Part shown: one piece after another, positions 1-64,000 of the stretch
Numbering within the stretch: the first letter of the stretch is position 1
How the letters are laid out: each line of letters begins with the position of its first letter
Assembly: GCF_008124605.1 (NCBI RefSeq)
Contig: NZ_VRYN01000001.1
Span: 546,772 to 610,771, forward strand
DNA from: Halobacterium salinarum DSM 3754
Lineage (GTDB): Archaea; Halobacteriota; Halobacteria; Halobacteriales; Halobacteriaceae
Length of the DNA stretch: 64,000 bases
Direction: 5' to 3'
Program-made: the position numbers and the translations under genes
The notes under the pieces: generated by a model
Told to the model about the DNA's origin: nothing
Databases searched by the model: none
The model's input: the letters and a program-made list of their open reading frames with translations, nothing else

Positions 1-463
1 AGCCCTCCATGGCGTGGTGGGCTGGCCCACAGTACTCGTGGCAGACGATGTGGTGTGTGCGGGCTTCGTCGAAGTTGACCGTGAGCTGTGCGACCTGCCC
101 CGGGATCACCATGGTGTTGACGTTCGTGCCGACCAGCTCGAAGCCATGGGTGACGTCGCCGCTGGTGACGTGGAACGTCACGTTCGTGTCGGCGGGTACG
201 CGGATCGGCTCGCTCGTCCCGGGAGAGAACGCGAACTGTCTGGCTTCGACGTACACGTCGTAGCTGTCGTCGTCGGCCTGGTAGACACCGGGGTCGCGGA
301 AGTTGTCCGCGGCAGTCGGGTTGTCCGGGTTGACTGTGCCGCCGTCGTCGCCGACCATCGCAACGCCCGGGCCGAGTGAGCCGTAGACGATGGTTGCGAT
401 GAACGCAACGATGAGTACGAACGCCGCGCCGAGCCAGAGTTTTTCGAATCTGTGAATCCTCAC
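1..463 (-). CDS. cbaA: ba3-type cytochrome oxidase subunit II (CuA subunit), 3' end outside window
   Basis: Partial gene, cut by the left edge. The visible protein starts with one membrane helix (about residues 8-28: KLWLGAAFVLIVAFIATIVY) and continues as a cupredoxin domain. The CuA signature CHEYCGPAHHAM lies at the very edge (complement of about 5-45), giving the two Cys and one His of the binuclear copper centre. Known role of the family: subunit II of heme-copper oxidases takes electrons from a blue copper protein or cytochrome c and passes them to subunit I. The short, single-helix form matches ba3/B-type oxidases. The start is GTG at 463, with another in-frame GTG at 472 that would overlap the halocyanin stop. 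The upstream halocyanin fusion ends only 5 bases before this start, so the two are almost certainly cotranscribed. The catalytic subunit I should lie beyond the window. Confidence 0.88.
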   Translation of the reverse strand, partial: MRIHRFEKLWLGAAFVLIVAFIATIVYGSLGPGVAMVGDDGGTVNPDNPTAADNFRDPGVYQADDDSYDVYVEARQFAFSPGTSEPIRVPADTNVTFHVTSGDVTHGFELVGTNVNTMVIPGQVAQLTVNFDEARTHHIVCHEYCGPAHHAMEG

Positions 464-468
464 GTGAG

Positions 469-1758
469 TCACCCCATGATCGTCGGTCCGTTCCCGAGGA
501 ACTCGATGAAGTACGTGAACGCCCACATCCCCACGAGAATGAGGAAGTAGACCGCAACGATGGAGAGCGTTCCAACCGGGTCGTACTCGTCGTGCCCGAG
601 TTCGGTGTCGGGTTCGAAGGCGTCGGCCTCGGGGATCGCAGGTTGGTCGTCCGTGTCGCCGCCCGGCTCGTAGTCGAACGCCCCCGATGAGTCCGGGGCG
701 GGCGTGCGCCGGTAGTAGCTCACCGCAACCGGGACCAGCATCGCAACCCCGACCGCGCCGGCGAACACGGCTGTCCAGAGGGTGCTGGCCGGAGAGACGC
801 TGCTGCCGGCCGCCCCGCCGCCACCACCGCCAGTGGTGCCACTCGGGGGCGCGCCGACGACGATAGCGCCTTTCATCCCCATCGTGAGATGGGGGTTGCA
901 GTAGTACGTGTACACGCCCGCCGTCTCGAACGTATGCGTGTGGGTGAACCCCTCGTTCTCGATGGGTTCGTGGCCGCCCCAGTCGGCGCCGTCGGGCTGG
1001 GCTTGGACCAACACGTTGTGCGTGTTCGAGGTCCACTTGAACGTCACCGTCGTGCCCGGATCGACCCGCACGGCTGCCGGCCCGAACCCGTACGTGCCGC
1101 CGTTGGCGTCAGCGCCGACCTCGACGGTCACCTCGTCGGTGCCGGTTTTGTCCGTGGTGTCGCCGGTGTAGTTCCCGGTCGCGCCGCCGTCGGCGCTTTT
1201 GGTGAACCAGTCGCCGTAGTCGGCCGCGACGGTCGGCTGATCGGAGCCGCCGCCACCGCCGCCGCCGCTGTCGCCGCCGACGACGATCGCGCCTTTCATC
1301 CCCATCGTGAGATGGGGGTTACAGTAGTACGTGTACACGCCCTCGGTGTCGAACGTGTGGGTGTGCGTGAACCCCGTGTTCTCGATGGGGTCGTGGCCGC
1401 CCCAGTCGGCGCCGTCGGGCTGGGCGTCGATCAGGATGTTGTGCGTGTTCGACACCCACTCGAAGGACACCGTCGTGCCCGGGTCGACCCGCACGGCTGC
1501 CGGCCCGAACCCGTACGTGCCGCCGTTGGCGTCCACCCCAACGTCGATCGTGACCTCGTCAGTGCCGGTCCGGTCAACAGTCGTTCCGTCGTAGTTGCCG
1601 ACGGCGCCGCCCTTGGCGTCGCCGGAGAACCATCCATCGTACGCTTGAGCCGCGGCCGCCCCGGTCGCCGCCGTGCCGGCCGCGACCGCCGTCGCAGTGC
1701 CGGCAGCGGCGCGCAGGACGCCGCGGCGTGAGAGCGCTGTGTCATCTAGTCTGGTCAT
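469..1758 (-). CDS. Double-domain halocyanin fused to a small membrane segment of the ba3 oxidase
   Basis: 429 residues. The N-terminus has a twin-arginine signal (LSRRGVLRAAAG) followed by an Ala-rich hydrophobic stretch, as expected for a Tat-exported blue copper protein. Two halocyanin/plastocyanin domains follow (roughly residues 40-165 and 175-300). Each has a copper-ligand set of an early His (SNTHN) and a late Cys-His-Met cluster (YYCNPHLTMGM). A Gly/Ser-rich linker leads to a membrane helix (about 318-338), an acidic loop, and a second helix (about 395-420) that resembles the single-helix CbaD/IIa subunit of ba3 oxidases. Start chosen at ATG 1758 because GAGGTG sits six bases upstream; an in-frame GTG at 1767 is part of that site. 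Inference: it docks electrons directly onto the oxidase encoded downstream. The two copper domains are also near-identical at DNA level. Confidence 0.85.
   Translation of the reverse strand: MTRLDDTALSRRGVLRAAAGTATAVAAGTAATGAAAAQAYDGWFSGDAKGGAVGNYDGTTVDRTGTDEVTIDVGVDANGGTYGFGPAAVRVDPGTTVSFEWVSNTHNILIDAQPDGADWGGHDPIENTGFTHTHTFDTEGVYTYYCNPHLTMGMKGAIVVGGDSGGGGGGGSDQPTVAADYGDWFTKSADGGATGNYTGDTTDKTGTDEVTVEVGADANGGTYGFGPAAVRVDPGTTVTFKWTSNTHNVLVQAQPDGADWGGHEPIENEGFTHTHTFETAGVYTYYCNPHLTMGMKGAIVVGAPPSGTTGGGGGGAAGSSVSPASTLWTAVFAGAVGVAMLVPVAVSYYRRTPAPDSSGAFDYEPGGDTDDQPAIPEADAFEPDTELGHDEYDPVGTLSIVAVYFLILVGMWAFTYFIEFLGNGPTIMG
855..1652 (-). repeat. Internal duplication of the halocyanin copper-domain module
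   Basis: Two copies of a module lie at about 855-1229 and 1278-1652, offset by 423 bases (141 codons). Long stretches match base for base, including third codon positions; an example is the block coding for NPHLTMGMKGAIVVG. The copies are separated by a low-complexity Gly-rich linker. The identity suggests recent duplication or continuing gene conversion rather than selection on protein alone. Confidence 0.85.
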
Positions 1759-1964
1759 CGTATGCACCTCGCGTTGGTCCCGTCACCGCCACAGGCGGCA
1801 ACGAGAGTGCGTTGGCACCGGGCAGCAGCCGTGGGACCGTGGCCGCCCTCCCCGTGTCCGTCCACGTCCCCGTATTTCGAAGGTGTCCTTTAGCAACGCT
1901 CGGTGATTCCAAGCGCGTAGGAATTCGTCAAAGCGTTTAGGGGCAGCGCTGGCAACGAGCGCGT

Positions 1965-2156
1965 ATGAACGTGCGACCACAGGTTATTGCGACCGTGATG
2001 CCGCTGTTATCGCTGGTGCCGGTGGCATTGTACGCGGCCGGACAGAAAGCGATCGCGGCCGTCGCGCTCGGGAACGTTCTCATCGTCGCGGGGTGTCTGT
2101 ACTACATGTTCTCGACCGCGGAAGCCGACGACGCCGGGCACGGCGTCGCACACTGA
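1965..2156 (+). CDS. Small two-helix membrane protein next to the oxidase, possible CbaE-type subunit
   Basis: 63 residues with two predicted helices (about 9-26 and 29-50) and a short acidic, His-containing tail (ADDAGHGVAH). It is the first gene of a plus-strand run that includes a TauE/SafE-like protein and a copper ATPase, and it is divergent from the ba3 oxidase genes. A TATA-like GTTTAGG around 1935-1941 lies about 27 bases before the ATG, which fits a leaderless start. By position and size it could be the very small CbaE subunit described for haloarchaeal ba3 oxidases. That identification rests on context, because such short membrane proteins carry little sequence signal. Confidence 0.6.
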   Translation: MNVRPQVIATVMPLLSLVPVALYAAGQKAIAAVALGNVLIVAGCLYYMFSTAEADDAGHGVAH

Positions 2157-2165
2157 CCGCACACC

Positions 2166-2981
2166 ATGCCGGGCGCGGCCGTGGGCTGGTCCGCCGGCAG
2201 CATCGCCGAGACCGGAGCGGCGGCCACGCCCGACGCGGGGGTGGTCGTGTTCTTCGTGGTTGGGCTGCTCGGGGGCGCACACTGTCTGGGGATGTGTGGG
2301 CCGCTGGTGACGATGTACGCCGACCGCATCGGTACCGACGACCAGCGAGGGCCCTCGACGCGGGCGCTGCGCCAGCACGCCCTGTTCAACGGCGGCCGCA
2401 CGGTGAGCTACGCGGCCGTCGGCGGCCTCATGGGTGCAGTTGGGGGCGTGCTCGTGGACGCCGGCGGGGTGCTTGCGGTGGCCCACCTCGTCCGGGGGGT
2501 GGCCGGCGTCGTCGCCGGCGCGGCCATCGTGGCCGCGGGCGTGGGGTACGCGGCCGGCGGCGGGTCGCGGCTGGCTGCGGGGGCGGTGCCCGGGCTGGGA
2601 CGGGCGTTCAGCGCCGTCACCGGCCGCCTCACCGACCACGTCGACGACTGGGCGACCGGCCCCCGGATCGCGGTGTTGGGGGCTGCCCACGGCGCGCTGC
2701 CGTGCCCGCTGATCTACCCGGGATACGTGTACGCCGTTGCCACCGCCAGCCCCGTCGAGGGCGCGGCGGCGCTGGGCGCGCTGGGGCTCGGAACGTTCCC
2801 CACGCTGTTCGCGTACGGCACCGCCGTGGACGCCGTGAGCGCGACGACGCGGCGGCGGGTCCACCGCGCGCTCGGCGTCGCGTTCGTGGTCGCCGGCACC
2901 ATCCCGCTGGCGAAGGGGTTGGCCGCGCTCGGCTGGCCGGTCCCGCAGGTGCCGTTGCCGATGCCGCCGCTGCCAACATAG
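2166..2981 (+). CDS. SafE/TauE-DsbD-like membrane protein of the cytochrome oxidase copper module
   Basis: 271 residues with about six hydrophobic segments. The first helix region contains GAHCLGMCGPLVTMYADR, the conserved motif of the DsbD_2/UreH-like transmembrane family often called sulfite exporter TauE/SafE; its paired Cys are candidate metal or thiol sites. In bacteria, members of this family sit beside the CcoI/CcoS copper-handling genes for heme-copper oxidase assembly. Here the gene starts 9 bases after the small membrane protein and ends one base before the copper ATPase start, so it is part of one operon. Likely role, by inference from neighbours: copper transfer or redox handling at the membrane for oxidase assembly. 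The substrate is not visible from sequence. Confidence 0.75.
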   Translation: MPGAAVGWSAGSIAETGAAATPDAGVVVFFVVGLLGGAHCLGMCGPLVTMYADRIGTDDQRGPSTRALRQHALFNGGRTVSYAAVGGLMGAVGGVLVDAGGVLAVAHLVRGVAGVVAGAAIVAAGVGYAAGGGSRLAAGAVPGLGRAFSAVTGRLTDHVDDWATGPRIAVLGAAHGALPCPLIYPGYVYAVATASPVEGAAALGALGLGTFPTLFAYGTAVDAVSATTRRRVHRALGVAFVVAGTIPLAKGLAALGWPVPQVPLPMPPLPT

Positions 2982-2982
2982 C

Positions 2983-5388
2983 ATGACACGAGACAGTTGC
3001 ACGTTGTGTGGGTTGCCCACGCCGGAGCCGCCGGTCACCGGCGGAGACGACGTCGACGGCGCGTTCTGCTGTCGGGGCTGCATGGAGGTCGCGCGTACGC
3101 TCGAAGACCCGGCGGCCATGGACGCCGCCGGGGCCGCCGACAGCCTCGACACTGGCGCGGACACGACGGACGTGGACGGCGAGGCGGCGTTTCTCTCCGT
3201 GTCGGGGATGCATTGTGCGACCTGCGAGGCGTTCGTGGAGGCCCAGGCGACCGACACCGAGGGTGTGCGGGCGGCGTCCGCGAGCTACCCGACGGAGACG
3301 CTGAAAGTCACCTACGACCCCGAGACGGTCGACCGCGAGGCCGTCCGAGCGGCGGTCGACGGGCTGGGGTACAGCGCCACCGAGCGCGACGGCGACGCCG
3401 CCGCCGACGACGACGAGTCGGAAGTGGGGCGGCTGCTGGTCGGGGGCTTTTTCGGGATGATGACGATGCTGTGGTACGTCCTGTTTCTGTACCCCGCGTA
3501 TCTGGACGTGCCGTCGGCCGCCCAGCTGCTCGATCTCGGGGGGCTGGCGGGCAGTTATCTGCTGGCGAACGTGTGGCTGATGGCGACCGTGGTGTTGGCG
3601 TACACCGGCTACCCGCTGTTCCGGGGGGCGTACGTGAGCCTGCGCGCCGGCCACCCGAACATGGATCTGCTGGTGGGGATCGCCGCGGGCGCGGCGTACG
3701 TCTTCAGCACGGCCACGATCCTGACCGGCGGCCGCGAGGTGTACTTCGACGTCGCCATCGTCGTGGTGCTTGCAGTCACCGTCGGGGATTACTACGAGGG
3801 GCGGGTGAAGCGCGCGGCTGCGGGCCGGCTGGCGGACCTCACCGAGGAGCGCGTCGACGACGCCACCCGCCGGCGCGCCGACGGCACCACGGAGACGGTC
3901 GCCATCGAGGAGCTCCAGGCGGGCGACGAAGTGGTGGTCGGCACCGGCGAGCGCATCCCCGTCGACGGCGTCGTCACGTCCGGGTCGGCGACCGTCGACG
4001 AGTCGCTGGTGACCGGGGAGTCGACGCCCGTCGGGGCGACGCCGGGCGACGACGCCGTCGGCGGGGCTGTGGTCACCGACGGCCGCCTCGTCGTCGCGGT
4101 CGGCGACGACGCCGCGAGCACGCTCGACCGCGTCGTGCGCGTGCTCTGGGACGTGCAGAGCGCGCGGCCGGGCGTCCAGCGCCTCGTCGACCGCGTCGCC
4201 GCGGTGTTCGTGCCGCTGGTGGTTGTGCTCGCGGGGGTGGCCGGCGGCTGGCACCTGCTCGCGGGTGGCGCGGCGGCGAACGAGGCGTTGCTCGTCGGGC
4301 TGTCCGTGCTCGTGGTGTCGTGTCCATGCGCGCTCGGGCTGGCGACCCCGCTGGCGGTCGCTCGTGGCGTCCAGGAGGCACTCGACGGTGGCGTCGTGGT
4401 CACGGACGTGTCGGCGTTCGAGGCCGCGCCGGCGGTCGATACGGTGGTCTTCGACAAGACGGGAACGCTCACCACCGGCGAGATGCGCGTGCGGGACGTC
4501 GTCGGCGACGACGGCGTGCTCGCGCGGGCGGCCGCCGTCGAGCAGTACGCCGACCACCCGGTGGCCGCCGCGATCACCGACGACGCCACGCCCGCCGGCG
4601 ACATCGACGACTTCGAGCGCGTGCCCGGCCGCGGGGTCGCCGGCAGCCTGGCGGTTCGGCCCGACGGAGCGGCCGCGGCGGCGGACGCGCCCCGGGTGGT
4701 GGCCGGGAACCGCGCGCTGTTCGACGACCGCGACTGGCGGGTCCCCGAGGCGTACGCCGAGCGCGCCGGCGACGCGCGGGCGAACGGCAACGTGCCCGTG
4801 TTCGTCGGGTGGGACGGCGAAGCCCGCGGGGTCGTGGTGGCCGGCGACCGGCCCCGCGACGAGTGGACGGACGTTGTCTCCGCCCTGGACGCCGACGGCC
4901 GTGACGTGGTGGTTGTGACCGGCGACGACCCCGAAGCGGCCGCGCGGTTCCGCGACCACGACGCGATCGCGGCGGTGTTCGCGGGCGTCCCGCCGGAGGG
5001 CAAAACGGAGGCAGTGCGGTCGCTGCGGGCCGACGGCGAGACCGTGGCGATGGTGGGCGACGGCGTCAACGACGCGCCCGCGCTGGCGGCGGCCGATCTG
5101 GGGGTGGCGCTGGACCACGCGGCGCTCGCCGCCGACGCCGCCGACGCCGTCGTGACCACCGAGGACCTCGGGGCCGTCCCACGGGTGTTCGCGCTGACGG
5201 ACGCGACCAACGGCCGCATTCGCCAGAACCTCGCGTGGGCGTTCTGCTACAACGCCATCGCGGTCCCGCTGGCGGTTGCGGGCGTGTTGAACCCGCTGTT
5301 CGCGGCGGGCGCGATGACGGTGTCGAGTCTGCTGGTCGTCGGGAACTCCACGCGCTCGCTGCTGGACGACGGGGTGGCTGGCCCGTGA
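2983..5388 (+). CDS. copA: Heavy-metal (copper) P1B-type ATPase, CcoI/CopA-like
   Basis: 801 residues. The N-terminus carries a Cys-rich domain (CTLCGLP, then FCCRGCM; residues about 5-35) typical of CcoI/FixI-type ATPases, then an HMA domain with GMHCATC (about 70-135). The core follows in order: membrane helices, actuator motif TGES, the CPCALGLATP metal site (Cys at about 447), the phosphorylation site DKTGTLTTGE (Asp491), and the hinge GDGVNDAPAL. CPC-type pumps move Cu(I) across the membrane using ATP; CcoI-type pumps feed copper to heme-copper oxidases rather than giving resistance. The location opposite the ba3 oxidase genes supports that job. The stop codon overlaps the GTG of the next gene (GTGA), indicating translational coupling. 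Confidence 0.93.
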   Translation: MTRDSCTLCGLPTPEPPVTGGDDVDGAFCCRGCMEVARTLEDPAAMDAAGAADSLDTGADTTDVDGEAAFLSVSGMHCATCEAFVEAQATDTEGVRAASASYPTETLKVTYDPETVDREAVRAAVDGLGYSATERDGDAAADDDESEVGRLLVGGFFGMMTMLWYVLFLYPAYLDVPSAAQLLDLGGLAGSYLLANVWLMATVVLAYTGYPLFRGAYVSLRAGHPNMDLLVGIAAGAAYVFSTATILTGGREVYFDVAIVVVLAVTVGDYYEGRVKRAAAGRLADLTEERVDDATRRRADGTTETVAIEELQAGDEVVVGTGERIPVDGVVTSGSATVDESLVTGESTPVGATPGDDAVGGAVVTDGRLVVAVGDDAASTLDRVVRVLWDVQSARPGVQRLVDRVAAVFVPLVVVLAGVAGGWHLLAGGAAANEALLVGLSVLVVSCPCALGLATPLAVARGVQEALDGGVVVTDVSAFEAAPAVDTVVFDKTGTLTTGEMRVRDVVGDDGVLARAAAVEQYADHPVAAAITDDATPAGDIDDFERVPGRGVAGSLAVRPDGAAAAADAPRVVAGNRALFDDRDWRVPEAYAERAGDARANGNVPVFVGWDGEARGVVVAGDRPRDEWTDVVSALDADGRDVVVVTGDDPEAAARFRDHDAIAAVFAGVPPEGKTEAVRSLRADGETVAMVGDGVNDAPALAAADLGVALDHAALAADAADAVVTTEDLGAVPRVFALTDATNGRIRQNLAWAFCYNAIAVPLAVAGVLNPLFAAGAMTVSSLLVVGNSTRSLLDDGVAGP

Positions 5389-6044
5389 GCGGCGCGCTCA
5401 CGGCCCGGCCGCGTCGCGAGACGGTCGGCGTGCTCGCAGCGCTCACGCTCGCTGAGCTCGCGGCGCTGGCGGCGTACCTGGCGTCGGTGCCGGTGGCGGT
5501 CACCAGCAGCCGGTACCTCCTGTACCCGTTCGTGTGGCTGAACGTCGGCGCGATCGCCGTCTGGCGGGTTTCGCCCGGGCCGGCCGGCCGGCGGCGGCGC
5601 TGGCTCGCCGCGGGGACCGGCGCGGCGTATTTCGTCGGGCTGGCGGCCGTCAGCGGCGTCATGGCGGTGGGGACGGGCAGCGGCGTGACCGTCCACTGGG
5701 CGCTACCGCCGGGGTGGGGGCCGATGGTGATGGGGTACGTCGGCCCGCTGCGGGTCGCCGCCGCCCCCTACCGGATCGGGGGGTATCTGGCGCTGGCGTA
5801 TCTCGTGTACGCCACGCTGGCCGACGCCGAGGCGTCGCTTGTGGGCGGGCTCGTCGGGGTGTTCACCTGCGTGAGCTGCACGCTACCGGTGGTCGCGGCG
5901 GTCGTGTCCTCGCTCGCGGGCGGCGCGGTCGCGGTCGGCACGGCGTCGGCGCTGTCGTACGACGCCGCGACGGCGGTGTTCGTGCTCGCGGTCGGGCTGC
6001 TCGCGTGGCGGCCGGACGCCACCGTGGGGCGGTGGCTGCGCTGA
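5385..6044 (+). CDS. Unknown multi-pass membrane protein of the copper/oxidase operon
   Basis: 219 residues starting with GTG at 5385, inside the stop of the copper ATPase (GTGA overlap), so the two are probably made together. It has about six hydrophobic helices. The one distinctive element is FTCVSCTLPVV near residue 165, a CxxC followed by Pro inside a helix, which could bind a metal or act in thiol exchange. I do not recognise a named family with certainty; similar proteins occur beside copper ATPases in other haloarchaea. Context suggests a role in copper handling or assembly of the ba3 oxidase, but this is inference only. A longer in-frame version would start well inside the ATPase gene and is unlikely. 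Confidence 0.75.
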   Translation: MSGALTARPRRETVGVLAALTLAELAALAAYLASVPVAVTSSRYLLYPFVWLNVGAIAVWRVSPGPAGRRRRWLAAGTGAAYFVGLAAVSGVMAVGTGSGVTVHWALPPGWGPMVMGYVGPLRVAAAPYRIGGYLALAYLVYATLADAEASLVGGLVGVFTCVSCTLPVVAAVVSSLAGGAVAVGTASALSYDAATAVFVLAVGLLAWRPDATVGRWLR

Positions 6045-6054
6045 GCGGGCGCAC

Positions 6055-6900
6055 TCAGAGGGCGTCAGCGATGGCGGGCGCGGCGGACACCTCGGAGACG
6101 GCGCACTCGATGGTGTCGGTGCCGTAGACGGCCTCAACGCCGGCGCGCGCGAGCTTCAGGCGGGCGTTGCCGGCGAGCAGCGGGTGGACGGTGGCGACGA
6201 ACACGCGGGCGGGGTCGTCGAGCGCGGTGATGGCTTCGCTCATCGTGGTGCCGGTGGCGACGATGTCGTCGGTGACGACGACGTCGCGGCCGGCGGTCTG
6301 GATCTCACTGGGTTCGATGGTGACATCGCTGCCGGAGTGTCTGACCTTCTGGAAGTGATCGGTGACGCCGGTGCCATAGGCGTCCCGGACGCTGGTGGCG
6401 AGATCGGTCGCGCCGTGGTCGGGGGAGAGGAACACGGGGTCAGTGAGATCCGCGGGCAGCGGCGCGGCGAGCTGTGGCGCGGCGTCGACGCCCGCGGCAG
6501 GCACGTCGAAACACTCCAGGACGCCGTCCTCGTGTGGGTTGACCGTGAGCACGCGGTCGGTGCCCGTGGAGATGGCACGAGCGACCGCGCGCGCCGACAC
6601 CGGCTGGCCGGGGTCGAAGGCGTCGTCCTGGCGGGCGTACCCCATGTACGGCAGGACCGTGATGATCTCGGACGCGCCGGCGTCGCGGGCGGCGTCCTGG
6701 AGTTGCAGCACCTCGATGTGGGCGTCGCTGGTCTGCGTGGACGCCACGATGACCGCGCGCTCGCCGTCGACGGCCGGGGGAACGGTCACCAGCTGCTCGC
6801 CGTCCGGGAACGAGTCGTAGGTCACATCGCCGAGCCGCTCGCCGGTTGCGGCGGCGAGCGCGGCCGCGAGTGACTGACTCGAGGACCCGCTGAGTAACAT
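6055..6900 (-). CDS. prs: Ribose-phosphate pyrophosphokinase
   Basis: 281 residues, the short archaeal form. It makes PRPP from ribose 5-phosphate and ATP for nucleotide, histidine and tryptophan synthesis. Visible motifs: the N-terminal SFPDGEQ, the catalytic-flexible region PYMGYARQDDAF (about residues 105-116), the ribose-phosphate region around LSPDHGATDLA, and the PRPP loop VVTDDIVATGTT (about 212-223). A TATA-like GTGTAAG at about 6924-6932 on the minus strand puts the transcript start at or beside the ATG, supporting this start. The gene converges with the copper operon, with a 10-base gap between stops. Confidence 0.95.
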   Translation of the reverse strand: MLLSGSSSQSLAAALAAATGERLGDVTYDSFPDGEQLVTVPPAVDGERAVIVASTQTSDAHIEVLQLQDAARDAGASEIITVLPYMGYARQDDAFDPGQPVSARAVARAISTGTDRVLTVNPHEDGVLECFDVPAAGVDAAPQLAAPLPADLTDPVFLSPDHGATDLATSVRDAYGTGVTDHFQKVRHSGSDVTIEPSEIQTAGRDVVVTDDIVATGTTMSEAITALDDPARVFVATVHPLLAGNARLKLARAGVEAVYGTDTIECAVSEVSAAPAIADAL

Positions 6901-7093
6901 ACGCGAGTGGACTCGGGCCGGCGGCTTACACGTTTCCTTTGGCTGCCTGCGCGACCGCCGGGCGCGGGCTGCGCCGCGGTGTCGGTGCTTCGGCGTGGGT
7001 CTCTAATGGCGCGCTTGCCCCCCATGCGTTTCGGGTCAGAAAACCGCGAACGAGCGGAGAGTAGTAGAACGTGGTACTCGTATGGACGCGGAG
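6901..7093. other. Intergenic region before the tandem repeat
   Basis: Holds the prs promoter at its left end and no convincing gene. From about 7040 the text AGTAGTAGAAC then GGTACTCGTATG resembles the short block found just before each small membrane gene in the following repeats (AGTAGAATTTTTACTCGTATG). This could be the worn remnant of an earlier repeat unit whose gene was deleted. Confidence 0.4.
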
Positions 7094-7141
7094 GAAACGC
7101 GCGTGATCGTCGGAACCTGATGGTTGCGTCTGCCAGCGGCT

Positions 7142-7324
7142 GTGAACGTGCTTGAGCGAGATAGAGCAAGCGCAGCAAAAACGACAGCGTCGCTAATAAC
7201 CGCGCGTATGACGGAACCGCGGAACCGTTCGCTTAGGAACGCGAGGAACGGACCAACTCTGTTCGGGAGACTGGTGAGAGAACAACGAGCAGAGTGCGCT
7301 CGATACCGTAGACCATATCTTTGA
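7142..7324 (+). other. Open frame of 60 codons conserved in both repeat copies (coding status doubtful)
   Basis: A frame from GTG 7142 to a stop at 7322 is intact and of equal length in copy 2 (7726-7908). Four base changes separate the copies inside it, and by my reading three are silent. The predicted peptide is strongly basic (many Arg, ending YRRPYL), which is unlike haloarchaeal proteins and argues for a structural or RNA role instead. No good ribosome-binding site is visible. An inner ATG at 7208 (MTEPRNRS) is another possible start. Confidence 0.25.
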
Positions 7325-7428
7325 TCGGCGAGCAGATCAAATTGATGACTGAATTAACAGGCGCAGGGGCGTCATTTTCGGGTATCGGGATTCCGAAACG
7401 AAAGTAGGAAAGTAGAATTTTTACTCGT

Positions 7429-7593
7429 ATGTCATCAGAGAAAACTCTCGATATTATCGCCACCCTGAGTGTGTTGGCGATGGTGGCTACGTGGGCGCTT
7501 GAGGGGAAAGATTTGCTCCTGCTAGTAGCAGTAGCCTCTCTTATATTAGGACACATTACACGTAAATTTCGGACCCAGGCTTCTGATAAGTGA
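7429..7593 (+). CDS. Small membrane protein, repeat copy 1
   Basis: 54 residues starting MSSEKTLDIIATLSV. Two hydrophobic segments (about 8-23 and 28-43) are followed by a positively charged end (ITRKFRTQ). It is a paralogue of the protein at 8014-8178: the first 16 residues and the HIT/RKFRTQ tail are shared, while the second helix is strongly divergent. I do not recognise a family. The gene sits at the same point in a 584-base tandem repeat. The sequence before the ATG (CCGAAACGAAAGTAG) may hold a weak promoter. Function unknown; the pattern of constant ends and variable middle helix is noted as a finding. Confidence 0.55.
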   Translation: MSSEKTLDIIATLSVLAMVATWALEGKDLLLLVAVASLILGHITRKFRTQASDK

Positions 7594-7677
7594 GCGACAC
7601 GACTCCCGGTTAGGATACCATAACTGGACGTGCGGCCGAGAGTAGGGGATTGACTGAAGCGTCTCGGATAGCATCAA

Positions 7678-8262
7678 GAAACGCGCGCGATCGTCGGAAC
7701 CGTCTGATTTCGTCTGCCAGCGGCTGTGAACGTGCTTGAGCGAGATAGAGCAAGCGCAGCAAAAACGACAGCGTCGCTAATAACCGCACGTATGACAGAA
7801 CCGCGGAACCGTTCGCTTACGAACGCGAGGAACGGACCAACTCTGTTCGGGAGACTGGTGAGAGAACAACGAGCAGAGTGCGCTCGATACCGCAGACCAT
7901 ATCTTTGATGCGCGAGCGGATCAAATTGATGACTGAATTAACAAGGGTAGAGGCGTCATTTTCGGGTGTCGGGATTCCGAAACGAAAGTAGGGAACTAGA
8001 ATTTTTTACTCGTATGCCATCAGAGAAAACTCTCGATATTATCGCCACCCTGAGTGTATTGGGGATGGCAGCTACGTGGGCGTTGCAGGGGAAAGAATTC
8101 CTCTCAGCAGTAGTGATAGGTCCGATTATCTTATACCACATTATACGTAAATTTCGGACTCAGGGTTCTGATGAGTGAGCGACACGATCCCCAATTAGGA
8201 CATCATAACTGGATTCGCGGCCGAGAGTAGGGGATTGGCTGAAACGTCTCGGATAGCCCCCG
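7678..8262 (+). repeat. Tandem repeat unit, copy 2
   Basis: Second unit of the 584-base direct repeat. Order and spacing are the same as in copy 1, including the conserved upstream block (7712-8013), the small gene and the tail. The non-coding or doubtful-coding upstream block is better conserved than the membrane protein gene. Confidence 0.9.
8014..8178 (+). CDS. Small membrane protein, repeat copy 2
   Basis: 54 residues starting MPSEKTLDIIATLSV, with hydrophobic segments at about 8-24 and 30-45 and a basic tail (IIRKFRTQGSDE). It is the same length as its paralogue at 7429-7593. An in-frame upstream ATG at 7966 would add 16 residues, but the paralogue has no equivalent open start, so 8014 is preferred. 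No family recognised. Protein identity with the paralogue is high at both ends and low in the second helix. Confidence 0.6.
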   Translation: MPSEKTLDIIATLSVLGMAATWALQGKEFLSAVVIGPIILYHIIRKFRTQGSDE

Positions 8263-8300
8263 GAAAACGTACCTGATCGTCGGAACCTGATGATTGCGTC
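8263..8300 (+). repeat. Partial third copy of the repeat-unit opening
   Basis: This stretch (GAAAACGTACCTGATCGTCGG and the following CTGATGATTGCGTCT) matches the first 38 bases of copy 1 with a few changes. It marks the right end of the tandem array, directly before the stop of the beta-propeller gene. Confidence 0.75.
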
Positions 8301-8307
8301 TCGACCC

Positions 8308-9165
8308 TCACCGGTCGGGAGTGTGCCCGACGACCGTGACGGCGGCGGCGTCGGGCAGCCCGAGGCTGCGGTGGCGGGCGTCGCCGTCGCCGTCCACGAC
8401 GATCAGCGTCCCGGCTGCGGTGAGCAGGATCGTCGTGTCGACGGCGTACGTGGCGTCGACGACGCGGGCGGCGTCCGAGGGCGCGATGTCGCGACAGGGC
8501 TGCCATGCGTCGGTGCGGTGTTCGAAGCAGGCTTCGGGGGTGGCGGCGTGGGCGACGCCGGTCGCGCCCGGCGCGGCGGAGGCGGGGTCGGCGGCGACCG
8601 TGCGGAACGCCCCGGTGGCGGCTTCCCGCCAGCCGTTGCCCAGCGCGAACAACCCCTCGCTGGTGGCCGCGTGTGGCACGCCCGGGGCGGACACGTCGTA
8701 TGCGTCGTCCAGGCCGGCGTCGGCGAGACCGGCGTCGGTGAGCCGGTGGACGCCGTCGGTGGCGGCCACGAGGTCGGCGTCGAGCGCGCGAACGGTGGCG
8801 TCCGTGAGGACCGCGCGGTCGGTCCACGCGCCGGCGTCGGGGTCGTACTGGGCGATCCGGCCGTCCTCGTCGGCCGCCAGGACGGTGCCGTCGAAGCCGG
8901 TGACCGCGACGGCGGCGGGGAACCCGATGTCGGCGAACGAACTGTCCGGCGGTGCCGTCGACAGCACCACGCCGTCGGCGGTGGCGGCGGCCACGCCGAG
9001 CCGGGTGGCGGCGACGTCGCGGGCGTCACACCGGTGTTCGAGCGCGAACTCGCCGACAGTGCTGGCGCCGATGTGGGCCGCGGTGATGCCGAGGCCGGCG
9101 GCGATGTACGCCACGTGGGCGTCGGTGTCCTCGACGAACACGTGGTCGTCGCGAATGGCGGGCAT
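8308..9165 (-). CDS. Haloarchaeal beta-propeller-like protein of unknown function
   Basis: 285 residues, acidic, without signal peptide or membrane helices. The sequence is built of weak repeats of about 40-45 residues, each with a hydrophobic strand followed by AADEDGRI- or AATDGVHRL-like turns (for example VLAADEDGRIAQYDPDAGAW). This is the usual look of beta-propeller blades. It resembles the haloarchaeal family named after HVO_0234, an assignment made from memory and not verified. A TATA-like CACTTAG at about 9189-9196 lies 26 bases before the ATG, which fits a leaderless message. Role unknown; it could be a protein-interaction scaffold. Confidence 0.7.
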   Translation of the reverse strand: MPAIRDDHVFVEDTDAHVAYIAAGLGITAAHIGASTVGEFALEHRCDARDVAATRLGVAAATADGVVLSTAPPDSSFADIGFPAAVAVTGFDGTVLAADEDGRIAQYDPDAGAWTDRAVLTDATVRALDADLVAATDGVHRLTDAGLADAGLDDAYDVSAPGVPHAATSEGLFALGNGWREAATGAFRTVAADPASAAPGATGVAHAATPEACFEHRTDAWQPCRDIAPSDAARVVDATYAVDTTILLTAAGTLIVVDGDGDARHRSLGLPDAAAVTVVGHTPDR

Positions 9166-9246
9166 GCGTACAGCCGGGGTGGCTGCACGCTAAGTGGTTG
9201 CGGTTCTCTCGAAAGCGCTTTGCAAGCCCGGGGGGACTACTGACGT

Positions 9247-9699
9247 ATGCGACGACGAACAGTGCTTGTGGGCGTCACCGGCGCGCTGTTCGGGGTGGGC
9301 GGCGGCTGTCTGACGATGGGAGCCGACGAGACCGCTCGCGTCCGCGCGAAGCGCCCGTCGGAGTCCGCTGGGGACGGTGAGACACACGTGTGCACGCTCT
9401 CGGAGGCGTTCGTGACCAACCACCAACCCCTGGAGCGCGTGGCGTCGGCGACGGTGGAGAACGCACCCCGCGGCGAGTGGGTGACCGAGGACGTCACCCG
9501 GGAGGCCGGCGACGCGCTCGCCGACGACCTCCGGGAGCACTGTGATGCCACGGAGGGGCCCTACCGCTACCAGGACACGACGCTGGTCGTGGAGGTTCGC
9601 GTGCTCGACGGCGACGGGAACGTGGGTGACCCGCTGTTCCCCGTGAACGTGACGCGTTCGGAAGCGATTAGAGGCGGCCGCACGCAGGAGGATGCATGA
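9247..9699 (+). CDS. Putative Tat-dependent lipoprotein
   Basis: 150 residues. The N-terminus reads MRRRTVLVGVTGALFGVGGG-Cys: a double-arginine motif, a hydrophobic stretch and a lipobox-like GGGC (Cys21). In haloarchaea this marks a lipid-anchored, Tat-exported surface protein. The mature part is acidic and has two further Cys (about 50 and 98) that could form a disulfide. No enzyme family recognised. Its stop overlaps the start of the phosphosugar mutase (ATGA at 9696-9699), so the genes are translationally coupled, although a link in function is not evident. Confidence 0.7.
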   Translation: MRRRTVLVGVTGALFGVGGGCLTMGADETARVRAKRPSESAGDGETHVCTLSEAFVTNHQPLERVASATVENAPRGEWVTEDVTREAGDALADDLREHCDATEGPYRYQDTTLVVEVRVLDGDGNVGDPLFPVNVTRSEAIRGGRTQEDA

Positions 9700-11063
9700 A
9701 CGTCTTCGGGTCGAGCGGAACGCGGGGCGTGGCCAACGAGGAGCTCACACCGGGGTTCGTGTTGCGCGTCGCGAAGGCGGCCGGCTCGGTGTGGCGCGCC
9801 GACCGCGTCGCGGTCGCACGGGACACCCGAACCACCGGCCGCATGCTCGAAAACGCGGCCGTCGCGGGCCTCCAGAGCATCGGCGTGGACGTCGACCGGC
9901 TCGGGGTGGTTCCGACGCCGGCCACGCAAGCGTACGCGGAGCGCGCCGGCGTCCCGGCGGTGATGGTGACCGCGAGTCACAACCCCAGCCAGTACAACGG
10001 CGTCAAGCTCGTCGGCAGCGACGGCGTCGAGCTGGCGGTTGCCGACCTGGAGCGCGTGGAGCGCGCGTTCACCACCGAGCAGTTCGACAACGCCGCCTGG
10101 GACGGTGTGGGAGCCGACCGGGAGGTGGCGTCCGCGGGCCGCGACTACCGCGCACAGCTGTCCGACGCCGTCGACCGGGCGGCGATCGCGGCCGCCGACC
10201 TGACGGTCGCCCTGGACCCGGGCCACGGCGCGGGCGCGCTCACCAGCCCGACGTTCTACCGCGAGCTCGGGTGTGACGTCGTCACCGTGAACGCCCAGCC
10301 GGACGGCCACTTCCCCGGCCGGGAGCCCGAGCCGGTGCGCGAACACCTCGGCGACCTCGGCGCACTCGTGCGCGCGGCCGACGCCGACGTGGGGATCGCC
10401 CACGACGGCGACGCCGACCGTGCCATCTTCGTCGACGAGACCGGCGAGTACATCGAGGGCGACGCCACGCTCGCGGCGCTTGCGGAGGCCGAGCTCGACG
10501 CCGGCGACACCACGGTGTCCGCGGTGAACGTCAGCCAGCGCCTCGTGGACGTCTGCGACCGCACTGGAGCGACGCTTGAGCTCACGCCCATCGGCTCCAC
10601 GCAGATCATGACCCGGATCCGCGAGCTGGAAGCCGAGGGCGACCACGTCCCGGTGGCCGGCGAGGGTAACGGCGGGATCATCTTCCCGGAGTACCGCATG
10701 ACCCGCGACGGCGCGTACACTGGCGCACGGTTCCTCGAACTGCTGGCCGACGGCACGCCCGCAAGCGAGGTCGTCGCGCCGTACGACGACTACCACAACG
10801 TCCGCGTGAACGTCGACTACGACACGGAAGCACAACGGGGGGCGCTCCTCGACGCGGCGGAGGCGCGCGCGCTGGACGCGGACGCCGACCGCACCACCAT
10901 CGACGGCTACCGGCTGGACTACGGCGACGCCTGGGTGCTCGTGCGGCCGTCGGGCACGGAGCCGGTCGTCCGCATCTACGCGGAGTCCACCGACCACGAG
11001 CGGGCCGAATCCCTCGCGGAGGCGTTCGCCGCGGATCTGCGCGCGGCGCGGGCCGACGCCTAG
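9696..11063 (+). CDS. glmM: Phosphoglucosamine mutase / phosphomannomutase family
   Basis: 455 residues, alpha-D-phosphohexomutase fold. Motifs in order: active serine loop TASHNPSQYNGVKL (Ser at about residue 94), metal loop DGDADRAIF (about 237-245), the sugar-binding loop GEGNGGIIFPEYR (about 322-334), and the C-terminal phosphate site RPSGTEPVVRIYAE (about 417-430). Members interconvert the 1- and 6-phosphates of glucosamine, mannose or glucose for cell-surface glycan and nucleotide sugar synthesis; sequence alone does not fix the sugar. Translation is coupled to the preceding lipoprotein. It ends tail to tail with the next gene, sharing CTAG. Confidence 0.88.
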   Translation: MNVFGSSGTRGVANEELTPGFVLRVAKAAGSVWRADRVAVARDTRTTGRMLENAAVAGLQSIGVDVDRLGVVPTPATQAYAERAGVPAVMVTASHNPSQYNGVKLVGSDGVELAVADLERVERAFTTEQFDNAAWDGVGADREVASAGRDYRAQLSDAVDRAAIAAADLTVALDPGHGAGALTSPTFYRELGCDVVTVNAQPDGHFPGREPEPVREHLGDLGALVRAADADVGIAHDGDADRAIFVDETGEYIEGDATLAALAEAELDAGDTTVSAVNVSQRLVDVCDRTGATLELTPIGSTQIMTRIRELEAEGDHVPVAGEGNGGIIFPEYRMTRDGAYTGARFLELLADGTPASEVVAPYDDYHNVRVNVDYDTEAQRGALLDAAEARALDADADRTTIDGYRLDYGDAWVLVRPSGTEPVVRIYAESTDHERAESLAEAFAADLRAARADA

Positions 11064-12193
11064 TACTCGTCGAGCGCGTCACGCAAGCGCTGTTCGCGGG
11101 CTCGCGCCCGCTGAAGGTCGTCGGCGACGCCGGCCGCGATGCGCTGTTTCTCGTCGGCGGTCAGCTCGTGGGTCGCGACGGCGGCGTCCCGCAGACGGTC
11201 GTAGTCGTCGCCGCGCACCCGCCGCCGGACCGCGTGCAGCGGTTCGAGGACGTCGTCGCCGGCGAACCGCGCGACGACCGACACCAGTTCATCGAGCCGG
11301 TACTGGAGCGCCGCGGCGGGCGCGGGCGGCCACCCCACGAGGAGTGGGTCGGCGTCGAGGCGTTCGAGGTACGTGCGGTTCCCGCCGACGGCGCGCTTCA
11401 GCGTGCGCGGCGCGGCGACGTAGTGGTCCAGCTTCGACGGCGAGTAGCCGGCGTACTCGAGCAACTGGGGGATCGGCTCCGTGCCGGCCGCGCGGTCGGC
11501 GACGAAGTCAGCGAGCCCCTCGGGCGCGGGCTCGAACCCCACGAGCGGGTAGGCCTCGGTGGTCCGGACGAACGCGATGACCTCGCGGGCGGGCGCGTCG
11601 CGGCGGAACGACTCGAACGCCGACCGGACGGCGTCGTCGTAGGCGTCGATGGGCTGGCGGAGGGTCTCGACGGGCGCGTCGAGGTCGGCGTTCCCAAGCC
11701 GTTGGAGGCGCTCCAGTTCGGCGACCGTGTCGGCGGCGGCGTCGGCGGCGTCGGCCACCCGCGAGCGCGCCGCCCGGTAGTCGTCGTGGGCGTCGGCGCG
11801 GTCGTCGAGGTGGCCGACGAGGTCGCGGGCGTCCTGGAGGCGACGCCGCGCCGTCGCGAAGTCGTCGGCGGACAGGCGGCGCTTCTTGAACAGTTCCAGC
11901 AGCGACTCGAAGGTGTCGCGCTCGGGCAGGTCGTCGTCGAACCCGTCGACGAGCGCGACGAGGTCGTCCTGGAAGTCCAGATACGACTGGAAATCACCGG
12001 TGCCGGTGGCGTCGCCCTCGTACTGGTCGAACAGCCGGTTGAGATCCGCCAGCGCGGTTCGGAGCGCTCGAAGCCGATCAACGCCGTACGTTTCGACGGC
12101 GGCGTCGGCGTCGGCGGCCGCGTCGGCGGCGTCCCGGAGCGCACCGACCAGCGCGTCTGGATCCGCCTCCGGTGCGGGCTGCGCGTCGGACAT
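11060..12193 (-). CDS. Haloarchaeal coiled-coil protein of unknown function
   Basis: 377 residues, acidic and almost entirely helical, with long heptad-like stretches (about 75-185 and 330-377). A middle segment is less repetitive and contains conserved-looking elements such as VGFEPAPEGL and LEYAGYSPSKLDHY (about 225-275). It resembles a haloarchaea-specific family of unknown function (DUF7118-like, from memory). It lies downstream of trpS1 on the same strand with a 51-base gap and has its own TATA-like CCTATCC at about 12213-12222. It could be a structural or chromosome-associated protein, but nothing in the sequence shows this directly. Confidence 0.7.
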   Translation of the reverse strand: MSDAQPAPEADPDALVGALRDAADAAADADAAVETYGVDRLRALRTALADLNRLFDQYEGDATGTGDFQSYLDFQDDLVALVDGFDDDLPERDTFESLLELFKKRRLSADDFATARRRLQDARDLVGHLDDRADAHDDYRAARSRVADAADAAADTVAELERLQRLGNADLDAPVETLRQPIDAYDDAVRSAFESFRRDAPAREVIAFVRTTEAYPLVGFEPAPEGLADFVADRAAGTEPIPQLLEYAGYSPSKLDHYVAAPRTLKRAVGGNRTYLERLDADPLLVGWPPAPAAALQYRLDELVSVVARFAGDDVLEPLHAVRRRVRGDDYDRLRDAAVATHELTADEKQRIAAGVADDLQRARAREQRLRDALDEY

Positions 12194-12244
12194 ACGCGAC
12201 AGAACGAGTGACCGCGGGATAGGCCTTCTGTCACCCCACCCGGA

Positions 12245-13786
12245 CTACACGCGCGCCGAGTCCAGATCGATGTCCAGCTCCGCGAGCACGTCACGGGCCG
12301 CCTCGCGGTTTTCCTGGTGGGTTTCGAGGAACTGTGCCATCAGGTCGGCGGCCTGCTCCTTGCAGCCGCCACAGAGCCGGTCGCCGTTGGCGCACTCGGC
12401 GTAGACCTCCTCCGCGAGGGCGTCGTCATCGCCCGCGAGCAGGTAGGCGTACAGCTCGTACACCGGGCAGTCGTCGGGCTCGCCGCCGCGCTCGCGCTGC
12501 TCGGCGGCGGTGTCGCGGCCGCCGGTGGTGGCGGCGGCGACCTTGTCGGCACCCGTCTCGGGGTCGTCGAGCAGGCTGATGTGGCTGGCCGGCTCCGAGG
12601 ACGACATCTTCCCGCCGGTCAGCCCCGTCATGAAGCGGTGGTAGACCGACGACGGCGGCACGAACCCGTAGCCGCCGTGGTCGACCTCGACGGCGAGCGC
12701 GAGGTCCCTGGCGGTCTCGGCGGACAGCTCGAAGGCGTCGACGTGCCCCTCGAAGACGCGCTTCTCGCCGGCGATCTCGTCGATGAGCGCCGTGAACGCC
12801 TCGTCGGTGGCCTGCCGGTCGAAGAACCGAACCCGGGGACGCAGCGGCTCCATGCCCGCGTTCTCCAGTTTCTGAACCACCGATTCGGCGGTGGCCGCGT
12901 CGACGCCGTCGGCGGCCGCGGGCTCGGCCGCGAGCCAGTCAGCGGCCTCCGTACACCGGGGCTGGTCGGTGTCCGCGGCGTACTGGCTGCGGGCGTCGTA
13001 GGCGGCGCGGACGAGCGGGCGCTCGTCGTCGTCGAACGCCACGCTGGCGAACGCCTCGGTGACCTTGAAGTAGCGCGTACGCTCGGCGAGGTCGCGGGCG
13101 AACCGCACGTGGGGGTCCTGGTCCGGGCCGACCGGGATGACCGTCGGTTTCGGCGCGTCGAGTTGCGGGTAGAGGATGTCGGCCATCTGCGTGACGACGC
13201 TTTGCATGTGGGACACGTCGGTGTCGCCGCCGAACCCGTAGATGGCTTCGAACTCCGAGGTGTTGGCTTCGATGCCGAGCTCGAACGCGAGGTCCTGGAG
13301 TTCGCGGTTCGTGGACTGGCGGTAGAGCTCGCCCTCGTCGGCGTCGAAGCCGAGCGCGAGCAGGCTCAGCAGGTAGTCCTCGGCGTGCTCGTCGATCTCC
13401 GCCCAGTCCAAGCCCCGCGCCGAGTGCGCCTCCAGGTCGGCGATGAGCGCGTACGCGTCCCCGCCCTGTTGTTGGTGCCAGATGAGCTCGTCGAACACCA
13501 TCTTGTGGCCGATGTGTGGGTCCCCGGTGGGCATGAACCCGGACAGCGCCGCGAACGGCTCGTCGTTGCGCATCGCCGCCGCCACCCGGCGGTAGTCGCG
13601 GTGTCCGAAGATGATCGCGCGCCGCATCAGCGAGTGGGGTGTGGGCACGCCGTCGAGGACGTCCTCGAAGGCTTCGATGCCGAACTCGTCGAAGAGCGCG
13701 CGGTAGTCCGAGATGGTTGCCGACCCCCAGGGGTCGAGTGCAACGTCGTCAGCACCGGCCGTGTCGTCTGTGTCGTCGGATGTCAT
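12245..13786 (-). CDS. trpS1: Tryptophanyl-tRNA synthetase, archaeal type (TrpRS 1)
   Basis: 513 residues, class I synthetase charging tRNA-Trp. The signature HIGH appears as GDPHIGHK (about residues 87-94) and KMSKS as KMSSSEP (about 395-401). The VGPDQDPHVRFARDLAERT segment is the tryptophan and ATP site region of archaeal/eukaryotic TrpRS. The long acidic insert is haloarchaeal, and the C-terminal helical part contains ECANGDRLCGGC, a possible metal site. The start ATG overlaps the stop of endA, giving an endA-trpS operon. A second, shorter TrpRS lies at 35204-36346. Confidence 0.95.
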   Translation of the reverse strand: MTSDDTDDTAGADDVALDPWGSATISDYRALFDEFGIEAFEDVLDGVPTPHSLMRRAIIFGHRDYRRVAAAMRNDEPFAALSGFMPTGDPHIGHKMVFDELIWHQQQGGDAYALIADLEAHSARGLDWAEIDEHAEDYLLSLLALGFDADEGELYRQSTNRELQDLAFELGIEANTSEFEAIYGFGGDTDVSHMQSVVTQMADILYPQLDAPKPTVIPVGPDQDPHVRFARDLAERTRYFKVTEAFASVAFDDDERPLVRAAYDARSQYAADTDQPRCTEAADWLAAEPAAADGVDAATAESVVQKLENAGMEPLRPRVRFFDRQATDEAFTALIDEIAGEKRVFEGHVDAFELSAETARDLALAVEVDHGGYGFVPPSSVYHRFMTGLTGGKMSSSEPASHISLLDDPETGADKVAAATTGGRDTAAEQRERGGEPDDCPVYELYAYLLAGDDDALAEEVYAECANGDRLCGGCKEQAADLMAQFLETHQENREAARDVLAELDIDLDSARV

Positions 13787-14814
13787 GGCGTCAATCGACT
13801 CACCGAAAGCCAGCGAATCGTGTCGTCTGTGTCGTCGGTAGCCGCAAAAACCATTCGCTTGCGGACGCCGTGGGCCAGTCGCACGTCGAGCGAGAGGTCC
13901 CCCGGGGAGAACACGTGGGTGTCGGTGATCACGCGCACCAGCAGCTCCGAGTGCCCGAGGTCGTCGACCGACGACACCGCCGAGTACACGCGGAAGTCGG
14001 CGCCGAACTTGAATCCGGTTTTCGGGACCGCGCCGGCGTCACGGAGCGCGCGATAGACGGCCAGCCGGCAGTCGAAATGCTCGCCCTCACCGAGCCGCCC
14101 GCGGGCACGAACGTCGTCGATGGTGGCGTCGGTGAGCCTCAACACGCCGGCGTCGATGAGGTACGCCGCCTCCACGAGCGACAACTGGAGGGCGTCGTGG
14201 TCGGCGGCGCGCCCGCCGAGGGGCTGGCCGTAGAAGCCGGCGTTGTGCAGGCGCTGTGGGGGCTCCCAGACGAGCACGCGGTCGTCCAACAACACCCCCG
14301 GGACATCGGTGGGGCGGTCAAGCGTCGTCTCCCCGGTGGGGGTTTCGGGGGCGATGTCGAGGTAGGTGATCTCGCTTTCCTCGTCGACGACCGCCAGCAC
14401 CGACTCCGAGAGCCCGTCGACGGGGAGGGTCGTGCGCTCGTCGACCACGCGCACCCGGTGTTTCACGACGCCGTCGCGGCGCGTGTTCCCGCGCGGGAAC
14501 ACCACGAAATCGCCGTCGCCGGGGTCGCGCCACCACGGGTCGCGGTCCGGCACCAGGTAGAACCCCCGATCCCGGAGGTCGACGTAGACCAGAAACCGGG
14601 CGGCGAACCCCGCCTCGCGGTCCGTGAGAAACGCCCGAAACCCCATGCCGTCGACGGAATCGAGGTCGCCACGGAACAGGAGGTGGGCGGCCTCCACGAG
14701 CGACACCGCGATGTCGTTGCCGCCCAGCGGGTAGCCGTACCCGCGTGCGTCGTGGAATCGCTGGCGGGCGTCGCCACCGATATGCACTGTATCCCCGCGC
14801 AGATCGCCGTCCAT
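13783..14814 (-). CDS. endA: tRNA-splicing endonuclease, fused two-repeat form
   Basis: 343 residues, about twice the size of the homotetrameric archaeal enzyme, so it is the tandem-repeat alpha2 type. The C-terminal repeat keeps the catalytic triad: Tyr in DFRVYSA, His in GHSELLV and Lys in VRKRMVFA. The N-terminal repeat (about 1-160) has the fold pattern but lacks the His/Lys set and is probably structural. The enzyme cuts the bulge-helix-bulge at intron borders of pre-tRNA and pre-rRNA. Start chosen at ATG 14814 because CTTTGAG at about 14836-14843 is placed as a TATA box for a leaderless message; an upstream in-frame extension would be Cys- and Arg-rich and un-halophilic. It is followed directly by trpS1. 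Confidence 0.93.
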   Translation of the reverse strand: MDGDLRGDTVHIGGDARQRFHDARGYGYPLGGNDIAVSLVEAAHLLFRGDLDSVDGMGFRAFLTDREAGFAARFLVYVDLRDRGFYLVPDRDPWWRDPGDGDFVVFPRGNTRRDGVVKHRVRVVDERTTLPVDGLSESVLAVVDEESEITYLDIAPETPTGETTLDRPTDVPGVLLDDRVLVWEPPQRLHNAGFYGQPLGGRAADHDALQLSLVEAAYLIDAGVLRLTDATIDDVRARGRLGEGEHFDCRLAVYRALRDAGAVPKTGFKFGADFRVYSAVSSVDDLGHSELLVRVITDTHVFSPGDLSLDVRLAHGVRKRMVFAATDDTDDTIRWLSVSRLTP

Positions 14815-14836
14815 ACCCCACGGACACGGCCAGCAC

Positions 14837-15565
14837 TCAAAGCGACTGCGGTGCGCGCTCGCAGTCGCCGTCCAGACACCGAACGCCGGTGGCGGTCCTG
14901 ATCGCGGGCAACCCACACCCACAGTCGCCGGCGGTCGTCCCGTGGGGAAGCCGGAACCGCGCCCCGCAGGACTCGCAGGCGGCGTGCAGTCCGCGCTCGG
15001 ACGCCACCCCGAGCGCCGCCCCGCAGCGACACGTCCAGTCGATGGCGTCGGCGACCGCGGCCGCGATCGGCTCGCAGTCGCGGTCCACGCAGGCGGTCAC
15101 CGTCACGCCGCGCGCCACCCGGATCCGCGGCAGCCCGCAGGCCGCACACGCGTCGTCGACGACCGCCACGTCGCGCGGGATCGAATACTGGTCGCGGCAG
15201 TCCACACACACCACGCGGCCGCCGTCGCGGACGAACGCGCCGCCACACTCACAGCGCCCCACGGGCGGCCCCGCGGGCGACACCGGATAATGGGCGTCGC
15301 CGTGCTCGGTCGCGCTCTCGACGACGAGGCGCTCGTCGCCGTCGGCGGCGTCGATGCGGAACCCGCTGGCGTCGCGCGTGTACCGCACGACACCGGGCCT
15401 GGTGAGCCACGCCGCCGGCTGGTAGCCGTCGGCGTCGTGCACCAACACGGTGTCGTCGGGTTTCACCACGACCACCACGTCGCCGCGCAGCACGCGGTCG
15501 GTGGACGCGTCGTTCTCGTAGCGCACCGCACACTCCCCGGCCAGCACTCGGATGGCGTCCTGCAT
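14837..15565 (-). CDS. NucS-like N-terminal domain fused to four zinc ribbons
   Basis: 242 residues. Residues 1-60 resemble the DNA-binding N-terminal domain of endonuclease NucS (DUF91 family): GECAVRYENDAST, RGDVVVVVKPDDTVLVHD and YQPAAWLTRPG follow the same order. The RecB-like nuclease domain with its catalytic acids is absent. In its place from about residue 104 come four Cys4 ribbons (CECGG/CVDC, CAACG/CVDRDC, CRCGA/CESC, CGCG/CLDGDC), similar to topoisomerase C4 zinc fingers. Inference: a DNA-binding or adaptor protein without nuclease activity. A promoter-like GTTGAAACC at 15590-15598 fits a leaderless start. It is followed after 22 bases by endA. Confidence 0.75.
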   Translation of the reverse strand: MQDAIRVLAGECAVRYENDASTDRVLRGDVVVVVKPDDTVLVHDADGYQPAAWLTRPGVVRYTRDASGFRIDAADGDERLVVESATEHGDAHYPVSPAGPPVGRCECGGAFVRDGGRVVCVDCRDQYSIPRDVAVVDDACAACGLPRIRVARGVTVTACVDRDCEPIAAAVADAIDWTCRCGAALGVASERGLHAACESCGARFRLPHGTTAGDCGCGLPAIRTATGVRCLDGDCERAPQSL

Positions 15566-15603
15566 GCGTGTGGGTGGCCGCGGTCTCCGGTTTCAACCCT
15601 CGG

Positions 15604-17943
15604 CTACACCACGTCGACGGTGCGCGTCTCGGTCACGGGTGGAAGGGGTAACTCCGCGAACGCGACCGTGACCTCGAACGTGAGCGTGTCCGCGTCGGGC
15701 GCGCCGAACATGCCCACCGGCACCGACAGCGCGCCGTCCAGGTAGCTGGTTTCGGTGGTCATCTCGACGCCGTTGACCGTGACCGTGACGCCGGCGTTGG
15801 CCCCGCCGCCGTGGTTGCGGACGGTGACCTCACGGAGGTCGTTGTCACCGGCGGGAACGGAGTCCGGGAAGTCGCCCCAGTCGACGGCGACAGCCGGCAG
15901 GCCGGCGGCCTGTTCGTGGACGCTCTCGGCGACGCCCGGCGCGAGACCGGCGTCCACGAGCCCGGAAACGCCCGCATCACGGACATCTCCCGGGGTGTCG
16001 ATGCCCTCGTCGTGGAGTTTGTGCGCGCGCCCAGCGGCGACGCCCTCGATGGCTGTCAGGCCAACGGCGGCCTCGGGGACGCCGGTGTCGATGCGGGCCT
16101 CCAACCGGGCCGCGGCGTTCGCACCCATGGGGTCGTCGTATCGGTCGAAAAACGCCCCCAACGCCGCCAGCAGCCGGAGCGCGTTCTGCGTGATCACCCA
16201 CGCGTCCGACCGGAGTTCCGAGGGGACTGCGCCCCGCATGCTCGCGCGCAGGATCGCGTACACCTTCCGCGAGCCGTCGGCCATCTCGTCGCCGCTGTGG
16301 CCCAGGACGGTGTGGATCGCGTCCTGCTCGGAGTGGCGGGCGCTCACGGAGTCGAACTCGCCGGCGGCAGCCACCGCGCGCAGGATGGCGCGGTCGTCGG
16401 CGGCGTCGTCGATGACGGCGCGGAACTCGCGGGCGGTGTCCAGGCGGAGGTAGTACGTCGACGCCAACACCCCCAGCCGGGTCGCCGACAGCCCGAGATC
16501 CGCGTCGGTCTCCACGAACCCCTGGTCGATGAGATCGTCGAGGGTCGCCCGGACGCGATCGCGCAGCGTCGAGAACTCGTAGGCGTCGGGCGCGGACTGC
16601 GCGCGCTGGTAGTAGAACGTCGTTTCGAGCCACGCCATCACGTCGCCGAGGTCACGGATCGTCCCCATCGCGATCTCGGCGTTCAGATGCTCGGCGAGGT
16701 TGCCGTCGAGTCGGCTCTCGATCTCGTGGCCCTCGTCCAGCAGCGTCCGATAGGTGTCGGCGTCGCTGGTGTCACACACCACCCAGCCGTAGCCCACGTC
16801 GTCGTAGCCGGGGCGGCCCGCGCGACCCAGCATCTGGAGGACGTCCAGGGGGCTCATGTCGACCTCTCCCTCCAGGGGGTCGTGGAGTTTCGTGTCCCGG
16901 ATCACCACGCAGCGCGCCGGCAGGTTCACGCCCCACGCCAGCGTGGACGTGGAGAACAACACCCGGATCTTGCCCTCGCGGAACCACTGCTCGACGTGGC
17001 TTTTGTCGGTGGTCGACAGCCCCGCGTGGTGGAACGCCACCCCGTCGAGCACGGACTTCCGCAGCGTCTCGTTGTCGAGCGCCTCGGTGGCCGTGTGGAA
17101 GTCGTAGTCGCCCCGCGACCCCACCGGGATGTCCCGCTGTGCGATCTCGTCTCTGGTCTTCTTGGCTGCCTGCACGGTGTCCTGGCGGGACGCCACGAAC
17201 ACCAGCGACTGGCCGTCCTCCCGGAGGTGTGGCTCGGCCAGATCGAGCGCCGTGAACAGCCGCCGGTACTTGTCCGCGAACGGGTTGTCACCGTGGTCGT
17301 AGGTGCGAACGCCGGCGTGGAGGTCCACCGGCCGGTAGTCGTCGTCGAACTCGAAGGTGGTGTCGGGGGTGGCGTCCAGCCAGTCCGCGACGTCGCCGAT
17401 GTTCGGCATGGTCGCCGACAGCGCGACCACTCGGGGGTCACAGAGCCGCCGCAGCCGCGAGACCACGACTTCGAGGACGCTTCCCCGGGTCTCCGAATCC
17501 AGCAGGTGGACTTCGTCGATGACCACGCACTCCACGTCGGTCACGAACGCGTACCGCGGGGAGTCGTGTTTGCGGGTGGCGGAGTCGGCCTTCTCGGGGG
17601 TCATCACGAGCACGTCGGCGCGCTCGGCGCGCCGCGGGTTCAGGTCGCGCTCGCCGGTGACCACGTACACGGAGTATCCGAGCGCCTCGAAGCGCTCCCA
17701 CTCGTCTTCTTTCTCGTTGGTGAGCGCGCGCAGCGGCGCGACGAACAGCGCCGTCCCGCCGTCGGCGAGCGTCTGGCAGATCGCGAGCTCCGCGAGCGCC
17801 GTCTTCCCGCTGCCGGTGGGCGCGGACGCCACCACGTTCGCGTCGGATTCCAGCAGCGCCGGCACCGCCTCCCGCTGCATCGCGTTGAACTCGTCGAAGG
17901 GAAACGCCTCGGCGAACTCCGGAACGACCTCGGCGACATCCAT
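15604..17943 (-). CDS. Ski2/Brr2-like superfamily 2 helicase with HhH and C-terminal beta-sandwich
   Basis: 779 residues. Helicase motifs in order: Q-like FNAMQREAVP, motif I ASAPTGSGKTA (about 39-49), DEVH box (VVIDEVHLLD, about 138), SAT in LSATMPN, the HHAGLS element, and motif VI MLGRAGRPGYDDVG. These place it with the Hel308/Ski2/Brr2 helicases, which unwind DNA forks or RNA duplexes using ATP. After the winged-helix and ratchet parts there is a helix-hairpin-helix segment (LTAIEGVAAGRAHKLHDEG, about 625-680) and a last domain of about 90 residues rich in beta strands (VTVRNHGGGANAGVTVTV), like the Sec63-type FN3 domain of Brr2. It is annotated in related genomes as a pre-mRNA-splicing-type helicase; the substrate here is unknown. 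Hel308 itself lacks the beta-sandwich. Confidence 0.85.
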   Translation of the reverse strand: MDVAEVVPEFAEAFPFDEFNAMQREAVPALLESDANVVASAPTGSGKTALAELAICQTLADGGTALFVAPLRALTNEKEDEWERFEALGYSVYVVTGERDLNPRRAERADVLVMTPEKADSATRKHDSPRYAFVTDVECVVIDEVHLLDSETRGSVLEVVVSRLRRLCDPRVVALSATMPNIGDVADWLDATPDTTFEFDDDYRPVDLHAGVRTYDHGDNPFADKYRRLFTALDLAEPHLREDGQSLVFVASRQDTVQAAKKTRDEIAQRDIPVGSRGDYDFHTATEALDNETLRKSVLDGVAFHHAGLSTTDKSHVEQWFREGKIRVLFSTSTLAWGVNLPARCVVIRDTKLHDPLEGEVDMSPLDVLQMLGRAGRPGYDDVGYGWVVCDTSDADTYRTLLDEGHEIESRLDGNLAEHLNAEIAMGTIRDLGDVMAWLETTFYYQRAQSAPDAYEFSTLRDRVRATLDDLIDQGFVETDADLGLSATRLGVLASTYYLRLDTAREFRAVIDDAADDRAILRAVAAAGEFDSVSARHSEQDAIHTVLGHSGDEMADGSRKVYAILRASMRGAVPSELRSDAWVITQNALRLLAALGAFFDRYDDPMGANAAARLEARIDTGVPEAAVGLTAIEGVAAGRAHKLHDEGIDTPGDVRDAGVSGLVDAGLAPGVAESVHEQAAGLPAVAVDWGDFPDSVPAGDNDLREVTVRNHGGGANAGVTVTVNGVEMTTETSYLDGALSVPVGMFGAPDADTLTFEVTVAFAELPLPPVTETRTVDVV

Positions 17944-17979
17944 CGCTGAAGGGGAGGGGCGGCCGGCGGATAGGCGTTT

Positions 17980-19389
17980 CTAGTCCGACGCGGCGGCGGT
18001 CGCGGCGCGCTCGATCAGGCCCGTCGCGCCGCTGGTCTGCGCCCAGAAGTAGGCCGTGACGCCGACCGCGCACGCGACGTTCGAGGCGGTGATCGCCCAG
18101 AACGCGGCGTGGACTGGCACCGAGAACACCACCACGTACGCGCCGAGGGCGGCCACGGGGAGCCGCACCCCCCAGTACTGCAGCAGCGTGGCGACCATCG
18201 AGACGGTGGTCTTGCCCGCGCCGTTGAACCCGCCCTGGATCGGGTAGATGAGGCCGAACGCCCAGTAGCCGACGGCGAGTATCTGGAGGTACGCGACGGT
18301 GTACGTCAGTTCGATGCCGGAGAACGTGGGCGCAAACACCGACACGATGGTGGCGGGACTGCTGTACTGGGCGACGCCGAGGACCGCCATCCCGGCGGTG
18401 GTGGCCCCGGCGGCCAGCCAGGTCGCGCGCGTCGCCCGATCGGGGTTGCCCGCGCCGACGTTCTGCCCGACGATGCTCGACACCGCGCTCCCGACGGCCG
18501 CCGCGGGGACGAACGCGACGGTGGCGATGCGCGCGCCGATGGTGTACGCCGCCAACCCCGCGCTGCCGGCGACGCCGGCGACGATGGCGACAACCAGCAG
18601 GCGCGCGATCTGGCGGCCGGCCTCCTGGCCGGCGTGGGGGACGCCGACCGAGAGCAGGCTGCGAACGGTGTCACGGCTGACCCCCAGGTCGGCGCGGCCG
18701 ATAGTGAAACTGGTGCTGTCGACGCCGAGCCCGGCGACTGCGACGGTGAACCCGGCGACGTAGCCGATCGCGGTGGCGAGCGCGGCGCCGAAGATGCCGT
18801 AGCCGGCGAACCCCGGAAGCTGCCAGCCGACGACCAGAAACGGGTCGAGGACGACGTTGGTGAGCACGGCGACGACGTTGATGAGCATCGACATCCGGGA
18901 GTCACCCCAGCCGACGAACCCGGATTCGATGGTGTCGCTCATGCCGCCGAAGACGCGGCCGACGGTGGTGACAGTGAGATAGGTGGCGCCGAGTTGTATG
19001 ACCGCCTCGTCGGAGAGCAGAACCCCAACGAGGTCCGGTGCCAGCCAGAGAACCACCACAGCCAACAGGAGGTTGGCAGCGCCGACGAGCACGGTCGCAT
19101 GGAACCCAGTGCTGCGGGCCGCCGCGGCGTCGTCAGCGCCGACGTGTTGGGCGACGAGCACCCGGCAGCCGATCGTGGCGACGCTGGTGGCGAGGGCGAG
19201 TAATCCGATGAGCGGCGCGACCAGACCAACGGCGCTGACGGCGTTGCGGCTGACCCGCCCGAGCCAGAACACGTCGACGATCTGCTGGACGACGACGACG
19301 TACTGCTGGACGACGAGGGGGGCAGTGAGCACCAGTAGCGCGCGGGGGAGTGACCCGCCGGTGATCTCGTCACGTGAGAGATCAAACAT
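17980..19389 (-). CDS. MATE family multidrug/cation exporter
   Basis: 469 residues, twelve hydrophobic helices in two similar halves. The first half starts LTAPLVVQQYVVVVQQIVD and VSAVGLVAPL, and the second half has GVPHAGQEAGRQIARLL and AVSSIVGQNVGAGN; these are typical MATE positions. MATE proteins expel drugs or metabolites in exchange for sodium or protons. The last helix pair shows GFNGAGKTTVSMV, also usual for the family. It is divergent from lipA with 119 bases between. The substrate cannot be told from sequence. Confidence 0.88.
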   Translation of the reverse strand: MFDLSRDEITGGSLPRALLVLTAPLVVQQYVVVVQQIVDVFWLGRVSRNAVSAVGLVAPLIGLLALATSVATIGCRVLVAQHVGADDAAAARSTGFHATVLVGAANLLLAVVVLWLAPDLVGVLLSDEAVIQLGATYLTVTTVGRVFGGMSDTIESGFVGWGDSRMSMLINVVAVLTNVVLDPFLVVGWQLPGFAGYGIFGAALATAIGYVAGFTVAVAGLGVDSTSFTIGRADLGVSRDTVRSLLSVGVPHAGQEAGRQIARLLVVAIVAGVAGSAGLAAYTIGARIATVAFVPAAAVGSAVSSIVGQNVGAGNPDRATRATWLAAGATTAGMAVLGVAQYSSPATIVSVFAPTFSGIELTYTVAYLQILAVGYWAFGLIYPIQGGFNGAGKTTVSMVATLLQYWGVRLPVAALGAYVVVFSVPVHAAFWAITASNVACAVGVTAYFWAQTSGATGLIERAATAAASD

Positions 19390-19508
19390 GAGTGGGGTGT
19401 GTTACCGATTGGTTTTCCAGCGCCGTGGCATTAATCTATGTGTCTGTGCGGCGTATTGCCGGGGCAACAATCCCCAGCATTTTTGCGGCTGGTCCCGAAG
19501 GAACTGGC

Positions 19509-20444
19509 ATGAGTAGCCGCCGGAAGCCGGAGTGGCTAAAGATGCGGCCGCCGTCCGGGGAGCGGTTCACGGACATCAAGGAGACGCTCCGCGACAACGA
19601 CCTCCACACGGTCTGCGAGGAGGCGTCGTGTCCCAACATGGGGGAGTGTTGGAGCGGCCGTGACGGCCCCGGCACGGCGACGTTCATGCTGATGGGGGAT
19701 CGCTGCTCGCGTGGCTGCAACTTCTGTGACGTGAAAACCGGCGGCATGGAGCCCCTAGATCCCGATGAGCCGGCGAACGTCGCGGAGTCCGTGGCGGAGA
19801 TCGGGCTGGACTACGTGGTGTTGACGTCCGTCGACCGCGACGACCTCGACGACCAGGGGGCCGGCCACTTCGCGCGGACGATCCGGGAGATCAAAGAGCG
19901 CGACCCCTCGATCCTGGTGGAAGTGCTGATTCCGGATTTCCAGGGCGAGAAATCGCTGGTTCAGAAGATCATCGACGCGGGGCCGGACGTGATCGCGCAC
20001 AACATCGAAACCGTCGCGCGCCGGCAGGTCCCCGTGCGGGACCGGCGCGCGGGCTACGAGCAGTCCCTGTCGGTGCTGGAGTACGTGACCCGGGAGTCGG
20101 ACATCTACACCAAGACGAGCATCATGCTGGGAGTCGGCGAGTACGACCACGAGGTCTATCAGACGCTTGGAGACCTCCGGGAGGCCGGCGTGGACGTGGT
20201 GACCCTGGGGCAGTATCTCCAGCCGTCGCGGTCACACCTCGACGTCGCGGACTACGTCCACCCCCAGAAGTTCGAGACGTGGCAGCGCGTGGCCGAATCC
20301 GAGTTCGGGTTCCTGTACTGCGCGTCGGGACCGATGGTGCGGTCCTCGTACAAGGCCGGCGAGCTGTTCGTGGACGCCGTGCTGCGGGAGGGCAAAAGCG
20401 TCCAGGAGGCCCGCCGGAACGCGCGGCGTGCGGCGTCGGAGTGA
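19509..20444 (+). CDS. lipA: Lipoyl synthase (radical SAM)
   Basis: 311 residues. It inserts two sulfurs into octanoyl groups to make lipoyl cofactor on E2 proteins. Visible features: the auxiliary cluster motif CEEASCPNMGEC (about residues 37-48), the radical SAM motif CSRGCNFC (about 63-70), and the C-terminal RSSYKAGE with the conserved serine. The start ATG 19509 is supported by a TATA-like ATTTTTG at 19479-19486; longer in-frame extensions would lie outside the message. It sits just upstream of a complete 2-oxoacid dehydrogenase operon whose E2 has one lipoyl domain, which is the obvious target. Confidence 0.94.
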   Translation: MSSRRKPEWLKMRPPSGERFTDIKETLRDNDLHTVCEEASCPNMGECWSGRDGPGTATFMLMGDRCSRGCNFCDVKTGGMEPLDPDEPANVAESVAEIGLDYVVLTSVDRDDLDDQGAGHFARTIREIKERDPSILVEVLIPDFQGEKSLVQKIIDAGPDVIAHNIETVARRQVPVRDRRAGYEQSLSVLEYVTRESDIYTKTSIMLGVGEYDHEVYQTLGDLREAGVDVVTLGQYLQPSRSHLDVADYVHPQKFETWQRVAESEFGFLYCASGPMVRSSYKAGELFVDAVLREGKSVQEARRNARRAASE

Positions 20445-20550
20445 GGCCACTGGCGGCGATCACCGTCCGACCGGTCGCCGACGACGTCCGGGCGGCGTCG
20501 GTTCGATTTCGTATTTTTCCCGGGAATGGCGCTCGTTCTACCCAATCAGT

Positions 20551-20626
20551 CCACTGAGACTGGACAGTGGGTTGAAATTCGATGGCAGCGATCCCCATGG
20601 AAACGATTGTTACGAAAATCATATAG
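20551..20626 (+). promoter_or_regulatory. Promoter of the 2-oxoacid dehydrogenase operon with upstream dyad
   Basis: GAAAATCATATAG at 20614-20626 reads as BRE plus TATA box; its centre (about 20623) predicts a transcript start near 20650. About 45 bases upstream, 20551-20570 is an inverted repeat (CCACTG, 8-base spacer, CAGTGG) overlapping a second one (GTCCA/TGGAC). The TATA assignment is fair. The dyad as an operator is speculative. Confidence 0.55.
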
Positions 20627-20649
20627 TCGCAGGGGTAGATCCTCCGCAC

Positions 20650-20673
20650 ATGTCAGGACGGGGGTACCCGTGA
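20650..20673 (+). other. Seven-codon upstream reading frame overlapping the pdhA start
   Basis: ATG at 20650 opens the frame MSGRGYP and stops with TGA at 20671-20673, overlapping the GTG start of the E1 alpha gene at 20670 (GTGA). The TATA box places the transcript start at about this ATG, so ribosomes could begin leaderless here and pass to pdhA by stop-start coupling. Whether it is translated is unknown. Confidence 0.4.
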
Positions 20674-21785
20674 CCGAGACCATTCATCGAGCACCCGACG
20701 ACACCTACCGGGTGCTGGACGAGAACGGCGAGCTGGTCGACGGCGCGGAGGTACCGGACCTCACCGACGACGAGCTCGTGGAGATGTACCGCTACATGAA
20801 GCTCGCGCGGCGCTTCGACGAGCGCGCGGTGAGCCTCCAACGGCAGGGTCGGATCGGCACCTACCCGCCGCTGTCCGGCCAGGAGGGCGCACAGATCGCG
20901 TCCGCGATGGCGCTTGCCGACGACGACTGGATCGTGCCCAGCTACCGCGAGCACGGCGCCAGCCTGGTTCGTGGCCTCCCACTGAAAGACACCCTGCTGT
21001 ACTGGATGGGTGACGAGCGTGGGAACGCGATCCCGGCCGAGGAGAACATCTTCACGGTCGCGGTGCCGATCGCCAGCCAGATCCCCCACGCCACCGGGAT
21101 GGGGTGGGCGTCGCAGCTCAAAGACGAATCCGACACGGCGTTCATGTGTTACTTCGGGGACGGCGCGACCTCCGAGGGTGACTTCCACGAAGGGCTGAAC
21201 TTCGCGGGCGTCTACGACACGCCGAACGTGTTCTTCTGTAACAACAACCAGTGGGCGATCAGCGTCCCGCGCGAACAGCAGACAGCGACGGACACGCTCG
21301 CCCAGAAGGCCGCCGCCTACGGCTTCGAGGGCGTGCAGGTCGACGGGATGGACCCGCTTGCGGTCTACCAGGTGGCACACGACGCCATCGAGAAAGCGAA
21401 AGACCCCGACGAGGACGAAATGCGGCCGACGCTCATCGAGGCCGTGCAGTACCGGTTCGGCGCGCACACCACCGCCGACGACCCGTCGGTCTACCGCGAG
21501 GAGTCCGAGGTCGAGGCCTGGAAGGACAAGGACCCGATCCCGCGTCTGGAGACGTTCCTCGTGGAGACCGACCGCCTCGACGACGCGGCCATCGAGTCCA
21601 TCGAGGCCGACATCGAGGACGCGGTCGCTGACGCCATCGAGGCCGCCGAGGAGACGCCGCGGCCCGACCCCGCATCGATGTTCGAGAACGTCTACGCGGA
21701 GATGCCACAGCGCCTAGAACAGCAACTGGAGTATTTCCAGTCGATCCGAGACGAGTACGGCGACGAGGCGCTCCTGGAGGACTAA
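20670..21785 (+). CDS. pdhA: 2-oxoacid dehydrogenase E1 component, alpha subunit
   Basis: 371 residues from GTG 20670. The thiamine diphosphate motif is clear: GDGATSEGDFHEGLNFAGVY ending near CNNNQWAISVP (about residues 165-200). The phosphorylation-loop region HTTADDPSVYR (about 268-278) is that of the PdhA/BkdA family. With E1 beta it decarboxylates a 2-oxoacid and passes the acyl group to lipoyl-E2. The substrate is uncertain: haloarchaea oxidise pyruvate by ferredoxin oxidoreductase, and a Haloferax complex of this kind was reported to be needed for growth on isoleucine. It is the first of four genes with gaps of 1-4 bases. Confidence 0.92.
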   Translation: MTETIHRAPDDTYRVLDENGELVDGAEVPDLTDDELVEMYRYMKLARRFDERAVSLQRQGRIGTYPPLSGQEGAQIASAMALADDDWIVPSYREHGASLVRGLPLKDTLLYWMGDERGNAIPAEENIFTVAVPIASQIPHATGMGWASQLKDESDTAFMCYFGDGATSEGDFHEGLNFAGVYDTPNVFFCNNNQWAISVPREQQTATDTLAQKAAAYGFEGVQVDGMDPLAVYQVAHDAIEKAKDPDEDEMRPTLIEAVQYRFGAHTTADDPSVYREESEVEAWKDKDPIPRLETFLVETDRLDDAAIESIEADIEDAVADAIEAAEETPRPDPASMFENVYAEMPQRLEQQLEYFQSIRDEYGDEALLED

Positions 21786-21789
21786 CGAT

Positions 21790-22764
21790 ATGAGCGAGAA
21801 TCTGACGCTAGTGCAGGCGGTACGGGACGGCCTCCACGACGGGATGGCCGAGGACGACGACGTGCTCGTGATGGGCGAGGACGTCGGGCAGAACGGCGGT
21901 GTGTTCCGGGCGACCGAGGGCCTCTACGAGGAGTTCGGCGACGACCGGGTCATCGACACGCCGTTGGCGGAGTCGGGGATCATCGGGTCGGCGGTCGGCA
22001 TGGCCGCCTACGGCCTGAAGCCGGTGCCGGAGATCCAGTTCTCCGGGTTCATGTACCCGGGCTTCGACCAGGTGGTGAGCCACATGTCGCGGCTGCGAAC
22101 GCGCTCCCGCGGCCGGTTCACGCTCCCGATGGTGCTGCGTGCGCCGATGGGCGGCGGGATCCGCGCGCCCGAACACCACTCCGAGTCCAAGGAGGCGTTT
22201 TACGCCCACGAGGCCGGGCTGAAGGTCGCGATGCCCAGCACGCCGTACGACGCCAAGGGGATGCTCATCGCGTCCATCCGGGACCCGGACCCCGTGGTGT
22301 TCCTCGAACCGAAGAAGATCTACCGGGCGTTCCGCGAGGACGTGCCCGACGACCCCTACGAGGTCGAACTCGGCGACGCGGCCGTCCGCACGGAGGGTGA
22401 GGACGTGTCGGTGTTCACCTGGGGGGCGATGACCCAGCCCACCGTTGAGGCCGCCGAGAACCTCGATCGGATCGACGTCGAGGTCGTGGATTTGCGGAGT
22501 CTGAGCCCCATCGACTTCGACACGATCATCGAGTCGTTCAAGAAGACCGGGCGCGCCGCGATCGTCCACGAAGCCCCGAACACGGGCGGCCTGGGCGCGG
22601 AGATCACGGCGACCATCCAGGAGGAGGCGTTGCTGTACCAGGAGGCCCCCGTCGAGCGCATCACCGGCTTCGACGTGCCGTTCCCGCTGGCGGCCCTGGA
22701 GGACTACTACCTGCCCGAGCCCGCGCGCATCGCGGCCGGAATCGAGGAGGCGTTCGACTTCTAA
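21790..22764 (+). CDS. pdhB: 2-oxoacid dehydrogenase E1 component, beta subunit
   Basis: 324 residues, transketolase-like pyrimidine-binding fold. Visible elements: VLVMGEDVGQNGGVFRATEG (the activating Glu of thiamine diphosphate, about 29-48), IQFSGFMYPGFDQVVSHMS, and the C-terminal domain motif VEVVDLRSLSPID (about 231-243). It pairs with the alpha subunit in an alpha2beta2 E1. It begins 4 bases after the alpha stop and ends one base before the E2 ATG. Confidence 0.93.
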   Translation: MSENLTLVQAVRDGLHDGMAEDDDVLVMGEDVGQNGGVFRATEGLYEEFGDDRVIDTPLAESGIIGSAVGMAAYGLKPVPEIQFSGFMYPGFDQVVSHMSRLRTRSRGRFTLPMVLRAPMGGGIRAPEHHSESKEAFYAHEAGLKVAMPSTPYDAKGMLIASIRDPDPVVFLEPKKIYRAFREDVPDDPYEVELGDAAVRTEGEDVSVFTWGAMTQPTVEAAENLDRIDVEVVDLRSLSPIDFDTIIESFKKTGRAAIVHEAPNTGGLGAEITATIQEEALLYQEAPVERITGFDVPFPLAALEDYYLPEPARIAAGIEEAFDF

Positions 22765-22765
22765 G

Positions 22766-24202
22766 ATGGCCCGCGAATTCACGCTACCTGACGTCGGAGA
22801 GGGCGTCGCGGAGGGCGAACTCGTGCGGTGGCTCGTCGACGAGGGCGACACCGTCACCGAGGATCAGCCGGTCGCGGAGGTCGAAACGGACAAAGCCCAG
22901 GTCGAGGTGCCCGCGCCGGTCGACGGCACGGTCCAGGAACTCCACTGGGCGGAAGGCGACGTGGTGCCGGTCGGCGACCTCTTCGTGACGTTCGACGTTG
23001 ACGGCGAGGCGTCGGCCACCGCGGACGACGGCGACGAAAGCGGCGACGAGGCCGCGTCGGCGACCAGCGAGGCCAGCGGCCGGACGTTCGCGCCGCCGAG
23101 CGTTCGCACGCTCGCCCGCGAGCTGGGCGTCGACCTCGACAGCGTCGAGGGGAGCGGGCCGTCGGGGCGCATCACCGACGGCGACGTGCGCGCCGCCGCG
23201 GAGGGCGGCGAGGACACCACGGAGCCGGCCACCGAGGCCACGTCCGCGACGGAACGCGTCGACGAGGACGACACCGCGGCGAGCGCCGGCAGCCAAGAGC
23301 CGGCGGGCCGCGAGAAGACGCTTGCGGCACCCGCGACCCGCGGGGTCGCCCGTGAGCTGGGCGTCGACATCAACGACGTGCCGGCGGTCGAACAGCGCGA
23401 CGGCGAGGCGTTCGTCACCGCGGAGGCGGTCCAGGCGTACGCCGAGGGCGGGCAGGCCGCGCAGGGCGAGGCGGGCGGCGCAGCCACCCGCGAGTTCGTC
23501 GCCGGCGGCGAGACCACCGAGCCCTACCGGGGCATCCGCCGCACCATCGGCGAGCAGATGGCCGAGTCGAAGTACACGGCGCCACACGTCACCCACCACG
23601 ACACCGCCGTCATCGACAGCCTCGTGGAGACGCGTTCGAAGCTGAAAGCGCGCGCCGAGGCCGAGGACGTGAAGCTGACGTACATGCCGTTCGTGATGAA
23701 GGCGGTCGTCGCGGCGCTCAAGGAGTTCCCCGTGTTGAACTCCGAGCTCCGCGAGGACGACGAGGAGATCGCGCTCAAGCAGGATTACAACATCGGCGTG
23801 GCGGTCGCGACCGACGCCGGGCTGATGGTGCCGGTCGTCGAGCACGTCGACCAGAAGTCGATGCTTGAGATCTCCACGGAGATGAACGACCTCGTCGAGC
23901 AGGCCCGCGAGCGCTCGATCGCGCCCGCGGACATGGACGGCGGAACATTCACGATCACGAACTTCGGCGCGATCGGCGGCGAGTACGCGACCCCGATCAT
24001 CAACTACCCCGAGACGGCGATCCTGGGGCTGGGCGCGATCGACGAGCGCCCGGTCGCCGAGGACGGCGACGTGCGGGCGGCCCAGACGCTGCCGTTGTCG
24101 CTGTCGATCGACCACCGCGTCATCGACGGCGCGGAGGCCGCGCAGTTCACGAACCGCGTGATGGAGTATCTGACTGACCCCGAACTACTACTACTCGAAT
24201 AA
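22766..24202 (+). CDS. dsa: Dihydrolipoamide acyltransferase E2
   Basis: 478 residues. Domains in order: one lipoyl domain (1-78, lipoyl lysine in VETDKAQVEVP, Lys43), an acidic Ala/Thr/Glu linker, a canonical subunit-binding domain (PSVRTLARELGVDLDSV with GSGPSGRI, about 110-145), a second binding-domain-like segment (PATRGVARELGVDINDV, about 190-230), another linker, and the catalytic acyltransferase domain (about 245-478) ending in SIDHRVIDGAEAAQF with the active His and Asp. It transfers the acyl group from lipoate to CoA and forms the core of the complex. The linkers are strongly acidic, as expected in a halophile. The second binding-like domain is less canonical in its C-terminal half. 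Confidence 0.93.
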   Translation: MAREFTLPDVGEGVAEGELVRWLVDEGDTVTEDQPVAEVETDKAQVEVPAPVDGTVQELHWAEGDVVPVGDLFVTFDVDGEASATADDGDESGDEAASATSEASGRTFAPPSVRTLARELGVDLDSVEGSGPSGRITDGDVRAAAEGGEDTTEPATEATSATERVDEDDTAASAGSQEPAGREKTLAAPATRGVARELGVDINDVPAVEQRDGEAFVTAEAVQAYAEGGQAAQGEAGGAATREFVAGGETTEPYRGIRRTIGEQMAESKYTAPHVTHHDTAVIDSLVETRSKLKARAEAEDVKLTYMPFVMKAVVAALKEFPVLNSELREDDEEIALKQDYNIGVAVATDAGLMVPVVEHVDQKSMLEISTEMNDLVEQARERSIAPADMDGGTFTITNFGAIGGEYATPIINYPETAILGLGAIDERPVAEDGDVRAAQTLPLSLSIDHRVIDGAEAAQFTNRVMEYLTDPELLLLE

Positions 24203-24204
24203 TC

Positions 24205-25629
24205 ATGGTTGTCGGAGACATCTCGACTGGGACGGACGTCGCGGTCGTTGGCGCTGGCCCCGGTGGCTACGTGGCGGCGATCCGCGCGGGACAGCTCGGC
24301 CTCGACGTGACGCTCGTCGAGAAGGACGCCTACGGCGGCACCTGCTTGAACTACGGCTGCATCCCGTCGAAGGCGATGATCACGGCGTCGGGCGTCGCCC
24401 ACGAGGCGGGCCACGCCGAGGAGATGGGCGTGTACGCCGACCCCGACGTGGACGTGGCGGAGATGGTCGACTGGAAGGACGGCGTCGTCGACCAGCTCAC
24501 GGGCGGCGTGGAGAAGCTCTGCAAGGCCAACGGCGTGAACCTCATCGAGGGGCGCGCGGAGTTCGCGGGCAGCGACAAGCTGCGGGTCGTGCACGGCGGC
24601 GACGGCCAGGGCTCGGAGACCATCGAGTACGAGCACGCCATCGTGTCGACGGGCTCTCGGCCCATCGAGGTGCCGGGCTTCGACTTCGGCGACGACCCCG
24701 TGTTGGATTCGCGGCAGGCGCTGGCGATGGCGGAGCTGCCGTCGTCGATGGTGATCGTCGGCGGCGGCTACATCGGCATGGAGCTGTCGACGGTGTTCGC
24801 GAAGCTCGGCGTGGACGTGACCGTCGTGGAGATGCTGGATGGCATCCTGCCACAGTACGGCGACGACATCGCGCGCCCCGTGAGACAGCGCGCCGAGGAA
24901 CTCGGCATCGACTTCCACTTCGGCCTCGCGGCCGACAGCTGGACGGACACCGACGACGGCATCGTGGTCACCGCCGCCGACGAGGACGGCGAGGAGACCG
25001 AGTTCGAGACCGAGAAGGTGCTCGTGGCGGTCGGCCGCCAGCCAGTCACCGACACGCTGAACCTGGACGCCGTCGGCCTCGAACCGAACGACGATGGGCG
25101 CCTGGAGACCGACCACGAGGCCCGCACCGACGTCGAGAACGTCTTCGCGATCGGCGACGTCGCGCCCGGCCCGATGCTCGCGCACAAGGCCAGCAAGGAG
25201 GGCGAGGTCGCCGCGGAAGTCATCGCGGGCGAGCCGGCGGCCCTGGACTACCAGGCCGTGCCGGCGGCGGTGTTCACCGACCCCGAGATCGGGACCGTCG
25301 GGCTCACCGAGGACGACGCCGCCGCGCAGGGCTTCGACCCGGTCGTCGGGACGTTCCCGTTCAACGCCAGCGGGCGCGCGCTCACCACGGGCCACGACGA
25401 CGGCTTCGTGGAGGTCGTCGCCGACGAGGAGTCGGGGTTCCTGCTGGGCGCGCAGATCGTCGGCCCGGAGGCCAGCGAGCTCGTCGCCGAGCTCGGCCTC
25501 GCGATCGAGATGGGGGCCACCCTGGAGGACGTCGCGTCCACCATCCACACGCATCCGACGCTGTCCGAGGCCACGATGGAGGCCGCCGAGCACGCGCTCG
25601 GCCACGCCGTCCACACGCTGAACCGGTAA
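24205..25629 (+). CDS. lpdA: Dihydrolipoamide dehydrogenase E3
   Basis: 474 residues, FAD- and NAD-binding disulfide oxidoreductase. FAD motif GAGPGGYVAA (16-25), redox disulfide GGTCLNYGCIPSK (Cys47/Cys52), NAD motif VIVGGGYIGMELS (about 181-193), the second FAD motif FAIGDVAPGPMLAHKA (about 313-328), and the C-terminal catalytic HTHPTLSEA (His-Glu pair, about 451-459). It reoxidises the lipoyl arms of E2. It is the last gene of the complex operon, 2 bases after E2. In haloarchaea this enzyme may also serve other lipoyl proteins such as the glycine cleavage system. Confidence 0.95.
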   Translation: MVVGDISTGTDVAVVGAGPGGYVAAIRAGQLGLDVTLVEKDAYGGTCLNYGCIPSKAMITASGVAHEAGHAEEMGVYADPDVDVAEMVDWKDGVVDQLTGGVEKLCKANGVNLIEGRAEFAGSDKLRVVHGGDGQGSETIEYEHAIVSTGSRPIEVPGFDFGDDPVLDSRQALAMAELPSSMVIVGGGYIGMELSTVFAKLGVDVTVVEMLDGILPQYGDDIARPVRQRAEELGIDFHFGLAADSWTDTDDGIVVTAADEDGEETEFETEKVLVAVGRQPVTDTLNLDAVGLEPNDDGRLETDHEARTDVENVFAIGDVAPGPMLAHKASKEGEVAAEVIAGEPAALDYQAVPAAVFTDPEIGTVGLTEDDAAAQGFDPVVGTFPFNASGRALTTGHDDGFVEVVADEESGFLLGAQIVGPEASELVAELGLAIEMGATLEDVASTIHTHPTLSEATMEAAEHALGHAVHTLNR

Positions 25630-25678
25630 CCCACACACCCCCGACGTGTTTTTCCCGTCGCCGTGGGTATCCGCGGAC

Positions 25679-26491
25679 ATGGATACGGTGACGCTGGGAC
25701 CGGCGGGGACGTACTCACACCGCGCCGCGAGCGCTGTTTCTGCCGGCGACGTGTCGTTCATGGAGTCCGTGCGCGACATCGTCGATGCGGTTGCAGTGGG
25801 TGACGCCGACCGCGGCGTCGTGCCCATCGAGAACAGCATCCAGGGGTCGGTGACCGAAACGCTCGACGCGCTCGCGGACACCGACGGCCTGGCGGTCGTC
25901 CGGGAGGTGGTGACGCCGATCCGGCACGCGCTGCTCGCCCAGGACGACGGGTTCGACGCGGTCGCCAGCCACGCGCAGGCGCTCGCGCAGTGTCGGGAGT
26001 ACCTCGACGCCACCCACCCGGCGGTCGACCGCCGGGCCGTCGCGTCGACCGCGCGCGGCGTCGAGGTGGCGCGCAACGACGAGACCACGGCCGCGATCGC
26101 GCACCCGGACTCCGCCGACGGCACGGAGCTTGACGTGCATGGCTCCGGGATTCAGGATCGCGCCAGCAACGAGACGCGGTTTTTCGTGGTGGGGCCGGCG
26201 AGCGAGCGCACGCCGGCCGGCGGGAAGTCCTCGATCATCGTCTACCCGAACGCGAACCACCCCGGGCTGCTGTTGGAGCTGCTGGAGCCGTTCGCCGACC
26301 GCAACATCAACCTGTCGCGGGTCGAATCCCGGCCGTCGGGGGAGCGACTGGGCGACTACGTCTTCCACGTGGACATCGCGAGCGGGTGTTACGAGGAGCG
26401 CACCCGGAACGCGGTCGCGGACGTGGCGGAGATCGCGGCAGCCGGCTGGGTGCGGCGGCTGGGGTCGTACGACACCGAACACGTGGCGTGA
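25679..26491 (+). CDS. pheA: Prephenate dehydratase
   Basis: 270 residues, monofunctional. It turns prephenate into phenylpyruvate in phenylalanine synthesis. The catalytic domain (1-175) has GPAGTYSHRAA, VPIENSIQGSV, the TRF-type active site NETRFFVV and the acidic ESVRD segment. The C-terminal ACT domain (about 185-265) has HPGLLLELLEPFADRNINLSRVESRP (split here as the GALL/ESRP phenylalanine-sensing motifs), so feedback inhibition by phenylalanine is expected. A TATA-like TGTTTTT at about 25647-25653 supports a leaderless start at ATG 25679. Confidence 0.94.
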   Translation: MDTVTLGPAGTYSHRAASAVSAGDVSFMESVRDIVDAVAVGDADRGVVPIENSIQGSVTETLDALADTDGLAVVREVVTPIRHALLAQDDGFDAVASHAQALAQCREYLDATHPAVDRRAVASTARGVEVARNDETTAAIAHPDSADGTELDVHGSGIQDRASNETRFFVVGPASERTPAGGKSSIIVYPNANHPGLLLELLEPFADRNINLSRVESRPSGERLGDYVFHVDIASGCYEERTRNAVADVAEIAAAGWVRRLGSYDTEHVA

Positions 26492-26494
26492 GTG

Positions 26495-29152
26495 TCAGTC
26501 GTCGGCTTCGTCGACGTGGATCGCCGGCCGCCCCGGTTCGGCCTTGTTCGCGACGCTGTCGGCGGCGTCTTCGGCGGCGAGCACGCGCACCGGCGCGTCG
26601 AACTCGGCTTCGAGCAGCCACACGGCGCGCCCGAGCGCGTCGCGTTCGCCGTCCGGTCCGAGCACGTCCGGGAACGCGGGCGCTTGGGCGGCCAGGTCCT
26701 TGGCGTAGTCGGCGGCGTCCTCGCCGTGCTGCTGGAGGGACTGGTCGCTCATCACGGAGCCGACGACGTTCCCGTCGGCGGCTTTCGCGCGGGCGAGCAC
26801 GTCGTACATCCACTCGGGGGCCGTGACGACGTCGACGCCGGTGGGGTTCTCGATGCCCGCGGTGTCGACGATGTCCCGGACGTCCTCGCGGGTCTGCTCG
26901 ATCAGGCTGGTCGCGCGGTCGTGGTCGCTGACGTCGCGGTCGGGGGTGGGCCACGCGGCCTCGGCGACGAACCCGTCGCCGCCCAGCGCCGTCCAACACT
27001 CCTCGGCGACGTGGGGGGCGATGGGCGCAAGCAGCTTCACGGCGGCCGTAACGCCGCGCGCGACGACCGCGGGCGCGGCGTCGTCGCGGTCCCGGTACCG
27101 CACCAGCAGCGACACCAGCTCGTCGACCGCCTGCACGGCGCGGTTGAACTCCATGTCGTCGAAGTGCGTGGTGGCGGCCTGAACGGTCGCGGCGGTCTCG
27201 CGGGCGACGTACTCGGCGGCGGGATCGAGGTCACCGTCGGCGGTCGCGTCGGCGTTGACCGCCCGCGCCATCGAGAGCAAGCGCTCAAGGAAGGTGTGAC
27301 TAGAGCGAACACCCTCCTCGCTCCACGGGAAGGCCTTCGACGGGCGGGCCGCGCGCAGCGTGAACAGCCGCGCGGTGTCGGCGCCGTACTCGTCGACGAT
27401 TCGCTCGGGCGCGACGCCGTTGTCCTTGGATTTGGACATCTTCGTGCCGTCCTCGCCCAACACCATACCCTGTGTGGTCAGGCCGGCGAACGGCTCGCGG
27501 TGCTCAAGCATGTCGAGGTCCGCGAACGCCTTCGTCACGAACCGCGAGTACAGCAGATGCATGACGGCGTGCTCGTCGCCGCCGACGTACTCGTCGACGG
27601 GCAGCCAGTCGTTGGCGCGCTGGGTGTCGAAGGGCGCGTCGTCGAACGCCGGGGAAGCGAACCGCAGGAAGTACCACGAGGAGTCCAGGAACGTGTCCAT
27701 CGTGTCGGTCTCCCGGACGGCGGGCGCGCCGCAGTCGGGGCACGTGGTCTGCTTCCAGTCCTCGGCGGCGTCGAGCGGGTTCCCAGTGGTGTGGACGAAC
27801 TCCGGGAGCTCCACGGGCAGGTCGTCGTCGGGGACGGAGACCGGCCCACACGACTCGCAGTGAACGATCGGGATCGGGGTGCCCCAGTAGCGCTGCCGGG
27901 AGACCCCCCAGTCGCGGAGCTGATACTGGACGGCGGACGCGGCGCCGTCGATGTCCGCGGTCAACTCCTCACGGGCGGTTTCGCTGTCCAGGCCCGTGTA
28001 GTCGCCGGCATTGACGAGCACGCCGTCCGCGGTGTAGGCGGCGGCCTCGACGTCGGCGTCCTCGTCGCCCGCGGGCGCGACGACCTGCCGAACCGGGAGG
28101 TCGTGGGCCTGGGCGAACTCGTGGTCGCGGTCGTCGTGGGCGGGCACCGCCATCAGCGCGCCGGTGCCGACGTCCGACAGCACGAAGTCCGCGACGACGA
28201 CGGGGATCTCCGCACCCGTCGCGGGGTTCGTGGCGGTGAACTCCGTCTCGACGCCCTGTGGCTCGTCGCCGTCGGGATCGGCGACCTCCTCGACGAAGTG
28301 TGCCACGTCGTCGTCGCGGTCGGCCGCGGCCTCCGCCAGCGGGTGATCCGGTGCCAGCGCGAAATACGTCGCGCCGTGGATGGTATCCACCCGCGTCGTG
28401 AACGCCACCACGTCCTCGTCGCCGTCGGGCGTGTGCACGGTGAACGGTACTTCGACGCCGTCCGTGCGGCCGACCCAGTTGCGCTGCATGTCCCGGACGT
28501 TCGACGGCCAGCCGTCCAACTCGTCGAGGCCATCGAGCAGTTCGTCGGCGTACGCGGTGGTCTCGAAGAACCACTGGTCGAGGTCGCGCTCGGTGACCGG
28601 CGTGTCACACCGCCAGCACAGCTCGTCGTCGCCCTCGACTTGCTCGTCCGCCAGCACCGTCTCACAGGACGGACACCAGTTCACCGTGGCGGCCCGGCGG
28701 TCCACGAGCCCGGCGTCGCGGAACTCGGTGAACAGCCACTGGTTCCACTTGTAGTAGTCGGGGTCACAGGTGGTGATCTCGCGCTCCCAGTCGTAGCCAA
28801 AGCCCAGCGCCTCGAACTGGTCGCGCATCTGGTCGATGCAGCGCTCGGTCCACTCCCGGGGGTTGGTGTCGCGCTCGTTGGCGGCGTTCTCCGCGGGCAG
28901 CCCGAACGAATCCCAGCCCATCGGATGCAACACGTCCTCGCCGTCCATCCGGCGGTAGCGGGCGAACGCGTCGGTGATGGCGTAGTTCCGCACGTGGCCC
29001 ATGTGGAGCTGACCGGACGTGTATGGGAACATCGCCAACACGTACTCCGGGTCGTCGGCGTCGTCGGGCACCCGGAAAACGTCGGCGTCGTCCCACTCGC
29101 GTTGCCAGTGCTGCTCGATGGCGTGGTGGTCGTAGGTGGCTTGCTCTCCCAT
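26495..29152 (-). CDS. leuS: Leucyl-tRNA synthetase, bacterial-type sequence
   Basis: 885 residues, class I synthetase. HIGH is PYTSGQLHMGHVRNY (His50-His53) and KMSKS is TKMSKSKDNGV (about 575). The Cys pairs NWCPSCETV and LCWRCDTPV (about 152-190) are zinc-binding knuckles, and the editing domain lies between about 220 and 410. Throughout the N-terminal half it follows the bacterial LeuRS line, for example MGWDSFGLPAENAA, YYKWNQWLFTEF, and MQRNWVGRTDGVEV, rather than the archaeal/eukaryotic type. This agrees with earlier reports that Halobacterium has a bacterial-style LeuRS. It converges with pheA, with 3 bases between the stops. Confidence 0.94.
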   Translation of the reverse strand: MGEQATYDHHAIEQHWQREWDDADVFRVPDDADDPEYVLAMFPYTSGQLHMGHVRNYAITDAFARYRRMDGEDVLHPMGWDSFGLPAENAANERDTNPREWTERCIDQMRDQFEALGFGYDWEREITTCDPDYYKWNQWLFTEFRDAGLVDRRAATVNWCPSCETVLADEQVEGDDELCWRCDTPVTERDLDQWFFETTAYADELLDGLDELDGWPSNVRDMQRNWVGRTDGVEVPFTVHTPDGDEDVVAFTTRVDTIHGATYFALAPDHPLAEAAADRDDDVAHFVEEVADPDGDEPQGVETEFTATNPATGAEIPVVVADFVLSDVGTGALMAVPAHDDRDHEFAQAHDLPVRQVVAPAGDEDADVEAAAYTADGVLVNAGDYTGLDSETAREELTADIDGAASAVQYQLRDWGVSRQRYWGTPIPIVHCESCGPVSVPDDDLPVELPEFVHTTGNPLDAAEDWKQTTCPDCGAPAVRETDTMDTFLDSSWYFLRFASPAFDDAPFDTQRANDWLPVDEYVGGDEHAVMHLLYSRFVTKAFADLDMLEHREPFAGLTTQGMVLGEDGTKMSKSKDNGVAPERIVDEYGADTARLFTLRAARPSKAFPWSEEGVRSSHTFLERLLSMARAVNADATADGDLDPAAEYVARETAATVQAATTHFDDMEFNRAVQAVDELVSLLVRYRDRDDAAPAVVARGVTAAVKLLAPIAPHVAEECWTALGGDGFVAEAAWPTPDRDVSDHDRATSLIEQTREDVRDIVDTAGIENPTGVDVVTAPEWMYDVLARAKAADGNVVGSVMSDQSLQQHGEDAADYAKDLAAQAPAFPDVLGPDGERDALGRAVWLLEAEFDAPVRVLAAEDAADSVANKAEPGRPAIHVDEADD

Positions 29153-29282
29153 GTGTCTCTCTTGGCGGACACTGCGTGACCGACCGACAAATGCCTTTCA
29201 GTACGGCAGTCCCCCCGACTCGGACACGAGCGACCGCCCACCATGCGGGTGATGGGTGTCGAAGTAGCGCAGGGAAAAGCCG

Positions 29283-30269
29283 CTAGACGCCGAGCAGATC
29301 GAACTCGTAGCCGTTGTCGTGCTCGCTGGCGTGCTCGTAGACGACGTGGGCGGCGGCGACGTCCTGGATCGCAAGCCCCGTCGAGTCGAAGACGGTGACG
29401 CCGTCGCTGTCGGTGCGGCCGTCGGCGTTCCCGACGACGATTTCACCGATCTCGGCGTCGATGTCGTCGTCCGCAAGCGTGTCCTCGTGGTACGGGACGT
29501 TGATCTCCCCGGAGTGGGTGGTCTGGGCGTGGTCGTCGATGACGAGCGTGCCGGCAAGCAGGATGTCGTCGGCGAGCTCGTGTTTCCCTTCGGCGTCGGC
29601 GCCCATGGCGTTGATATGCGTGTGGTCGCCGACGTCCTCGGCGGTCACGATGGGGTCCTCGACGGGCGTGACCGTCGAGAGGATGTCGCAGTGGCCGGCC
29701 TCGCTGATGGAGCCACCGCGCACGTCGAAGCGGTCCGAGAAGTGATCGACGTACTGCTGGACGGCGTCGTCGCTGACGTCGCTGACGACGACCTCCTCGA
29801 TGTCCCGGATCTTCGAGATGGCCTCCAGTTGGGTGTACGCCTGCACGCCGGCACCGACGACGCCGAACGAAGTGGCGTCCGCGACGGCGAGGTGGTCAGT
29901 GGCGACCGCGGCCGCCGCGCCCGTGCGCTTCATCGTGAGTTCGGTGCCGTCCATGAGCGCCAGCGGGAACGCGGTCTCGGGGTCGGAGTAGACCATCGTG
30001 CCCATGACGGTCGGGAGGTCGTGGTCCGCGGGGTTGTCGGGGTGGACGTTCACCCACTTGATGCCGGCGGCGTCCCAGTCGCCGGCGTCCATGTACGCGG
30101 GCATCGAGCGGAAGTCGCCGTTGTACTGGGGGAGGTCGACGTAGGACTTCGCGGGCATCTGGGCGTCGCCCGTCTCGTAGGCGGCGAACGCGTCCTCGAT
30201 GGCCGAAATGAGGTCCGCCATCGGGGTGTTCTCGTCCACGTCGTCCTTGTTGAGTAGCAGCGTCTCCAT
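29283..30269 (-). CDS. Alanine dehydrogenase / ornithine cyclodeaminase family
   Basis: 328 residues, acidic. Family landmarks: the early Lys (MPAKSYVDLP), GIKWVNVHPDNP (substrate-binding Lys, about 75-85), the NAD(P) motif FGVVGAGVQAYTQLEAI (about 128-144), and DDHAQTTHSGEINVPY (about 240-255). Archaeal members include NAD-linked alanine dehydrogenases as well as ornithine cyclodeaminases, and the sequence does not decide between them. A TATA-like GTAAAAG at about 30304-30310 points to a transcript start near 30281. In-frame ATGs occur at 30281 and 30269; the latter gives the METLLLNK start seen in relatives. Confidence 0.82.
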   Translation of the reverse strand: METLLLNKDDVDENTPMADLISAIEDAFAAYETGDAQMPAKSYVDLPQYNGDFRSMPAYMDAGDWDAAGIKWVNVHPDNPADHDLPTVMGTMVYSDPETAFPLALMDGTELTMKRTGAAAAVATDHLAVADATSFGVVGAGVQAYTQLEAISKIRDIEEVVVSDVSDDAVQQYVDHFSDRFDVRGGSISEAGHCDILSTVTPVEDPIVTAEDVGDHTHINAMGADAEGKHELADDILLAGTLVIDDHAQTTHSGEINVPYHEDTLADDDIDAEIGEIVVGNADGRTDSDGVTVFDSTGLAIQDVAAAHVVYEHASEHDNGYEFDLLGV

Positions 30270-30446
30270 ACACGCGATCATGTCGCGTGACACTTAGACC
30301 CTCCTTTTACTGGCTGAACACGCCGAAATGGTTGAATTGAACACAGTTGTGGCGGCGCTGCCGCTGGGTGGTGGGGCGTCGAAAGAAACGTGTCGGATGG
30401 TGAGCGAGCGGTGCAGACTGGCTGGAGTGGTGTCGTGTGGCCGAGC

Positions 30447-32135
30447 TTACATCGCGCCGCCCATGCCACCCATACCGCCCATGCCGCCCATGCCGCCGCC
30501 CATGCCGCCAGGGCCGCCAGCGGGGCCGTCGTCGCCGTCGTCGTCGCCGACCTGGCCGCCGGCCAGGTCGCCCGCGGCGATGACGTCGTCGATGCGAAGG
30601 ATCATCGTCGCCGCCTCGGTGGCGGACTCGATGGCCTGCGTTTTCACGCGCAGCGGCTCGACGATGCCCTCGGACTCCATGTCGATGACGTCGCCGTTGT
30701 AGGCGTCGAGGCCCGCTTCGGTGTCGCCGCCGTCGTGCTGACTGCGGAGATCGACCAGGGAGTCGATCGGGTCGTGGCCCGCGTTCTCGGCGAGGGTGCG
30801 CGGGATGACTTCGAGCGCGTCCGCGAACGCTTCGACGGCGAGCTGTTCGCGCCCACCGACGGAGTCCGCGAAGTCCCGAAGCTGCATCGCGAGCTCGGTC
30901 TCCGGCGCGCCGCCGCCGGGCATGACCTGGCCGTCTTCGAGAGTGACGCGCACGACGCCGAGGGAGTCCTCGATGGCGCGCTCAACCTCATCGACGACGT
31001 GCTCGGTCCCGCCGCGGAGGATGAGGGTGACGCTTTTGGCTTCCTCGACGTCCTCGACGAAGATGCGCTCGTCGCCGCCGATGTCCTTCTGGGCGACGCT
31101 GCCGGCTGCGCCGAGGTCCGCGGCCTCGATGTCGTTGACGTTCGAGACCGGGGTTGCGCCCGTGGCGCGGGAGAGTCGCGTGAAGTCGTCGGATTTCGCG
31201 CGACGGACCGCGAGGATGCCCTCCTTGGCGAGGTAATGCTGGGCCATGTCGTCGATGCCGGAGTCGGCGAAGACGACGTTGGCGCCGGCGTCCTTGAGCG
31301 CGTCGACCATCTCTTTGAGCTGCTCTTCTTCCTGGTCGAGGAAGTTCTGGAGCTGGTCGGGGTCGGTGACGTTGACCTCGGTGTCGATCTCGGTCTCCTG
31401 AACCTCCAGGCCGTCGTCGACGAGCGCGATGTTGGCGTCCTCGACGGCGTACGGCATGTTCTCGCTGACGCGTTCCTTGTCGACGATGACGCCCTCGATG
31501 AGCTCGGAGTTCTCGATTGCGCCGCCGGTGACCTTCTCGACTTTGACGTTGTCCGTGTCGACGTCGTTGTCGTCGGCGACCGACTGAACGGCGCGCACGA
31601 CGAGATCCGAGAGGACGCCCTTGGCGTTCTCCGCGCCCTTGCCGGTCATCGCGGTCGCGGCGATCTTCTCGAGGGTCTCCGTGTCGTCGGCGGAGACGTC
31701 GATCGCGGCGTCGTCAAGCAGCTCCTTGGCTTTCTCGGCGGCCTGTCGGTACCCCTGTGCGAGCGTGGTGGCGTGGATGTCCTGCTCGAGGAGGGTTTCG
31801 GCCTCGGAGAGCAGCTCGCCGGAGACGACGACCGATGTCGTGGTTCCGTCGCCGACCTCTGTCTCCTGTGTTTCGGCGACTTCGACGATCATGTTGGCCG
31901 CCGGGTGCTCGATGTCCATCTCCTTGAGGATGGTGACGCCGTCGTTGGTGACGACGACTTCGCCCGAGGAGTCAACGAGCATCTTGTCCATGCCTTTCGG
32001 GCCGAGCGTGGTGCGAACGGATTCGGCGACGGCCTTGCCGGCGGTGATGTTCATCGACTGTGCGTCCTCGCCTGAGGTGCGCTGACTGTCCTCGGAGAGT
32101 ACAATCAGCGGCTGGTTACCCATCTGCTGCGCCAT
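30447..32135 (-). CDS. thsA: Thermosome subunit (group II chaperonin)
   Basis: 562 residues. It forms the double-ring ATP-driven folding chamber of archaea. Key motifs: [13 protein letters not shown] (about 41-53), [14 protein letters not shown], the ATP-binding [10 protein letters not shown] (about 89-98), the [10 protein letters not shown] apical region, and [13 protein letters not shown] (about 404-416). The C-terminus is a Gly-Gly-Met repeat run ending GGAM, standard for thermosomes and pointing into the cavity. Start ATG 32135 is preferred over an in-frame upstream codon because a strong TATA box lies 30 bases before it. Haloarchaea carry two or three such genes that mix in one particle. 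Confidence 0.95.
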
Positions 32136-32155
32136 AATCACTCTTTGATTGAATG

Positions 32156-32173
32156 CGATTCTATTTAAAACTT
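32156..32173 (-). promoter_or_regulatory. Promoter of the thermosome gene
   Basis: Read on the minus strand this is AAGTTTTAAATAGAATCG, an excellent haloarchaeal TATA box (TTTTAAATA). Its centre near 32165 predicts a transcript start at about 32139, leaving a leader of only a few bases before ATG 32135. Chaperonin promoters of this kind are heat-inducible in related haloarchaea; no extra heat element can be defined by eye. Confidence 0.8.
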
Positions 32174-32314
32174 GTGTGACAATCAGTACCATGTGTGGCG
32201 AGCAGGCCCGAACCGCCGCCCCACGGCCGAGCTCGAAACCCCTCCCCGGCTACTTATGTACGTGAATTGCTGTCACAGAAAACCACCGGCGTCGCCACAC
32301 GCTCCGAAGCGGCG

Positions 32315-32866
32315 TTACCCGGGGAACTCGTGGTACTCCATGCCCTGCTGTTTCAGCTCCTCGCTGCGCTTGCGTTCGAGGAACGAGTACACCGACCCGT
32401 GGGGTGCCCCGTCAAGCAGCATCTCCGCCGCCGACCGCGCCACGTCAACCTCGGAGGGCTGGCCGATGACGCCGAACGTCGACCCGTAGATGACAACGGA
32501 CGCACCGGTGAGTTCCTCCATCAACTCCCGCGTGCGGCCGTTCTCCCCGATGAGTCGGCCCTTCTTCCGGCGGAGGTCGTTGTCGTTGCGGGCGGCGCGC
32601 CCGATGTCGATGGTGTCGAACATCCGCATGTCGTCGTCCAGCAGCGTCAGCGCCTCGTCGGGCTTGAACCCGCGGCCGATGGCCTGCACGATCTCCGGTG
32701 CCTGCATCCCCCGCACGGGGTCGCCCGTGCGCTCGATGGCGACCGCACCGTCCTGGGAGTCGACATCGATGTCGACCTCGGCGGCGGCCTCGATGCGGCG
32801 CAGCGTCTCGCCCCCGTCGCCGATGAGCACCCCGATCCGGTCGGTCGGAATCTTCACGTGTTTCAT
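32315..32866 (-). CDS. KH-domain protein, Pno1/Dim2-like ribosome assembly factor
   Basis: 183 residues with two KH domains: GVLIGDGGETLRRIEAA (about 12-28, GxxG loop GDGG) and KGRLIGENGRTRELMEEL (about 102-119, GENG loop). The order and length match archaeal Pno1/Dim2, which bind the 3' end region of 16S rRNA during small-subunit maturation. In many archaea this gene follows aIF1A and Rio1. Here it is on the same strand but about 3.7 kb away, separated by a trpS2-MFS-HTH segment. Confidence 0.88.
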   Translation of the reverse strand: MKHVKIPTDRIGVLIGDGGETLRRIEAAAEVDIDVDSQDGAVAIERTGDPVRGMQAPEIVQAIGRGFKPDEALTLLDDDMRMFDTIDIGRAARNDNDLRRKKGRLIGENGRTRELMEELTGASVVIYGSTFGVIGQPSEVDVARSAAEMLLDGAPHGSVYSFLERKRSEELKQQGMEYHEFPG

Positions 32867-32911
32867 GCTGCAGTCTATTTGTCGCTCGCGTAAAAGCCTT
32901 CGTCACCTGCG

Positions 32912-33742
32912 TCAGTCGGTCTGCGCCCGATCCACGGCAGTGACGGCGAGGTCGTCGGTGACAGTTACCCGGAGGCGCTCGTCGTCGAGTCTGACCTCGA
33001 CGGTCGCGCGGTCGCCCGCCGCTCCGTCGACCCACTCGGCGTCCGCCAGCCAGTCGAGGTGCCACAGCGCGGTGTCCCGCACGCTCCGGTCGTGGTCGTC
33101 GTAGAACGACAGCACTGCGGGGTGGTCGACGGCGACCCACGCCGCCAGCCCGGAGAAGGAAATGCCACAGCGCTCGCAGTTCACGACGGCCTGCGGGCCG
33201 TAGTCGTTCTCCGCCAGATGACCCGCCGTCGGGCCGCTGCAGGTCGGACAGAAGCCGTCGAGGAGCGACCGGGACGTCGTTCGCACGTAGCCGTCGATGG
33301 CGGCCGCGAGGTCGTCCTCCCGACCGTCGACGAACGCCGGCGGGACCCCGGTCTGGATGATCGTCACCTCGCAGTCCGTGCAGTCGACCTTCCCGACCTG
33401 GTCCTCGTAGACGGCTTCGAGGTCACTGCCGCAGAGGACACACGTTCCGTCGACGGACTGAGGGCCGACCATGCCGCCGGTCTCCGTGTACACTCCCGAG
33501 TGCAGGCTGCCGACGAGCTTCCGACCGGCGAACCGAAGGTCGTAGCCGTCCTCGGTCTGCTCCACGAACAGTCCGCGGAGCTCGCCGAGGTGGTAGTTGA
33601 ACCGCCCCGAGTCCTGGACATCGACACACTCGCGCAGTTCGGAAAAGGAGAGTGGGTCGTCGGCGTCCCAGAGCTCGCGGAGGATGCGCACGCGGAGTTC
33701 GTCCGCGACCGCCGAGAAGGCCGCCTCTGCGTCGTCGGTCAT
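32912..33742 (-). CDS. ArsR-like HTH regulator with two zinc ribbons
   Basis: 276 residues. The N-terminal part (about 1-85) is a winged helix: AAFSAVADELRVRILRELWD, FSELRECVDV, and FNYHLGELRGLFVEQ are typical ArsR positions. Two C-terminal zinc ribbons follow (CVLCGS/CTDC at about 108-135 and CPTCSG/CERC at about 180-210). Such haloarchaeal proteins are predicted regulators; the ribbons could sense a ligand or mediate contacts. It lies downstream of an MFS exporter (37 bases) in the cassette that interrupts the Rio1-Pno1 cluster, and it is the best candidate regulator for that exporter. Start ATG 33742; an upstream extension would overlap the exporter gene and lose the acidic composition. 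Confidence 0.8.
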   Translation of the reverse strand: MTDDAEAAFSAVADELRVRILRELWDADDPLSFSELRECVDVQDSGRFNYHLGELRGLFVEQTEDGYDLRFAGRKLVGSLHSGVYTETGGMVGPQSVDGTCVLCGSDLEAVYEDQVGKVDCTDCEVTIIQTGVPPAFVDGREDDLAAAIDGYVRTTSRSLLDGFCPTCSGPTAGHLAENDYGPQAVVNCERCGISFSGLAAWVAVDHPAVLSFYDDHDRSVRDTALWHLDWLADAEWVDGAAGDRATVEVRLDDERLRVTVTDDLAVTAVDRAQTD

Positions 33743-33779
33743 GGCCGAGTGGACGGCGAGGGGAAACTTAGGCTTGGGC

Positions 33780-35123
33780 CTAGTCGAGCGTGTCGATGTC
33801 GCCGACTGGCGGGAGCGTGCGGAGCGCGGGGACGGCCAGCCAGTACGCGGCGAGCAGGAGCGCCGCGCCGGCGAGCACGTAGATGGCGGCGACTGGACCG
33901 AACGCGCCCGCGACGGCACCGCCCGCGAGCGTGCCGAACGGGATGGCGAACTGGGAGGCGGACCCGACCAGGCTGGACACGCGGCCGAGCTTGGACTCGG
34001 GAACGGCGGCCTGCACGACTGACGAGAGGAGGACGTTTCCGACGCCGACGGGGATGAACGCGAGGGCGAACAGCGCAACCACGACGAGGAGAGGTGCGCC
34101 AGCGGTGGCGGCGACTGCGGCGGCGGCGACGAGTGTGCCGTTGACCGCGAACACGGCGACGTTCAGTTTCCCGAACGGAAGGTGGTCGAGGCGCGACGCG
34201 ACGAGTGCGCCGCCGAGGTTCCCGGCGGCGAAGCCCGCCATCAGGGTGCCGTAGGCGCCCGCGCCGCCGACGGTGTCCGCGAACGCGGGCAGCGACGCCA
34301 TGGTCGCGCCGGAGGCGAAGTTGACGACCGCGGCCCCGGCGAGCACGAGCACGAGGAAGGACCCTCGGAGGACGGTGAGGCCAGCACGGAGGTCCGCGAG
34401 GTATCCGTCGGGAGCGGTGCCAGTGGTTGCATCGTCGACGGTCCCGGTGGCCGCGTCGTCGTCAGCCGACGACTCACCGCCGTCGGTGGCGGCCACGTCA
34501 GCGGGCGGGTCGCCCGCACCGTCGGTGCCGGCGGTCGGCTGCTCGTCGGCGGCGACCGGGATGTGCACGCCGGCGAAGAGGAGCGCGGCGGCGACGAACG
34601 TGAGCGAGTCGACGGCGTACAGCGCGACGGCACCGGCGAGCGCGACGACAGCGCCAGCGGCGGCGTTGAACACGAGGTCAACACCTTGGTAAGCGAGGCT
34701 GAACGCGGAGTTGGCGTCCACGAGGTCCGCCTGGTCGACGATGCGCGGGAGGGCGGCGCTCTGCGCGGGATAGACAAGCTGGTTGGCGAGCGCGAGCAGC
34801 GGCATCACCGCGAGCACGACCCATACGGAGAGGTGGCCGGTGTAGGCGGCCAGCGGGATGGCGAGCACGAGCACAGCTTGGAATGCCTGGGTGCCAATGA
34901 GGACGCGACGGAGCGGCCAGCGGTCGACGAGCGGTCCGAAGAGGAACTGGAGTGCGCTCGGCCCCATGGTGAGGAAGCCGGCGACCCCCGAGTAGAATGG
35001 GTCGTGGGTGAGCTCCCAGACGAGCCACATCGCGGCGACGTAGTAGAGGCTGTCCCCGGCGTTCGTGACGAGGCGGCCGGTGAACAGTCGACGGAAGTTC
35101 GTGTCGGTGAGCAAGTGGCGCAT
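33780..35123 (-). CDS. MFS exporter
   Basis: 447 residues with about twelve membrane helices and a long acidic cytoplasmic loop between the halves (about 195-235). The start FRRLFTGRLVTNAGDSLYYVA and the segment FGPLVDRWPLRRVLIGTQ are typical of EntS-type MFS drug/siderophore exporters. The substrate is unknown. It is transcribed in the same direction as trpS2 (upstream) and the HTH gene (downstream). A promoter-like CACTTATG at about 35149-35157 would give a leaderless message, and an operator-like array lies just upstream of it. Confidence 0.87.
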   Translation of the reverse strand: MRHLLTDTNFRRLFTGRLVTNAGDSLYYVAAMWLVWELTHDPFYSGVAGFLTMGPSALQFLFGPLVDRWPLRRVLIGTQAFQAVLVLAIPLAAYTGHLSVWVVLAVMPLLALANQLVYPAQSAALPRIVDQADLVDANSAFSLAYQGVDLVFNAAAGAVVALAGAVALYAVDSLTFVAAALLFAGVHIPVAADEQPTAGTDGAGDPPADVAATDGGESSADDDAATGTVDDATTGTAPDGYLADLRAGLTVLRGSFLVLVLAGAAVVNFASGATMASLPAFADTVGGAGAYGTLMAGFAAGNLGGALVASRLDHLPFGKLNVAVFAVNGTLVAAAAVAATAGAPLLVVVALFALAFIPVGVGNVLLSSVVQAAVPESKLGRVSSLVGSASQFAIPFGTLAGGAVAGAFGPVAAIYVLAGAALLLAAYWLAVPALRTLPPVGDIDTLD

Positions 35124-35146
35124 GCACTGTCACAGGCCGGATGTCG

Positions 35147-35158
35147 ACATAAGTGATT
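35147..35158 (-). promoter_or_regulatory. Predicted promoter of the MFS gene
   Basis: On the minus strand this reads AATCACTTATGT. Its centre lies about 27-30 bases before the ATG at 35123, so a leaderless or nearly leaderless transcript is expected. The TATA match is moderate. Confidence 0.5.
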
Positions 35159-35170
35159 CCAGAATGATGG

Positions 35171-35205
35171 TTCTGTCCGGTTCGGGACAGAAGTTCGGTT
35201 CTGTC
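35171..35205. promoter_or_regulatory. Evenly spaced array of TTCTGTC half-sites
   Basis: TTCTGTCC at 35171, its exact reverse complement GGACAGAA at 35185, and TTCTGTC again at 35199 start exactly 14 bases apart. The first pair is a perfect 8-base inverted repeat with a GGTTCG loop. The array sits between the trpS2 stop and the predicted MFS TATA box, about 15 bases upstream of the latter. It could be a repressor operator or, as RNA, the trpS2 terminator stem. Confidence 0.55.
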
Positions 35206-36346
35206 AGTACCCGAACCCGACCGCGTCGCGGGCGCGCTGGCGCTCGTCGTCGGTGAGCCGGAACGCGTCGAGTGCCTCGGTGACATCGCCGAGTGCCGCG
35301 CGCCGCCGCTGGTGGGCCGCGAGGAACTCGGTGATGCGGTCGGCGGCGAGGTCTTTCAACTCCCCGGAGAGCAGGTCCCCGGCCCGGTACTCGCGCTCGA
35401 TGCGCGCGAGTTCGGCGTCGTCGGGCTCGAAGAACGCCGAGAGGTACTGGAAGGGCACGTCCTCCGCGGGGACGCCGCCCTTCGCCCGGTGTTCCTCGAC
35501 GCTCGCGCGGCCGCCGGTGTAGGCGTGCGTGCGAACCTTCTCGCGGACCGTGTCGGGGCTGTCTGTGAGACGAATCGAGACGCCCGCCGAACTGCTCATC
35601 TTCCCGGGGCCCGCCAGCGACGGCAGGAACTGCATCAGGAGCGCCCCGGGCTTCCCGACCGGGTAGCGGGCTTTCGCAGCGACATCCCGGCTCACCCGCA
35701 CGTGGGGGTCCTGGTCGACGGCAATGGGGACCAGCGTCTCGTGTTCGCCGTGGACGAGCTGCGGGAGCAGGAGGTGGGCGGTCTGGACGGCCGGGTAGAA
35801 CGCCTGCCCGACGTTGTCCGGCTCGCCATAGACGTTCTGGAGCGTCGCGTGCCGCACGTCCCCCGCGAACGCGGTCGCCAGCGGGTAGAGCACGTCCGCG
35901 TCCCGCGTGTCGACGACGATGCGCGTCAACTCGGGGTCGAACCCGACCGCGAGCAGGTCACGGAGGTTCGCTCGCAGATAGTCGCCCGTCTCCGCGGGCG
36001 TCTGGTCTTTGAACCAGTACTTCTCGTCGTCGGAGAGCGGAACGTAGACCCGGGCGCCGAACTCGTCCTGCAGGCGTCTCGCGAAGTAAAACACCATCGC
36101 GTGCCCGAGGTGCATCGGCCCCGACGGCCCGACGCCGGTGACGATGGACTGTTCACCGGCCGTCAGGAAGTCGTCGACGTCCCGGCCGGCGTAGAACAGC
36201 CCCCGGTTCACCAGTGGGTGGTCGGGGAACCGGGCGCGCTGGTCGTCGGTCAGTTCGTCGGCGCCGAAGCGAGCGAGCAGTTTCTCGTAGTCGAGGTCGT
36301 CGCTCTCGACGGCGTACGGCGTCACGGCGTTTCCGTCGGCTGTCAT
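35204..36346 (-). CDS. trpS2: Second tryptophanyl-tRNA synthetase (TrpRS 2)
   Basis: 380 residues, much shorter than TrpRS 1. Motifs: GPSGPMHLGHAMVFYFAR (HIGH, about 76-93), VDQDPHVRVSRDVAAKARY (tryptophan/ATP region, about 215-233), and GPGKMSSSAGVS (KMSKS, about 250-261). The domain order is that of archaeal/eukaryotic TrpRS, but the sequence is clearly divergent from TrpRS 1 and lacks its C-terminal Cys cluster. Start ATG 36346; an in-frame upstream start would add an unlikely His/Ser/Pro-rich leader. It may be a duplicate with other regulation, a tRNA-like substrate enzyme, or a drug-resistant isoform. The neighbours (MFS exporter and HTH regulator) make the last option worth testing. Confidence 0.9.
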   Translation of the reverse strand: MTADGNAVTPYAVESDDLDYEKLLARFGADELTDDQRARFPDHPLVNRGLFYAGRDVDDFLTAGEQSIVTGVGPSGPMHLGHAMVFYFARRLQDEFGARVYVPLSDDEKYWFKDQTPAETGDYLRANLRDLLAVGFDPELTRIVVDTRDADVLYPLATAFAGDVRHATLQNVYGEPDNVGQAFYPAVQTAHLLLPQLVHGEHETLVPIAVDQDPHVRVSRDVAAKARYPVGKPGALLMQFLPSLAGPGKMSSSAGVSIRLTDSPDTVREKVRTHAYTGGRASVEEHRAKGGVPAEDVPFQYLSAFFEPDDAELARIEREYRAGDLLSGELKDLAADRITEFLAAHQRRRAALGDVTEALDAFRLTDDERQRARDAVGFGY

Positions 36347-36562
36347 GTGTGTTGGTGTGGGTGCGTGGCTGGTGGTCGACGCGCAGTACGGGAGAACGGC
36401 GGGACCGGAGTGAGCCACGCCCCCGACCCGAGCGGGTGACGCCCGTCAGGCCGCGGCGGCGAAACTGTCCGCTCCCCGGACGCGCCAGCGCCAGCCACAG
36501 GGAGCAGACTGCATACGCGCGAGTGCGGCGACCACGTTCAAAACAGTTTCTGTCCGGTCCGT
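36347..36562. other. Region between trpS2 and rio1 with abutting palindromes
   Basis: Two perfect 12-base inverted repeats abut at 36426-36437 (ACCCGAGCGGGT) and 36437-36448 (TGACGCCCGTCA). GTTTTGAACG on the minus strand at about 36534-36543 might be a TATA box for trpS2, giving a leader of roughly 165 bases, or part of a rio1 terminator. TTCTGTCCGGTCCG at 36548-36561 repeats the sequence at 35171-35184. No gene seen. Confidence 0.4.
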
Positions 36563-37498
36563 TCAGGCGTCGTCGGCGTCGCTGCCCCGGTCGAGACTCC
36601 CCTCGGTGCCGTCGCGGTCGCCCGCCGCCGTGTCCGCCTCGGCGCGCGGGGTCGCGTGCTCGTGGACGTACGACAGCAGGTCGTCGGGGTCGGCGTCCGC
36701 GCCCTGCCGCGCGAAGAAGTTCGCGACGTTCCGGCAGTCCCGTTCGAGGAAGGTCGCGCTGTTGGGGTGGTGAATAGTCACCGCCTGGCCCACGTCGATG
36801 ACGACCAGTTCGCCCTCGTAGACCACAACGTTGTACTCCGAGAGGTCGCCGTGCACGAGGCCGGCGTCGTACAGCCGCCGCACGTACTCGCGGACGACCT
36901 CGTAGGCCATCTGAGGGTTCTCGATGTCAACGTCGCTGAGCGTCGGCGCGGCGTCGCCCTCGCGGCCGATGAGCTCCATCACCAGCACGTTGCGCTGGAC
37001 CGCCAGCGGCGCCGGCACCCGCACGCCGGCCGCCTTCGCGCGGCGTAGGTTCGAGAACTCCTTGCGCGTCCAGGACAGCACGACCGCCTTCTTGTCGCCG
37101 CGCAACCCCTCGAAGCGCGGGTCGCCCTCCAGGTACGCCCGCATCTGCTGGAAGTTCGACGCGTTGATGCGATACACTTTCAGCGCCACGTCGCCGCCCT
37201 CGGCGTCCAACGCCTCGTAGACGTTGGCCTCCTTGCCCGTCGAAATGGGGCCCCCCATCGCGCCCATGTGGTCGTCCTCGACGAGCTTGTAGATGGCCGC
37301 ATACGTCGCGTCGTCGAACGCCCCATCGTCGAGCTTGAACTGCTCGGTGTCCTTCAGGCGCTTGCGGAACTCCGCGAACTCGCGGTCTTTCGTGCGCGCG
37401 ATCTTGTCGGCTTCCGTGTCCCTGACGTCGATTTCCTCGAACTCGTCGCCGGGCGCGCCCGCCGTCTCCTCGGTCAATCCGTACTCGTCGTCGGTCAC
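36563..37498 (-). CDS. rio1: RIO1-type serine protein kinase
   Basis: 311 residues. The RIO domain (about 60-270) shows the ATP loop ISTGKEANVYEA, catalytic lysine in VALKVYRI, the catalytic loop LVHGDLSEYNVVVYEG and the metal loop VVIDVGQAV; there is no classical substrate-binding loop, as usual for RIO kinases. Rio1 acts as a kinase/ATPase in late 40S/30S subunit maturation. The acidic tail (about 280-311) is haloarchaeal. It is 16 bases downstream of aIF1A, and the two form the conserved translation cluster. Confidence 0.94.
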   Translation of the reverse strand: MTDDEYGLTEETAGAPGDEFEEIDVRDTEADKIARTKDREFAEFRKRLKDTEQFKLDDGAFDDATYAAIYKLVEDDHMGAMGGPISTGKEANVYEALDAEGGDVALKVYRINASNFQQMRAYLEGDPRFEGLRGDKKAVVLSWTRKEFSNLRRAKAAGVRVPAPLAVQRNVLVMELIGREGDAAPTLSDVDIENPQMAYEVVREYVRRLYDAGLVHGDLSEYNVVVYEGELVVIDVGQAVTIHHPNSATFLERDCRNVANFFARQGADADPDDLLSYVHEHATPRAEADTAAGDRDGTEGSLDRGSDADDA

Positions 37499-37514
37499 TG
37501 CCGGTCCACCGCAA

Positions 37515-37802
37515 TCATTCGATGTGCCCTTCCTCGCGGAGCTGGTCGGCGTCGCTTTTCTCGTAGCGCCACGTCACGTCGGCCTTGTCGTCCTGCCAGT
37601 CCCAGGGCTCCACGAGCACGATGTCGTCCTCGCGGATCCAGATGCGCTTTTGCATCCGGCCGGGGATGCGCGCCGTCCGCTCCTCGCCGTCCGCACACCG
37701 CACCTGCACGCGGTTCGCGCCGAGCATGTCCGTGACCTCCGCGAACACCTCGTCGTCCTCGGGCATTCGCAAGTTCTTGCGTCCGCCGCCGTCGTCGCTC
37801 AT
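37515..37802 (-). CDS. eif1a: Translation initiation factor aIF1A
   Basis: 95 residues, OB-fold. [20 protein letters not shown] and [20 protein letters not shown] are the family core, and [20 protein letters not shown] closes the barrel. It binds the ribosomal A site in initiation. Start ATG 37802 is supported by GGTTTAAACAG on the minus strand (about 37824-37835), a good TATA box at the distance for a leaderless message. First gene of the aIF1A-rio1 run. Confidence 0.95.
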
Positions 37803-37900
37803 ACGCCGCGGTTGAACAGCGAACTGTTTAAACCCCACCACTCCACGGCACTCGACCGCCGACCAGCAGGCTTACTACGGCCGCTGAGCGTGCCTGCGAT

Positions 37901-38080
37901 ATGTTCGACAAACTCGGGCTGTCGGGAGTCTTCGGACTGATGTTGATGGTCGTCGGCGTCGCCGTCGTCGCGTGGAAAGCGCCGGTCGTCGCGGCTGGCC
38001 TCACGGCTGTCCTCGTCGGGCTCGCGCTCGTCGCCCGTGGCGCCATCCAGTCCGTCATGGGCGTGTTCGGGATGGCGTAA
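37901..38080 (+). CDS. Small conserved-looking membrane protein
   Basis: 59 residues: MFDKLGLSGVFGLMLMVVG then a second hydrophobic stretch (about 30-47) and AIQSVMGVFGMA. Two helices, neutral, no signal peptide. A TATA-like GCTTACTAC at about 37870-37878 fits a leaderless start at 37901. Short membrane proteins of this type (a DUF7470-like haloarchaeal family, from memory) are common next to aIF1A; function unknown. It is divergent from aIF1A with 98 bases between. Confidence 0.65.
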   Translation: MFDKLGLSGVFGLMLMVVGVAVVAWKAPVVAAGLTAVLVGLALVARGAIQSVMGVFGMA

Positions 38081-38180
38081 TCGCGTCCACAACACGCAGC
38101 GGGAACGCAGGCCCGCGGCAGGACACGAAGTGCGCCCCTCGCTCGCCGATCGCGGCCGGCGAACCGCGAGCGCGCGGCAA

Positions 38181-38771
38181 TCACATGCAGTCGTCGGCGA
38201 ACGCGGCCGGGTCGGTGAGTGACTCGGTCGGGTCGGCGCTGGTCGACGTCGTGGCCGCGATGCGTTCGATGTCGGCTGCGACGATCTCGGAGGCGTCGTT
38301 GGGCGCGGCGTCGCGCCACGCGAGGTCGGCGTCGTCGGCCTCGCTCTCGGGGTCGTCCGGAATTCGGGTGTTGGAAGTGGCCCACAGGAGGACGGTCCAG
38401 ACCGCCGTCTCGCGGTCGTCGCCGTCGTCGGCGACGGTGAAGGTGCGCCGGCGGGCGTGCAGGACGCCGTCGATGGAGAGCGTTGTTCCAGTGAGCGTCT
38501 CGAACCCACGGTCGGCGACGGCGAGGGCGTCCTCGTCGTCACCGATCTCGAAGGCGGGCGGCGTCCAGCCGTGGTGGCCGTCGTCGTGGAGGAGGACGCC
38601 ACGGTCGTCCGCGACGCCGACGACGACGTGGTCGGTCCACGCCTCGGCGGCGTCGAAGTCGGCAGCGTCGATCGGTTCGGTGTGCGTCTCGACAGCGAGG
38701 TCGGGGTGGTCGAGCAGCGATGCGGGGTCGGACAGCGAGTCGACGTGGACGGGTGAGTCTGAGCCTGGCAT
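38181..38771 (-). CDS. Putative NUDIX-like protein with degenerate motif
   Basis: 196 residues, strongly acidic. The middle (about 50-150) has the strand-helix-strand spacing of a NUDIX hydrolase (HVVVGVADDRGVLLHDD, WTPPAFEIGDDEDALAVADR, FETLTGTTLSIDGVLHARR). The catalytic REUXEE signature is not intact, so activity is doubtful. Start ATG 38771 gives an acidic N-terminus; the longer in-frame version to 38924 begins with Arg/Pro-rich sequence unlike this proteome. No nearby TATA box is clear at either start. It faces tyrS across a 381-base gap. Confidence 0.6.
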   Translation of the reverse strand: MPGSDSPVHVDSLSDPASLLDHPDLAVETHTEPIDAADFDAAEAWTDHVVVGVADDRGVLLHDDGHHGWTPPAFEIGDDEDALAVADRGFETLTGTTLSIDGVLHARRRTFTVADDGDDRETAVWTVLLWATSNTRIPDDPESEADDADLAWRDAAPNDASEIVAADIERIAATTSTSADPTESLTDPAAFADDCM

Positions 38772-39152
38772 GGGTGGTCGGAGCCTCCGGAGTCGCCAGC
38801 GGTGTGGCGGGTCGTCCGTGGGTCGAGCGGCGGTGCTCGGACGGCAGCGAGGTGATCGGGAGTTGACAGTGCAATCGTCGTCGCCGTCTGGAGCGACCAC
38901 GGTGACGGTCGCCCCTCGCCGCACTCGAATCCGCTCGGCTTGGAGCCGGAGCAGCAGCTACACGGAACTGTTAGAAAAAATTACCGATTTAATTACGGGA
39001 GTTTCTGTACATCATAATACTCGGCATGTGTACAAATGTCTTTTTCCGATTTCGCGGACAGATCTGCGGTGGCGACCCGCTCCGTCCCGGCCGCCTTGCC
39101 GTGCTCGTCCAGCGCCACGCGGAGCGCCGTCTCGGCACCCCCGGTGGCGTCG
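38772..39152. other. Intergenic region with an AT-rich patch
   Basis: No credible gene. From about 38968 to 39055 the sequence is unusually AT-rich for this genome. It includes AAAAAA at 38975-38980 (TTTTTT on the minus strand, a possible tyrS terminator) and an imperfect dyad, TGTACAT at 39006-39012 against ATGTGTACA at 39026-39034. It could be terminator plus regulatory DNA, or a scar of a lost mobile element. Confidence 0.4.
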
Positions 39153-40136
39153 TTACTCGCCGCGGATCTCTCGGAGCCGCTGCCGCCCTGGCTCGATGAG
39201 TTCGTCCAGGGCGGCGGCGAGCGCGCCCTTCGCGTCCGCGGGGTGGAGCTCCCCCGACTCCAGGTCGTCGGCGAGGTCCTCGTAGGCCTCGTAGACGAGG
39301 TCGCCGCCGTACTCGTCGGGGCGCTGTACGACGACCTCGTCGAACCGCGGGAAGACGTGGTACTGGAACAGCTCCAGCACCGGGTTGACCGTCTCGCCCT
39401 CGGGGTCGCGGGTCTGGGGGCAGAACGCCCCGGTGACCTTCTCCTCGATGTCCGCCGTGGAATCCTCCATCGAGATGGTGACGCCCTCGCTGGAGGACAT
39501 CTTCCCGTCGCCAGTTCCGAGGTCGCCGATGATGGGCGTGTGCAACACCGGGCGCTTCTCGTAACCGACGCTCGGCAGTTCCTCGCGAGCGAGCATGTGG
39601 ACCTTCCGCTGGTCCATCCCGCCGATGGCGAGGTCCAAATCGAGGTACTCGATGTCCAACGCCTGCATCAGCGGGTAGACGACGTGGCTGACCTTCGGCG
39701 TCTCCCCGCTCTGAATCTCGGCCATCGCGCGCTGCGCGCGCTTGAGCGAGGTCTCGACCTGCATCGCGTGCAGGTCGAGTTCGTAGTCCTCGTCGAGCTG
39801 GAACGACGACCCGAGGACGAACTCGGTCTGATCCTCGTCGAGGCCGTACGCGAGGAACTGTGCTTTCATCTGGTCGGCGGTCGCCCGGATCTCCTCGAAG
39901 CTCCCCTTGTCGTTGAGGTAGGCGTGGACGTCCGCCAGCAGCACCACGACCTCCATCCCCGCTTCCTGCAGGTCGATCAGCTTGTTCGCCGTCAGCAGGT
40001 GTCCGAGGTGGAGCACGCCGGAGGGCTCGTAGCCGACGTACACCCGCTTGCCCTCGGGGTCCTCGGCCAGTTCCCGCACCTCTTCCTCGGTCACGACCTC
40101 CGCCGTGTTCCGAGTGATGCGCTCGTACGCGTTCAT
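39153..40136 (-). CDS. tyrS: Tyrosyl-tRNA synthetase
   Basis: 327 residues, archaeal type. GYEPSGVLHLGHLLTANK holds the HIGH equivalent (His43-His46), LDLAIGGMDQRKVHMLARE the tyrosine/ATP site (about 168-186), and GDGKMSSSEGV the KMSKS loop (about 207-217). It charges tRNA-Tyr. Start ATG 40136 fits a TATA-like GCTTAACC at about 40160-40168; the longer frame upstream is not acidic and overlaps the promoter of the next gene. Third aminoacyl-tRNA synthetase in this part of the window. Confidence 0.95.
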   Translation of the reverse strand: MNAYERITRNTAEVVTEEEVRELAEDPEGKRVYVGYEPSGVLHLGHLLTANKLIDLQEAGMEVVVLLADVHAYLNDKGSFEEIRATADQMKAQFLAYGLDEDQTEFVLGSSFQLDEDYELDLHAMQVETSLKRAQRAMAEIQSGETPKVSHVVYPLMQALDIEYLDLDLAIGGMDQRKVHMLAREELPSVGYEKRPVLHTPIIGDLGTGDGKMSSSEGVTISMEDSTADIEEKVTGAFCPQTRDPEGETVNPVLELFQYHVFPRFDEVVVQRPDEYGGDLVYEAYEDLADDLESGELHPADAKGALAAALDELIEPGRQRLREIRGE

Positions 40137-40266
40137 ACGCTCGGAGACTCGGGCCGCGGGGTTAAGCGGTGCGGAAGTCTGTGAACGGTTCGAACGGACG
40201 AGTCCCGACACGGCAGTGGACCGAGCCCCCGAAAGCCGTAACAGGGCAGTCGCCGAACCACGACCG

Positions 40267-41220
40267 ATGAACGACACGGTCGCCGCGATTGCGGAACGCG
40301 ACCTCGGCGCACCGCCAGACGCCGTCGCGCCGGTCGCCGAAGGCCTCCAGCACGAGACGTACGTCCTCACGGTCGACAGTCGAGGCTACGTGCTCCAGTT
40401 CGCGGCGTCCGAAGACGGGCGAGACGTGGACTCGCTCGCCCGTGGACTCCACTGGTACGTCGCACTCCGGGAGACCGATATTCCGGTCCCGCGAGTGGTC
40501 AGCGAGCGCGTCGCCGAGTTCGACGGCCGGCGGTACGTGCTCGTCGAGAAGCTCCCGGGGACGAGCGGCGAGCGGGACGTTTCCCCGGCGCGCACGCGGA
40601 ACGCGGCCGGGTACCTCGCGACGATTCACGACCACGCCGCGTTCGACACCGCCGGCGCGCTGGTGGGAGAGGGAAGCGAGCTGTCCGTCCGAGCGTGCGG
40701 CGACGCAGCGTTCCGCGAGTGGGCCCAGCGCGAGGTTTCGGAGAGCGCAGGGCACCTCAGAGACGCCGGTCTGGGGTCGATTGCCGCCGGACTGGAGCGC
40801 GTCCTCGACCAGTTCGCCGACCGCCTCCCGGAGTCGTTCGACCCGGTGCTCTGCCACGGCGACTTCTCACCGGACAACGTGCTGTTCAGTGACGACGAGG
40901 TGGTCGGGGTGCTGGACTTCGACCGCGCCCGCGCCGGCCGCGCCGAGTGGGACCTCGCGGCGGCCGCGAACGCGTTTTGGATGCACGACCCGACCGCCGA
41001 CTGGTGCGTCAGGGAGACATTCTACGAGGGGTACCGGGCGGTGCGGCCGGTCGCCGGGTCTTTCGACCGCTGCGAGCCGCTGTACCGGGCGGCGACGCTC
41101 GCTCGACTCGTCGCGGGCATGCTCGCGCTCGACGAGCTATCCGCGTACGAGCGGGATTTCTACGCCGAACGCCTCCAGAACGCGGTTGGACGGGCGAGCC
41201 GAGAACTAGGCAGGCAGTGA
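40267..41220 (+). CDS. Aminoglycoside-phosphotransferase (APH) family kinase
   Basis: 317 residues, protein-kinase-like fold. VAEGLQHETYVLTVDSRGYVLQ corresponds to the nucleotide loop and lysine region, and the catalytic brackets are CHGDFSPDNVLFSDD (about 198-212) and GVLDFDRARAGRAEWDLA (about 216-233), with the catalytic Asp and metal Asp. Homologues phosphorylate antibiotics, choline, homoserine or sugars; the substrate is not predictable here. It is divergent from tyrS with 130 bases between, and a TATA-like GCCGTAAC at about 40234-40241 fits a leaderless start. Confidence 0.8.
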   Translation: MNDTVAAIAERDLGAPPDAVAPVAEGLQHETYVLTVDSRGYVLQFAASEDGRDVDSLARGLHWYVALRETDIPVPRVVSERVAEFDGRRYVLVEKLPGTSGERDVSPARTRNAAGYLATIHDHAAFDTAGALVGEGSELSVRACGDAAFREWAQREVSESAGHLRDAGLGSIAAGLERVLDQFADRLPESFDPVLCHGDFSPDNVLFSDDEVVGVLDFDRARAGRAEWDLAAAANAFWMHDPTADWCVRETFYEGYRAVRPVAGSFDRCEPLYRAATLARLVAGMLALDELSAYERDFYAERLQNAVGRASRELGRQ

Positions 41221-41256
41221 GTCTGTGAGCGGAGCGTTGCGGTCGAGCCGAGACAG

Positions 41257-43224
41257 TCAGTCCCTATCCGCGCGGTGTTCGGAGATAATGGAGTCGACCA
41301 TTGTCTCCTTCTGCTCGCGTTCACGCTCGGCCTTCCGCTGCTTCCAGTCCTCGACGACGGACTCCACTTCGGACTCGTTGGCGATGGCGAGTTCGTCGAC
41401 TTCGCGGATGGTGACGCCGTCGGCGGGGCCGACGGGAATCTCGTGGTCGAACAGCACCTCGTCGGCGGCGTCAGAGAGGCCGCCCGACCGCAGGACGACG
41501 CGGGGGTCGAAGCCGGCGAGGAGTTCGGCGGTGCGGCGGCCCGCGCCGGAGGCATCCCGGAGGTAGACCACGTCGCCGGCAGCGATGCCGTACTCGTCGT
41601 CGGCCGTCTCGATGGCGTCGACCGTGAACTGGTCGACGGGCTTGACGGCGACGAGATCGCGGCCCTCGCCGCCGACGTCGCCGAGGTTCGAGTGGTCGAG
41701 CTTCCAGAGGTCCTTCAGGCGCTCCAGTTTGGCTTCGAGGCTGTCAGCGCGCTCGCGCTGCTCTTCGAGTTCGGTCTCCAGTCGGTCGTTCTCCCACTCC
41801 AGTTGGGTGACTTCGCGGCGCTCGCGGGCTTCCTGACGTTCCTCGCGGCGGGCCTCCGAGAGCTCGTCCTCGTACTCCTCGATCGTGGCCTCTTTCGCGT
41901 CGAGTTCGGCGTCGAGATCGGAGACGTGGGCCTGCAGGCGCTCGACCTGTGCTTCGAGGTCTTTGATGCGGCGCTCGTCGTCGGTGAGCTCGCGGGGGTC
42001 GTGGGTGGGCTCGTCGGGTTCGGGGTCGTCGGTCTCTTCGAGGTCCGAGAGGACGGCCTGAAGCGGTTCCCCGTCGAGCACCCGCGCTGCCACGTCGCCC
42101 TCGTCGAGGGTCGGCGGCGTCTCCCGGGTGGCGCGCTCGATGGTTTCTCGGTAGTGGTCGTAGGCGTACAGCGCGGCCGCCATCGCGTCCCGCTGGTGGT
42201 CGTCGTCGTAGCCCTCCTCGCGGGTGCGGTGTTGTTTCTCGTCGACCGGGAGGTCGGTGTCCGGGTCCCACGTCGGTGCGTCGAAGCTGGCCGCGATCTT
42301 CTCGACGGTGTCGGGCATCGGCGTGACGTCGGCGGCCACCAGCGCCGGGCGGCCGTGCTCGATGATCCACTCGATGACATCGCCGGTGTCGGCGGTGCGC
42401 GTGCTCATCACGTCGAGCACGTGGCCGTCCAATCCAACGAGCGCGACGGCCGTCGTGGTCCCCGGGTCGATGCCGACGAGCACGCGGTCCCGGCGGCGCG
42501 CCAGCGGCCGGAACTCGATGCCGTCGCGGCGCACGGGCTCAACTTCCACCCGGGTGTCGCCGGCGCGGTGCTCGCTCACGGGGATGTTCTCGGGGCGCGC
42601 CTGCACCGTGAACACGGCGTTGGCGTAGCCGCCGTACTTCTCGGTGACCTCCCGGTCGTAGTCGAGGCCGGCGTCGTCGAGCGCTGATTCGACGGTGCGG
42701 GTTTCCCGCTTGACCGAGCCGTGGATGCGCCGCGTGAAGCGATCCGCGCTCCACCCACCACCGCCACCCGTGGACCGCCCGCGGGCGACCTTGAGCTCGG
42801 TTTCGTCGGTGAACGCCGACACCTCGTAGCCGACGTTGTGGGCGGCCAGTCGGGCGGCGGCCTCCGCTTCCTCCATCGCGGGTTTGCCGTACGGGACGCC
42901 GTGGCGTTTGGCCACCCTGGAGAGGGGTTCGGGGCGTTCGTCGCCGGTCACCTGCACGAGCGTGGTGGAGTCGGGCAGCCGCCGCAGCAGGTGGACGAGT
43001 TGGTCCTTGTCGGCGGCGAGCTCGTACATGTTGTCGGTGGCGACGATGGCGGGCTCGCGGTCGGCCACCAACCGCAACAGCTTCCGGCGCGTGACAACGT
43101 CGCGCTCGACGGTCTCACCGTCAAAGCTCACAAGCGCGTAGGAGGGCGCGTCACCGCGCACGTCACCGCTTTGCACGTCGACGCCGAACACGAGAGCGTC
43201 GAGGGCGCTCGTGCGTGTACTCAC
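41257..43224 (-). CDS. DUF460 (COG2433) predicted nuclease-like protein with coiled coil
   Basis: 655 residues from GTG 43224. The N-terminal 200 residues form the DUF460 region (ALDALVFGVDVQSGDV, SLSYAL-like, RLPDSTTLVQVTG). An RNase H/RuvC-like fold follows (VLVGIDPGTTTAVALVGLDG, about 239-258, with PGTTT phosphate loop), then a long charged coiled coil (about 400-540) and a C-terminal domain (about 545-650). The family is conserved across archaea, function unknown; the fold suggests nucleic-acid processing. TATA-like CTTATG lies over 43249-43257 and predicts a transcript start near 43226, so the GTG at 43224 is preferred to the ATG at 43251. It is 18 bases downstream of rnz counted from the ATG, 45 from the GTG. 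Confidence 0.83.
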   Translation of the reverse strand: MSTRTSALDALVFGVDVQSGDVRGDAPSYALVSFDGETVERDVVTRRKLLRLVADREPAIVATDNMYELAADKDQLVHLLRRLPDSTTLVQVTGDERPEPLSRVAKRHGVPYGKPAMEEAEAAARLAAHNVGYEVSAFTDETELKVARGRSTGGGGGWSADRFTRRIHGSVKRETRTVESALDDAGLDYDREVTEKYGGYANAVFTVQARPENIPVSEHRAGDTRVEVEPVRRDGIEFRPLARRRDRVLVGIDPGTTTAVALVGLDGHVLDVMSTRTADTGDVIEWIIEHGRPALVAADVTPMPDTVEKIAASFDAPTWDPDTDLPVDEKQHRTREEGYDDDHQRDAMAAALYAYDHYRETIERATRETPPTLDEGDVAARVLDGEPLQAVLSDLEETDDPEPDEPTHDPRELTDDERRIKDLEAQVERLQAHVSDLDAELDAKEATIEEYEDELSEARREERQEARERREVTQLEWENDRLETELEEQRERADSLEAKLERLKDLWKLDHSNLGDVGGEGRDLVAVKPVDQFTVDAIETADDEYGIAAGDVVYLRDASGAGRRTAELLAGFDPRVVLRSGGLSDAADEVLFDHEIPVGPADGVTIREVDELAIANESEVESVVEDWKQRKAEREREQKETMVDSIISEHRADRD

Positions 43225-43269
43225 GCCCGAACGTACGACGTGAGCACGCATAAGTGCACGGCGGCGCGG

Positions 43270-44196
43270 TCAGTCGGCGTCCGGGAACGGGATTTCGTGG
43301 GTCAGGCCGTCGTGGGCGACGAACGCCTCCCCGTCGAAGCCCGACGCGCCCGCACTGATTTCGCTGGCGTCGCCCGCGTACCGCGAGGAGACGTGCGTGA
43401 GCGCGAGCGCCTTTGCGCCCGCCTCCGTCGCTACATCCGCGGCCTCGCCGGCCGTCGAGTGCCCCGTCTCGGCGGCGCGCTCGCTGGCGTCGTTGGCGAA
43501 CGTCGCGTCGTGGATCAGGAGGTCCGCGTCTTCGGCGGCCGACACCACGGGGTCGTGGGGCCGGGTGTCACCCGTGTAGACGAGTGTGCGGCCCGGCCGC
43601 GGGTCGCCCACGACCTGCTCGGGGCTGACAACGGTGCCGTCGTCGAGTTCGACCGGCTGGCCGTCGTGGAGCGTCGAGAACTTGGGGCCGACCGGGACGC
43701 CGAGTTCCTCGGCGCGCGCCCGGTCGAAGCGACCCGTCCGGTCGTCCTCCACGAGCGCGTACCCGACGGAGGCGGTGCTGTGCGCCGTCTCGAACGCCCG
43801 CACCTCGTAGTCGTCGTGGGAGCGCACGACCGCGCCGGGGGTGGCCTCGGTGATCCGGACCGGATAGCCGACGTCGCCGCCGGCCGAGAACACGAGGTCC
43901 TCGATGTCGCCGCGCAGGCCGCGTGGCACGTGGATCGTCAGGGGGTCCGTGCGGTCGTTGAAGTCCCAGGTGTGAACGAGCCCCGGCAGCCCGAAGACGT
44001 GGTCGCCGTGGCCGTGCGTGATGAACACGTCGGAAACCCCAAACCCGGTCTTGTACCGCATCATCTGGCGCTGCGTGGCTTCGCCGGCGTCGAAGAGGAA
44101 CGCGTCGCCGTTGCGGCGCACGAACACGGAACTGGGGTTGCGTTCGGTCGTGGGGACGGCGCCACTCGTCCCGAGGAAGGTGACCTCCAGAGTCAT
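43270..44196 (-). CDS. rnz: Ribonuclease Z (tRNA 3' processing)
   Basis: 308 residues, short-form RNase Z of the beta-lactamase fold. It removes the 3' trailer from pre-tRNA. Zinc ligands: THGHGDH (His61, His63, Asp65, His66), His near LVYTGDTRPHD, and HDATFAND; the His-motif LTHVSSRYA closes the site. The family signature PTTERNPSSVFV at the N-terminus is present. It is upstream of the DUF460 gene on the same strand and divergent from rfcC. Confidence 0.95.
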   Translation of the reverse strand: MTLEVTFLGTSGAVPTTERNPSSVFVRRNGDAFLFDAGEATQRQMMRYKTGFGVSDVFITHGHGDHVFGLPGLVHTWDFNDRTDPLTIHVPRGLRGDIEDLVFSAGGDVGYPVRITEATPGAVVRSHDDYEVRAFETAHSTASVGYALVEDDRTGRFDRARAEELGVPVGPKFSTLHDGQPVELDDGTVVSPEQVVGDPRPGRTLVYTGDTRPHDPVVSAAEDADLLIHDATFANDASERAAETGHSTAGEAADVATEAGAKALALTHVSSRYAGDASEISAGASGFDGEAFVAHDGLTHEIPFPDAD

Positions 44197-44298
44197 GCCC
44201 GAACCTGGGCGGGCCGCGCGCAAAACCTCACCGATGCGGTGGAGGCGCACCGGCGACCGGCCCTTTCTTTGTCCCGTGGCGGGTAGCAGCGGGTAGCA

Positions 44299-45303
44299 AT
44301 GGACGAGCCGCTGTGGATCGACGAGCACGCGCCGTCGCTGGCCGACCTCCCGCAGGCGAGCGTGCGCGACCGGCTCCGGGACGCCGTCGACGAACCCGTG
44401 AACCTCGTGGTGTACGGGCCGTCGGGCGCGGGGAAGACCGCCGCCGTTCGCGCGCTCGCAGCGGCCGCCCACGACGATCCGGAGACGGATCTCGTGGAGG
44501 TGAACGTCGCGGACGTCTTCGGGATGACGAAAACGGAGATCAGCGAGGACCCCCGGTTCGCGTCGTTCATCGACGCCAAGCGCCGCCGGAACTCCTCGAA
44601 GGCCGACCTCGTGAACCACGTCCTGAAAGAGACCGCGAGCTACTCGCCGGTTTCGGGCGGCTACAACACCATCCTGCTGGACAACGCCGAGGCCATCCGG
44701 GAGGACTTCCAGCAGGCGCTGCGGCGGGTGATGGAGCGCCACCACGAGGCCACGCAGTTCATCATCGCGACCCGCCAGCCGTCGAAGCTGATCCCGCCGA
44801 TTCACTCGCGGTGTTTCCCCGTCTCAGTGCGCGCGCCGACCGACGACGAGGTCGTCGACGTGCTCCGGGAGATCGTGGCCGCCGAGGGCGTCGACTACGA
44901 GCCGGACGGCCTGGAGTTCGTCGCGGGGTACGCGGAGGGCGACCTCCGGGAGGCCGTGTTGGGCGCGCAGACGACCGCCGAGCAGGAGGGCGAGGTGACG
45001 ATGAACGCCGCCTACGAGGCGCTGCAGGACGTCGGCAGCGACGCCGCCGTGGAGTCGATGCTCGACGACGCCGAGGCCGGCGCGTTCACCGACGCACGGT
45101 CGACGCTGGACGACCTGCTGGTGGACGAGGGGATGAGCGGCGGCGAGGTGCTCGATGACCTGCTGGAGGTCGCGCGCTCGCGGTATTCCGGCGACGACGT
45201 GGCGGAGCTGTACGCGCTTGCGGGCGACGTGGAGTTCGATCTCACGCGTGGCACCAGCGACCGCGTGCAGCTCGGGCGGCTGCTCGCGGAGCTTGGCCGG
45301 TAG
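44299..45303 (+). CDS. rfcC: Replication factor C small subunit (RfcC-like) with altered Walker B
   Basis: 334 residues, AAA+ clamp-loader subunit. Walker A is YGPSGAGKTAA (Gly40-Thr47). Walker B reads TILLDNAEAI, with Asp128-Asn129 where the standard motif has Asp-Glu. The SRC arginine-finger motif HSRCFPV is present (about 175), as are sensor-like ATRQPSKLIPP and the C-terminal collar. The clamp loader opens PCNA (encoded at 54924-55667). Haloarchaea have two different small subunits; this looks like the second one. Loss of the catalytic Glu suggests it binds but may not efficiently hydrolyse ATP. A TATA-like CTTTCTTTG at about 44262-44270 precedes it. Confidence 0.87.
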   Translation: MDEPLWIDEHAPSLADLPQASVRDRLRDAVDEPVNLVVYGPSGAGKTAAVRALAAAAHDDPETDLVEVNVADVFGMTKTEISEDPRFASFIDAKRRRNSSKADLVNHVLKETASYSPVSGGYNTILLDNAEAIREDFQQALRRVMERHHEATQFIIATRQPSKLIPPIHSRCFPVSVRAPTDDEVVDVLREIVAAEGVDYEPDGLEFVAGYAEGDLREAVLGAQTTAEQEGEVTMNAAYEALQDVGSDAAVESMLDDAEAGAFTDARSTLDDLLVDEGMSGGEVLDDLLEVARSRYSGDDVAELYALAGDVEFDLTRGTSDRVQLGRLLAELGR

Positions 45304-45334
45304 GCTTTTATCTGGATGCGGGTTCGGTCAGAGC

Positions 45335-45685
45335 ATGGAGCTTGCGGAGTACTTCGAGCGCGCCGGCATCGTTGTCGGGTCGATGTTGATGGTGTCGCTG
45401 CCCGCGTCGCTGGTGCTGTGGGTGGTGACCGGCCCGGCGACGCCGTGGTGGGAGACGGTGGCGCAGCTCGCACCCGGCTTCGTGATCGGATGGTGGGTGG
45501 CTGTCGGGCGGGCGCCGGTCGAGTACGCGACCGTCTGGTTCACCAGCCTGTTCGGATACCTGGTGGCGTCGGCGGTGATGGCCGCCCTGAACGTCCGCCC
45601 GGTCGGTGCCAACCGGGTGTGGGCACTGATCGCGGTCATCGGGTCGCTGGCGGTCGTCGGGCTCGTCGACCACTACCGGTCGTGA
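45335..45685 (+). CDS. Unknown small membrane protein
   Basis: 116 residues with four hydrophobic segments (about 12-31, 45-58, 62-80 and 88-108); begins MELAEYFERAGIVVG. No family recognised. TTTTAT at 45306-45311 lies about 26 bases before the ATG, so it probably has its own leaderless message rather than depending on rfcC. Its stop abuts the stop of the methyltransferase on the other strand with no space between. Confidence 0.65.
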   Translation: MELAEYFERAGIVVGSMLMVSLPASLVLWVVTGPATPWWETVAQLAPGFVIGWWVAVGRAPVEYATVWFTSLFGYLVASAVMAALNVRPVGANRVWALIAVIGSLAVVGLVDHYRS

Positions 45686-46654
45686 CTACGCCAACACGAG
45701 GACGTGGCGGACGAGCGACCGGTGGACGCGGCGCTGGAAGCGTGCGTCGACGGTCCAGCCCGCGGCGGTGGCTTCGGCGCGCCAGTCGCGGTCGGCGACG
45801 AGCACGCACCGGCCGGCGGTGACGCGGGCGAGCTCGTCGAGTGCCCCCCCAACCAGGTCGGCGAGGTCGTGGGTGGCGATCTTCGACTGGCGGCCGTAGG
45901 GGGCGTCGAGGACGGCGGCGTCGATGCTGTCGGGGGGCAACGGCAGCGCGGTGGCGTCGGCACGCCCCGTGGTGGCGTCATCGACGTAGTGGGTGAGGTT
46001 GCGGCGCGCGCCCGCCGCCATTTTCGCCTGGGCGTCCGTGCCGATGGGGTGTGCGCCGAGCAGCCCGGCTTCGATGAGCACGCCGCCGGTACCACACATC
46101 GGATCGAGGACGCGGTCGCCGGGGGTGACGCGGGCGAGGTTGCAGGCCGCGCGCGCCAACAGCGGGTCCATGCTGCCCGGCTGGAAGAACGGGCGGTCGG
46201 TGGGTTTGCGGGTGCCGTAGTCGCGGACGGAGTCGGCGACGTGCCACCCCAGAAAGCAGTCGTCGGCGGTGAACAGCGCGCGCAGTTCGTGGTCGGGGGC
46301 GTCGAGGTCCACGTCGAAGCCGGCGTCCACGAGGACGGCGCCGAGGTCGCGTTCGGCGCGCTGGGTGTCCACGCCGGTCGTGTGGCGCACGTCGCGGGCG
46401 CGCACGGCGACCGACCCCGTGCGGTCGAGGGGCGCGTCCCGGAGCGCGGCGACGGCCGCGGGGACGGTGGCGGCGGCGGTTGTGAGGTGGTCGGCGGCGC
46501 GGTGCGTGTACGCTAACCCGGCTAGCGCGTCGGTGTCGAGGCTGCTGGCGGTGGCGACACCGGGCGCGACCACGGTGGCGTCGGGGGCTGCAGTGCGGGC
46601 TTCGGCGGCGGCGAACGCGTCGGCGTCGTCCCCGCCGAGTTCGAGCACGAACAC
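45686..46654 (-). CDS. tRNA (guanine-10-N2)-methyltransferase, THUMP type
   Basis: 322 residues. The N-terminal THUMP-like RNA-binding region (about 60-150) is followed by a Rossmann methyltransferase: RPFFQPGSMDPLLARAACN, the SAM motif VLDPMCGTGGVLIEAG (about 184-199), and the catalytic motif IV AAVLDAPYGRQSK (about 248-260). Archaeal Trm-G10 enzymes dimethylate G10 of tRNA. Motif IV here is Asp-Ala-Pro-Tyr instead of the commoner Asp-Pro-Pro-Tyr. It is divergent from tbp with 114 bases between. Confidence 0.88.
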   Translation of the reverse strand: MFVLELGGDDADAFAAAEARTAAPDATVVAPGVATASSLDTDALAGLAYTHRAADHLTTAAATVPAAVAALRDAPLDRTGSVAVRARDVRHTTGVDTQRAERDLGAVLVDAGFDVDLDAPDHELRALFTADDCFLGWHVADSVRDYGTRKPTDRPFFQPGSMDPLLARAACNLARVTPGDRVLDPMCGTGGVLIEAGLLGAHPIGTDAQAKMAAGARRNLTHYVDDATTGRADATALPLPPDSIDAAVLDAPYGRQSKIATHDLADLVGGALDELARVTAGRCVLVADRDWRAEATAAGWTVDARFQRRVHRSLVRHVLVLA

Positions 46655-46730
46655 GCACGACCTGGACGCCCGCCGGCAATCAGGCTGCCGGTGACGCTGG
46701 GTATTTGAGGCACCACTCCCCGGACTACCA

Positions 46731-46750
46731 ATCTTTATAAAGGTTAAATA
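46731..46750 (+). promoter_or_regulatory. Promoter of the tbp gene
   Basis: ATCTTTATAAAGGTTAAATA contains a symmetric TATA box (CTTTATAAAG, 46733-46742) and a second TATA-like GTTAAATA right after it. The first predicts a transcript start near 46763, six bases before the ATG. A self-complementary box could bind TBP in both directions. Confidence 0.75.
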
Positions 46751-46768
46751 CGTGGTTTAAGTCGAACG

Positions 46769-47329
46769 ATGACCGACCCCAAGGAAACCATCAACATTGA
46801 AAACGTGGTCGCCTCCACCGGCATCGGGCAGGAGCTCGATCTCCAGAGCGTGGCGATGGACCTCGAGGGCGCTGACTACGACCCCGAGCAGTTCCCCGGC
46901 CTGGTCTACCGCACGCAGGACCCGAAAAGCGCCGCACTCATCTTCCGCTCGGGCAAGATCGTCTGCACGGGCGCGAAATCAACCGACGACGTACACGAGA
47001 GCCTCCGCATCGTCTTCGACAAGCTCCGCGAGCTCTCGATCAAGGTCGAAGACGACCCCGAGATCGTCGTCCAGAACATCGTCACGTCCGCTGACCTCGG
47101 CCGCCAGCTGAACCTCAACGCCATCGCCATCGGGCTGGGCCTCGAAAACATCGAGTACGAGCCCGAGCAGTTCCCCGGGCTCGTCTACCGTCTGGACGAC
47201 CCCGAGGTCGTGGCGCTGCTGTTCGGCTCCGGGAAGCTCGTCATCACCGGCGGCAAAGAGCCAAAGGACGCCGAGCACGCCGTCGACAAGATCACGTCCC
47301 GGCTCGAGGAGCTGGGGCTCCTCGACTAG
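46769..47329 (+). CDS. tbp: TATA-box binding protein
   Basis: 186 residues, the saddle-shaped general transcription factor. Two direct repeats of about 90 residues are evident: NIENVVASTGIGQELDL with YDPEQFPGLVYRTQDP, and VQNIVTSADLGRQLNLNAI with YEPEQFPGLVYRLDDP. The stirrup motifs KIVCTGAKS and KLVITGGKE follow in each half. The acidic C-terminus is haloarchaeal. Haloarchaea carry several TBPs; chromosomal location beside housekeeping genes suggests this is the principal one. Confidence 0.96.
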   Translation: MTDPKETINIENVVASTGIGQELDLQSVAMDLEGADYDPEQFPGLVYRTQDPKSAALIFRSGKIVCTGAKSTDDVHESLRIVFDKLRELSIKVEDDPEIVVQNIVTSADLGRQLNLNAIAIGLGLENIEYEPEQFPGLVYRLDDPEVVALLFGSGKLVITGGKEPKDAEHAVDKITSRLEELGLLD

Positions 47330-47335
47330 GCGGGC

Positions 47336-47701
47336 ATGGTGGCGACCGTCGAACCGGTCGCGGGCACGCCGCTGCAGTATCTCGCCACGTTCGTCGGTGG
47401 CTGGCTGCTGTTCGGGTTCACGGCCCACGCGGCCGCGACGTACATCCTCGGGGACGTCCCCTGGAAGCGTGGCTTCCTCGTCGGCGTCGCGCCAGCCGTG
47501 GTGACGCTCGTGCTCGTGCGGTTCAACCCGCTGCTCATCGTCGCCGTCGGGCTGGCTGCCGACGCTGCCGCCGTGCGCGCCGTATACCGGGTTCGCTACC
47601 GGACGACGGTGTTCGTCGTGGTGATGCATTACACCGTGTCGCTGGCGGTGGTGTTGCTGGTTGCGAACCTGCTGGCGGTGTTGTCGACGGCGCCCGGCTG
47701 A
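47336..47701 (+). CDS. Unknown membrane protein downstream of tbp
   Basis: 121 residues with about four hydrophobic helices (18-38, 50-62, 64-80 and 92-115); begins MVATVEPVAGTPLQYL. No recognised domain. It starts 6 bases after the tbp stop, so it is likely cotranscribed with it. Related haloarchaea have a similar protein at this place (a DUF7473-like family, from memory). Function unknown. Confidence 0.7.
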   Translation: MVATVEPVAGTPLQYLATFVGGWLLFGFTAHAAATYILGDVPWKRGFLVGVAPAVVTLVLVRFNPLLIVAVGLAADAAAVRAVYRVRYRTTVFVVVMHYTVSLAVVLLVANLLAVLSTAPG

Positions 47702-47762
47702 CGGTCGCAGCCGGAGAGAACGCGCACCGCGATTTTTACCCATGGGCCGTGCAGTGACGCGC

Positions 47763-48131
47763 ATGGACGAGTACGACCAGCGCGCACTGCGCGCCAGCGT
47801 GATGGCGCTCGGCGCGGCGGTGCTCGCGTACGCCGCCACCTACGTCCACCGGCCGGGGCCGGACGTTGCTGCGGTGTTCGGCCTCGGTGCCGTGGTGTCG
47901 CTGGCGGCCTACTACATGCTGGGTCGGCCAGCGTCGCTTGCCGACCGGTGGCTCGCGCCGGCCGGCGGGGCCGCCGTTTCCCTGGCCACGACCACCATCG
48001 GGGAGATGCGGATCGCGGCGATCGGGCTTGCGGCCGCGGGCGTCGTGGGCACGATGGCCTACCCCGCCGGCGGGACGGCGGTCCGACTCGTGGTCCGCGC
48101 GACCCGCCAGGTGGCCGGCGCGGAGGAGTGA
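47763..48131 (+). CDS. Unknown small membrane protein
   Basis: 122 residues, three or four hydrophobic helices (about 10-26, 34-52, 66-80 and 84-102), begins MDEYDQRALRASVMALG. ATTTTTAC at 47732-47739 predicts a transcript start at about 47762, which supports ATG 47763 over the in-frame ATG at 47742. No family recognised. Its stop faces the hisG stop across 2 bases. Confidence 0.65.
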   Translation: MDEYDQRALRASVMALGAAVLAYAATYVHRPGPDVAAVFGLGAVVSLAAYYMLGRPASLADRWLAPAGGAAVSLATTTIGEMRIAAIGLAAAGVVGTMAYPAGGTAVRLVVRATRQVAGAEE

Positions 48132-48133
48132 GG

Positions 48134-48982
48134 TCAGTCCACGAGGCGTTCGATTTCGGTGACGAGGATGCCGGACGCGCCGACGGCTTTGAGCTCCGAG
48201 ATCGCCTCGAAGACGTCGCGCTCGGGGACGACGGCGTGCACCGCAACCGTCCCCGGTTCGTCGACATCGAGCACCGTCGGGCCGCCAAGCCCCGGCAGCA
48301 CTGCCTTCACGTCGTCGAGGCGGTCGGCGGGCGCGTTCAGCATCACGTAGCGCTTCCCGTGGGCGTCGAGCACGGATCGGAGCGCGGTTTCGACCTGCTG
48401 GACTTTGGGGTCGTCGTGGACGTCCTCGTGGGCGAACAGCCGCACTGACGAGGACAACACCTCGTCGACGACCTGGAGGCGGTTGACGCGGAGCGTCGTG
48501 CCCGTGGACGTGATGTCGACGATGGCGTCGGCCATCTCGACGTGGGGCGTGAGTTCGGTCGCGCCGGTCACCTCCACGATCTCCGGGGTGGCGGTGGTGT
48601 CCGCGAAGTACGCGCGGGTGATCGTCGGGAACTCGGTGGCGACGGTCGCCCCGTCGAGGTCGGCGGGGGCGGTGACGTCGCCGTCCTCGGGGGCGGCAAG
48701 CACCAGTCGACACGACCCGTAGTTGAGATCGAGGCGCTCCTCGACGCAGTCGACGCCGGACTCCCGGAGTTGGTCGTGGCCCGTGATCCCCGCGTCCGCC
48801 GCGCCGTCGGCGACGTACTCGGGGATGTCGGCGGCGCGCGCGTACAGCACCGTGAGCGCCGGGTCGACGGTGTCGGCGTACAGTTGGCGGTCGGCGCCGT
48901 CTTCGACGCCGATGCCGGCGCGGTCGAGCAGCGCCAGGGTCGGGTCGTGGAGGCGTCCCTTGTTCGGAACGGCGATGCGCAT
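48134..48982 (-). CDS. hisG: ATP phosphoribosyltransferase, long form
   Basis: 282 residues. First step of histidine synthesis: ATP plus PRPP to phosphoribosyl-ATP. [14 protein letters not shown] starts the periplasmic-binding-protein-like catalytic core; [10 protein letters not shown] and the PRPP loop [15 protein letters not shown] (about 155-169) are present. The C-terminal domain of about 75 residues (from [12 protein letters not shown]) makes it the long form that does not need HisZ and is feedback-inhibited by histidine. It is isolated from other his genes here. Confidence 0.95.
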
Positions 48983-49070
48983 GCCAGCCGGTTCACCGGG
49001 GGTGCGGAACTAGCTTTGGGTGGCGGCGACGGGGCGGGGTTTGAAGCACGCGGGCGTCCCACCGGAGGGT

Positions 49071-49646
49071 ATGCTAGATCGGACCCGGGAGTACGCGCCC
49101 GTCGGGTTGGTGCCGCTGGCGTGGGGGTTCACCGCTGCCGCCCACCTCGGATACGTCGGGTCGCACGCGCTGTTCGTCGCCCACGTCGTGATCGTGGGGC
49201 TGCTGGTTGCGTTCGGGGCGGTGTCCTGGACGGAGATGGACACGGGCGCGCTGCAGGCGTGGCGCGGCGTCATCGTTGCGGGCGTCGGCGTGACGCTGCT
49301 CGGCGTGGCGTCGTTCCGGGTGCCCGCCGTGCCGGGCGGCGTGTTGCGCGCGGCGACCGTGGTCGGGTGGATGTTGCTCCCCGTGCGGGCGCTGGCCGTG
49401 ACCGCGCGCCGAACGCCGGCCCCGGGGCTGGCGCGGGTCTACCTCGGCGCGGCCATGGCGTCGGTGGCTGGCGGTGCGGTGACGGTGGTGGGGCTTGCGG
49501 CGCCGCTGTCGGCGGCGTCGGGGTGGCTCGTGCTGGCGGGCATCGGGGCCGTGGGCGTGGGCCAGACCGCGAGCATCGCGGCGGCCGCCTGGGAGTCGTC
49601 GCGTCCCGACAGCTTTTCGCCCGGGTCGGGCGAACACGCGATATGA
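49071..49646 (+). CDS. Unknown membrane protein coupled to the deaminase gene
   Basis: 191 residues with about six helices, begins MLDRTREYAPVGLVPLAWG. A good ribosome-binding site (GGAGGG at 49064-49069) lies right before ATG 49071, although a GGAGG-type site is uncommon for leaderless messages here. No family recognised. Its stop overlaps the start of the following deaminase (ATGA at 49643-49646), so translation is coupled. A transporter or sensor role linked to nucleoside or methionine recycling would be only a guess. Confidence 0.65.
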   Translation: MLDRTREYAPVGLVPLAWGFTAAAHLGYVGSHALFVAHVVIVGLLVAFGAVSWTEMDTGALQAWRGVIVAGVGVTLLGVASFRVPAVPGGVLRAATVVGWMLLPVRALAVTARRTPAPGLARVYLGAAMASVAGGAVTVVGLAAPLSAASGWLVLAGIGAVGVGQTASIAAAAWESSRPDSFSPGSGEHAI

Positions 49647-50938
49647 GCGACACGCTGCGGGTTGCCGGCGGCGCGGTACTGCATCCTGACTTCACCGTGA
49701 GCGACGGCGACGTGCTGGTTGATCGGGACGCCGGGGAGATCATCGCGGTCGGGGACACGCCCGCGGGCGACGAGACGGTGGACGCGGCGGGCTGTCTGGT
49801 GATGCCGGGGCTGGTGAACGCCCACTGTCACGTGGCGATGACGCTGCTGCGCGGGTACGCCGACGACAAGCAACTGGACGCGTGGCTCCAGGAGGACATC
49901 TGGCCGGCGGAGGCGGAGTTGGCGGACGGCGACATCCGCGCGGGGGCTCGGCTCGGGCTCGTGGAGATGATCCGCGCGGGCACGACGGCGTTCGCGGACA
50001 TGTACTTCGAGGTGCCGGAGGTGGTCGACGCGATCACCGAGTCGGGGCTGCGTGCGCGGGTGGGCCACGGCGTGGTCACCGTCGGGAAGGACGACGCCGA
50101 CGCAGTCGCGGACAACGAGGAGGCGCTGTCGGTCGCCCGCGAGTTCAACGACGCCGCCGACGGCCGCATCACGAGCGCGTACATGCCCCACAGCCTCACA
50201 ACGGTCGGCGAGGAGTATCTCCGCGAGTTCGTCGCGGCGGCCCGTGAGGCCGACGTGCCGGTGCATTTCCACGCCAACGAGACCGAGCAGGAGGTCGAGC
50301 CGATCGTCGACGAGCACGGCAGCCGTCCCCTGGAGTACGCCGCCGACGTGGGGCTGCTTGCGGAGGATGACTTCCTGGCGCACGGCGTGCACACCACGGC
50401 CGGCGAGATCGAGTTGCTCGCGGAGTCGGGGGCAAGCGTCGTGCACTGCCCGGCGTCGAACATGAAGCTGGCGTCCGGGATGGCACCCGTCCAGGCGATG
50501 CGGGAGGCCGGCGTGACCGTTGCGCTCGGGACGGACGGGGCGGCGTCGAACAACGACCTCGACGTGTTCGACGAGCTGCGGGACGCGGCGATGCTGGGGA
50601 AGCTACAGACCGGCGCGGCCGACGCCGTGCCGGCCCGGGCGGCCGTCGAGATGGCGACCGCGGGCGGGGCGGCCGCCCTGGGGTTCGACTCGGGGCGCAT
50701 CGAAGTGGGCGCCAACGCGGACCTCGCGGTCGTGGATTTCGACGTGCCACACCTCACACCGGTCCACGATCACGTCTCGCATCTGGCGTACGCGGCGACC
50801 GGCCAGGACGTGCGGCACACGATCTGTGACGGCGAGGTCCTGATGCGGGACCGCGAGGTGCTGCCGTTCGACGAGGCCGCGGTGCGGGAGCAGGCCGCAC
50901 AGCGCGCGAGCGAGCTGGCAGCGCGCGCCGGCGAGTAG
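49643..50938 (+). CDS. Amidohydrolase: S-adenosylhomocysteine / 5'-deoxyadenosine deaminase type
   Basis: 431 residues, metal-dependent deaminase of the MtaD/DadD family. Metal ligands: NAHCHVAMTLLRGYADD (HxH, about 59-63), VHFHANETEQE, HGVHTT and the metal Asp in ALGTDGAASNNDLD (about 295-308). Such enzymes deaminate S-adenosylhomocysteine, methylthioadenosine or 5'-deoxyadenosine. Immediately downstream, after 80 bases, is S-adenosylhomocysteine hydrolase, so the pair probably clears the by-product of methylation. In Methanocaldococcus, SAH is deaminated first and then S-inosylhomocysteine is hydrolysed; the same order is possible here. Confidence 0.87.
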   Translation: MSDTLRVAGGAVLHPDFTVSDGDVLVDRDAGEIIAVGDTPAGDETVDAAGCLVMPGLVNAHCHVAMTLLRGYADDKQLDAWLQEDIWPAEAELADGDIRAGARLGLVEMIRAGTTAFADMYFEVPEVVDAITESGLRARVGHGVVTVGKDDADAVADNEEALSVAREFNDAADGRITSAYMPHSLTTVGEEYLREFVAAAREADVPVHFHANETEQEVEPIVDEHGSRPLEYAADVGLLAEDDFLAHGVHTTAGEIELLAESGASVVHCPASNMKLASGMAPVQAMREAGVTVALGTDGAASNNDLDVFDELRDAAMLGKLQTGAADAVPARAAVEMATAGGAAALGFDSGRIEVGANADLAVVDFDVPHLTPVHDHVSHLAYAATGQDVRHTICDGEVLMRDREVLPFDEAAVREQAAQRASELAARAGE

Positions 50939-51018
50939 CGCGGCGTGCCTGGTGGTGCCACGGGGACGCGTGTGGCGGCTCCGGTAGCGTTTTGAGGTCG
51001 GTGCCCGTGAGTTCTGGT

Positions 51019-52302
51019 ATGACAACTGCACCGGCGATCAGCAGCCGGCTCGATGATCCCGAGTCGGCGCGCGAGACGGGGCGCGCGAAGATCGATTGGG
51101 CGTTCGAGCATATGCCGATCCTGTCCGCGCTCCGCGAGGAGTTCGACGCCAACCAGCCGCTGGCCGGCGAAACCATCGGGATGGCGATGCACGTCGAGGC
51201 CAAGACGGCGGCGCTGGTCGAGACGATGGCCGACGCCGGGGCCGAGATCGCGATCACGGGCTGCAACCCGTTGTCGACACACGACGGCGTGAGCGCGGCG
51301 CTCGACGCCCACGAGTCGATCACCTCGTACGCCGAGCGCGGCGCGGAGGGGGAGGCGTACTACGACGCCATCGACGCCGTGCTGGCCCACGAGCCGACGG
51401 TCACGGTCGACGACGGCGGCGACCTCGTGTTCCGCGTACACGAGGACCACCCCGAGCTCATCGACACCATCATCGGCGGCACCGAGGAGACCACCACGGG
51501 CGTCCACCGGCTGCGCGCGATGGACGACGACGACGCCCTGGAGTATCCCGTGTTCGCGGTGAACGACACCCCGATGAAGCGGCTGTTCGACAACGTCCAC
51601 GGCACCGGGGAGTCCGCGCTGGCGAACATCGCCATGACCACGAACCTCTCGTGGGCGGGCAAGGACGTCGTCGTCGCGGGCTACGGGGACTGCGGCCGCG
51701 GCGTCGCGAAGAAGGCCGCCGGCCAGAACGCGAACGTCATCGTGACCGAGGTCGAGCCGCGGCGCGCCCTGGAGGCGCACATGGAGGGCTACGACGTGAT
51801 GCCGATGGCCGAGGCGGCCGAGGTCGGTGACGTGTTCCTCACCACGACCGGGAACAAGAACGTCATCACGCGAGCGCACTTCGAGCGCATGGACGACGGC
51901 GTGGTGCTGGCCAACGCCGGCCACTTCGACGTGGAGGTCAACCTCGATCACCTCTCGGAGCTCGCCGTCTCCGAGCGCGAGGCCCGCGAGGGCGTCCGCG
52001 AGTACGAGCTGGCCGACGGCCGCCGCCTGAACGTGCTGGCGGAGGGCCGCCTGGTCAACCTCGCGTCGCCCATCGGGCTGGGCCACCCCGTCGGCGTGAT
52101 GGATCAGAGCTTCGGCGTGCAGGCGGTCTGCGTGCGCGAGCTCGTGGCGAACCGCGAGGAGTACGCGGCCGGCGTCCACAACGTGCCCGACGAGCTAGAC
52201 ATCGAGATCGCGGAGATCAAGCTGGCGGCCGAGGGCGTCGAGTACGACGCCCTCACCGACGATCAGGCGGAGTACATGGACTCCTGGCAGCACGGCACGT
52301 AA
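51019..52302 (+). CDS. ahcY: Adenosylhomocysteinase (or S-inosylhomocysteine hydrolase)
   Basis: 427 residues. It splits SAH (or its inosine form) into homocysteine and the nucleoside, relieving inhibition of methyltransferases. The NAD motif is GYGDCGRGVAKKA (about 218-230); the catalytic region YPVFAVNDTPMKRLFDN (about 176-192) has the Lys-Asp pair, and GHPVGVMDQSFGVQA near the C-terminus contacts the substrate and cofactor. Archaeal forms have the short C-terminus seen here. GCGTTTTGAG at 50985-50994 places a leaderless start at ATG 51019, supporting it over an in-frame upstream codon at 50992. Confidence 0.93.
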   Translation: MTTAPAISSRLDDPESARETGRAKIDWAFEHMPILSALREEFDANQPLAGETIGMAMHVEAKTAALVETMADAGAEIAITGCNPLSTHDGVSAALDAHESITSYAERGAEGEAYYDAIDAVLAHEPTVTVDDGGDLVFRVHEDHPELIDTIIGGTEETTTGVHRLRAMDDDDALEYPVFAVNDTPMKRLFDNVHGTGESALANIAMTTNLSWAGKDVVVAGYGDCGRGVAKKAAGQNANVIVTEVEPRRALEAHMEGYDVMPMAEAAEVGDVFLTTTGNKNVITRAHFERMDDGVVLANAGHFDVEVNLDHLSELAVSEREAREGVREYELADGRRLNVLAEGRLVNLASPIGLGHPVGVMDQSFGVQAVCVRELVANREEYAAGVHNVPDELDIEIAEIKLAAEGVEYDALTDDQAEYMDSWQHGT

Positions 52303-52363
52303 GCCGGCAGCGCCACCGGACTGTGGCACAACGCACTAACCGGCCGGCGGCCTACCGTGGCGC

Positions 52364-52414
52364 ATGATCGCGACGCAGGGCGCTGGCGTGCACGGGGGCA
52401 TCCACCATGGCTAA
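52364..52414 (+). other. Sixteen-codon upstream reading frame overlapping the hjc start
   Basis: ATG at 52364 opens [16 protein letters not shown] and stops with TAA at 52412-52414, overlapping the first codons of hjc (ATG 52407) in a different frame. A weak TATA-like CACTAAC at 52334-52340 would start the message near this ATG. It may reduce or couple hjc translation. Translation is unproven. Confidence 0.35.
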
Positions 52415-52832
52415 CTCCAACGCCAAGGGCAACCGGCGCGAGCGCGAGCTCGTGAACGCGCTCGACGAGACGGGGTTCGCCGTGATGCGCGCGCCGGCGT
52501 CGGGGGCGGCGACCAAGCGCGACCTCCCCGACGTGCTGGCGGGCAACGGCGAGGAGTTCTACGCCATCGAGGCGAAATCCTCGGCGGGCGACCCCATCTA
52601 CCTGGACGGCGAGGAGGTGGAGTCACTGGTGTACTTCGCGCGGAACTTCGGCGCGAAGCCACGCATCGGCGCGCGCTTCGACCGGGAGGACTGGTATTTC
52701 TTCCACCCGGCGGACCTCCACACCACCGACGCGGGGAGCTACCGCGTCAAAAAGCAGACCGCGCTGGCCGACGGCACCGAGTTGGAGACGCTCGCCGGCG
52801 GCCCCGAGCGGACCGGCCTCGACGACTACTAG
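52407..52832 (+). CDS. hjc: Holliday junction resolvase Hjc
   Basis: 141 residues, PD-(D/E)xK nuclease that cuts four-way DNA junctions. [17 protein letters not shown] carries the N-terminal Lys/Arg/Glu of motif I, then [18 protein letters not shown] with the catalytic Asp, and [17 protein letters not shown] with the Glu-x-Lys pair (about 52-58). Length matches the family. It lies between ahcY and a small membrane protein and near priL and pcn, so recombination and replication genes are close together. Confidence 0.95.
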
Positions 52833-52895
52833 CGTCCTCGGTCGGGCGTCGGCTGCTTCGAAGCGCTTTTCCAGTGGCCCGTGGAATCGCAAGCC

Positions 52896-53099
52896 ATGTC
52901 AGACGCGCTCGACGCCCGCGTGGAGGCCGGCATCGCCGTCCTCGCGGTGCTTGTTTTCATCGCTGTGCTCGTCGCCGCAGTGTCGGTGGGAGCCGGCGGG
53001 TTCGGAGCCACGTCCGGGTACGCAGTGGTCGCTGCGATAGTCATTTTCATCCTGTTGATGGCGGGGATCGGCTACTGGATGTCGGGCAAGCAGGGCTAA
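52896..53099 (+). CDS. Small two-helix membrane protein
   Basis: 67 residues, begins MSDALDARVEAGIAVLAV; helices at about 10-30 and 40-60 with a Gly-rich turn between. GCGCTTTTCC at 52862-52871 is a TATA-like element at leaderless distance from ATG 52896; a GTG at 52881 would add five residues. No family is certain. Its stop shares bases with the priL stop on the other strand (CTAA at 53096-53099). Confidence 0.65.
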   Translation: MSDALDARVEAGIAVLAVLVFIAVLVAAVSVGAGGFGATSGYAVVAAIVIFILLMAGIGYWMSGKQG

Positions 53100-54178
53100 T
53101 CGGGGCTGTCGTCGTCCTCGCGGTCCCGCCAGTCGGCGAGGTCGTCGTCGTCGCCGTCGTCGAGTTTCACCTCGTAGTAGGACAGCGGATGGTTGATGGC
53201 GTCACAGAGGTCGTCGGGGTTCACGCAGTTCCCGTAGGCTTTCATCGTCGCACACGACGGCGCGGTGTACTCGGTGGGGCTTGAGTCGCCCTGAATGTGG
53301 TCGGTCTGGTAGCGCGTCATCTCCTCGCCGAACCCGGGATTGACCTCGTAGATGTCCACGATCTCGTCCGTCGACAGCCCGACGTTCGAGAGGAACGACG
53401 TGATGGCAAAGCGGGCGTGGTGTGGGAGGTGGTCGCCGCGTTGCACCTGGTCGAGGAGGTGTTTCATGCACGGCGGGAACAGCTCCGGCACGACGGTGTC
53501 GATCTCGCGGGTGAGATCCAGGTCCGCGAGGGCGTCCTGGATGGCGGCCACCGGCTCGTCGAGGGCGTCGGCGATCTGGTCGGGGACCGAGAGGGGCAGG
53601 CCGTCCGCGACGCGTTCGCGGATGGCTTCCCGGATGAGGGTGTCGAGTTCGGCGTCGGTGACCGGCACGCGACCGTCGTCGAGCGCGCGGTTGACCAGCC
53701 GCCAGTCGTCGTCGCGAAGCGATGACGCGAGCAACAGGTACGTCGGCACGTCCACCGTGTGGGCGTCCGGTGTGGCGTGAACGTGTGCCCTGAGATCGAA
53801 CTCACTGAGGAGCGTGTCACGGGAGACGCGTGTGGTGTCGGAGACGCTTTTCAGGTCGGTGTCGGTGGACTCGTCGGCGGTGAACCGGTCGTAGGCCGCG
53901 TCGGCTTCGGCCGTGGCGTACTTGCGCACGAGCACGGATTCGTCGACGATGGACACCAGCACGCGGGCGACCGGATAGGACAGCACTTCGACGCGGGTGC
54001 TGACCGTGGCGGCCGGCTCGCCGATCGTGCCGTCCGTGAGCGCGCTGACGACGCGCTCGCGGGCGCGCTCGACGACGGCGTCGTCCTCGGTAACGACGCG
54101 AGCGAGGTCCACGCCAGCTTCCTCGACGGCGTCGCGGGCGTCCCCCAGGAAGGGATAGCGGGCGTGGCGGGCGTTCAT
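53096..54178 (-). CDS. priL: DNA primase large subunit
   Basis: 360 residues. It works with PriS to lay primers for replication. The N-terminal part (MNARHARYPFLGDARDAV) is helical, and the C-terminal iron-sulfur domain has four Cys: LFPPCMKHLL (about 248), PSCATMKAYGNC and VNPDDLC (about 318-338), with the HHARFAITSFL helix typical of the family. Start ATG 54178; a longer in-frame version would run into the opposite gene. It is transcribed towards the small membrane gene, with stops overlapping. Confidence 0.94.
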   Translation of the reverse strand: MNARHARYPFLGDARDAVEEAGVDLARVVTEDDAVVERARERVVSALTDGTIGEPAATVSTRVEVLSYPVARVLVSIVDESVLVRKYATAEADAAYDRFTADESTDTDLKSVSDTTRVSRDTLLSEFDLRAHVHATPDAHTVDVPTYLLLASSLRDDDWRLVNRALDDGRVPVTDAELDTLIREAIRERVADGLPLSVPDQIADALDEPVAAIQDALADLDLTREIDTVVPELFPPCMKHLLDQVQRGDHLPHHARFAITSFLSNVGLSTDEIVDIYEVNPGFGEEMTRYQTDHIQGDSSPTEYTAPSCATMKAYGNCVNPDDLCDAINHPLSYYEVKLDDGDDDDLADWRDREDDDSPD

Positions 54179-54263
54179 GCTGGCCCGTGTTTGCGAGCGG
54201 ACGCCGATAAGCACCCCGGCTTGGACCGACACGCTCACACGCCTTGCCCCCGACGCGTCGAGT

Positions 54264-54854
54264 GTGCTTGCGCGCGGCCCCTGGACGTGGAAGTACGCCC
54301 TGCCGCCCGCAGTCGTCGGTGTGGCGGCGCTCGCGGCGTCGTCGCCGTGGGGCGTCGTCGGCGTCGCGCTGGCCGCGTTCGTGGTGTGGTTCCATCGTGA
54401 CCCCGACCGCAGCCCGAACGGCGCGGGCGTGGTTGTGCCCGCCGACGGCACGGTGTCGGTGATCCGAACGCGCGACGACGGACGGGTTCGCGTGGGCGTG
54501 TTCATGAACGTACACAACGTCCACGTGAACCGCGTGCCGGTGGCGGGGCGCGTCGAGAGCGTCGTCCACGAGCCGGGCGGCCACCGGCCCGCGTTCAGCA
54601 AGGAGTCCGCGCACAACGAGCGCGTCCGCGTCGAGACGGCGGAGTGGACGGTGGTGCTCATCGCGGGCGCGTTCGCCCGACGCATCCATCCCTACGTCGA
54701 GGCGGGCGAGGACCTCGCGCGTGGCGACCGCCTCGGCCACATCTCGTTCGGGAGTCGCGCCGACGTGGTGCTTCCGCCGGCCTACGACCGCGGGGACGTC
54801 GTCGTGGAGTCCGGGCAGACGGTGCGGGCCGGCGAGACGGTCCTGGCCCGGTGA
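54264..54854 (+). CDS. asd: Archaetidylserine (phosphatidylserine-type) decarboxylase
   Basis: 196 residues from GTG 54264. It converts archaetidylserine to archaetidylethanolamine. Two N-terminal helices (about 11-41) anchor it; then FHRDPDRSPNG, VVPADGTVSVI, FMNVHNVHVNRVP and the self-cleavage motif LGHISFGSRADVVLP follow (the Ser of FGS becomes the pyruvoyl group). The short form matches archaeal and some bacterial enzymes. An ATG at 54177 is in frame but overlaps the divergent priL start, so the GTG, which starts close to the first helix, is preferred; this is not certain. Confidence 0.87.
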   Translation: MLARGPWTWKYALPPAVVGVAALAASSPWGVVGVALAAFVVWFHRDPDRSPNGAGVVVPADGTVSVIRTRDDGRVRVGVFMNVHNVHVNRVPVAGRVESVVHEPGGHRPAFSKESAHNERVRVETAEWTVVLIAGAFARRIHPYVEAGEDLARGDRLGHISFGSRADVVLPPAYDRGDVVVESGQTVRAGETVLAR

Positions 54855-54923
54855 CCGCTCGGAGGGCACGAGCCGGCGGCTGGACAGGTCCGGACGCGAT
54901 CAGAAACGGAGCGGGCGGTGGCG

Positions 54924-55667
54924 TCAGTTGGACTGGATGCGCGGGGCCAGCATGTACGTGACGTGGCCTTGTGCGTCGGCGATGTCGAAGTGCAGCTTGA
55001 TGGGGAACTCGTCGCCGAGTTCGAGTTCGACCTCCGCGGTCGTCGGGATGGCCTTGTTCATGTCCTTGAGGTAGTCGAGGCTGAACAGGCTGTGGGCGTC
55101 GCCGGCGTCGAGGTCGATGAGCTGGTCGGGCGCGAGTTCGAGGTGAACGTCGTCGGTGTCGCCTTCGGCGTTGACGTAGAACAGGTCGTCGCCGGTGTCG
55201 ACGCCGAGCGCGATGTGGTCGGAGACCATGTCGGCGGCGGTGACCGCGCGGTCGATGTCGCGGCCTTCGATGGCGACGTGCGCGGGCAGATCGAGGTCCG
55301 GGATGTCCGGTTCCTGGCGGATCGAGTCGGGGTCGATGAGCGCAAGCGTGTATTCGAGGCCGTCGATCTGGATGTGGAGCTTGCGGGTTTCCTCGTCGAG
55401 TTCCAGTTGGATGAGCTGGCCGGCGTCGGCCATGCCCGCGATGTCCTCCAGCCGGGAGAGATTGACGCCGATGAGGCCGCCGTCGGCTTCATAGGATTCG
55501 AACGCAGTGGCGGCGAGATCGAGGTCGACCATGCCGACGCTGGCGGGGTCGACTGCGCGAATGGAGAGGGTGTCGTCGTCGAGGTGGATCTTGCACTCGT
55601 CCACCAGCACGCTCACGGAGTCGAGTGTCTCCTGGAGCGTGTCGGCGCTTACTATCGCCTTGAACAT
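54924..55667 (-). CDS. pcn: PCNA sliding clamp
   Basis: 247 residues, ring-forming DNA clamp loaded by RFC. Begins [16 protein letters not shown]. The interdomain connector lies at about 118-130 ([16 protein letters not shown]), and the C-terminus ends MLAPRIQSN, which is the client-binding edge. Acidity is high, with few basic residues on the DNA face, as in known haloarchaeal PCNA. CTTTTTACG on the minus strand at about 55694-55702 gives a near-leaderless start. Replication partners rfcC and priL are also in this window. Confidence 0.95.
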
Positions 55668-55745
55668 TATTGCAGACGGCTACGCAAGCCGCCCGTAAAA
55701 AGCCCCCGCTACGGGCGCGCGCGTGGGCGCTGGCATTGGCGGCGA

Positions 55746-56783
55746 TCACACCCGAATCAGCCCGACGACCCCGAGTGTTTCCCCGATGATCCAGGCCACG
55801 AAGCCGAGGTATGCAACGAGGAGGGCGTACGACTCGGCGTCGGTGAGCGACAGCCCCGTGCGGAGCACGGTGAACAGCAGGACAGTGGCGAGCGTGAGCA
55901 CACCCATCAGGGGGGCTGCGACGGCGAACGACACGGGGGCGCGCCCGGCGATGAGGACGCCGATCGGGATCGCAACCAGGAGATCGAACGTGTTCGACCC
56001 GAGGACGTTCCCGAGGCTGGTGACGCCGTGGCCGCTGCGCGCGGCCCGAACGCTCACCAGCGCGTCCGGGAGGCTGGTGGCGGCGGCCAGAATGGTCACG
56101 CCGGCGAGAAACGACGGGATGTCGAACGTGGCTGCCAGTCCCGTGACCGCGCCGACAAGCAGTTCGACGGCCACCGAGATGGCGGCCAGCCCGGCCGCGA
56201 GGCGCGCCCATGCCCGGGGCACGTCCACGTCAGTGGTGTCCGTGGTGGGGTCGTGGTCGCCCACGTCCTGCCACTGGATGAACAGGTACAGCCCGTAGAG
56301 GAGCAGCGGGACGAGCGCCAGCGGGCGCGTGACAGCGCCGTCGAGCGGGTCACCACCCGGGATGGGGGCGTAGATGACTGCCAGCGCGAACGTGAGCAGC
56401 AGCGTGGAAACCGCCAGCATGTAGAACTGGGCTTCCTTGTAGACGACCGTCCGGGTGGCGTCCAGCGGCTGGGTGGTGGTGATACCGGCCAGCCCGGGCA
56501 CCACGAGGATGTTGAAGATCGCCGACCCGACGATGGCCCCGACGCCCAGTCCGAACGAGCCGTCGAGGGCGGTGACGAGCACGCTCAGCAGCTCCGGGAA
56601 GCTGGAGCCGATGGCGACGACGATCGATCCCTGCACGACGGCGGGCAGTCCGTAATGCGCCGACAGCTGTTCGGCGGCGGCTTCGAGCCACGAGCTGCCG
56701 GCCCAGATCAGCAGGGTGGCGACGACGACGACCGCGACGTGGCCGGGGGTGGAGCCGACAAGAGCAGACGCCGCCCCCATCAC
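55746..56783 (-). CDS. Sodium/calcium exchanger family (CaCA) protein
   Basis: 345 residues with about ten to eleven helices in two inverted halves. Both alpha repeats are clear: IVVAIGSSFPELLSVLVTAL with VGAIVGSAIFN (about 54-90) and LAAATSLPDALVSVRAAR with LGNVLGSNTFD (about 232-270). The conserved Glu/Asp in these repeats bind the cation. It exchanges sodium or protons for calcium or another cation. An acidic loop (about 172-185) separates the halves. The start could be either of two adjacent ATG codons at 56783 or 56780. Confidence 0.9.
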   Translation of the reverse strand: MMGAASALVGSTPGHVAVVVVATLLIWAGSSWLEAAAEQLSAHYGLPAVVQGSIVVAIGSSFPELLSVLVTALDGSFGLGVGAIVGSAIFNILVVPGLAGITTTQPLDATRTVVYKEAQFYMLAVSTLLLTFALAVIYAPIPGGDPLDGAVTRPLALVPLLLYGLYLFIQWQDVGDHDPTTDTTDVDVPRAWARLAAGLAAISVAVELLVGAVTGLAATFDIPSFLAGVTILAAATSLPDALVSVRAARSGHGVTSLGNVLGSNTFDLLVAIPIGVLIAGRAPVSFAVAAPLMGVLTLATVLLFTVLRTGLSLTDAESYALLVAYLGFVAWIIGETLGVVGLIRV

Positions 56784-56983
56784 GGACTCCCCCGCAGGGG
56801 TGTCCTAGCGGCTGCGGTTGGAGGGGCGGTGGCGACCGGGGGCGTGGGCGTCCGGTGGTGGGTGAGCACGCGTGTCGGCGGCGACGGCAACGAGGTGGAA
56901 ACTGGTTTCGGTTGCTGTGAGCGGGCGTGAACACAGCTGAATTGCCGGCCGGTTTTTTGGGGTGCGGTCACGTATCACGTCAC

Positions 56984-58459
56984 ATGGTCGACGTGCCGCG
57001 ACTGATGAGCACGCAACATCCGGACAACGCCACACTCCCGTTCTTCACCGCCGGCGACGTGATCGAGGGCGAGGACGAAATACAGGAGGCCTACTACGTG
57101 TACTCGCATCTGGGCTGCGACGAACAGATGTGGGACTTCGAGGGCAAGGAGGGCGACGAGTACGCCGTCAAGAAGCTGCTCTCGCGGTACGACGAGTTCT
57201 TCGCGGACCACCAGTTGGGGACGGACGTGCGGCTGACCGTTCGCGGCCCGAACCCCGACGTGGAGGGGTCCGAGGCGAAGATCCTGCTGGAGATCCTGGA
57301 GAGCATCCCGCGGTCGTTCGACGCCGCGCGGCGCTTCGCCGTCGAGTACGGGCTGGAGACGACCGCGCCGATCTTCGAGGTCATCGTGCCGATGGTGACC
57401 GACGCCGACCAGCTCAACGCCGTCCACGAGTATTACGAGCGGTTCGTGACCGGGAAGGCCGACGAGGCGGTCTGGGACGGCAGAACGGTCGAGGAGTGGG
57501 TGGGGGAGTTCGATCCGGCGTCGATCACGGTCATCCCGTTGATCGAGGAGCGGGAGGCGATGCTGGCGGCCGACGACATCGTCCGCGAGTACGCGACCGC
57601 CCACGACCAGGAGGCCGTCCGGGTGTTTCTCGCGCGCTCGGACCCCGCGTTGAACTACGGCTGTCTGGCCGCCGACCTCATCAACAAGGTCGCTCTGCAG
57701 CGCCTCTACGAGATGAGCGAAGCCACCGGCGTCGACGTCCACCCGATCCTGGGCGCGGGGTCGGCGCCGTTCCGCGGGAACCTCACCCCCGAGCGCGCGG
57801 CCGCGACCGCCGACGCCTACAGCGAGGTGGAGACGTTCACCGTGCAGTCGGCGTTCAAATACGACTATCCCGTGGAGACGGTCCGCGACGGGGTCGCCAC
57901 GCTCCGTGACGCGGACCTGGGTGCGCCCCCGTTCCCCATCGACGAGGCGCGCGCGCTGGCCGTCATCGACCGGACCGCGGACGCGTACGCCGACCAGGTG
58001 GACGCCATCGCGGGGACGGTCAACCGGCTGTCGTCGTACGTGCCCGACCGGCGCGCCCGCAAGCTCCACGTCGGGCTGTTCGGCTACGCCCGCGAGGTCG
58101 GGGAGAACGCGCTCCCGCGGGCCATCGGCTACACGGCGTCGCTGTACGCGGTGGGCTGCCCGCCGACGCTGCTGGGCGCGCACGCGCTCACCGACGACGA
58201 CGCGGCGTTCGTGCGCGAGGCGTTCCCGGCGTACTTCGACCACCTCGCGGACGCCGCGCGGTATTTCAACCCACGGTGTACGGACGTGCTCGACCTCGAC
58301 GACGACACGCTGGCGGCCGCCGTCGAGCGGGTGGACGTCACCCCGAACAGCGAGCACCGCGCCGCCACCGACGACGCCATCGACGCCCTCCAGCGCGGCG
58401 ACGACGCCCTGCGGTCGGCGATCCGGCGGGGGGCGCGTGAGCGACAGTTCCTCGGGTGA
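56984..58459 (+). CDS. ppcA: Phosphoenolpyruvate carboxylase, archaeal type
   Basis: 491 residues, about half the size of the bacterial/plant enzyme. It fixes bicarbonate onto PEP to give oxaloacetate. The N-terminal signature MSTQHPDNATLPFF is diagnostic for the archaeal type. FLARSDPALNYGCLAADLINK (the Arg and catalytic loop), GAGSAPFRGNLTPE and the C-terminal Gly end (RERQFLG) are present. GGTTTTTTGG at 56951-56960 supports a leaderless start at ATG 56984 over the longer frame from 56927. It supplies oxaloacetate to the citric acid cycle. Confidence 0.94.
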   Translation: MVDVPRLMSTQHPDNATLPFFTAGDVIEGEDEIQEAYYVYSHLGCDEQMWDFEGKEGDEYAVKKLLSRYDEFFADHQLGTDVRLTVRGPNPDVEGSEAKILLEILESIPRSFDAARRFAVEYGLETTAPIFEVIVPMVTDADQLNAVHEYYERFVTGKADEAVWDGRTVEEWVGEFDPASITVIPLIEEREAMLAADDIVREYATAHDQEAVRVFLARSDPALNYGCLAADLINKVALQRLYEMSEATGVDVHPILGAGSAPFRGNLTPERAAATADAYSEVETFTVQSAFKYDYPVETVRDGVATLRDADLGAPPFPIDEARALAVIDRTADAYADQVDAIAGTVNRLSSYVPDRRARKLHVGLFGYAREVGENALPRAIGYTASLYAVGCPPTLLGAHALTDDDAAFVREAFPAYFDHLADAARYFNPRCTDVLDLDDDTLAAAVERVDVTPNSEHRAATDDAIDALQRGDDALRSAIRRGARERQFLG

Positions 58460-58463
58460 GCGG

Positions 58464-59249
58464 CTACTCGTTGGTGGGCTCGGTGGGCCGCGAGCACACC
58501 AGACAGAGGGTGCTGTCGGCGATCCAGTTGACGTGGCGGGAGCCACACGCCGGACACTCGTGGTGGTCGGTGGCGTACTCGGTCGTCCCCCGTGGCGCGG
58601 CGAGGTGGCCGTCGTCGACCGCCGCCTCGACGAGCCCGGGGAGGCGCTGGCGTTTGTACGTCGCGCGGTGTGCGAGAAACGCCCCTGGGTCGCCGGGGTC
58701 CCCGCCGTGGAGGTCGTCCCAGGACACCGCGATCTCGCCGTCGGCCTGTCCGCGGGCGAGCTGCTTGACGGGGACGGCTGCGGCCTCGAACAGCGGCGTC
58801 GTCGCGAGCGTTTGCGGGGACGCAACCGATCCGGCGGCCTCGCGGTGGGCGGCGGCGGCGTCCTCGTAGGCGTCGCCGACGCCGTCCAGGCCGCCGAGCG
58901 CGTGGAAGTCAGCGATGAACTCGTCGAAGCACGCCGCCCGCGCGGGATGGGTGTCGGCGTACGCGCGCCGGAGGTCGCGGGCGGCCGCGACGCCGTGGAC
59001 GGCGCGGTCGGTCGCCCGGGCGGGCGTGCCGGCAACCCGGGCGGCCGCGGTGCTGGCTGCGAGATGCGCCAGCCCCGAGCCAACCCATCCTTTCTCCCCG
59101 GGGTCGAACGGTGCAACGTCGGGGTCGTTGCGGGGCGCTGACAGCACCCGCCAGCCCGCGCGAGCGTACGCATCGCTGGCGTGGTGGTAGTCACGGGCCG
59201 CCAGCGCGGTGACCGCCTCGGCGCGGAAGCCGCCGTCGGTGGTGCGCAT
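58464..59249 (-). CDS. Unknown protein with C-terminal zinc ribbon
   Basis: 261 residues, Ala-rich and helical through about residue 215 (repetitive ARA/ADA helices), no signal peptide or membrane helix. The C-terminus has a Cys4 zinc ribbon, HECPACGSRHVNWIADSTLC followed by LVCSRP (about 230-257). Zinc-ribbon tails of this kind usually contact nucleic acid or another protein. No named family recognised. A TATA-like GCTTGAG at about 59274-59280 fits a leaderless start. It converges with ppcA, with 4 bases between. Confidence 0.65.
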   Translation of the reverse strand: MRTTDGGFRAEAVTALAARDYHHASDAYARAGWRVLSAPRNDPDVAPFDPGEKGWVGSGLAHLAASTAAARVAGTPARATDRAVHGVAAARDLRRAYADTHPARAACFDEFIADFHALGGLDGVGDAYEDAAAAHREAAGSVASPQTLATTPLFEAAAVPVKQLARGQADGEIAVSWDDLHGGDPGDPGAFLAHRATYKRQRLPGLVEAAVDDGHLAAPRGTTEYATDHHECPACGSRHVNWIADSTLCLVCSRPTEPTNE

Positions 59250-59329
59250 ATCCGACCCAGGAGCGCCAGCGACTCAAGCGTTCCCGTCGACCCCACCACC
59301 ACAAGTAGCGGGCGGCCGAACGGGGAAGG

Positions 59330-59749
59330 ATGCAGCCCGACGACAGGGTTTGTGTGGTGGCGGTGCGGCCGGCGACGTTCGAGCGCTGCCAGGGACGCGG
59401 CCTGTACCCGATTCCAGCGGGGTACAGCCGCGCGACGGCGGCCTACGACCACCTCGCGATCTATCGGCCGGCACCGGTGTCGGCGGTGACGCACGTCGCG
59501 CCCGTGATGGACCGCGTCGAGCAGACGCGCGGCGGCCCCGGACCGATGCGGGCGGGCGACTGGGCGGCGACCGTTGAGCCGTTCGCGGACACCGACCGGG
59601 TGACCGTCCTGGAGCTCGGCGACCTCGTGGCGCTGGCGGACCCGGTGGTGGCCGACGGAACCGGCGTCCGGGGGGCGTGGTACTGCACGATCGCGGACCT
59701 GCGCGCCGCCGACACGACCGCCGCACTGGCCGCTCGCGCCGGCGACTGA
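59330..59749 (+). CDS. Unknown haloarchaeal-looking protein
   Basis: 139 residues, begins MQPDDRVCVVAVRPATFERC. Soluble, with alternating strand-helix pattern. Notable elements are RGLYPIPAGYSRATAAYDHLAIYRP and VTVLELGDLVALADP. No recognised domain. A TATA-like CACAAGTAG at 59299-59307 lies at leaderless distance from ATG 59330. It ends 5 bases before the stop of the opposite hydrolase gene. Confidence 0.55.
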   Translation: MQPDDRVCVVAVRPATFERCQGRGLYPIPAGYSRATAAYDHLAIYRPAPVSAVTHVAPVMDRVEQTRGGPGPMRAGDWAATVEPFADTDRVTVLELGDLVALADPVVADGTGVRGAWYCTIADLRAADTTAALAARAGD

Positions 59750-59754
59750 GCGGA

Positions 59755-60324
59755 TCACGGCTCGCCGGCCAGCCAGTCCGCAACGGTCGAGGCGACCGCC
59801 TGGTGGCCCGTGGGCGTCGGGTGGACGCCGTCGCGGGTGCGGTCGCGCCACGCGTCGATCGGGCGGGCGACCGGGAGATGGGTGTCGACAGCGGCCGCCA
59901 GCGCGTCGTCGAACGCCAGCGCACGCTGGGGCTGGGCGGCGCTAAAGCCGACGCCGCCCGCGACGTCGAGCAGCGGGAGCAACCCGACGAAGGCGTGGCT
60001 GGTGACCCGGTCGGCGGCACTGAGGGCGGCGTCGAGGCGGGCGGCCGCCGCCCGGAACGCGTCGGCGGAGACGCGCGGGTCGCCGTCGCCGCCCACCTGT
60101 GCGTCGTTGTGGCCGGCGTGAACGAGGACGGTCACCTCGCCCGAGTCGCCGGCTGTGGCGGTGTCGGCTGCGTGGTCGGTGAGCGTCGTGCCGACGCCGC
60201 CACGGACGGTCACGGACACCGATTCCCCTGGGGCGTCGGCGATCCGGTGGGGCCACGCGGGGCTGTCGTCGGTGCCGTACCCGGCTGCGACGCTGTCACC
60301 GAGGACGCGGATGGAACGGGACAC
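59755..60324 (-). CDS. SGNH/GDSL-type hydrolase
   Basis: 189 residues from GTG 60324. Family blocks are visible: VLGDSVAAGYG (catalytic Ser), a Gly block around RGGVGTTLTDH, HAGHNDAQVGGD (Asn block), and DGVHPTPTGHQ (Asp and His of the triad). Members are esterases, lipases or acetyl-hydrolases on sugars or lipids. A longer in-frame version starting with GTG at 60369 would add 15 unlikely residues. No exported signal sequence, so it is probably cytoplasmic. It is divergent from rlmE. Confidence 0.78.
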   Translation of the reverse strand: MSRSIRVLGDSVAAGYGTDDSPAWPHRIADAPGESVSVTVRGGVGTTLTDHAADTATAGDSGEVTVLVHAGHNDAQVGGDGDPRVSADAFRAAAARLDAALSAADRVTSHAFVGLLPLLDVAGGVGFSAAQPQRALAFDDALAAAVDTHLPVARPIDAWRDRTRDGVHPTPTGHQAVASTVADWLAGEP

Positions 60325-60416
60325 ACCCACCGAGACGGGCTGCTGGTCCGTGAGTGGACGGGCTGACACCGGCGAACGACGAAACTATCCGTTCCGGTGC
60401 CCTCGCTGTCGACACC

Positions 60417-61196
60417 ATGGGGAACCGGAAGGACCACTACTACAACAAGTCCAAGCAGGAAGGCTACCGGTCGCGGGCGGCCTACAAGCTCCAACAGTTC
60501 GACGACCGATTCGACGTGCTGTTCGGGGGTGCATCAGTCGTGGACCTGGGCGCGGCACCCGGGGGCTGGCTGCAGGTGGCCGCCGAGCGCGCCGGGGCAC
60601 GCGGGAAGGTCGTCGGCGTCGACTTCCAGAGCATCACGCAGTTCGAGACGGACGCCGGCCTGGAGACGGTGCGCGGGGACATGACCGAGGACGAAACCAG
60701 ACAGCGCGTCCGGGACGCCGCCAACGGCAGCGCCGACGTCGTGGTGTCGGACATGGCCCCGGACATGACCGGTGAGTACGACCTCGACCACGCGCGGTCC
60801 GTGCACCTCGCCCGCCAGGCCCTGGAGACGGCCCGCGAGCTGCTGGACGCCGGCGGCCACTTCGTCGTGAAGGTGTTCGACGGCCGGGACTTCCAGGACT
60901 TGCTGGCGGACATCGAAGACGAGTTCGCGTTCGTCGCGACGCACAGCCCGGACGCCTCCCGGGACGCCTCCTCCGAGCTGTACGTGGTGGGCAAAAACCA
61001 CATCGTGGCTCCCATCGCGGAGGGCGACGAGCACACCGTCGAGATCGTCGACACGGGCGACGAGGGCGACGGGATCGCGCGCATCGAGGGGTACACCCTG
61101 TTCGTGGATGACGCCGCCGAGGGCGACACCGTTGACGTGACGGTGACCGACCTGAAGCCGAACTACGGGTTCGCCGAGCGCCGCGACGGCGCGTAA
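60417..61196 (+). CDS. rlmE: 23S rRNA 2'-O-methyltransferase RlmE/RrmJ with TRAM domain
   Basis: 259 residues. The RrmJ/FtsJ domain (1-195) starts MGNRKDHYYNKSKQEGYRSR and has the SAM motif VDLGAAPGGWLQVA, then DVVVSDMAPDMTGEYDLDHA and the catalytic KVFDGRDF (Lys of the K-D-K-E set). A C-terminal TRAM domain (about 200-259: DEHTVEIVDTGDEGDGIARI), typical of haloarchaeal forms, should help bind RNA. It methylates a ribose in the A loop of 23S rRNA. A TATA-like GAAACTATC at 60381-60389 fits ATG 60417; longer frames are unlikely. Confidence 0.93.
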   Translation: MGNRKDHYYNKSKQEGYRSRAAYKLQQFDDRFDVLFGGASVVDLGAAPGGWLQVAAERAGARGKVVGVDFQSITQFETDAGLETVRGDMTEDETRQRVRDAANGSADVVVSDMAPDMTGEYDLDHARSVHLARQALETARELLDAGGHFVVKVFDGRDFQDLLADIEDEFAFVATHSPDASRDASSELYVVGKNHIVAPIAEGDEHTVEIVDTGDEGDGIARIEGYTLFVDDAAEGDTVDVTVTDLKPNYGFAERRDGA

Positions 61197-61204
61197 CCGC
61201 CGGG

Positions 61205-61918
61205 TCAGTCGGCTGCGGGTGCCGGCGCGCCGAGCCCGCGTGAGCGGGCCGCGGCCACGACGGCGTAGACGAACGGCGTGTCGCCGACGGCGATGGCGAG
61301 TTTCAGGAGGTACTGGCCGACGATCAACGCGAGCAGCTGTGCGGGGGTTCTGGGTTGACCCACGCCCAACAGCACCGGTGCCGCCCAGAACGCGACGGTC
61401 ACGAAGATCACGGTGTCGATGATCTGGCTGGTCGCCGTGGAGCCGATGTTGCGCAGCCAGAGGTGGCTGGCGCCGGTGCGGTCGCGGATGGCGTGGAACG
61501 CGATCACGTCCCAGTTCTGGCTGACGACGTACGCCAGCAGCGACCCAGCCACGATGTTCCCCGCGGACAACAGGACCGTCGCGAAGGCGTCCTGGCCGAC
61601 TCCGGAGAACGGCGCGATGGGCGCGCGAACGGTGCTGTACACCAACGCGAGCAACACGAGGTTCATCACGAACCCGACGTTCACCATCACCTGTGCGTCC
61701 CGCCGGCCGTACAGCTCGGCGTAGCAGTCCGACGCGAAGAACGTCACGGCGTACGCCAGCGCCGCCCCCGGGAGCACGAGCGCTGCGCCGGTGACGGGCA
61801 GCGACACCGGCAGCTCGAACAACAGGAGTTTCGACGCCGTCAGCTGGGCGGTGACCAGCGCGGTTACGAACAGCCCGATGAGCGCGACCTGGGTCACGGG
61901 GGTGTCGTTACGCATCAT
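61205..61918 (-). CDS. YhhQ-type queuosine/archaeosine precursor transporter
   Basis: 237 residues with six or seven helices. Family blocks: TASKLLLFELP (about 28-38), VTFFASDCYAELYGRRDA (the conserved D-C-Y-E-Y-G region, about 58-75), and LRNIGSTATSQIIDTVIFV with the conserved Arg and Asp. Members of the VUT/YhhQ family take up precursors of the tRNA base queuosine; in archaea the related base is archaeosine. Its start overlaps the stop of the small RHH gene by 11 bases, so it is coupled to it. Confidence 0.85.
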   Translation of the reverse strand: MMRNDTPVTQVALIGLFVTALVTAQLTASKLLLFELPVSLPVTGAALVLPGAALAYAVTFFASDCYAELYGRRDAQVMVNVGFVMNLVLLALVYSTVRAPIAPFSGVGQDAFATVLLSAGNIVAGSLLAYVVSQNWDVIAFHAIRDRTGASHLWLRNIGSTATSQIIDTVIFVTVAFWAAPVLLGVGQPRTPAQLLALIVGQYLLKLAIAVGDTPFVYAVVAAARSRGLGAPAPAAD

Positions 61919-62099
61919 CGGCTGTGGCGGCGTCCTGGAGGCGGCCGTGGCGCGCGTCGATGTCGTCGAGCACGTCGAGGGTTTTCCGGATGGACGCGCG
62001 GACGGCGTCGCTCCGGTTCACGAACTTGCCGTCGTCGCCGACGTGCTCGTCGAGATCGTCCAACAGCTCCTGGGGCATCTCAACGCTGATCTTGGGCAT
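61908..62099 (-). CDS. Ribbon-helix-helix (CopG-type) regulator
   Basis: 63 residues. MPKISVEMPQELLDDLDEHV gives the ribbon strand and first helix, and FVNRSDAVRASIRKTLDVLD the second helix with the Arg/Ser anchor. Such dimers bind DNA as repressors. GCTTATACTCG on the minus strand at about 62120-62130 is a strong TATA box predicting a transcript start at the ATG. It precedes and overlaps the YhhQ-type transporter gene, so it probably regulates that pair, perhaps itself. Confidence 0.85.
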   Translation of the reverse strand: MPKISVEMPQELLDDLDEHVGDDGKFVNRSDAVRASIRKTLDVLDDIDARHGRLQDAATADDA

Positions 62100-62119
62100 A
62101 CTAACGGATGCGAGCCGTC

Positions 62120-62130
62120 GAGTATAAGCT
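62120..62130 (-). promoter_or_regulatory. Promoter of the RHH-transporter pair
   Basis: Minus-strand reading GCTTATACTCG. The centre is 26 bases before ATG 62099, so the message should be leaderless. Confidence 0.7.
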
Positions 62131-62161
62131 GCGCGGGTTGGGTGGCTGCTCGGCCGTCGGG

Positions 62162-64000
62162 TTACGTCGGTGTGGACCGCGAGTCGCCGCCGCGTCGACC
62201 GCCCAGCGTGAGGGCGTAGAGGATGGCGAGCCCGAGGCCGTACATCGTGGCCACCGGGAGGGCCACGATGAACATCGTGTAGAGGCTGTCCGGCGTCGCC
62301 AGCGCGGCGAAGAAGAACGTGGCGAGCACGGGTACCCGCCAGCGCCGCCGCATGGTGTCGAACGAGACAATGTTTCCGTGGTTGAACAGCACCATCGTCA
62401 CCGGGATGCTGGCGAGCAGGCCGATCCCGACGGTCAACAGGAAGACCAGCCAGGCGAACGTGCCGATGGTGTAGCTGATGACCATGCCCGCCTGCAGCGC
62501 GTCGCCGACGAGAAACGAGATGACTGCGGGCGCGATGTAGGCGTACCCGAGGTAGCTGCCGCCGACGAGGGTGACCGCGAGGCTGCCACCCCAAGCAAGG
62601 ATGGTGCTGCGGTCGCCGGTCACCAGGCCGCGCTCGGAGAGCGACGGCCACAGGTAGTAGACGAGCAGCGGCACCACGGCGACGGCGGCGATCACGACCG
62701 AGAGCTTCACTTGAAACACCAGCGCCTCAACGGGGTGCAGCGTGATCGGCCAGGAGTTGGCGTCGGGTTGGATCTCCGGGGGGATGCGCGTGATGAAGTC
62801 GTAGCGCAGGGTCGCCAGGCCGCCGTAGTACAGCCAGCCGAACACGCCGACCATGACGAGCATGAACCCGCCGACGATGCGGAACGCCCGCGACCGGAGG
62901 CTGTCGAAGATGAACCGGAGGTCGTGGTAGTAGCCGCCGATGTCGTCCTCGGTGGTGTCGTCCTCGGTGAAGGCGTCCATCATGCCGGCGGCCGTGCGCT
63001 GCATGGTGGCTGACGACTCCGCGTCGGGGTTGTCGGCCTCGGACCCCGTGTCGTCGTCGTCGGCAGCGGCGGCGTCGAAGCGGTCGAGGACGAGTTCGGC
63101 TTTCCGGTCGTCGCCGTCGTCCATGGCTTGGGAGGCCGTTGCGAGCGCTTCGTCCTCGCTGAGTGCGGCGAACGCTTCCGGGGGGGCGGCCTCGATGCCG
63201 GCGGCGTCGAGAGCGTTCAGGTCGATGTCGGCGGGGTCGGGCCGGCGACTGCGGGGGCCGTTGCGGGCGGCCGCGCGGTCGACGGCGACGTAGAGGTAGT
63301 ACAGCGTCGCCGCCAGCACCGCAAGCGCCGCGAACGCGGCGCCGAGCACGAGCACGGCGGTGTCGGTCGGCACGCCGAGTGCGCGCTCGACGGTCGGGAC
63401 GCGGACCCCGGACCCGAGCGCCGCCAGCCCGTCGTTGAACAGCTGGATGCCGTTGTACTGTTCGACCGCGTATCCGGCCCCGAACCCGAGGACGACGACC
63501 CCGAGGATGCGGTTCCAGGCGGCGCGGAACACACCCCGCACGTCGATGTCGTCGCGGCCGCGTTTGACCGTCACGACGATCTTCGAGACGTAGAGGCTGA
63601 GCCCGTACAGCAACACCAGTGGGGTGGCCCAGAGGATCTGCGTGAACGGGTCCGGGGGGGAGAACAGCGCGCCGAAGGTCGCGATGGCGACGATCGCGTA
63701 CCGCCACTTGTCGCGGAACGTCTCGTAGGCGACGATGCCCGAGTACGACAGCCCGGACATCAACAGCGGGAGCTGTGCGGCAAGCGAGAAGGACAGCGAC
63801 AGGAACAGGATGAACTCGGTCCACTTGACGATGGAGTATTTCGGCGAGAGGCCGACCGTGTCGGCGTTCCCGGCGAGGAACTGGAACATCAGCGGGAAGA
63901 ACGCGAAGTACGCGTAGAGCACGCCCAGCGCGGCCAGGCCGGCGGCGATCACGAGCACGCCGCCGAGCTGCCAGCGCGTGACGCTGATCGGCGGGACGAT
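62162..64000 (-). CDS. tatC2: TatC twin (fused double Sec-independent translocase), N-terminus outside window
   Basis: At least 612 codons, open to the right edge. Two TatC domains are visible: the first is cut at the edge (TRWQLGGV, then YFAFFPLMFQFLAG and FILFLSLSFSLAAQLPLLM), and the second starts after an acidic linker (about residues 245-340 of the visible part) and has YVSKIVVT-type ends plus FDTMRRRWRVPVLATFFFAALATPD, split here as its P-loop region. Extra helices sit between the halves. This is the haloarchaeal TatC-twin described with TatC-single as essential for twin-arginine export. It would handle the RR-signal proteins seen here, such as the halocyanin fusion and the lipoprotein. 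Confidence 0.93.
   Translation of the reverse strand: MVPPISVTRWQLGGVLVIAAGLAALGVLYAYFAFFPLMFQFLAGNADTVGLSPKYSIVKWTEFILFLSLSFSLAAQLPLLMSGLSYSGIVAYETFRDKWRYAIVAIATFGALFSPPDPFTQILWATPLVLLYGLSLYVSKIVVTVKRGRDDIDVRGVFRAAWNRILGVVVLGFGAGYAVEQYNGIQLFNDGLAALGSGVRVPTVERALGVPTDTAVLVLGAAFAALAVLAATLYYLYVAVDRAAARNGPRSRRPDPADIDLNALDAAGIEAAPPEAFAALSEDEALATASQAMDDGDDRKAELVLDRFDAAAADDDDTGSEADNPDAESSATMQRTAAGMMDAFTEDDTTEDDIGGYYHDLRFIFDSLRSRAFRIVGGFMLVMVGVFGWLYYGGLATLRYDFITRIPPEIQPDANSWPITLHPVEALVFQVKLSVVIAAVAVVPLLVYYLWPSLSERGLVTGDRSTILAWGGSLAVTLVGGSYLGYAYIAPAVISFLVGDALQAGMVISYTIGTFAWLVFLLTVGIGLLASIPVTMVLFNHGNIVSFDTMRRRWRVPVLATFFFAALATPDSLYTMFIVALPVATMYGLGLAILYALTLGGRRGGDSRSTPT

Follow-up and report, generated by a model that had tools for sequence, protein, structure and literature searches.

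E. coli LDR consists of three tandem copies, with a long 5′ UTR that contains a small ORF and a peptide product of 35 amino acids (PMC4147584). The system pairs a toxic membrane peptide with an antisense RNA (PMC4147584; PMC8309996), and several type I toxins carry cationic residues at the C terminus (PMC8309996). Here we analyze a tandemly repeated locus of the archaeon Halobacterium salinarum for which no published description was found in literature searches. On balance we lean toward reading it as a species-restricted, AT-rich orphan island that has been tandemly duplicated and partly homogenized by gene conversion and that carries a putative small membrane-peptide gene.

The window, the whole 64,000-nt stretch of H. 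salinarum DSM 3754 DNA that was analyzed, contains two direct repeats in tandem, unit A (7094–7677) and unit B (7678–8264). Both are on the forward strand and are ∼585 nt long. Their start-to-start distance is 584 nt (585 counting one T insertion in unit B). Aligned over ∼584 columns, the two units show 66 substitutions and differ by 1 nt in length. Unit B is followed on the same strand by a third, partial copy corresponding to the first 38 nt of the unit (8265–8301; 89% identical to 7095–7131), which stops 6 nt short of the stop codon of the gene for an HVO_0234-like β-propeller protein (8308–9165, reverse strand; Pfam PF23366, E = 4.9e-89). The other flanking gene is prs, encoding ribose-phosphate pyrophosphokinase (6055–6900, reverse strand; Pfam PF13793 and PF00156), and the island adjoins the HVO_0234-like gene at its 3′ end and is upstream of prs. 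The HVO_0234-like protein ends in VVGHTPDR (8308–8330) and is shorter than in genome G006 (VVGEEHVTSDEDAA). Possibly the island took the place of the gene's last codons.

The GC content of the island is 0.51–0.52 versus 0.70 for the window, and a 300-nt scan identified 7021–8382 as the sole strongly AT-rich stretch. A transposase ORF is absent from the island, and a search of 7028–8301 found no inverted repeat of 10 nt or longer. The preliminary description of two 584-base direct repeats plus a third copy of 38 bases, in an AT-richer gap lacking a transposase, is borne out by these data. The eroded relic and the mosaic divergence reported below are additions to it.

An eroded older copy of part of the unit was detected at the left edge of the island (7028–7126, forward strand) by local alignment to 7382–7476, the stretch of unit A comprising the promoter-proximal region and the first 16 codons of its 54-aa ORF. 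The alignment score of 42 was reached by none of 2000 dinucleotide shuffles (best 35) and by none of 1270 other pieces of the window (best 32). The relic's in-frame reading is MDAEETRVIVGT, ending at a stop codon, and its counterpart in the 54-aa ORF is MSSEKTLDIIAT. Because 7028–7126 is a decayed homologue of 7382–7476, the true start of the island lies at ∼7028. Since the relic aligns with the start of the ORF, the 38-nt repeat that opens each unit appears to be derived from the start of an older ORF copy.

In most of the family loci measured, the gap between prs and the HVO_0234-like gene is 37–181 nt. Four larger gaps occur in the family (383, 703, 902, and 908 nt), none of which resembled the unit in DNA and protein searches. 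With the gap short or differently filled elsewhere, the 1.4-kb unit-bearing spacing is specific to H. salinarum among the sequences searched, and the insert is absent at the corresponding gap in relatives. In a related species (genome G003) the gap holds a 68-aa ORF with two predicted helices (locus L016, 2357–2563), oriented to prs as here; no similarity in sequence to the 54-aa proteins was detected for this ORF, nor any homologue in the other 25 family genomes searched. This gap may be a place in which small orphan membrane ORFs arise. Another genus has a gap of ∼900 nt (L027, 2275–3182, genome G024; L028, 2269–3170, genome G025) with an ORF of ∼270 aa (299 aa in the other genome), which by eye looks like an ArsR-type regulator; this is a further independent insertion between the two genes. 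The 383-nt gap of a third Halobacterium species (genome G004; L017, 2308–2690) is free of hydrophobic ORFs.

The unit was found at one locus only in its own genome. A bacteriorhodopsin encoded in this genome (100% identity across 248 residues) identifies the species as H. salinarum. No homologue was present in 12 other congeneric genomes or among GTDB contigs, plasmids, phages, and viral contigs. DNA and profile searches of 392 genomes of the order returned nothing beyond chance, a profile match lying within a 527-aa frame of genome G381 (E = 0.005) being rejected as expected by chance over that number of genomes. The survey sampled one genome per species, and among the sequences searched the unit is restricted to H. 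salinarum. The preliminary description had envisaged a young expanding family and had proposed searching haloarchaeal genomes with the 54-residue proteins and the 584-base unit; no copies were recovered elsewhere, in congeneric or order-level genomes, and the proposal is not supported.

Each unit carries a 54-aa ORF on the forward strand, ORF A at 7429–7593 and ORF B at 8014–8178, which are 69% identical. Two hydrophobic helices are predicted in each. Structure prediction from the two-sequence alignment gave, with moderate confidence (pLDDT 72, pTM 0.39), a helical hairpin with helices at residues 3–24 and 29–53 of ORF A. Differences between the two ORFs are concentrated in codons 28–44, corresponding to the second helix, in agreement with the earlier account of predicted membrane ORFs of like size with constant ends and a changed second helix. 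Searches of Pfam, NCBIfam, PHROGs, PADLOC, and the PDB (by sequence and by fold) returned no significant match for the ORFs and weak hydrophobic matches only. A 107-aa ORF on the reverse strand (7233–7556) was rejected, its frame being broken in unit B.

Divergence between the units is distributed as a mosaic. The 5′ leader (7132–7428 in unit A and 7716–8013 in unit B, both on the forward strand) is more conserved than the ORF, with 4 of 193 positions different across 7132–7324 (98% identity). The opening 38-nt repeat differs at 6 of 38 positions (16%), codons 1–16 of the ORF at 2 of 48, and codons 45–55 at 3 of 33. Between these two ends of the ORF is a hypervariable block (7477–7560, forward strand) in which 26 of 84 nt (31%) differ from unit B (8062–8145). 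The 3′ tail (7594–7677 in unit A, forward strand) is 16% different, with changes at 13 of 81 positions (leader versus tail, Fisher p = 5e-5). The longest run of identity between the units is 77 nt (p = 0.003), and the clustering of ORF substitutions in the second helix was equaled in at most 1 of 20,000 permutations in a scan test.

The 31 ORF substitutions fall at first, second, and third codon positions in the ratio 10/9/12, with no third-position excess, and dN/dS over the whole ORF is 0.62, a value not clearly lower than 1. In codons 28–44, dS is 0.69 and dN is 0.51, and with dS as high as dN there is no demonstration of diversifying selection. The divergence pattern is consistent with recombination acting locally, gene conversion in patches, or a relaxation of constraint rather than with selection at the protein level. 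For the identity of the leaders, constraint is an alternative to gene conversion, and two copies in one genome cannot separate them. The idea that the variable middle reflects diversification of a toxin or immunity peptide thus finds no backing in the substitutions, and an expanding family under diversifying selection is not supported, dN not exceeding dS in codons 28–44 and no other copies having been found.

From its sequence, the unit plausibly contains a small membrane-peptide gene. The principal alternative is that the island is non-coding and decaying, AT-rich DNA of foreign or intergenic origin that was duplicated and whose 54-codon frames are accidental. We consider this doubtful, but it accounts for several observations. 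Shuffling the unit still leaves a frame of at least 50 codons in 89% of cases. The GC3 of the 54-aa ORF is 0.45 versus 0.85–0.96 in genes of the window, codon adaptation is no better in the ORF frame than in the others, and codon usage is non-native in all of them. The absence of homologues and of codon-position bias among the substitutions is likewise as expected of non-coding DNA. However, both frames have stayed open across 31 substitutions, although random bases at the changed positions broke a frame in 69% of trials and left it open and equally hydrophobic in 5%. Both copies also retain two hydrophobic helices, and the relic has a matching start context. Among shuffled units, 2.6% contain a two-helix ORF of 50 codons or longer. 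These features argue for the membrane-peptide gene, for which the evidence of coding is nevertheless weak.

The start of this putative gene may lie further downstream than the first ATG. A TTTTTA box at 7418 is ∼11 nt ahead of the ATG at 7429, too near for the usual spacing of an archaeal promoter. It would suit a start at the ATG of codon 18 (7480), which sits just within the variable block and would yield a 37-aa single-helix peptide. The leader contains two further putative ORFs on the forward strand. The longer (MTEPRNRS...RRPYL; 38 aa, 7208–7324) is uninterrupted in each unit and differs between them at one residue, and its dN/dS of 0.17 derives from 3 substitutions only. The shorter (20 aa, 7345–7407) reads MTELTGAGASFSGIGIPKRK in unit A and MTELTRVEASFSGVGIPKRK in unit B (7929–7991). 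RNA folding of the leaders was no better than that of shuffled sequences for unit A (z = −1.2), unit B (z = −0.5), or the other strand (z = −1.3). Three candidate identities for the leader were rejected: a known structured RNA, the folds being at shuffle level and Rfam giving a chance match only (E = 0.63); an RNA conserved elsewhere, sequence-model matches in relatives being at background (E = 0.009–0.1); and the decayed remainder of a whole gene, 7127–7428 having no similarity to codons 17 onward.

These features of the leader bear on a second alternative, an LDR-like module in which each unit would be transcribed into an mRNA that has a long leader and encodes a small hydrophobic membrane toxin. 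The toxin would be restrained by an antisense RNA or through translational coupling to a leader ORF. The shared layout of tandem ∼0.5–0.6-kb direct repeats with a long, 98% conserved leader points in this direction, as do the small leader ORFs intact in both copies, the predicted short hydrophobic peptide with its cationic C terminus, and the single helix of the 37-aa product predicted from codon 18. Nevertheless, none of the toxin families in Pfam, NCBIfam, PHROGs, or PADLOC shows a sequence relation to the ORFs, the leader folds at shuffle level on both strands, a crude scan of the antisense strand found no TTTAWA-type box (5 of 6 positions or better), and the first ATG gives two helices instead of one. 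We regard an LDR-like module as improbable. An archaeal counterpart of LDR in the full sense, with tandem RNA-controlled small membrane toxins whose leader is constant and whose helix drifts between copies, would by this analogy be slightly less probable still.

A third alternative pairs the 20-aa ORF, as a secreted or signaling peptide, with the membrane protein as a co-diversifying immunity or receptor partner. In the 20-aa ORF the C terminus ASFSG(I/V)GIPKRK is constant and residues 6–8 change from GAG to RVE (4.5 nonsynonymous and 0.5 synonymous substitutions), and a helix of the presumed partner varies too. However, with five substitutions only this variation is not significant, nor is substitution clustering in the leader (p = 0.2–0.6). 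A degenerate motif of the 20-aa ORF had no match in 391 further genomes of the order, and no protease, transporter, or modification gene is adjacent. Such a pair is very unlikely.

Under the favored reading of a duplicated orphan island, the ∼585-nt unit of long leader, 54-codon ORF, and tail was doubled in tandem, most likely via unequal crossing-over, and the eroded start at 7028–7126 and the partial copy at 8265–8301 would be marks of older or incomplete rounds. After duplication the two copies would have diverged in mosaic fashion. Their leader and codons 1–16 would have been homogenized by gene conversion, held by constraint, or both, and the block of codons 17–44 would either have escaped conversion or been replaced. 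Translation of the ORF, if it occurs, would be from an mRNA whose leader is long and conserved, and the product would probably insert into the membrane as a hairpin of two helices, its ends both inside and its C terminus positively charged (RKFR). Functionally, a small membrane peptide regulated through the leader and a non-adaptive orphan ORF are the likeliest possibilities, the two not being separable here.

The analysis confirms a species-restricted tandem repeat and leaves the claims of an expanding family and a selected middle without support in the data. Expression of the ORFs would make the locus a compact example of how an orphan membrane-peptide gene originates, is duplicated, and diverges in a model archaeon. 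Control by an antisense RNA would make it an early candidate for an archaeal type I toxin-antitoxin system. Without expression of the ORFs, the locus is an ordinary repeat in decay. Transcriptome and ribosome-profiling data for H. salinarum already exist (for example, BioProject PRJNA448992, cited in PMC6523106), making the matter cheap to check.

Three described classes of element resemble the island. Like the MITEs of H. salinarum, which are non-autonomous insertion elements, it is short, AT-rich, and without a transposase. However, the island is a single locus with no inverted repeats of at least 10 nt and is therefore not a MITE; an insertion element is likewise rejected, no terminal inverted repeats having been found in 7028–8301 and no dispersed copies in the whole genome. 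Lineage-specific tandem orphan genes subject to gene conversion share with it neighboring paralogues, restriction to a single species, and mosaic identity, but here the ORFs are only putative and the diverged segment is a single 84-nt block with sharp boundaries. By analogy, the nearest known system in architecture is the ldr/rdl type I toxin-antitoxin system of E. coli, which likewise combines half-kilobase tandem direct repeats, a long leader that includes a small ORF, and a short hydrophobic membrane peptide, the last being only predicted for the island. The likeness is of layout only, without sequence similarity: the LDR peptide has 35 amino acids and one helix, whereas the Halobacterium ORF encodes 54 amino acids with two predicted helices in an archaeal host.
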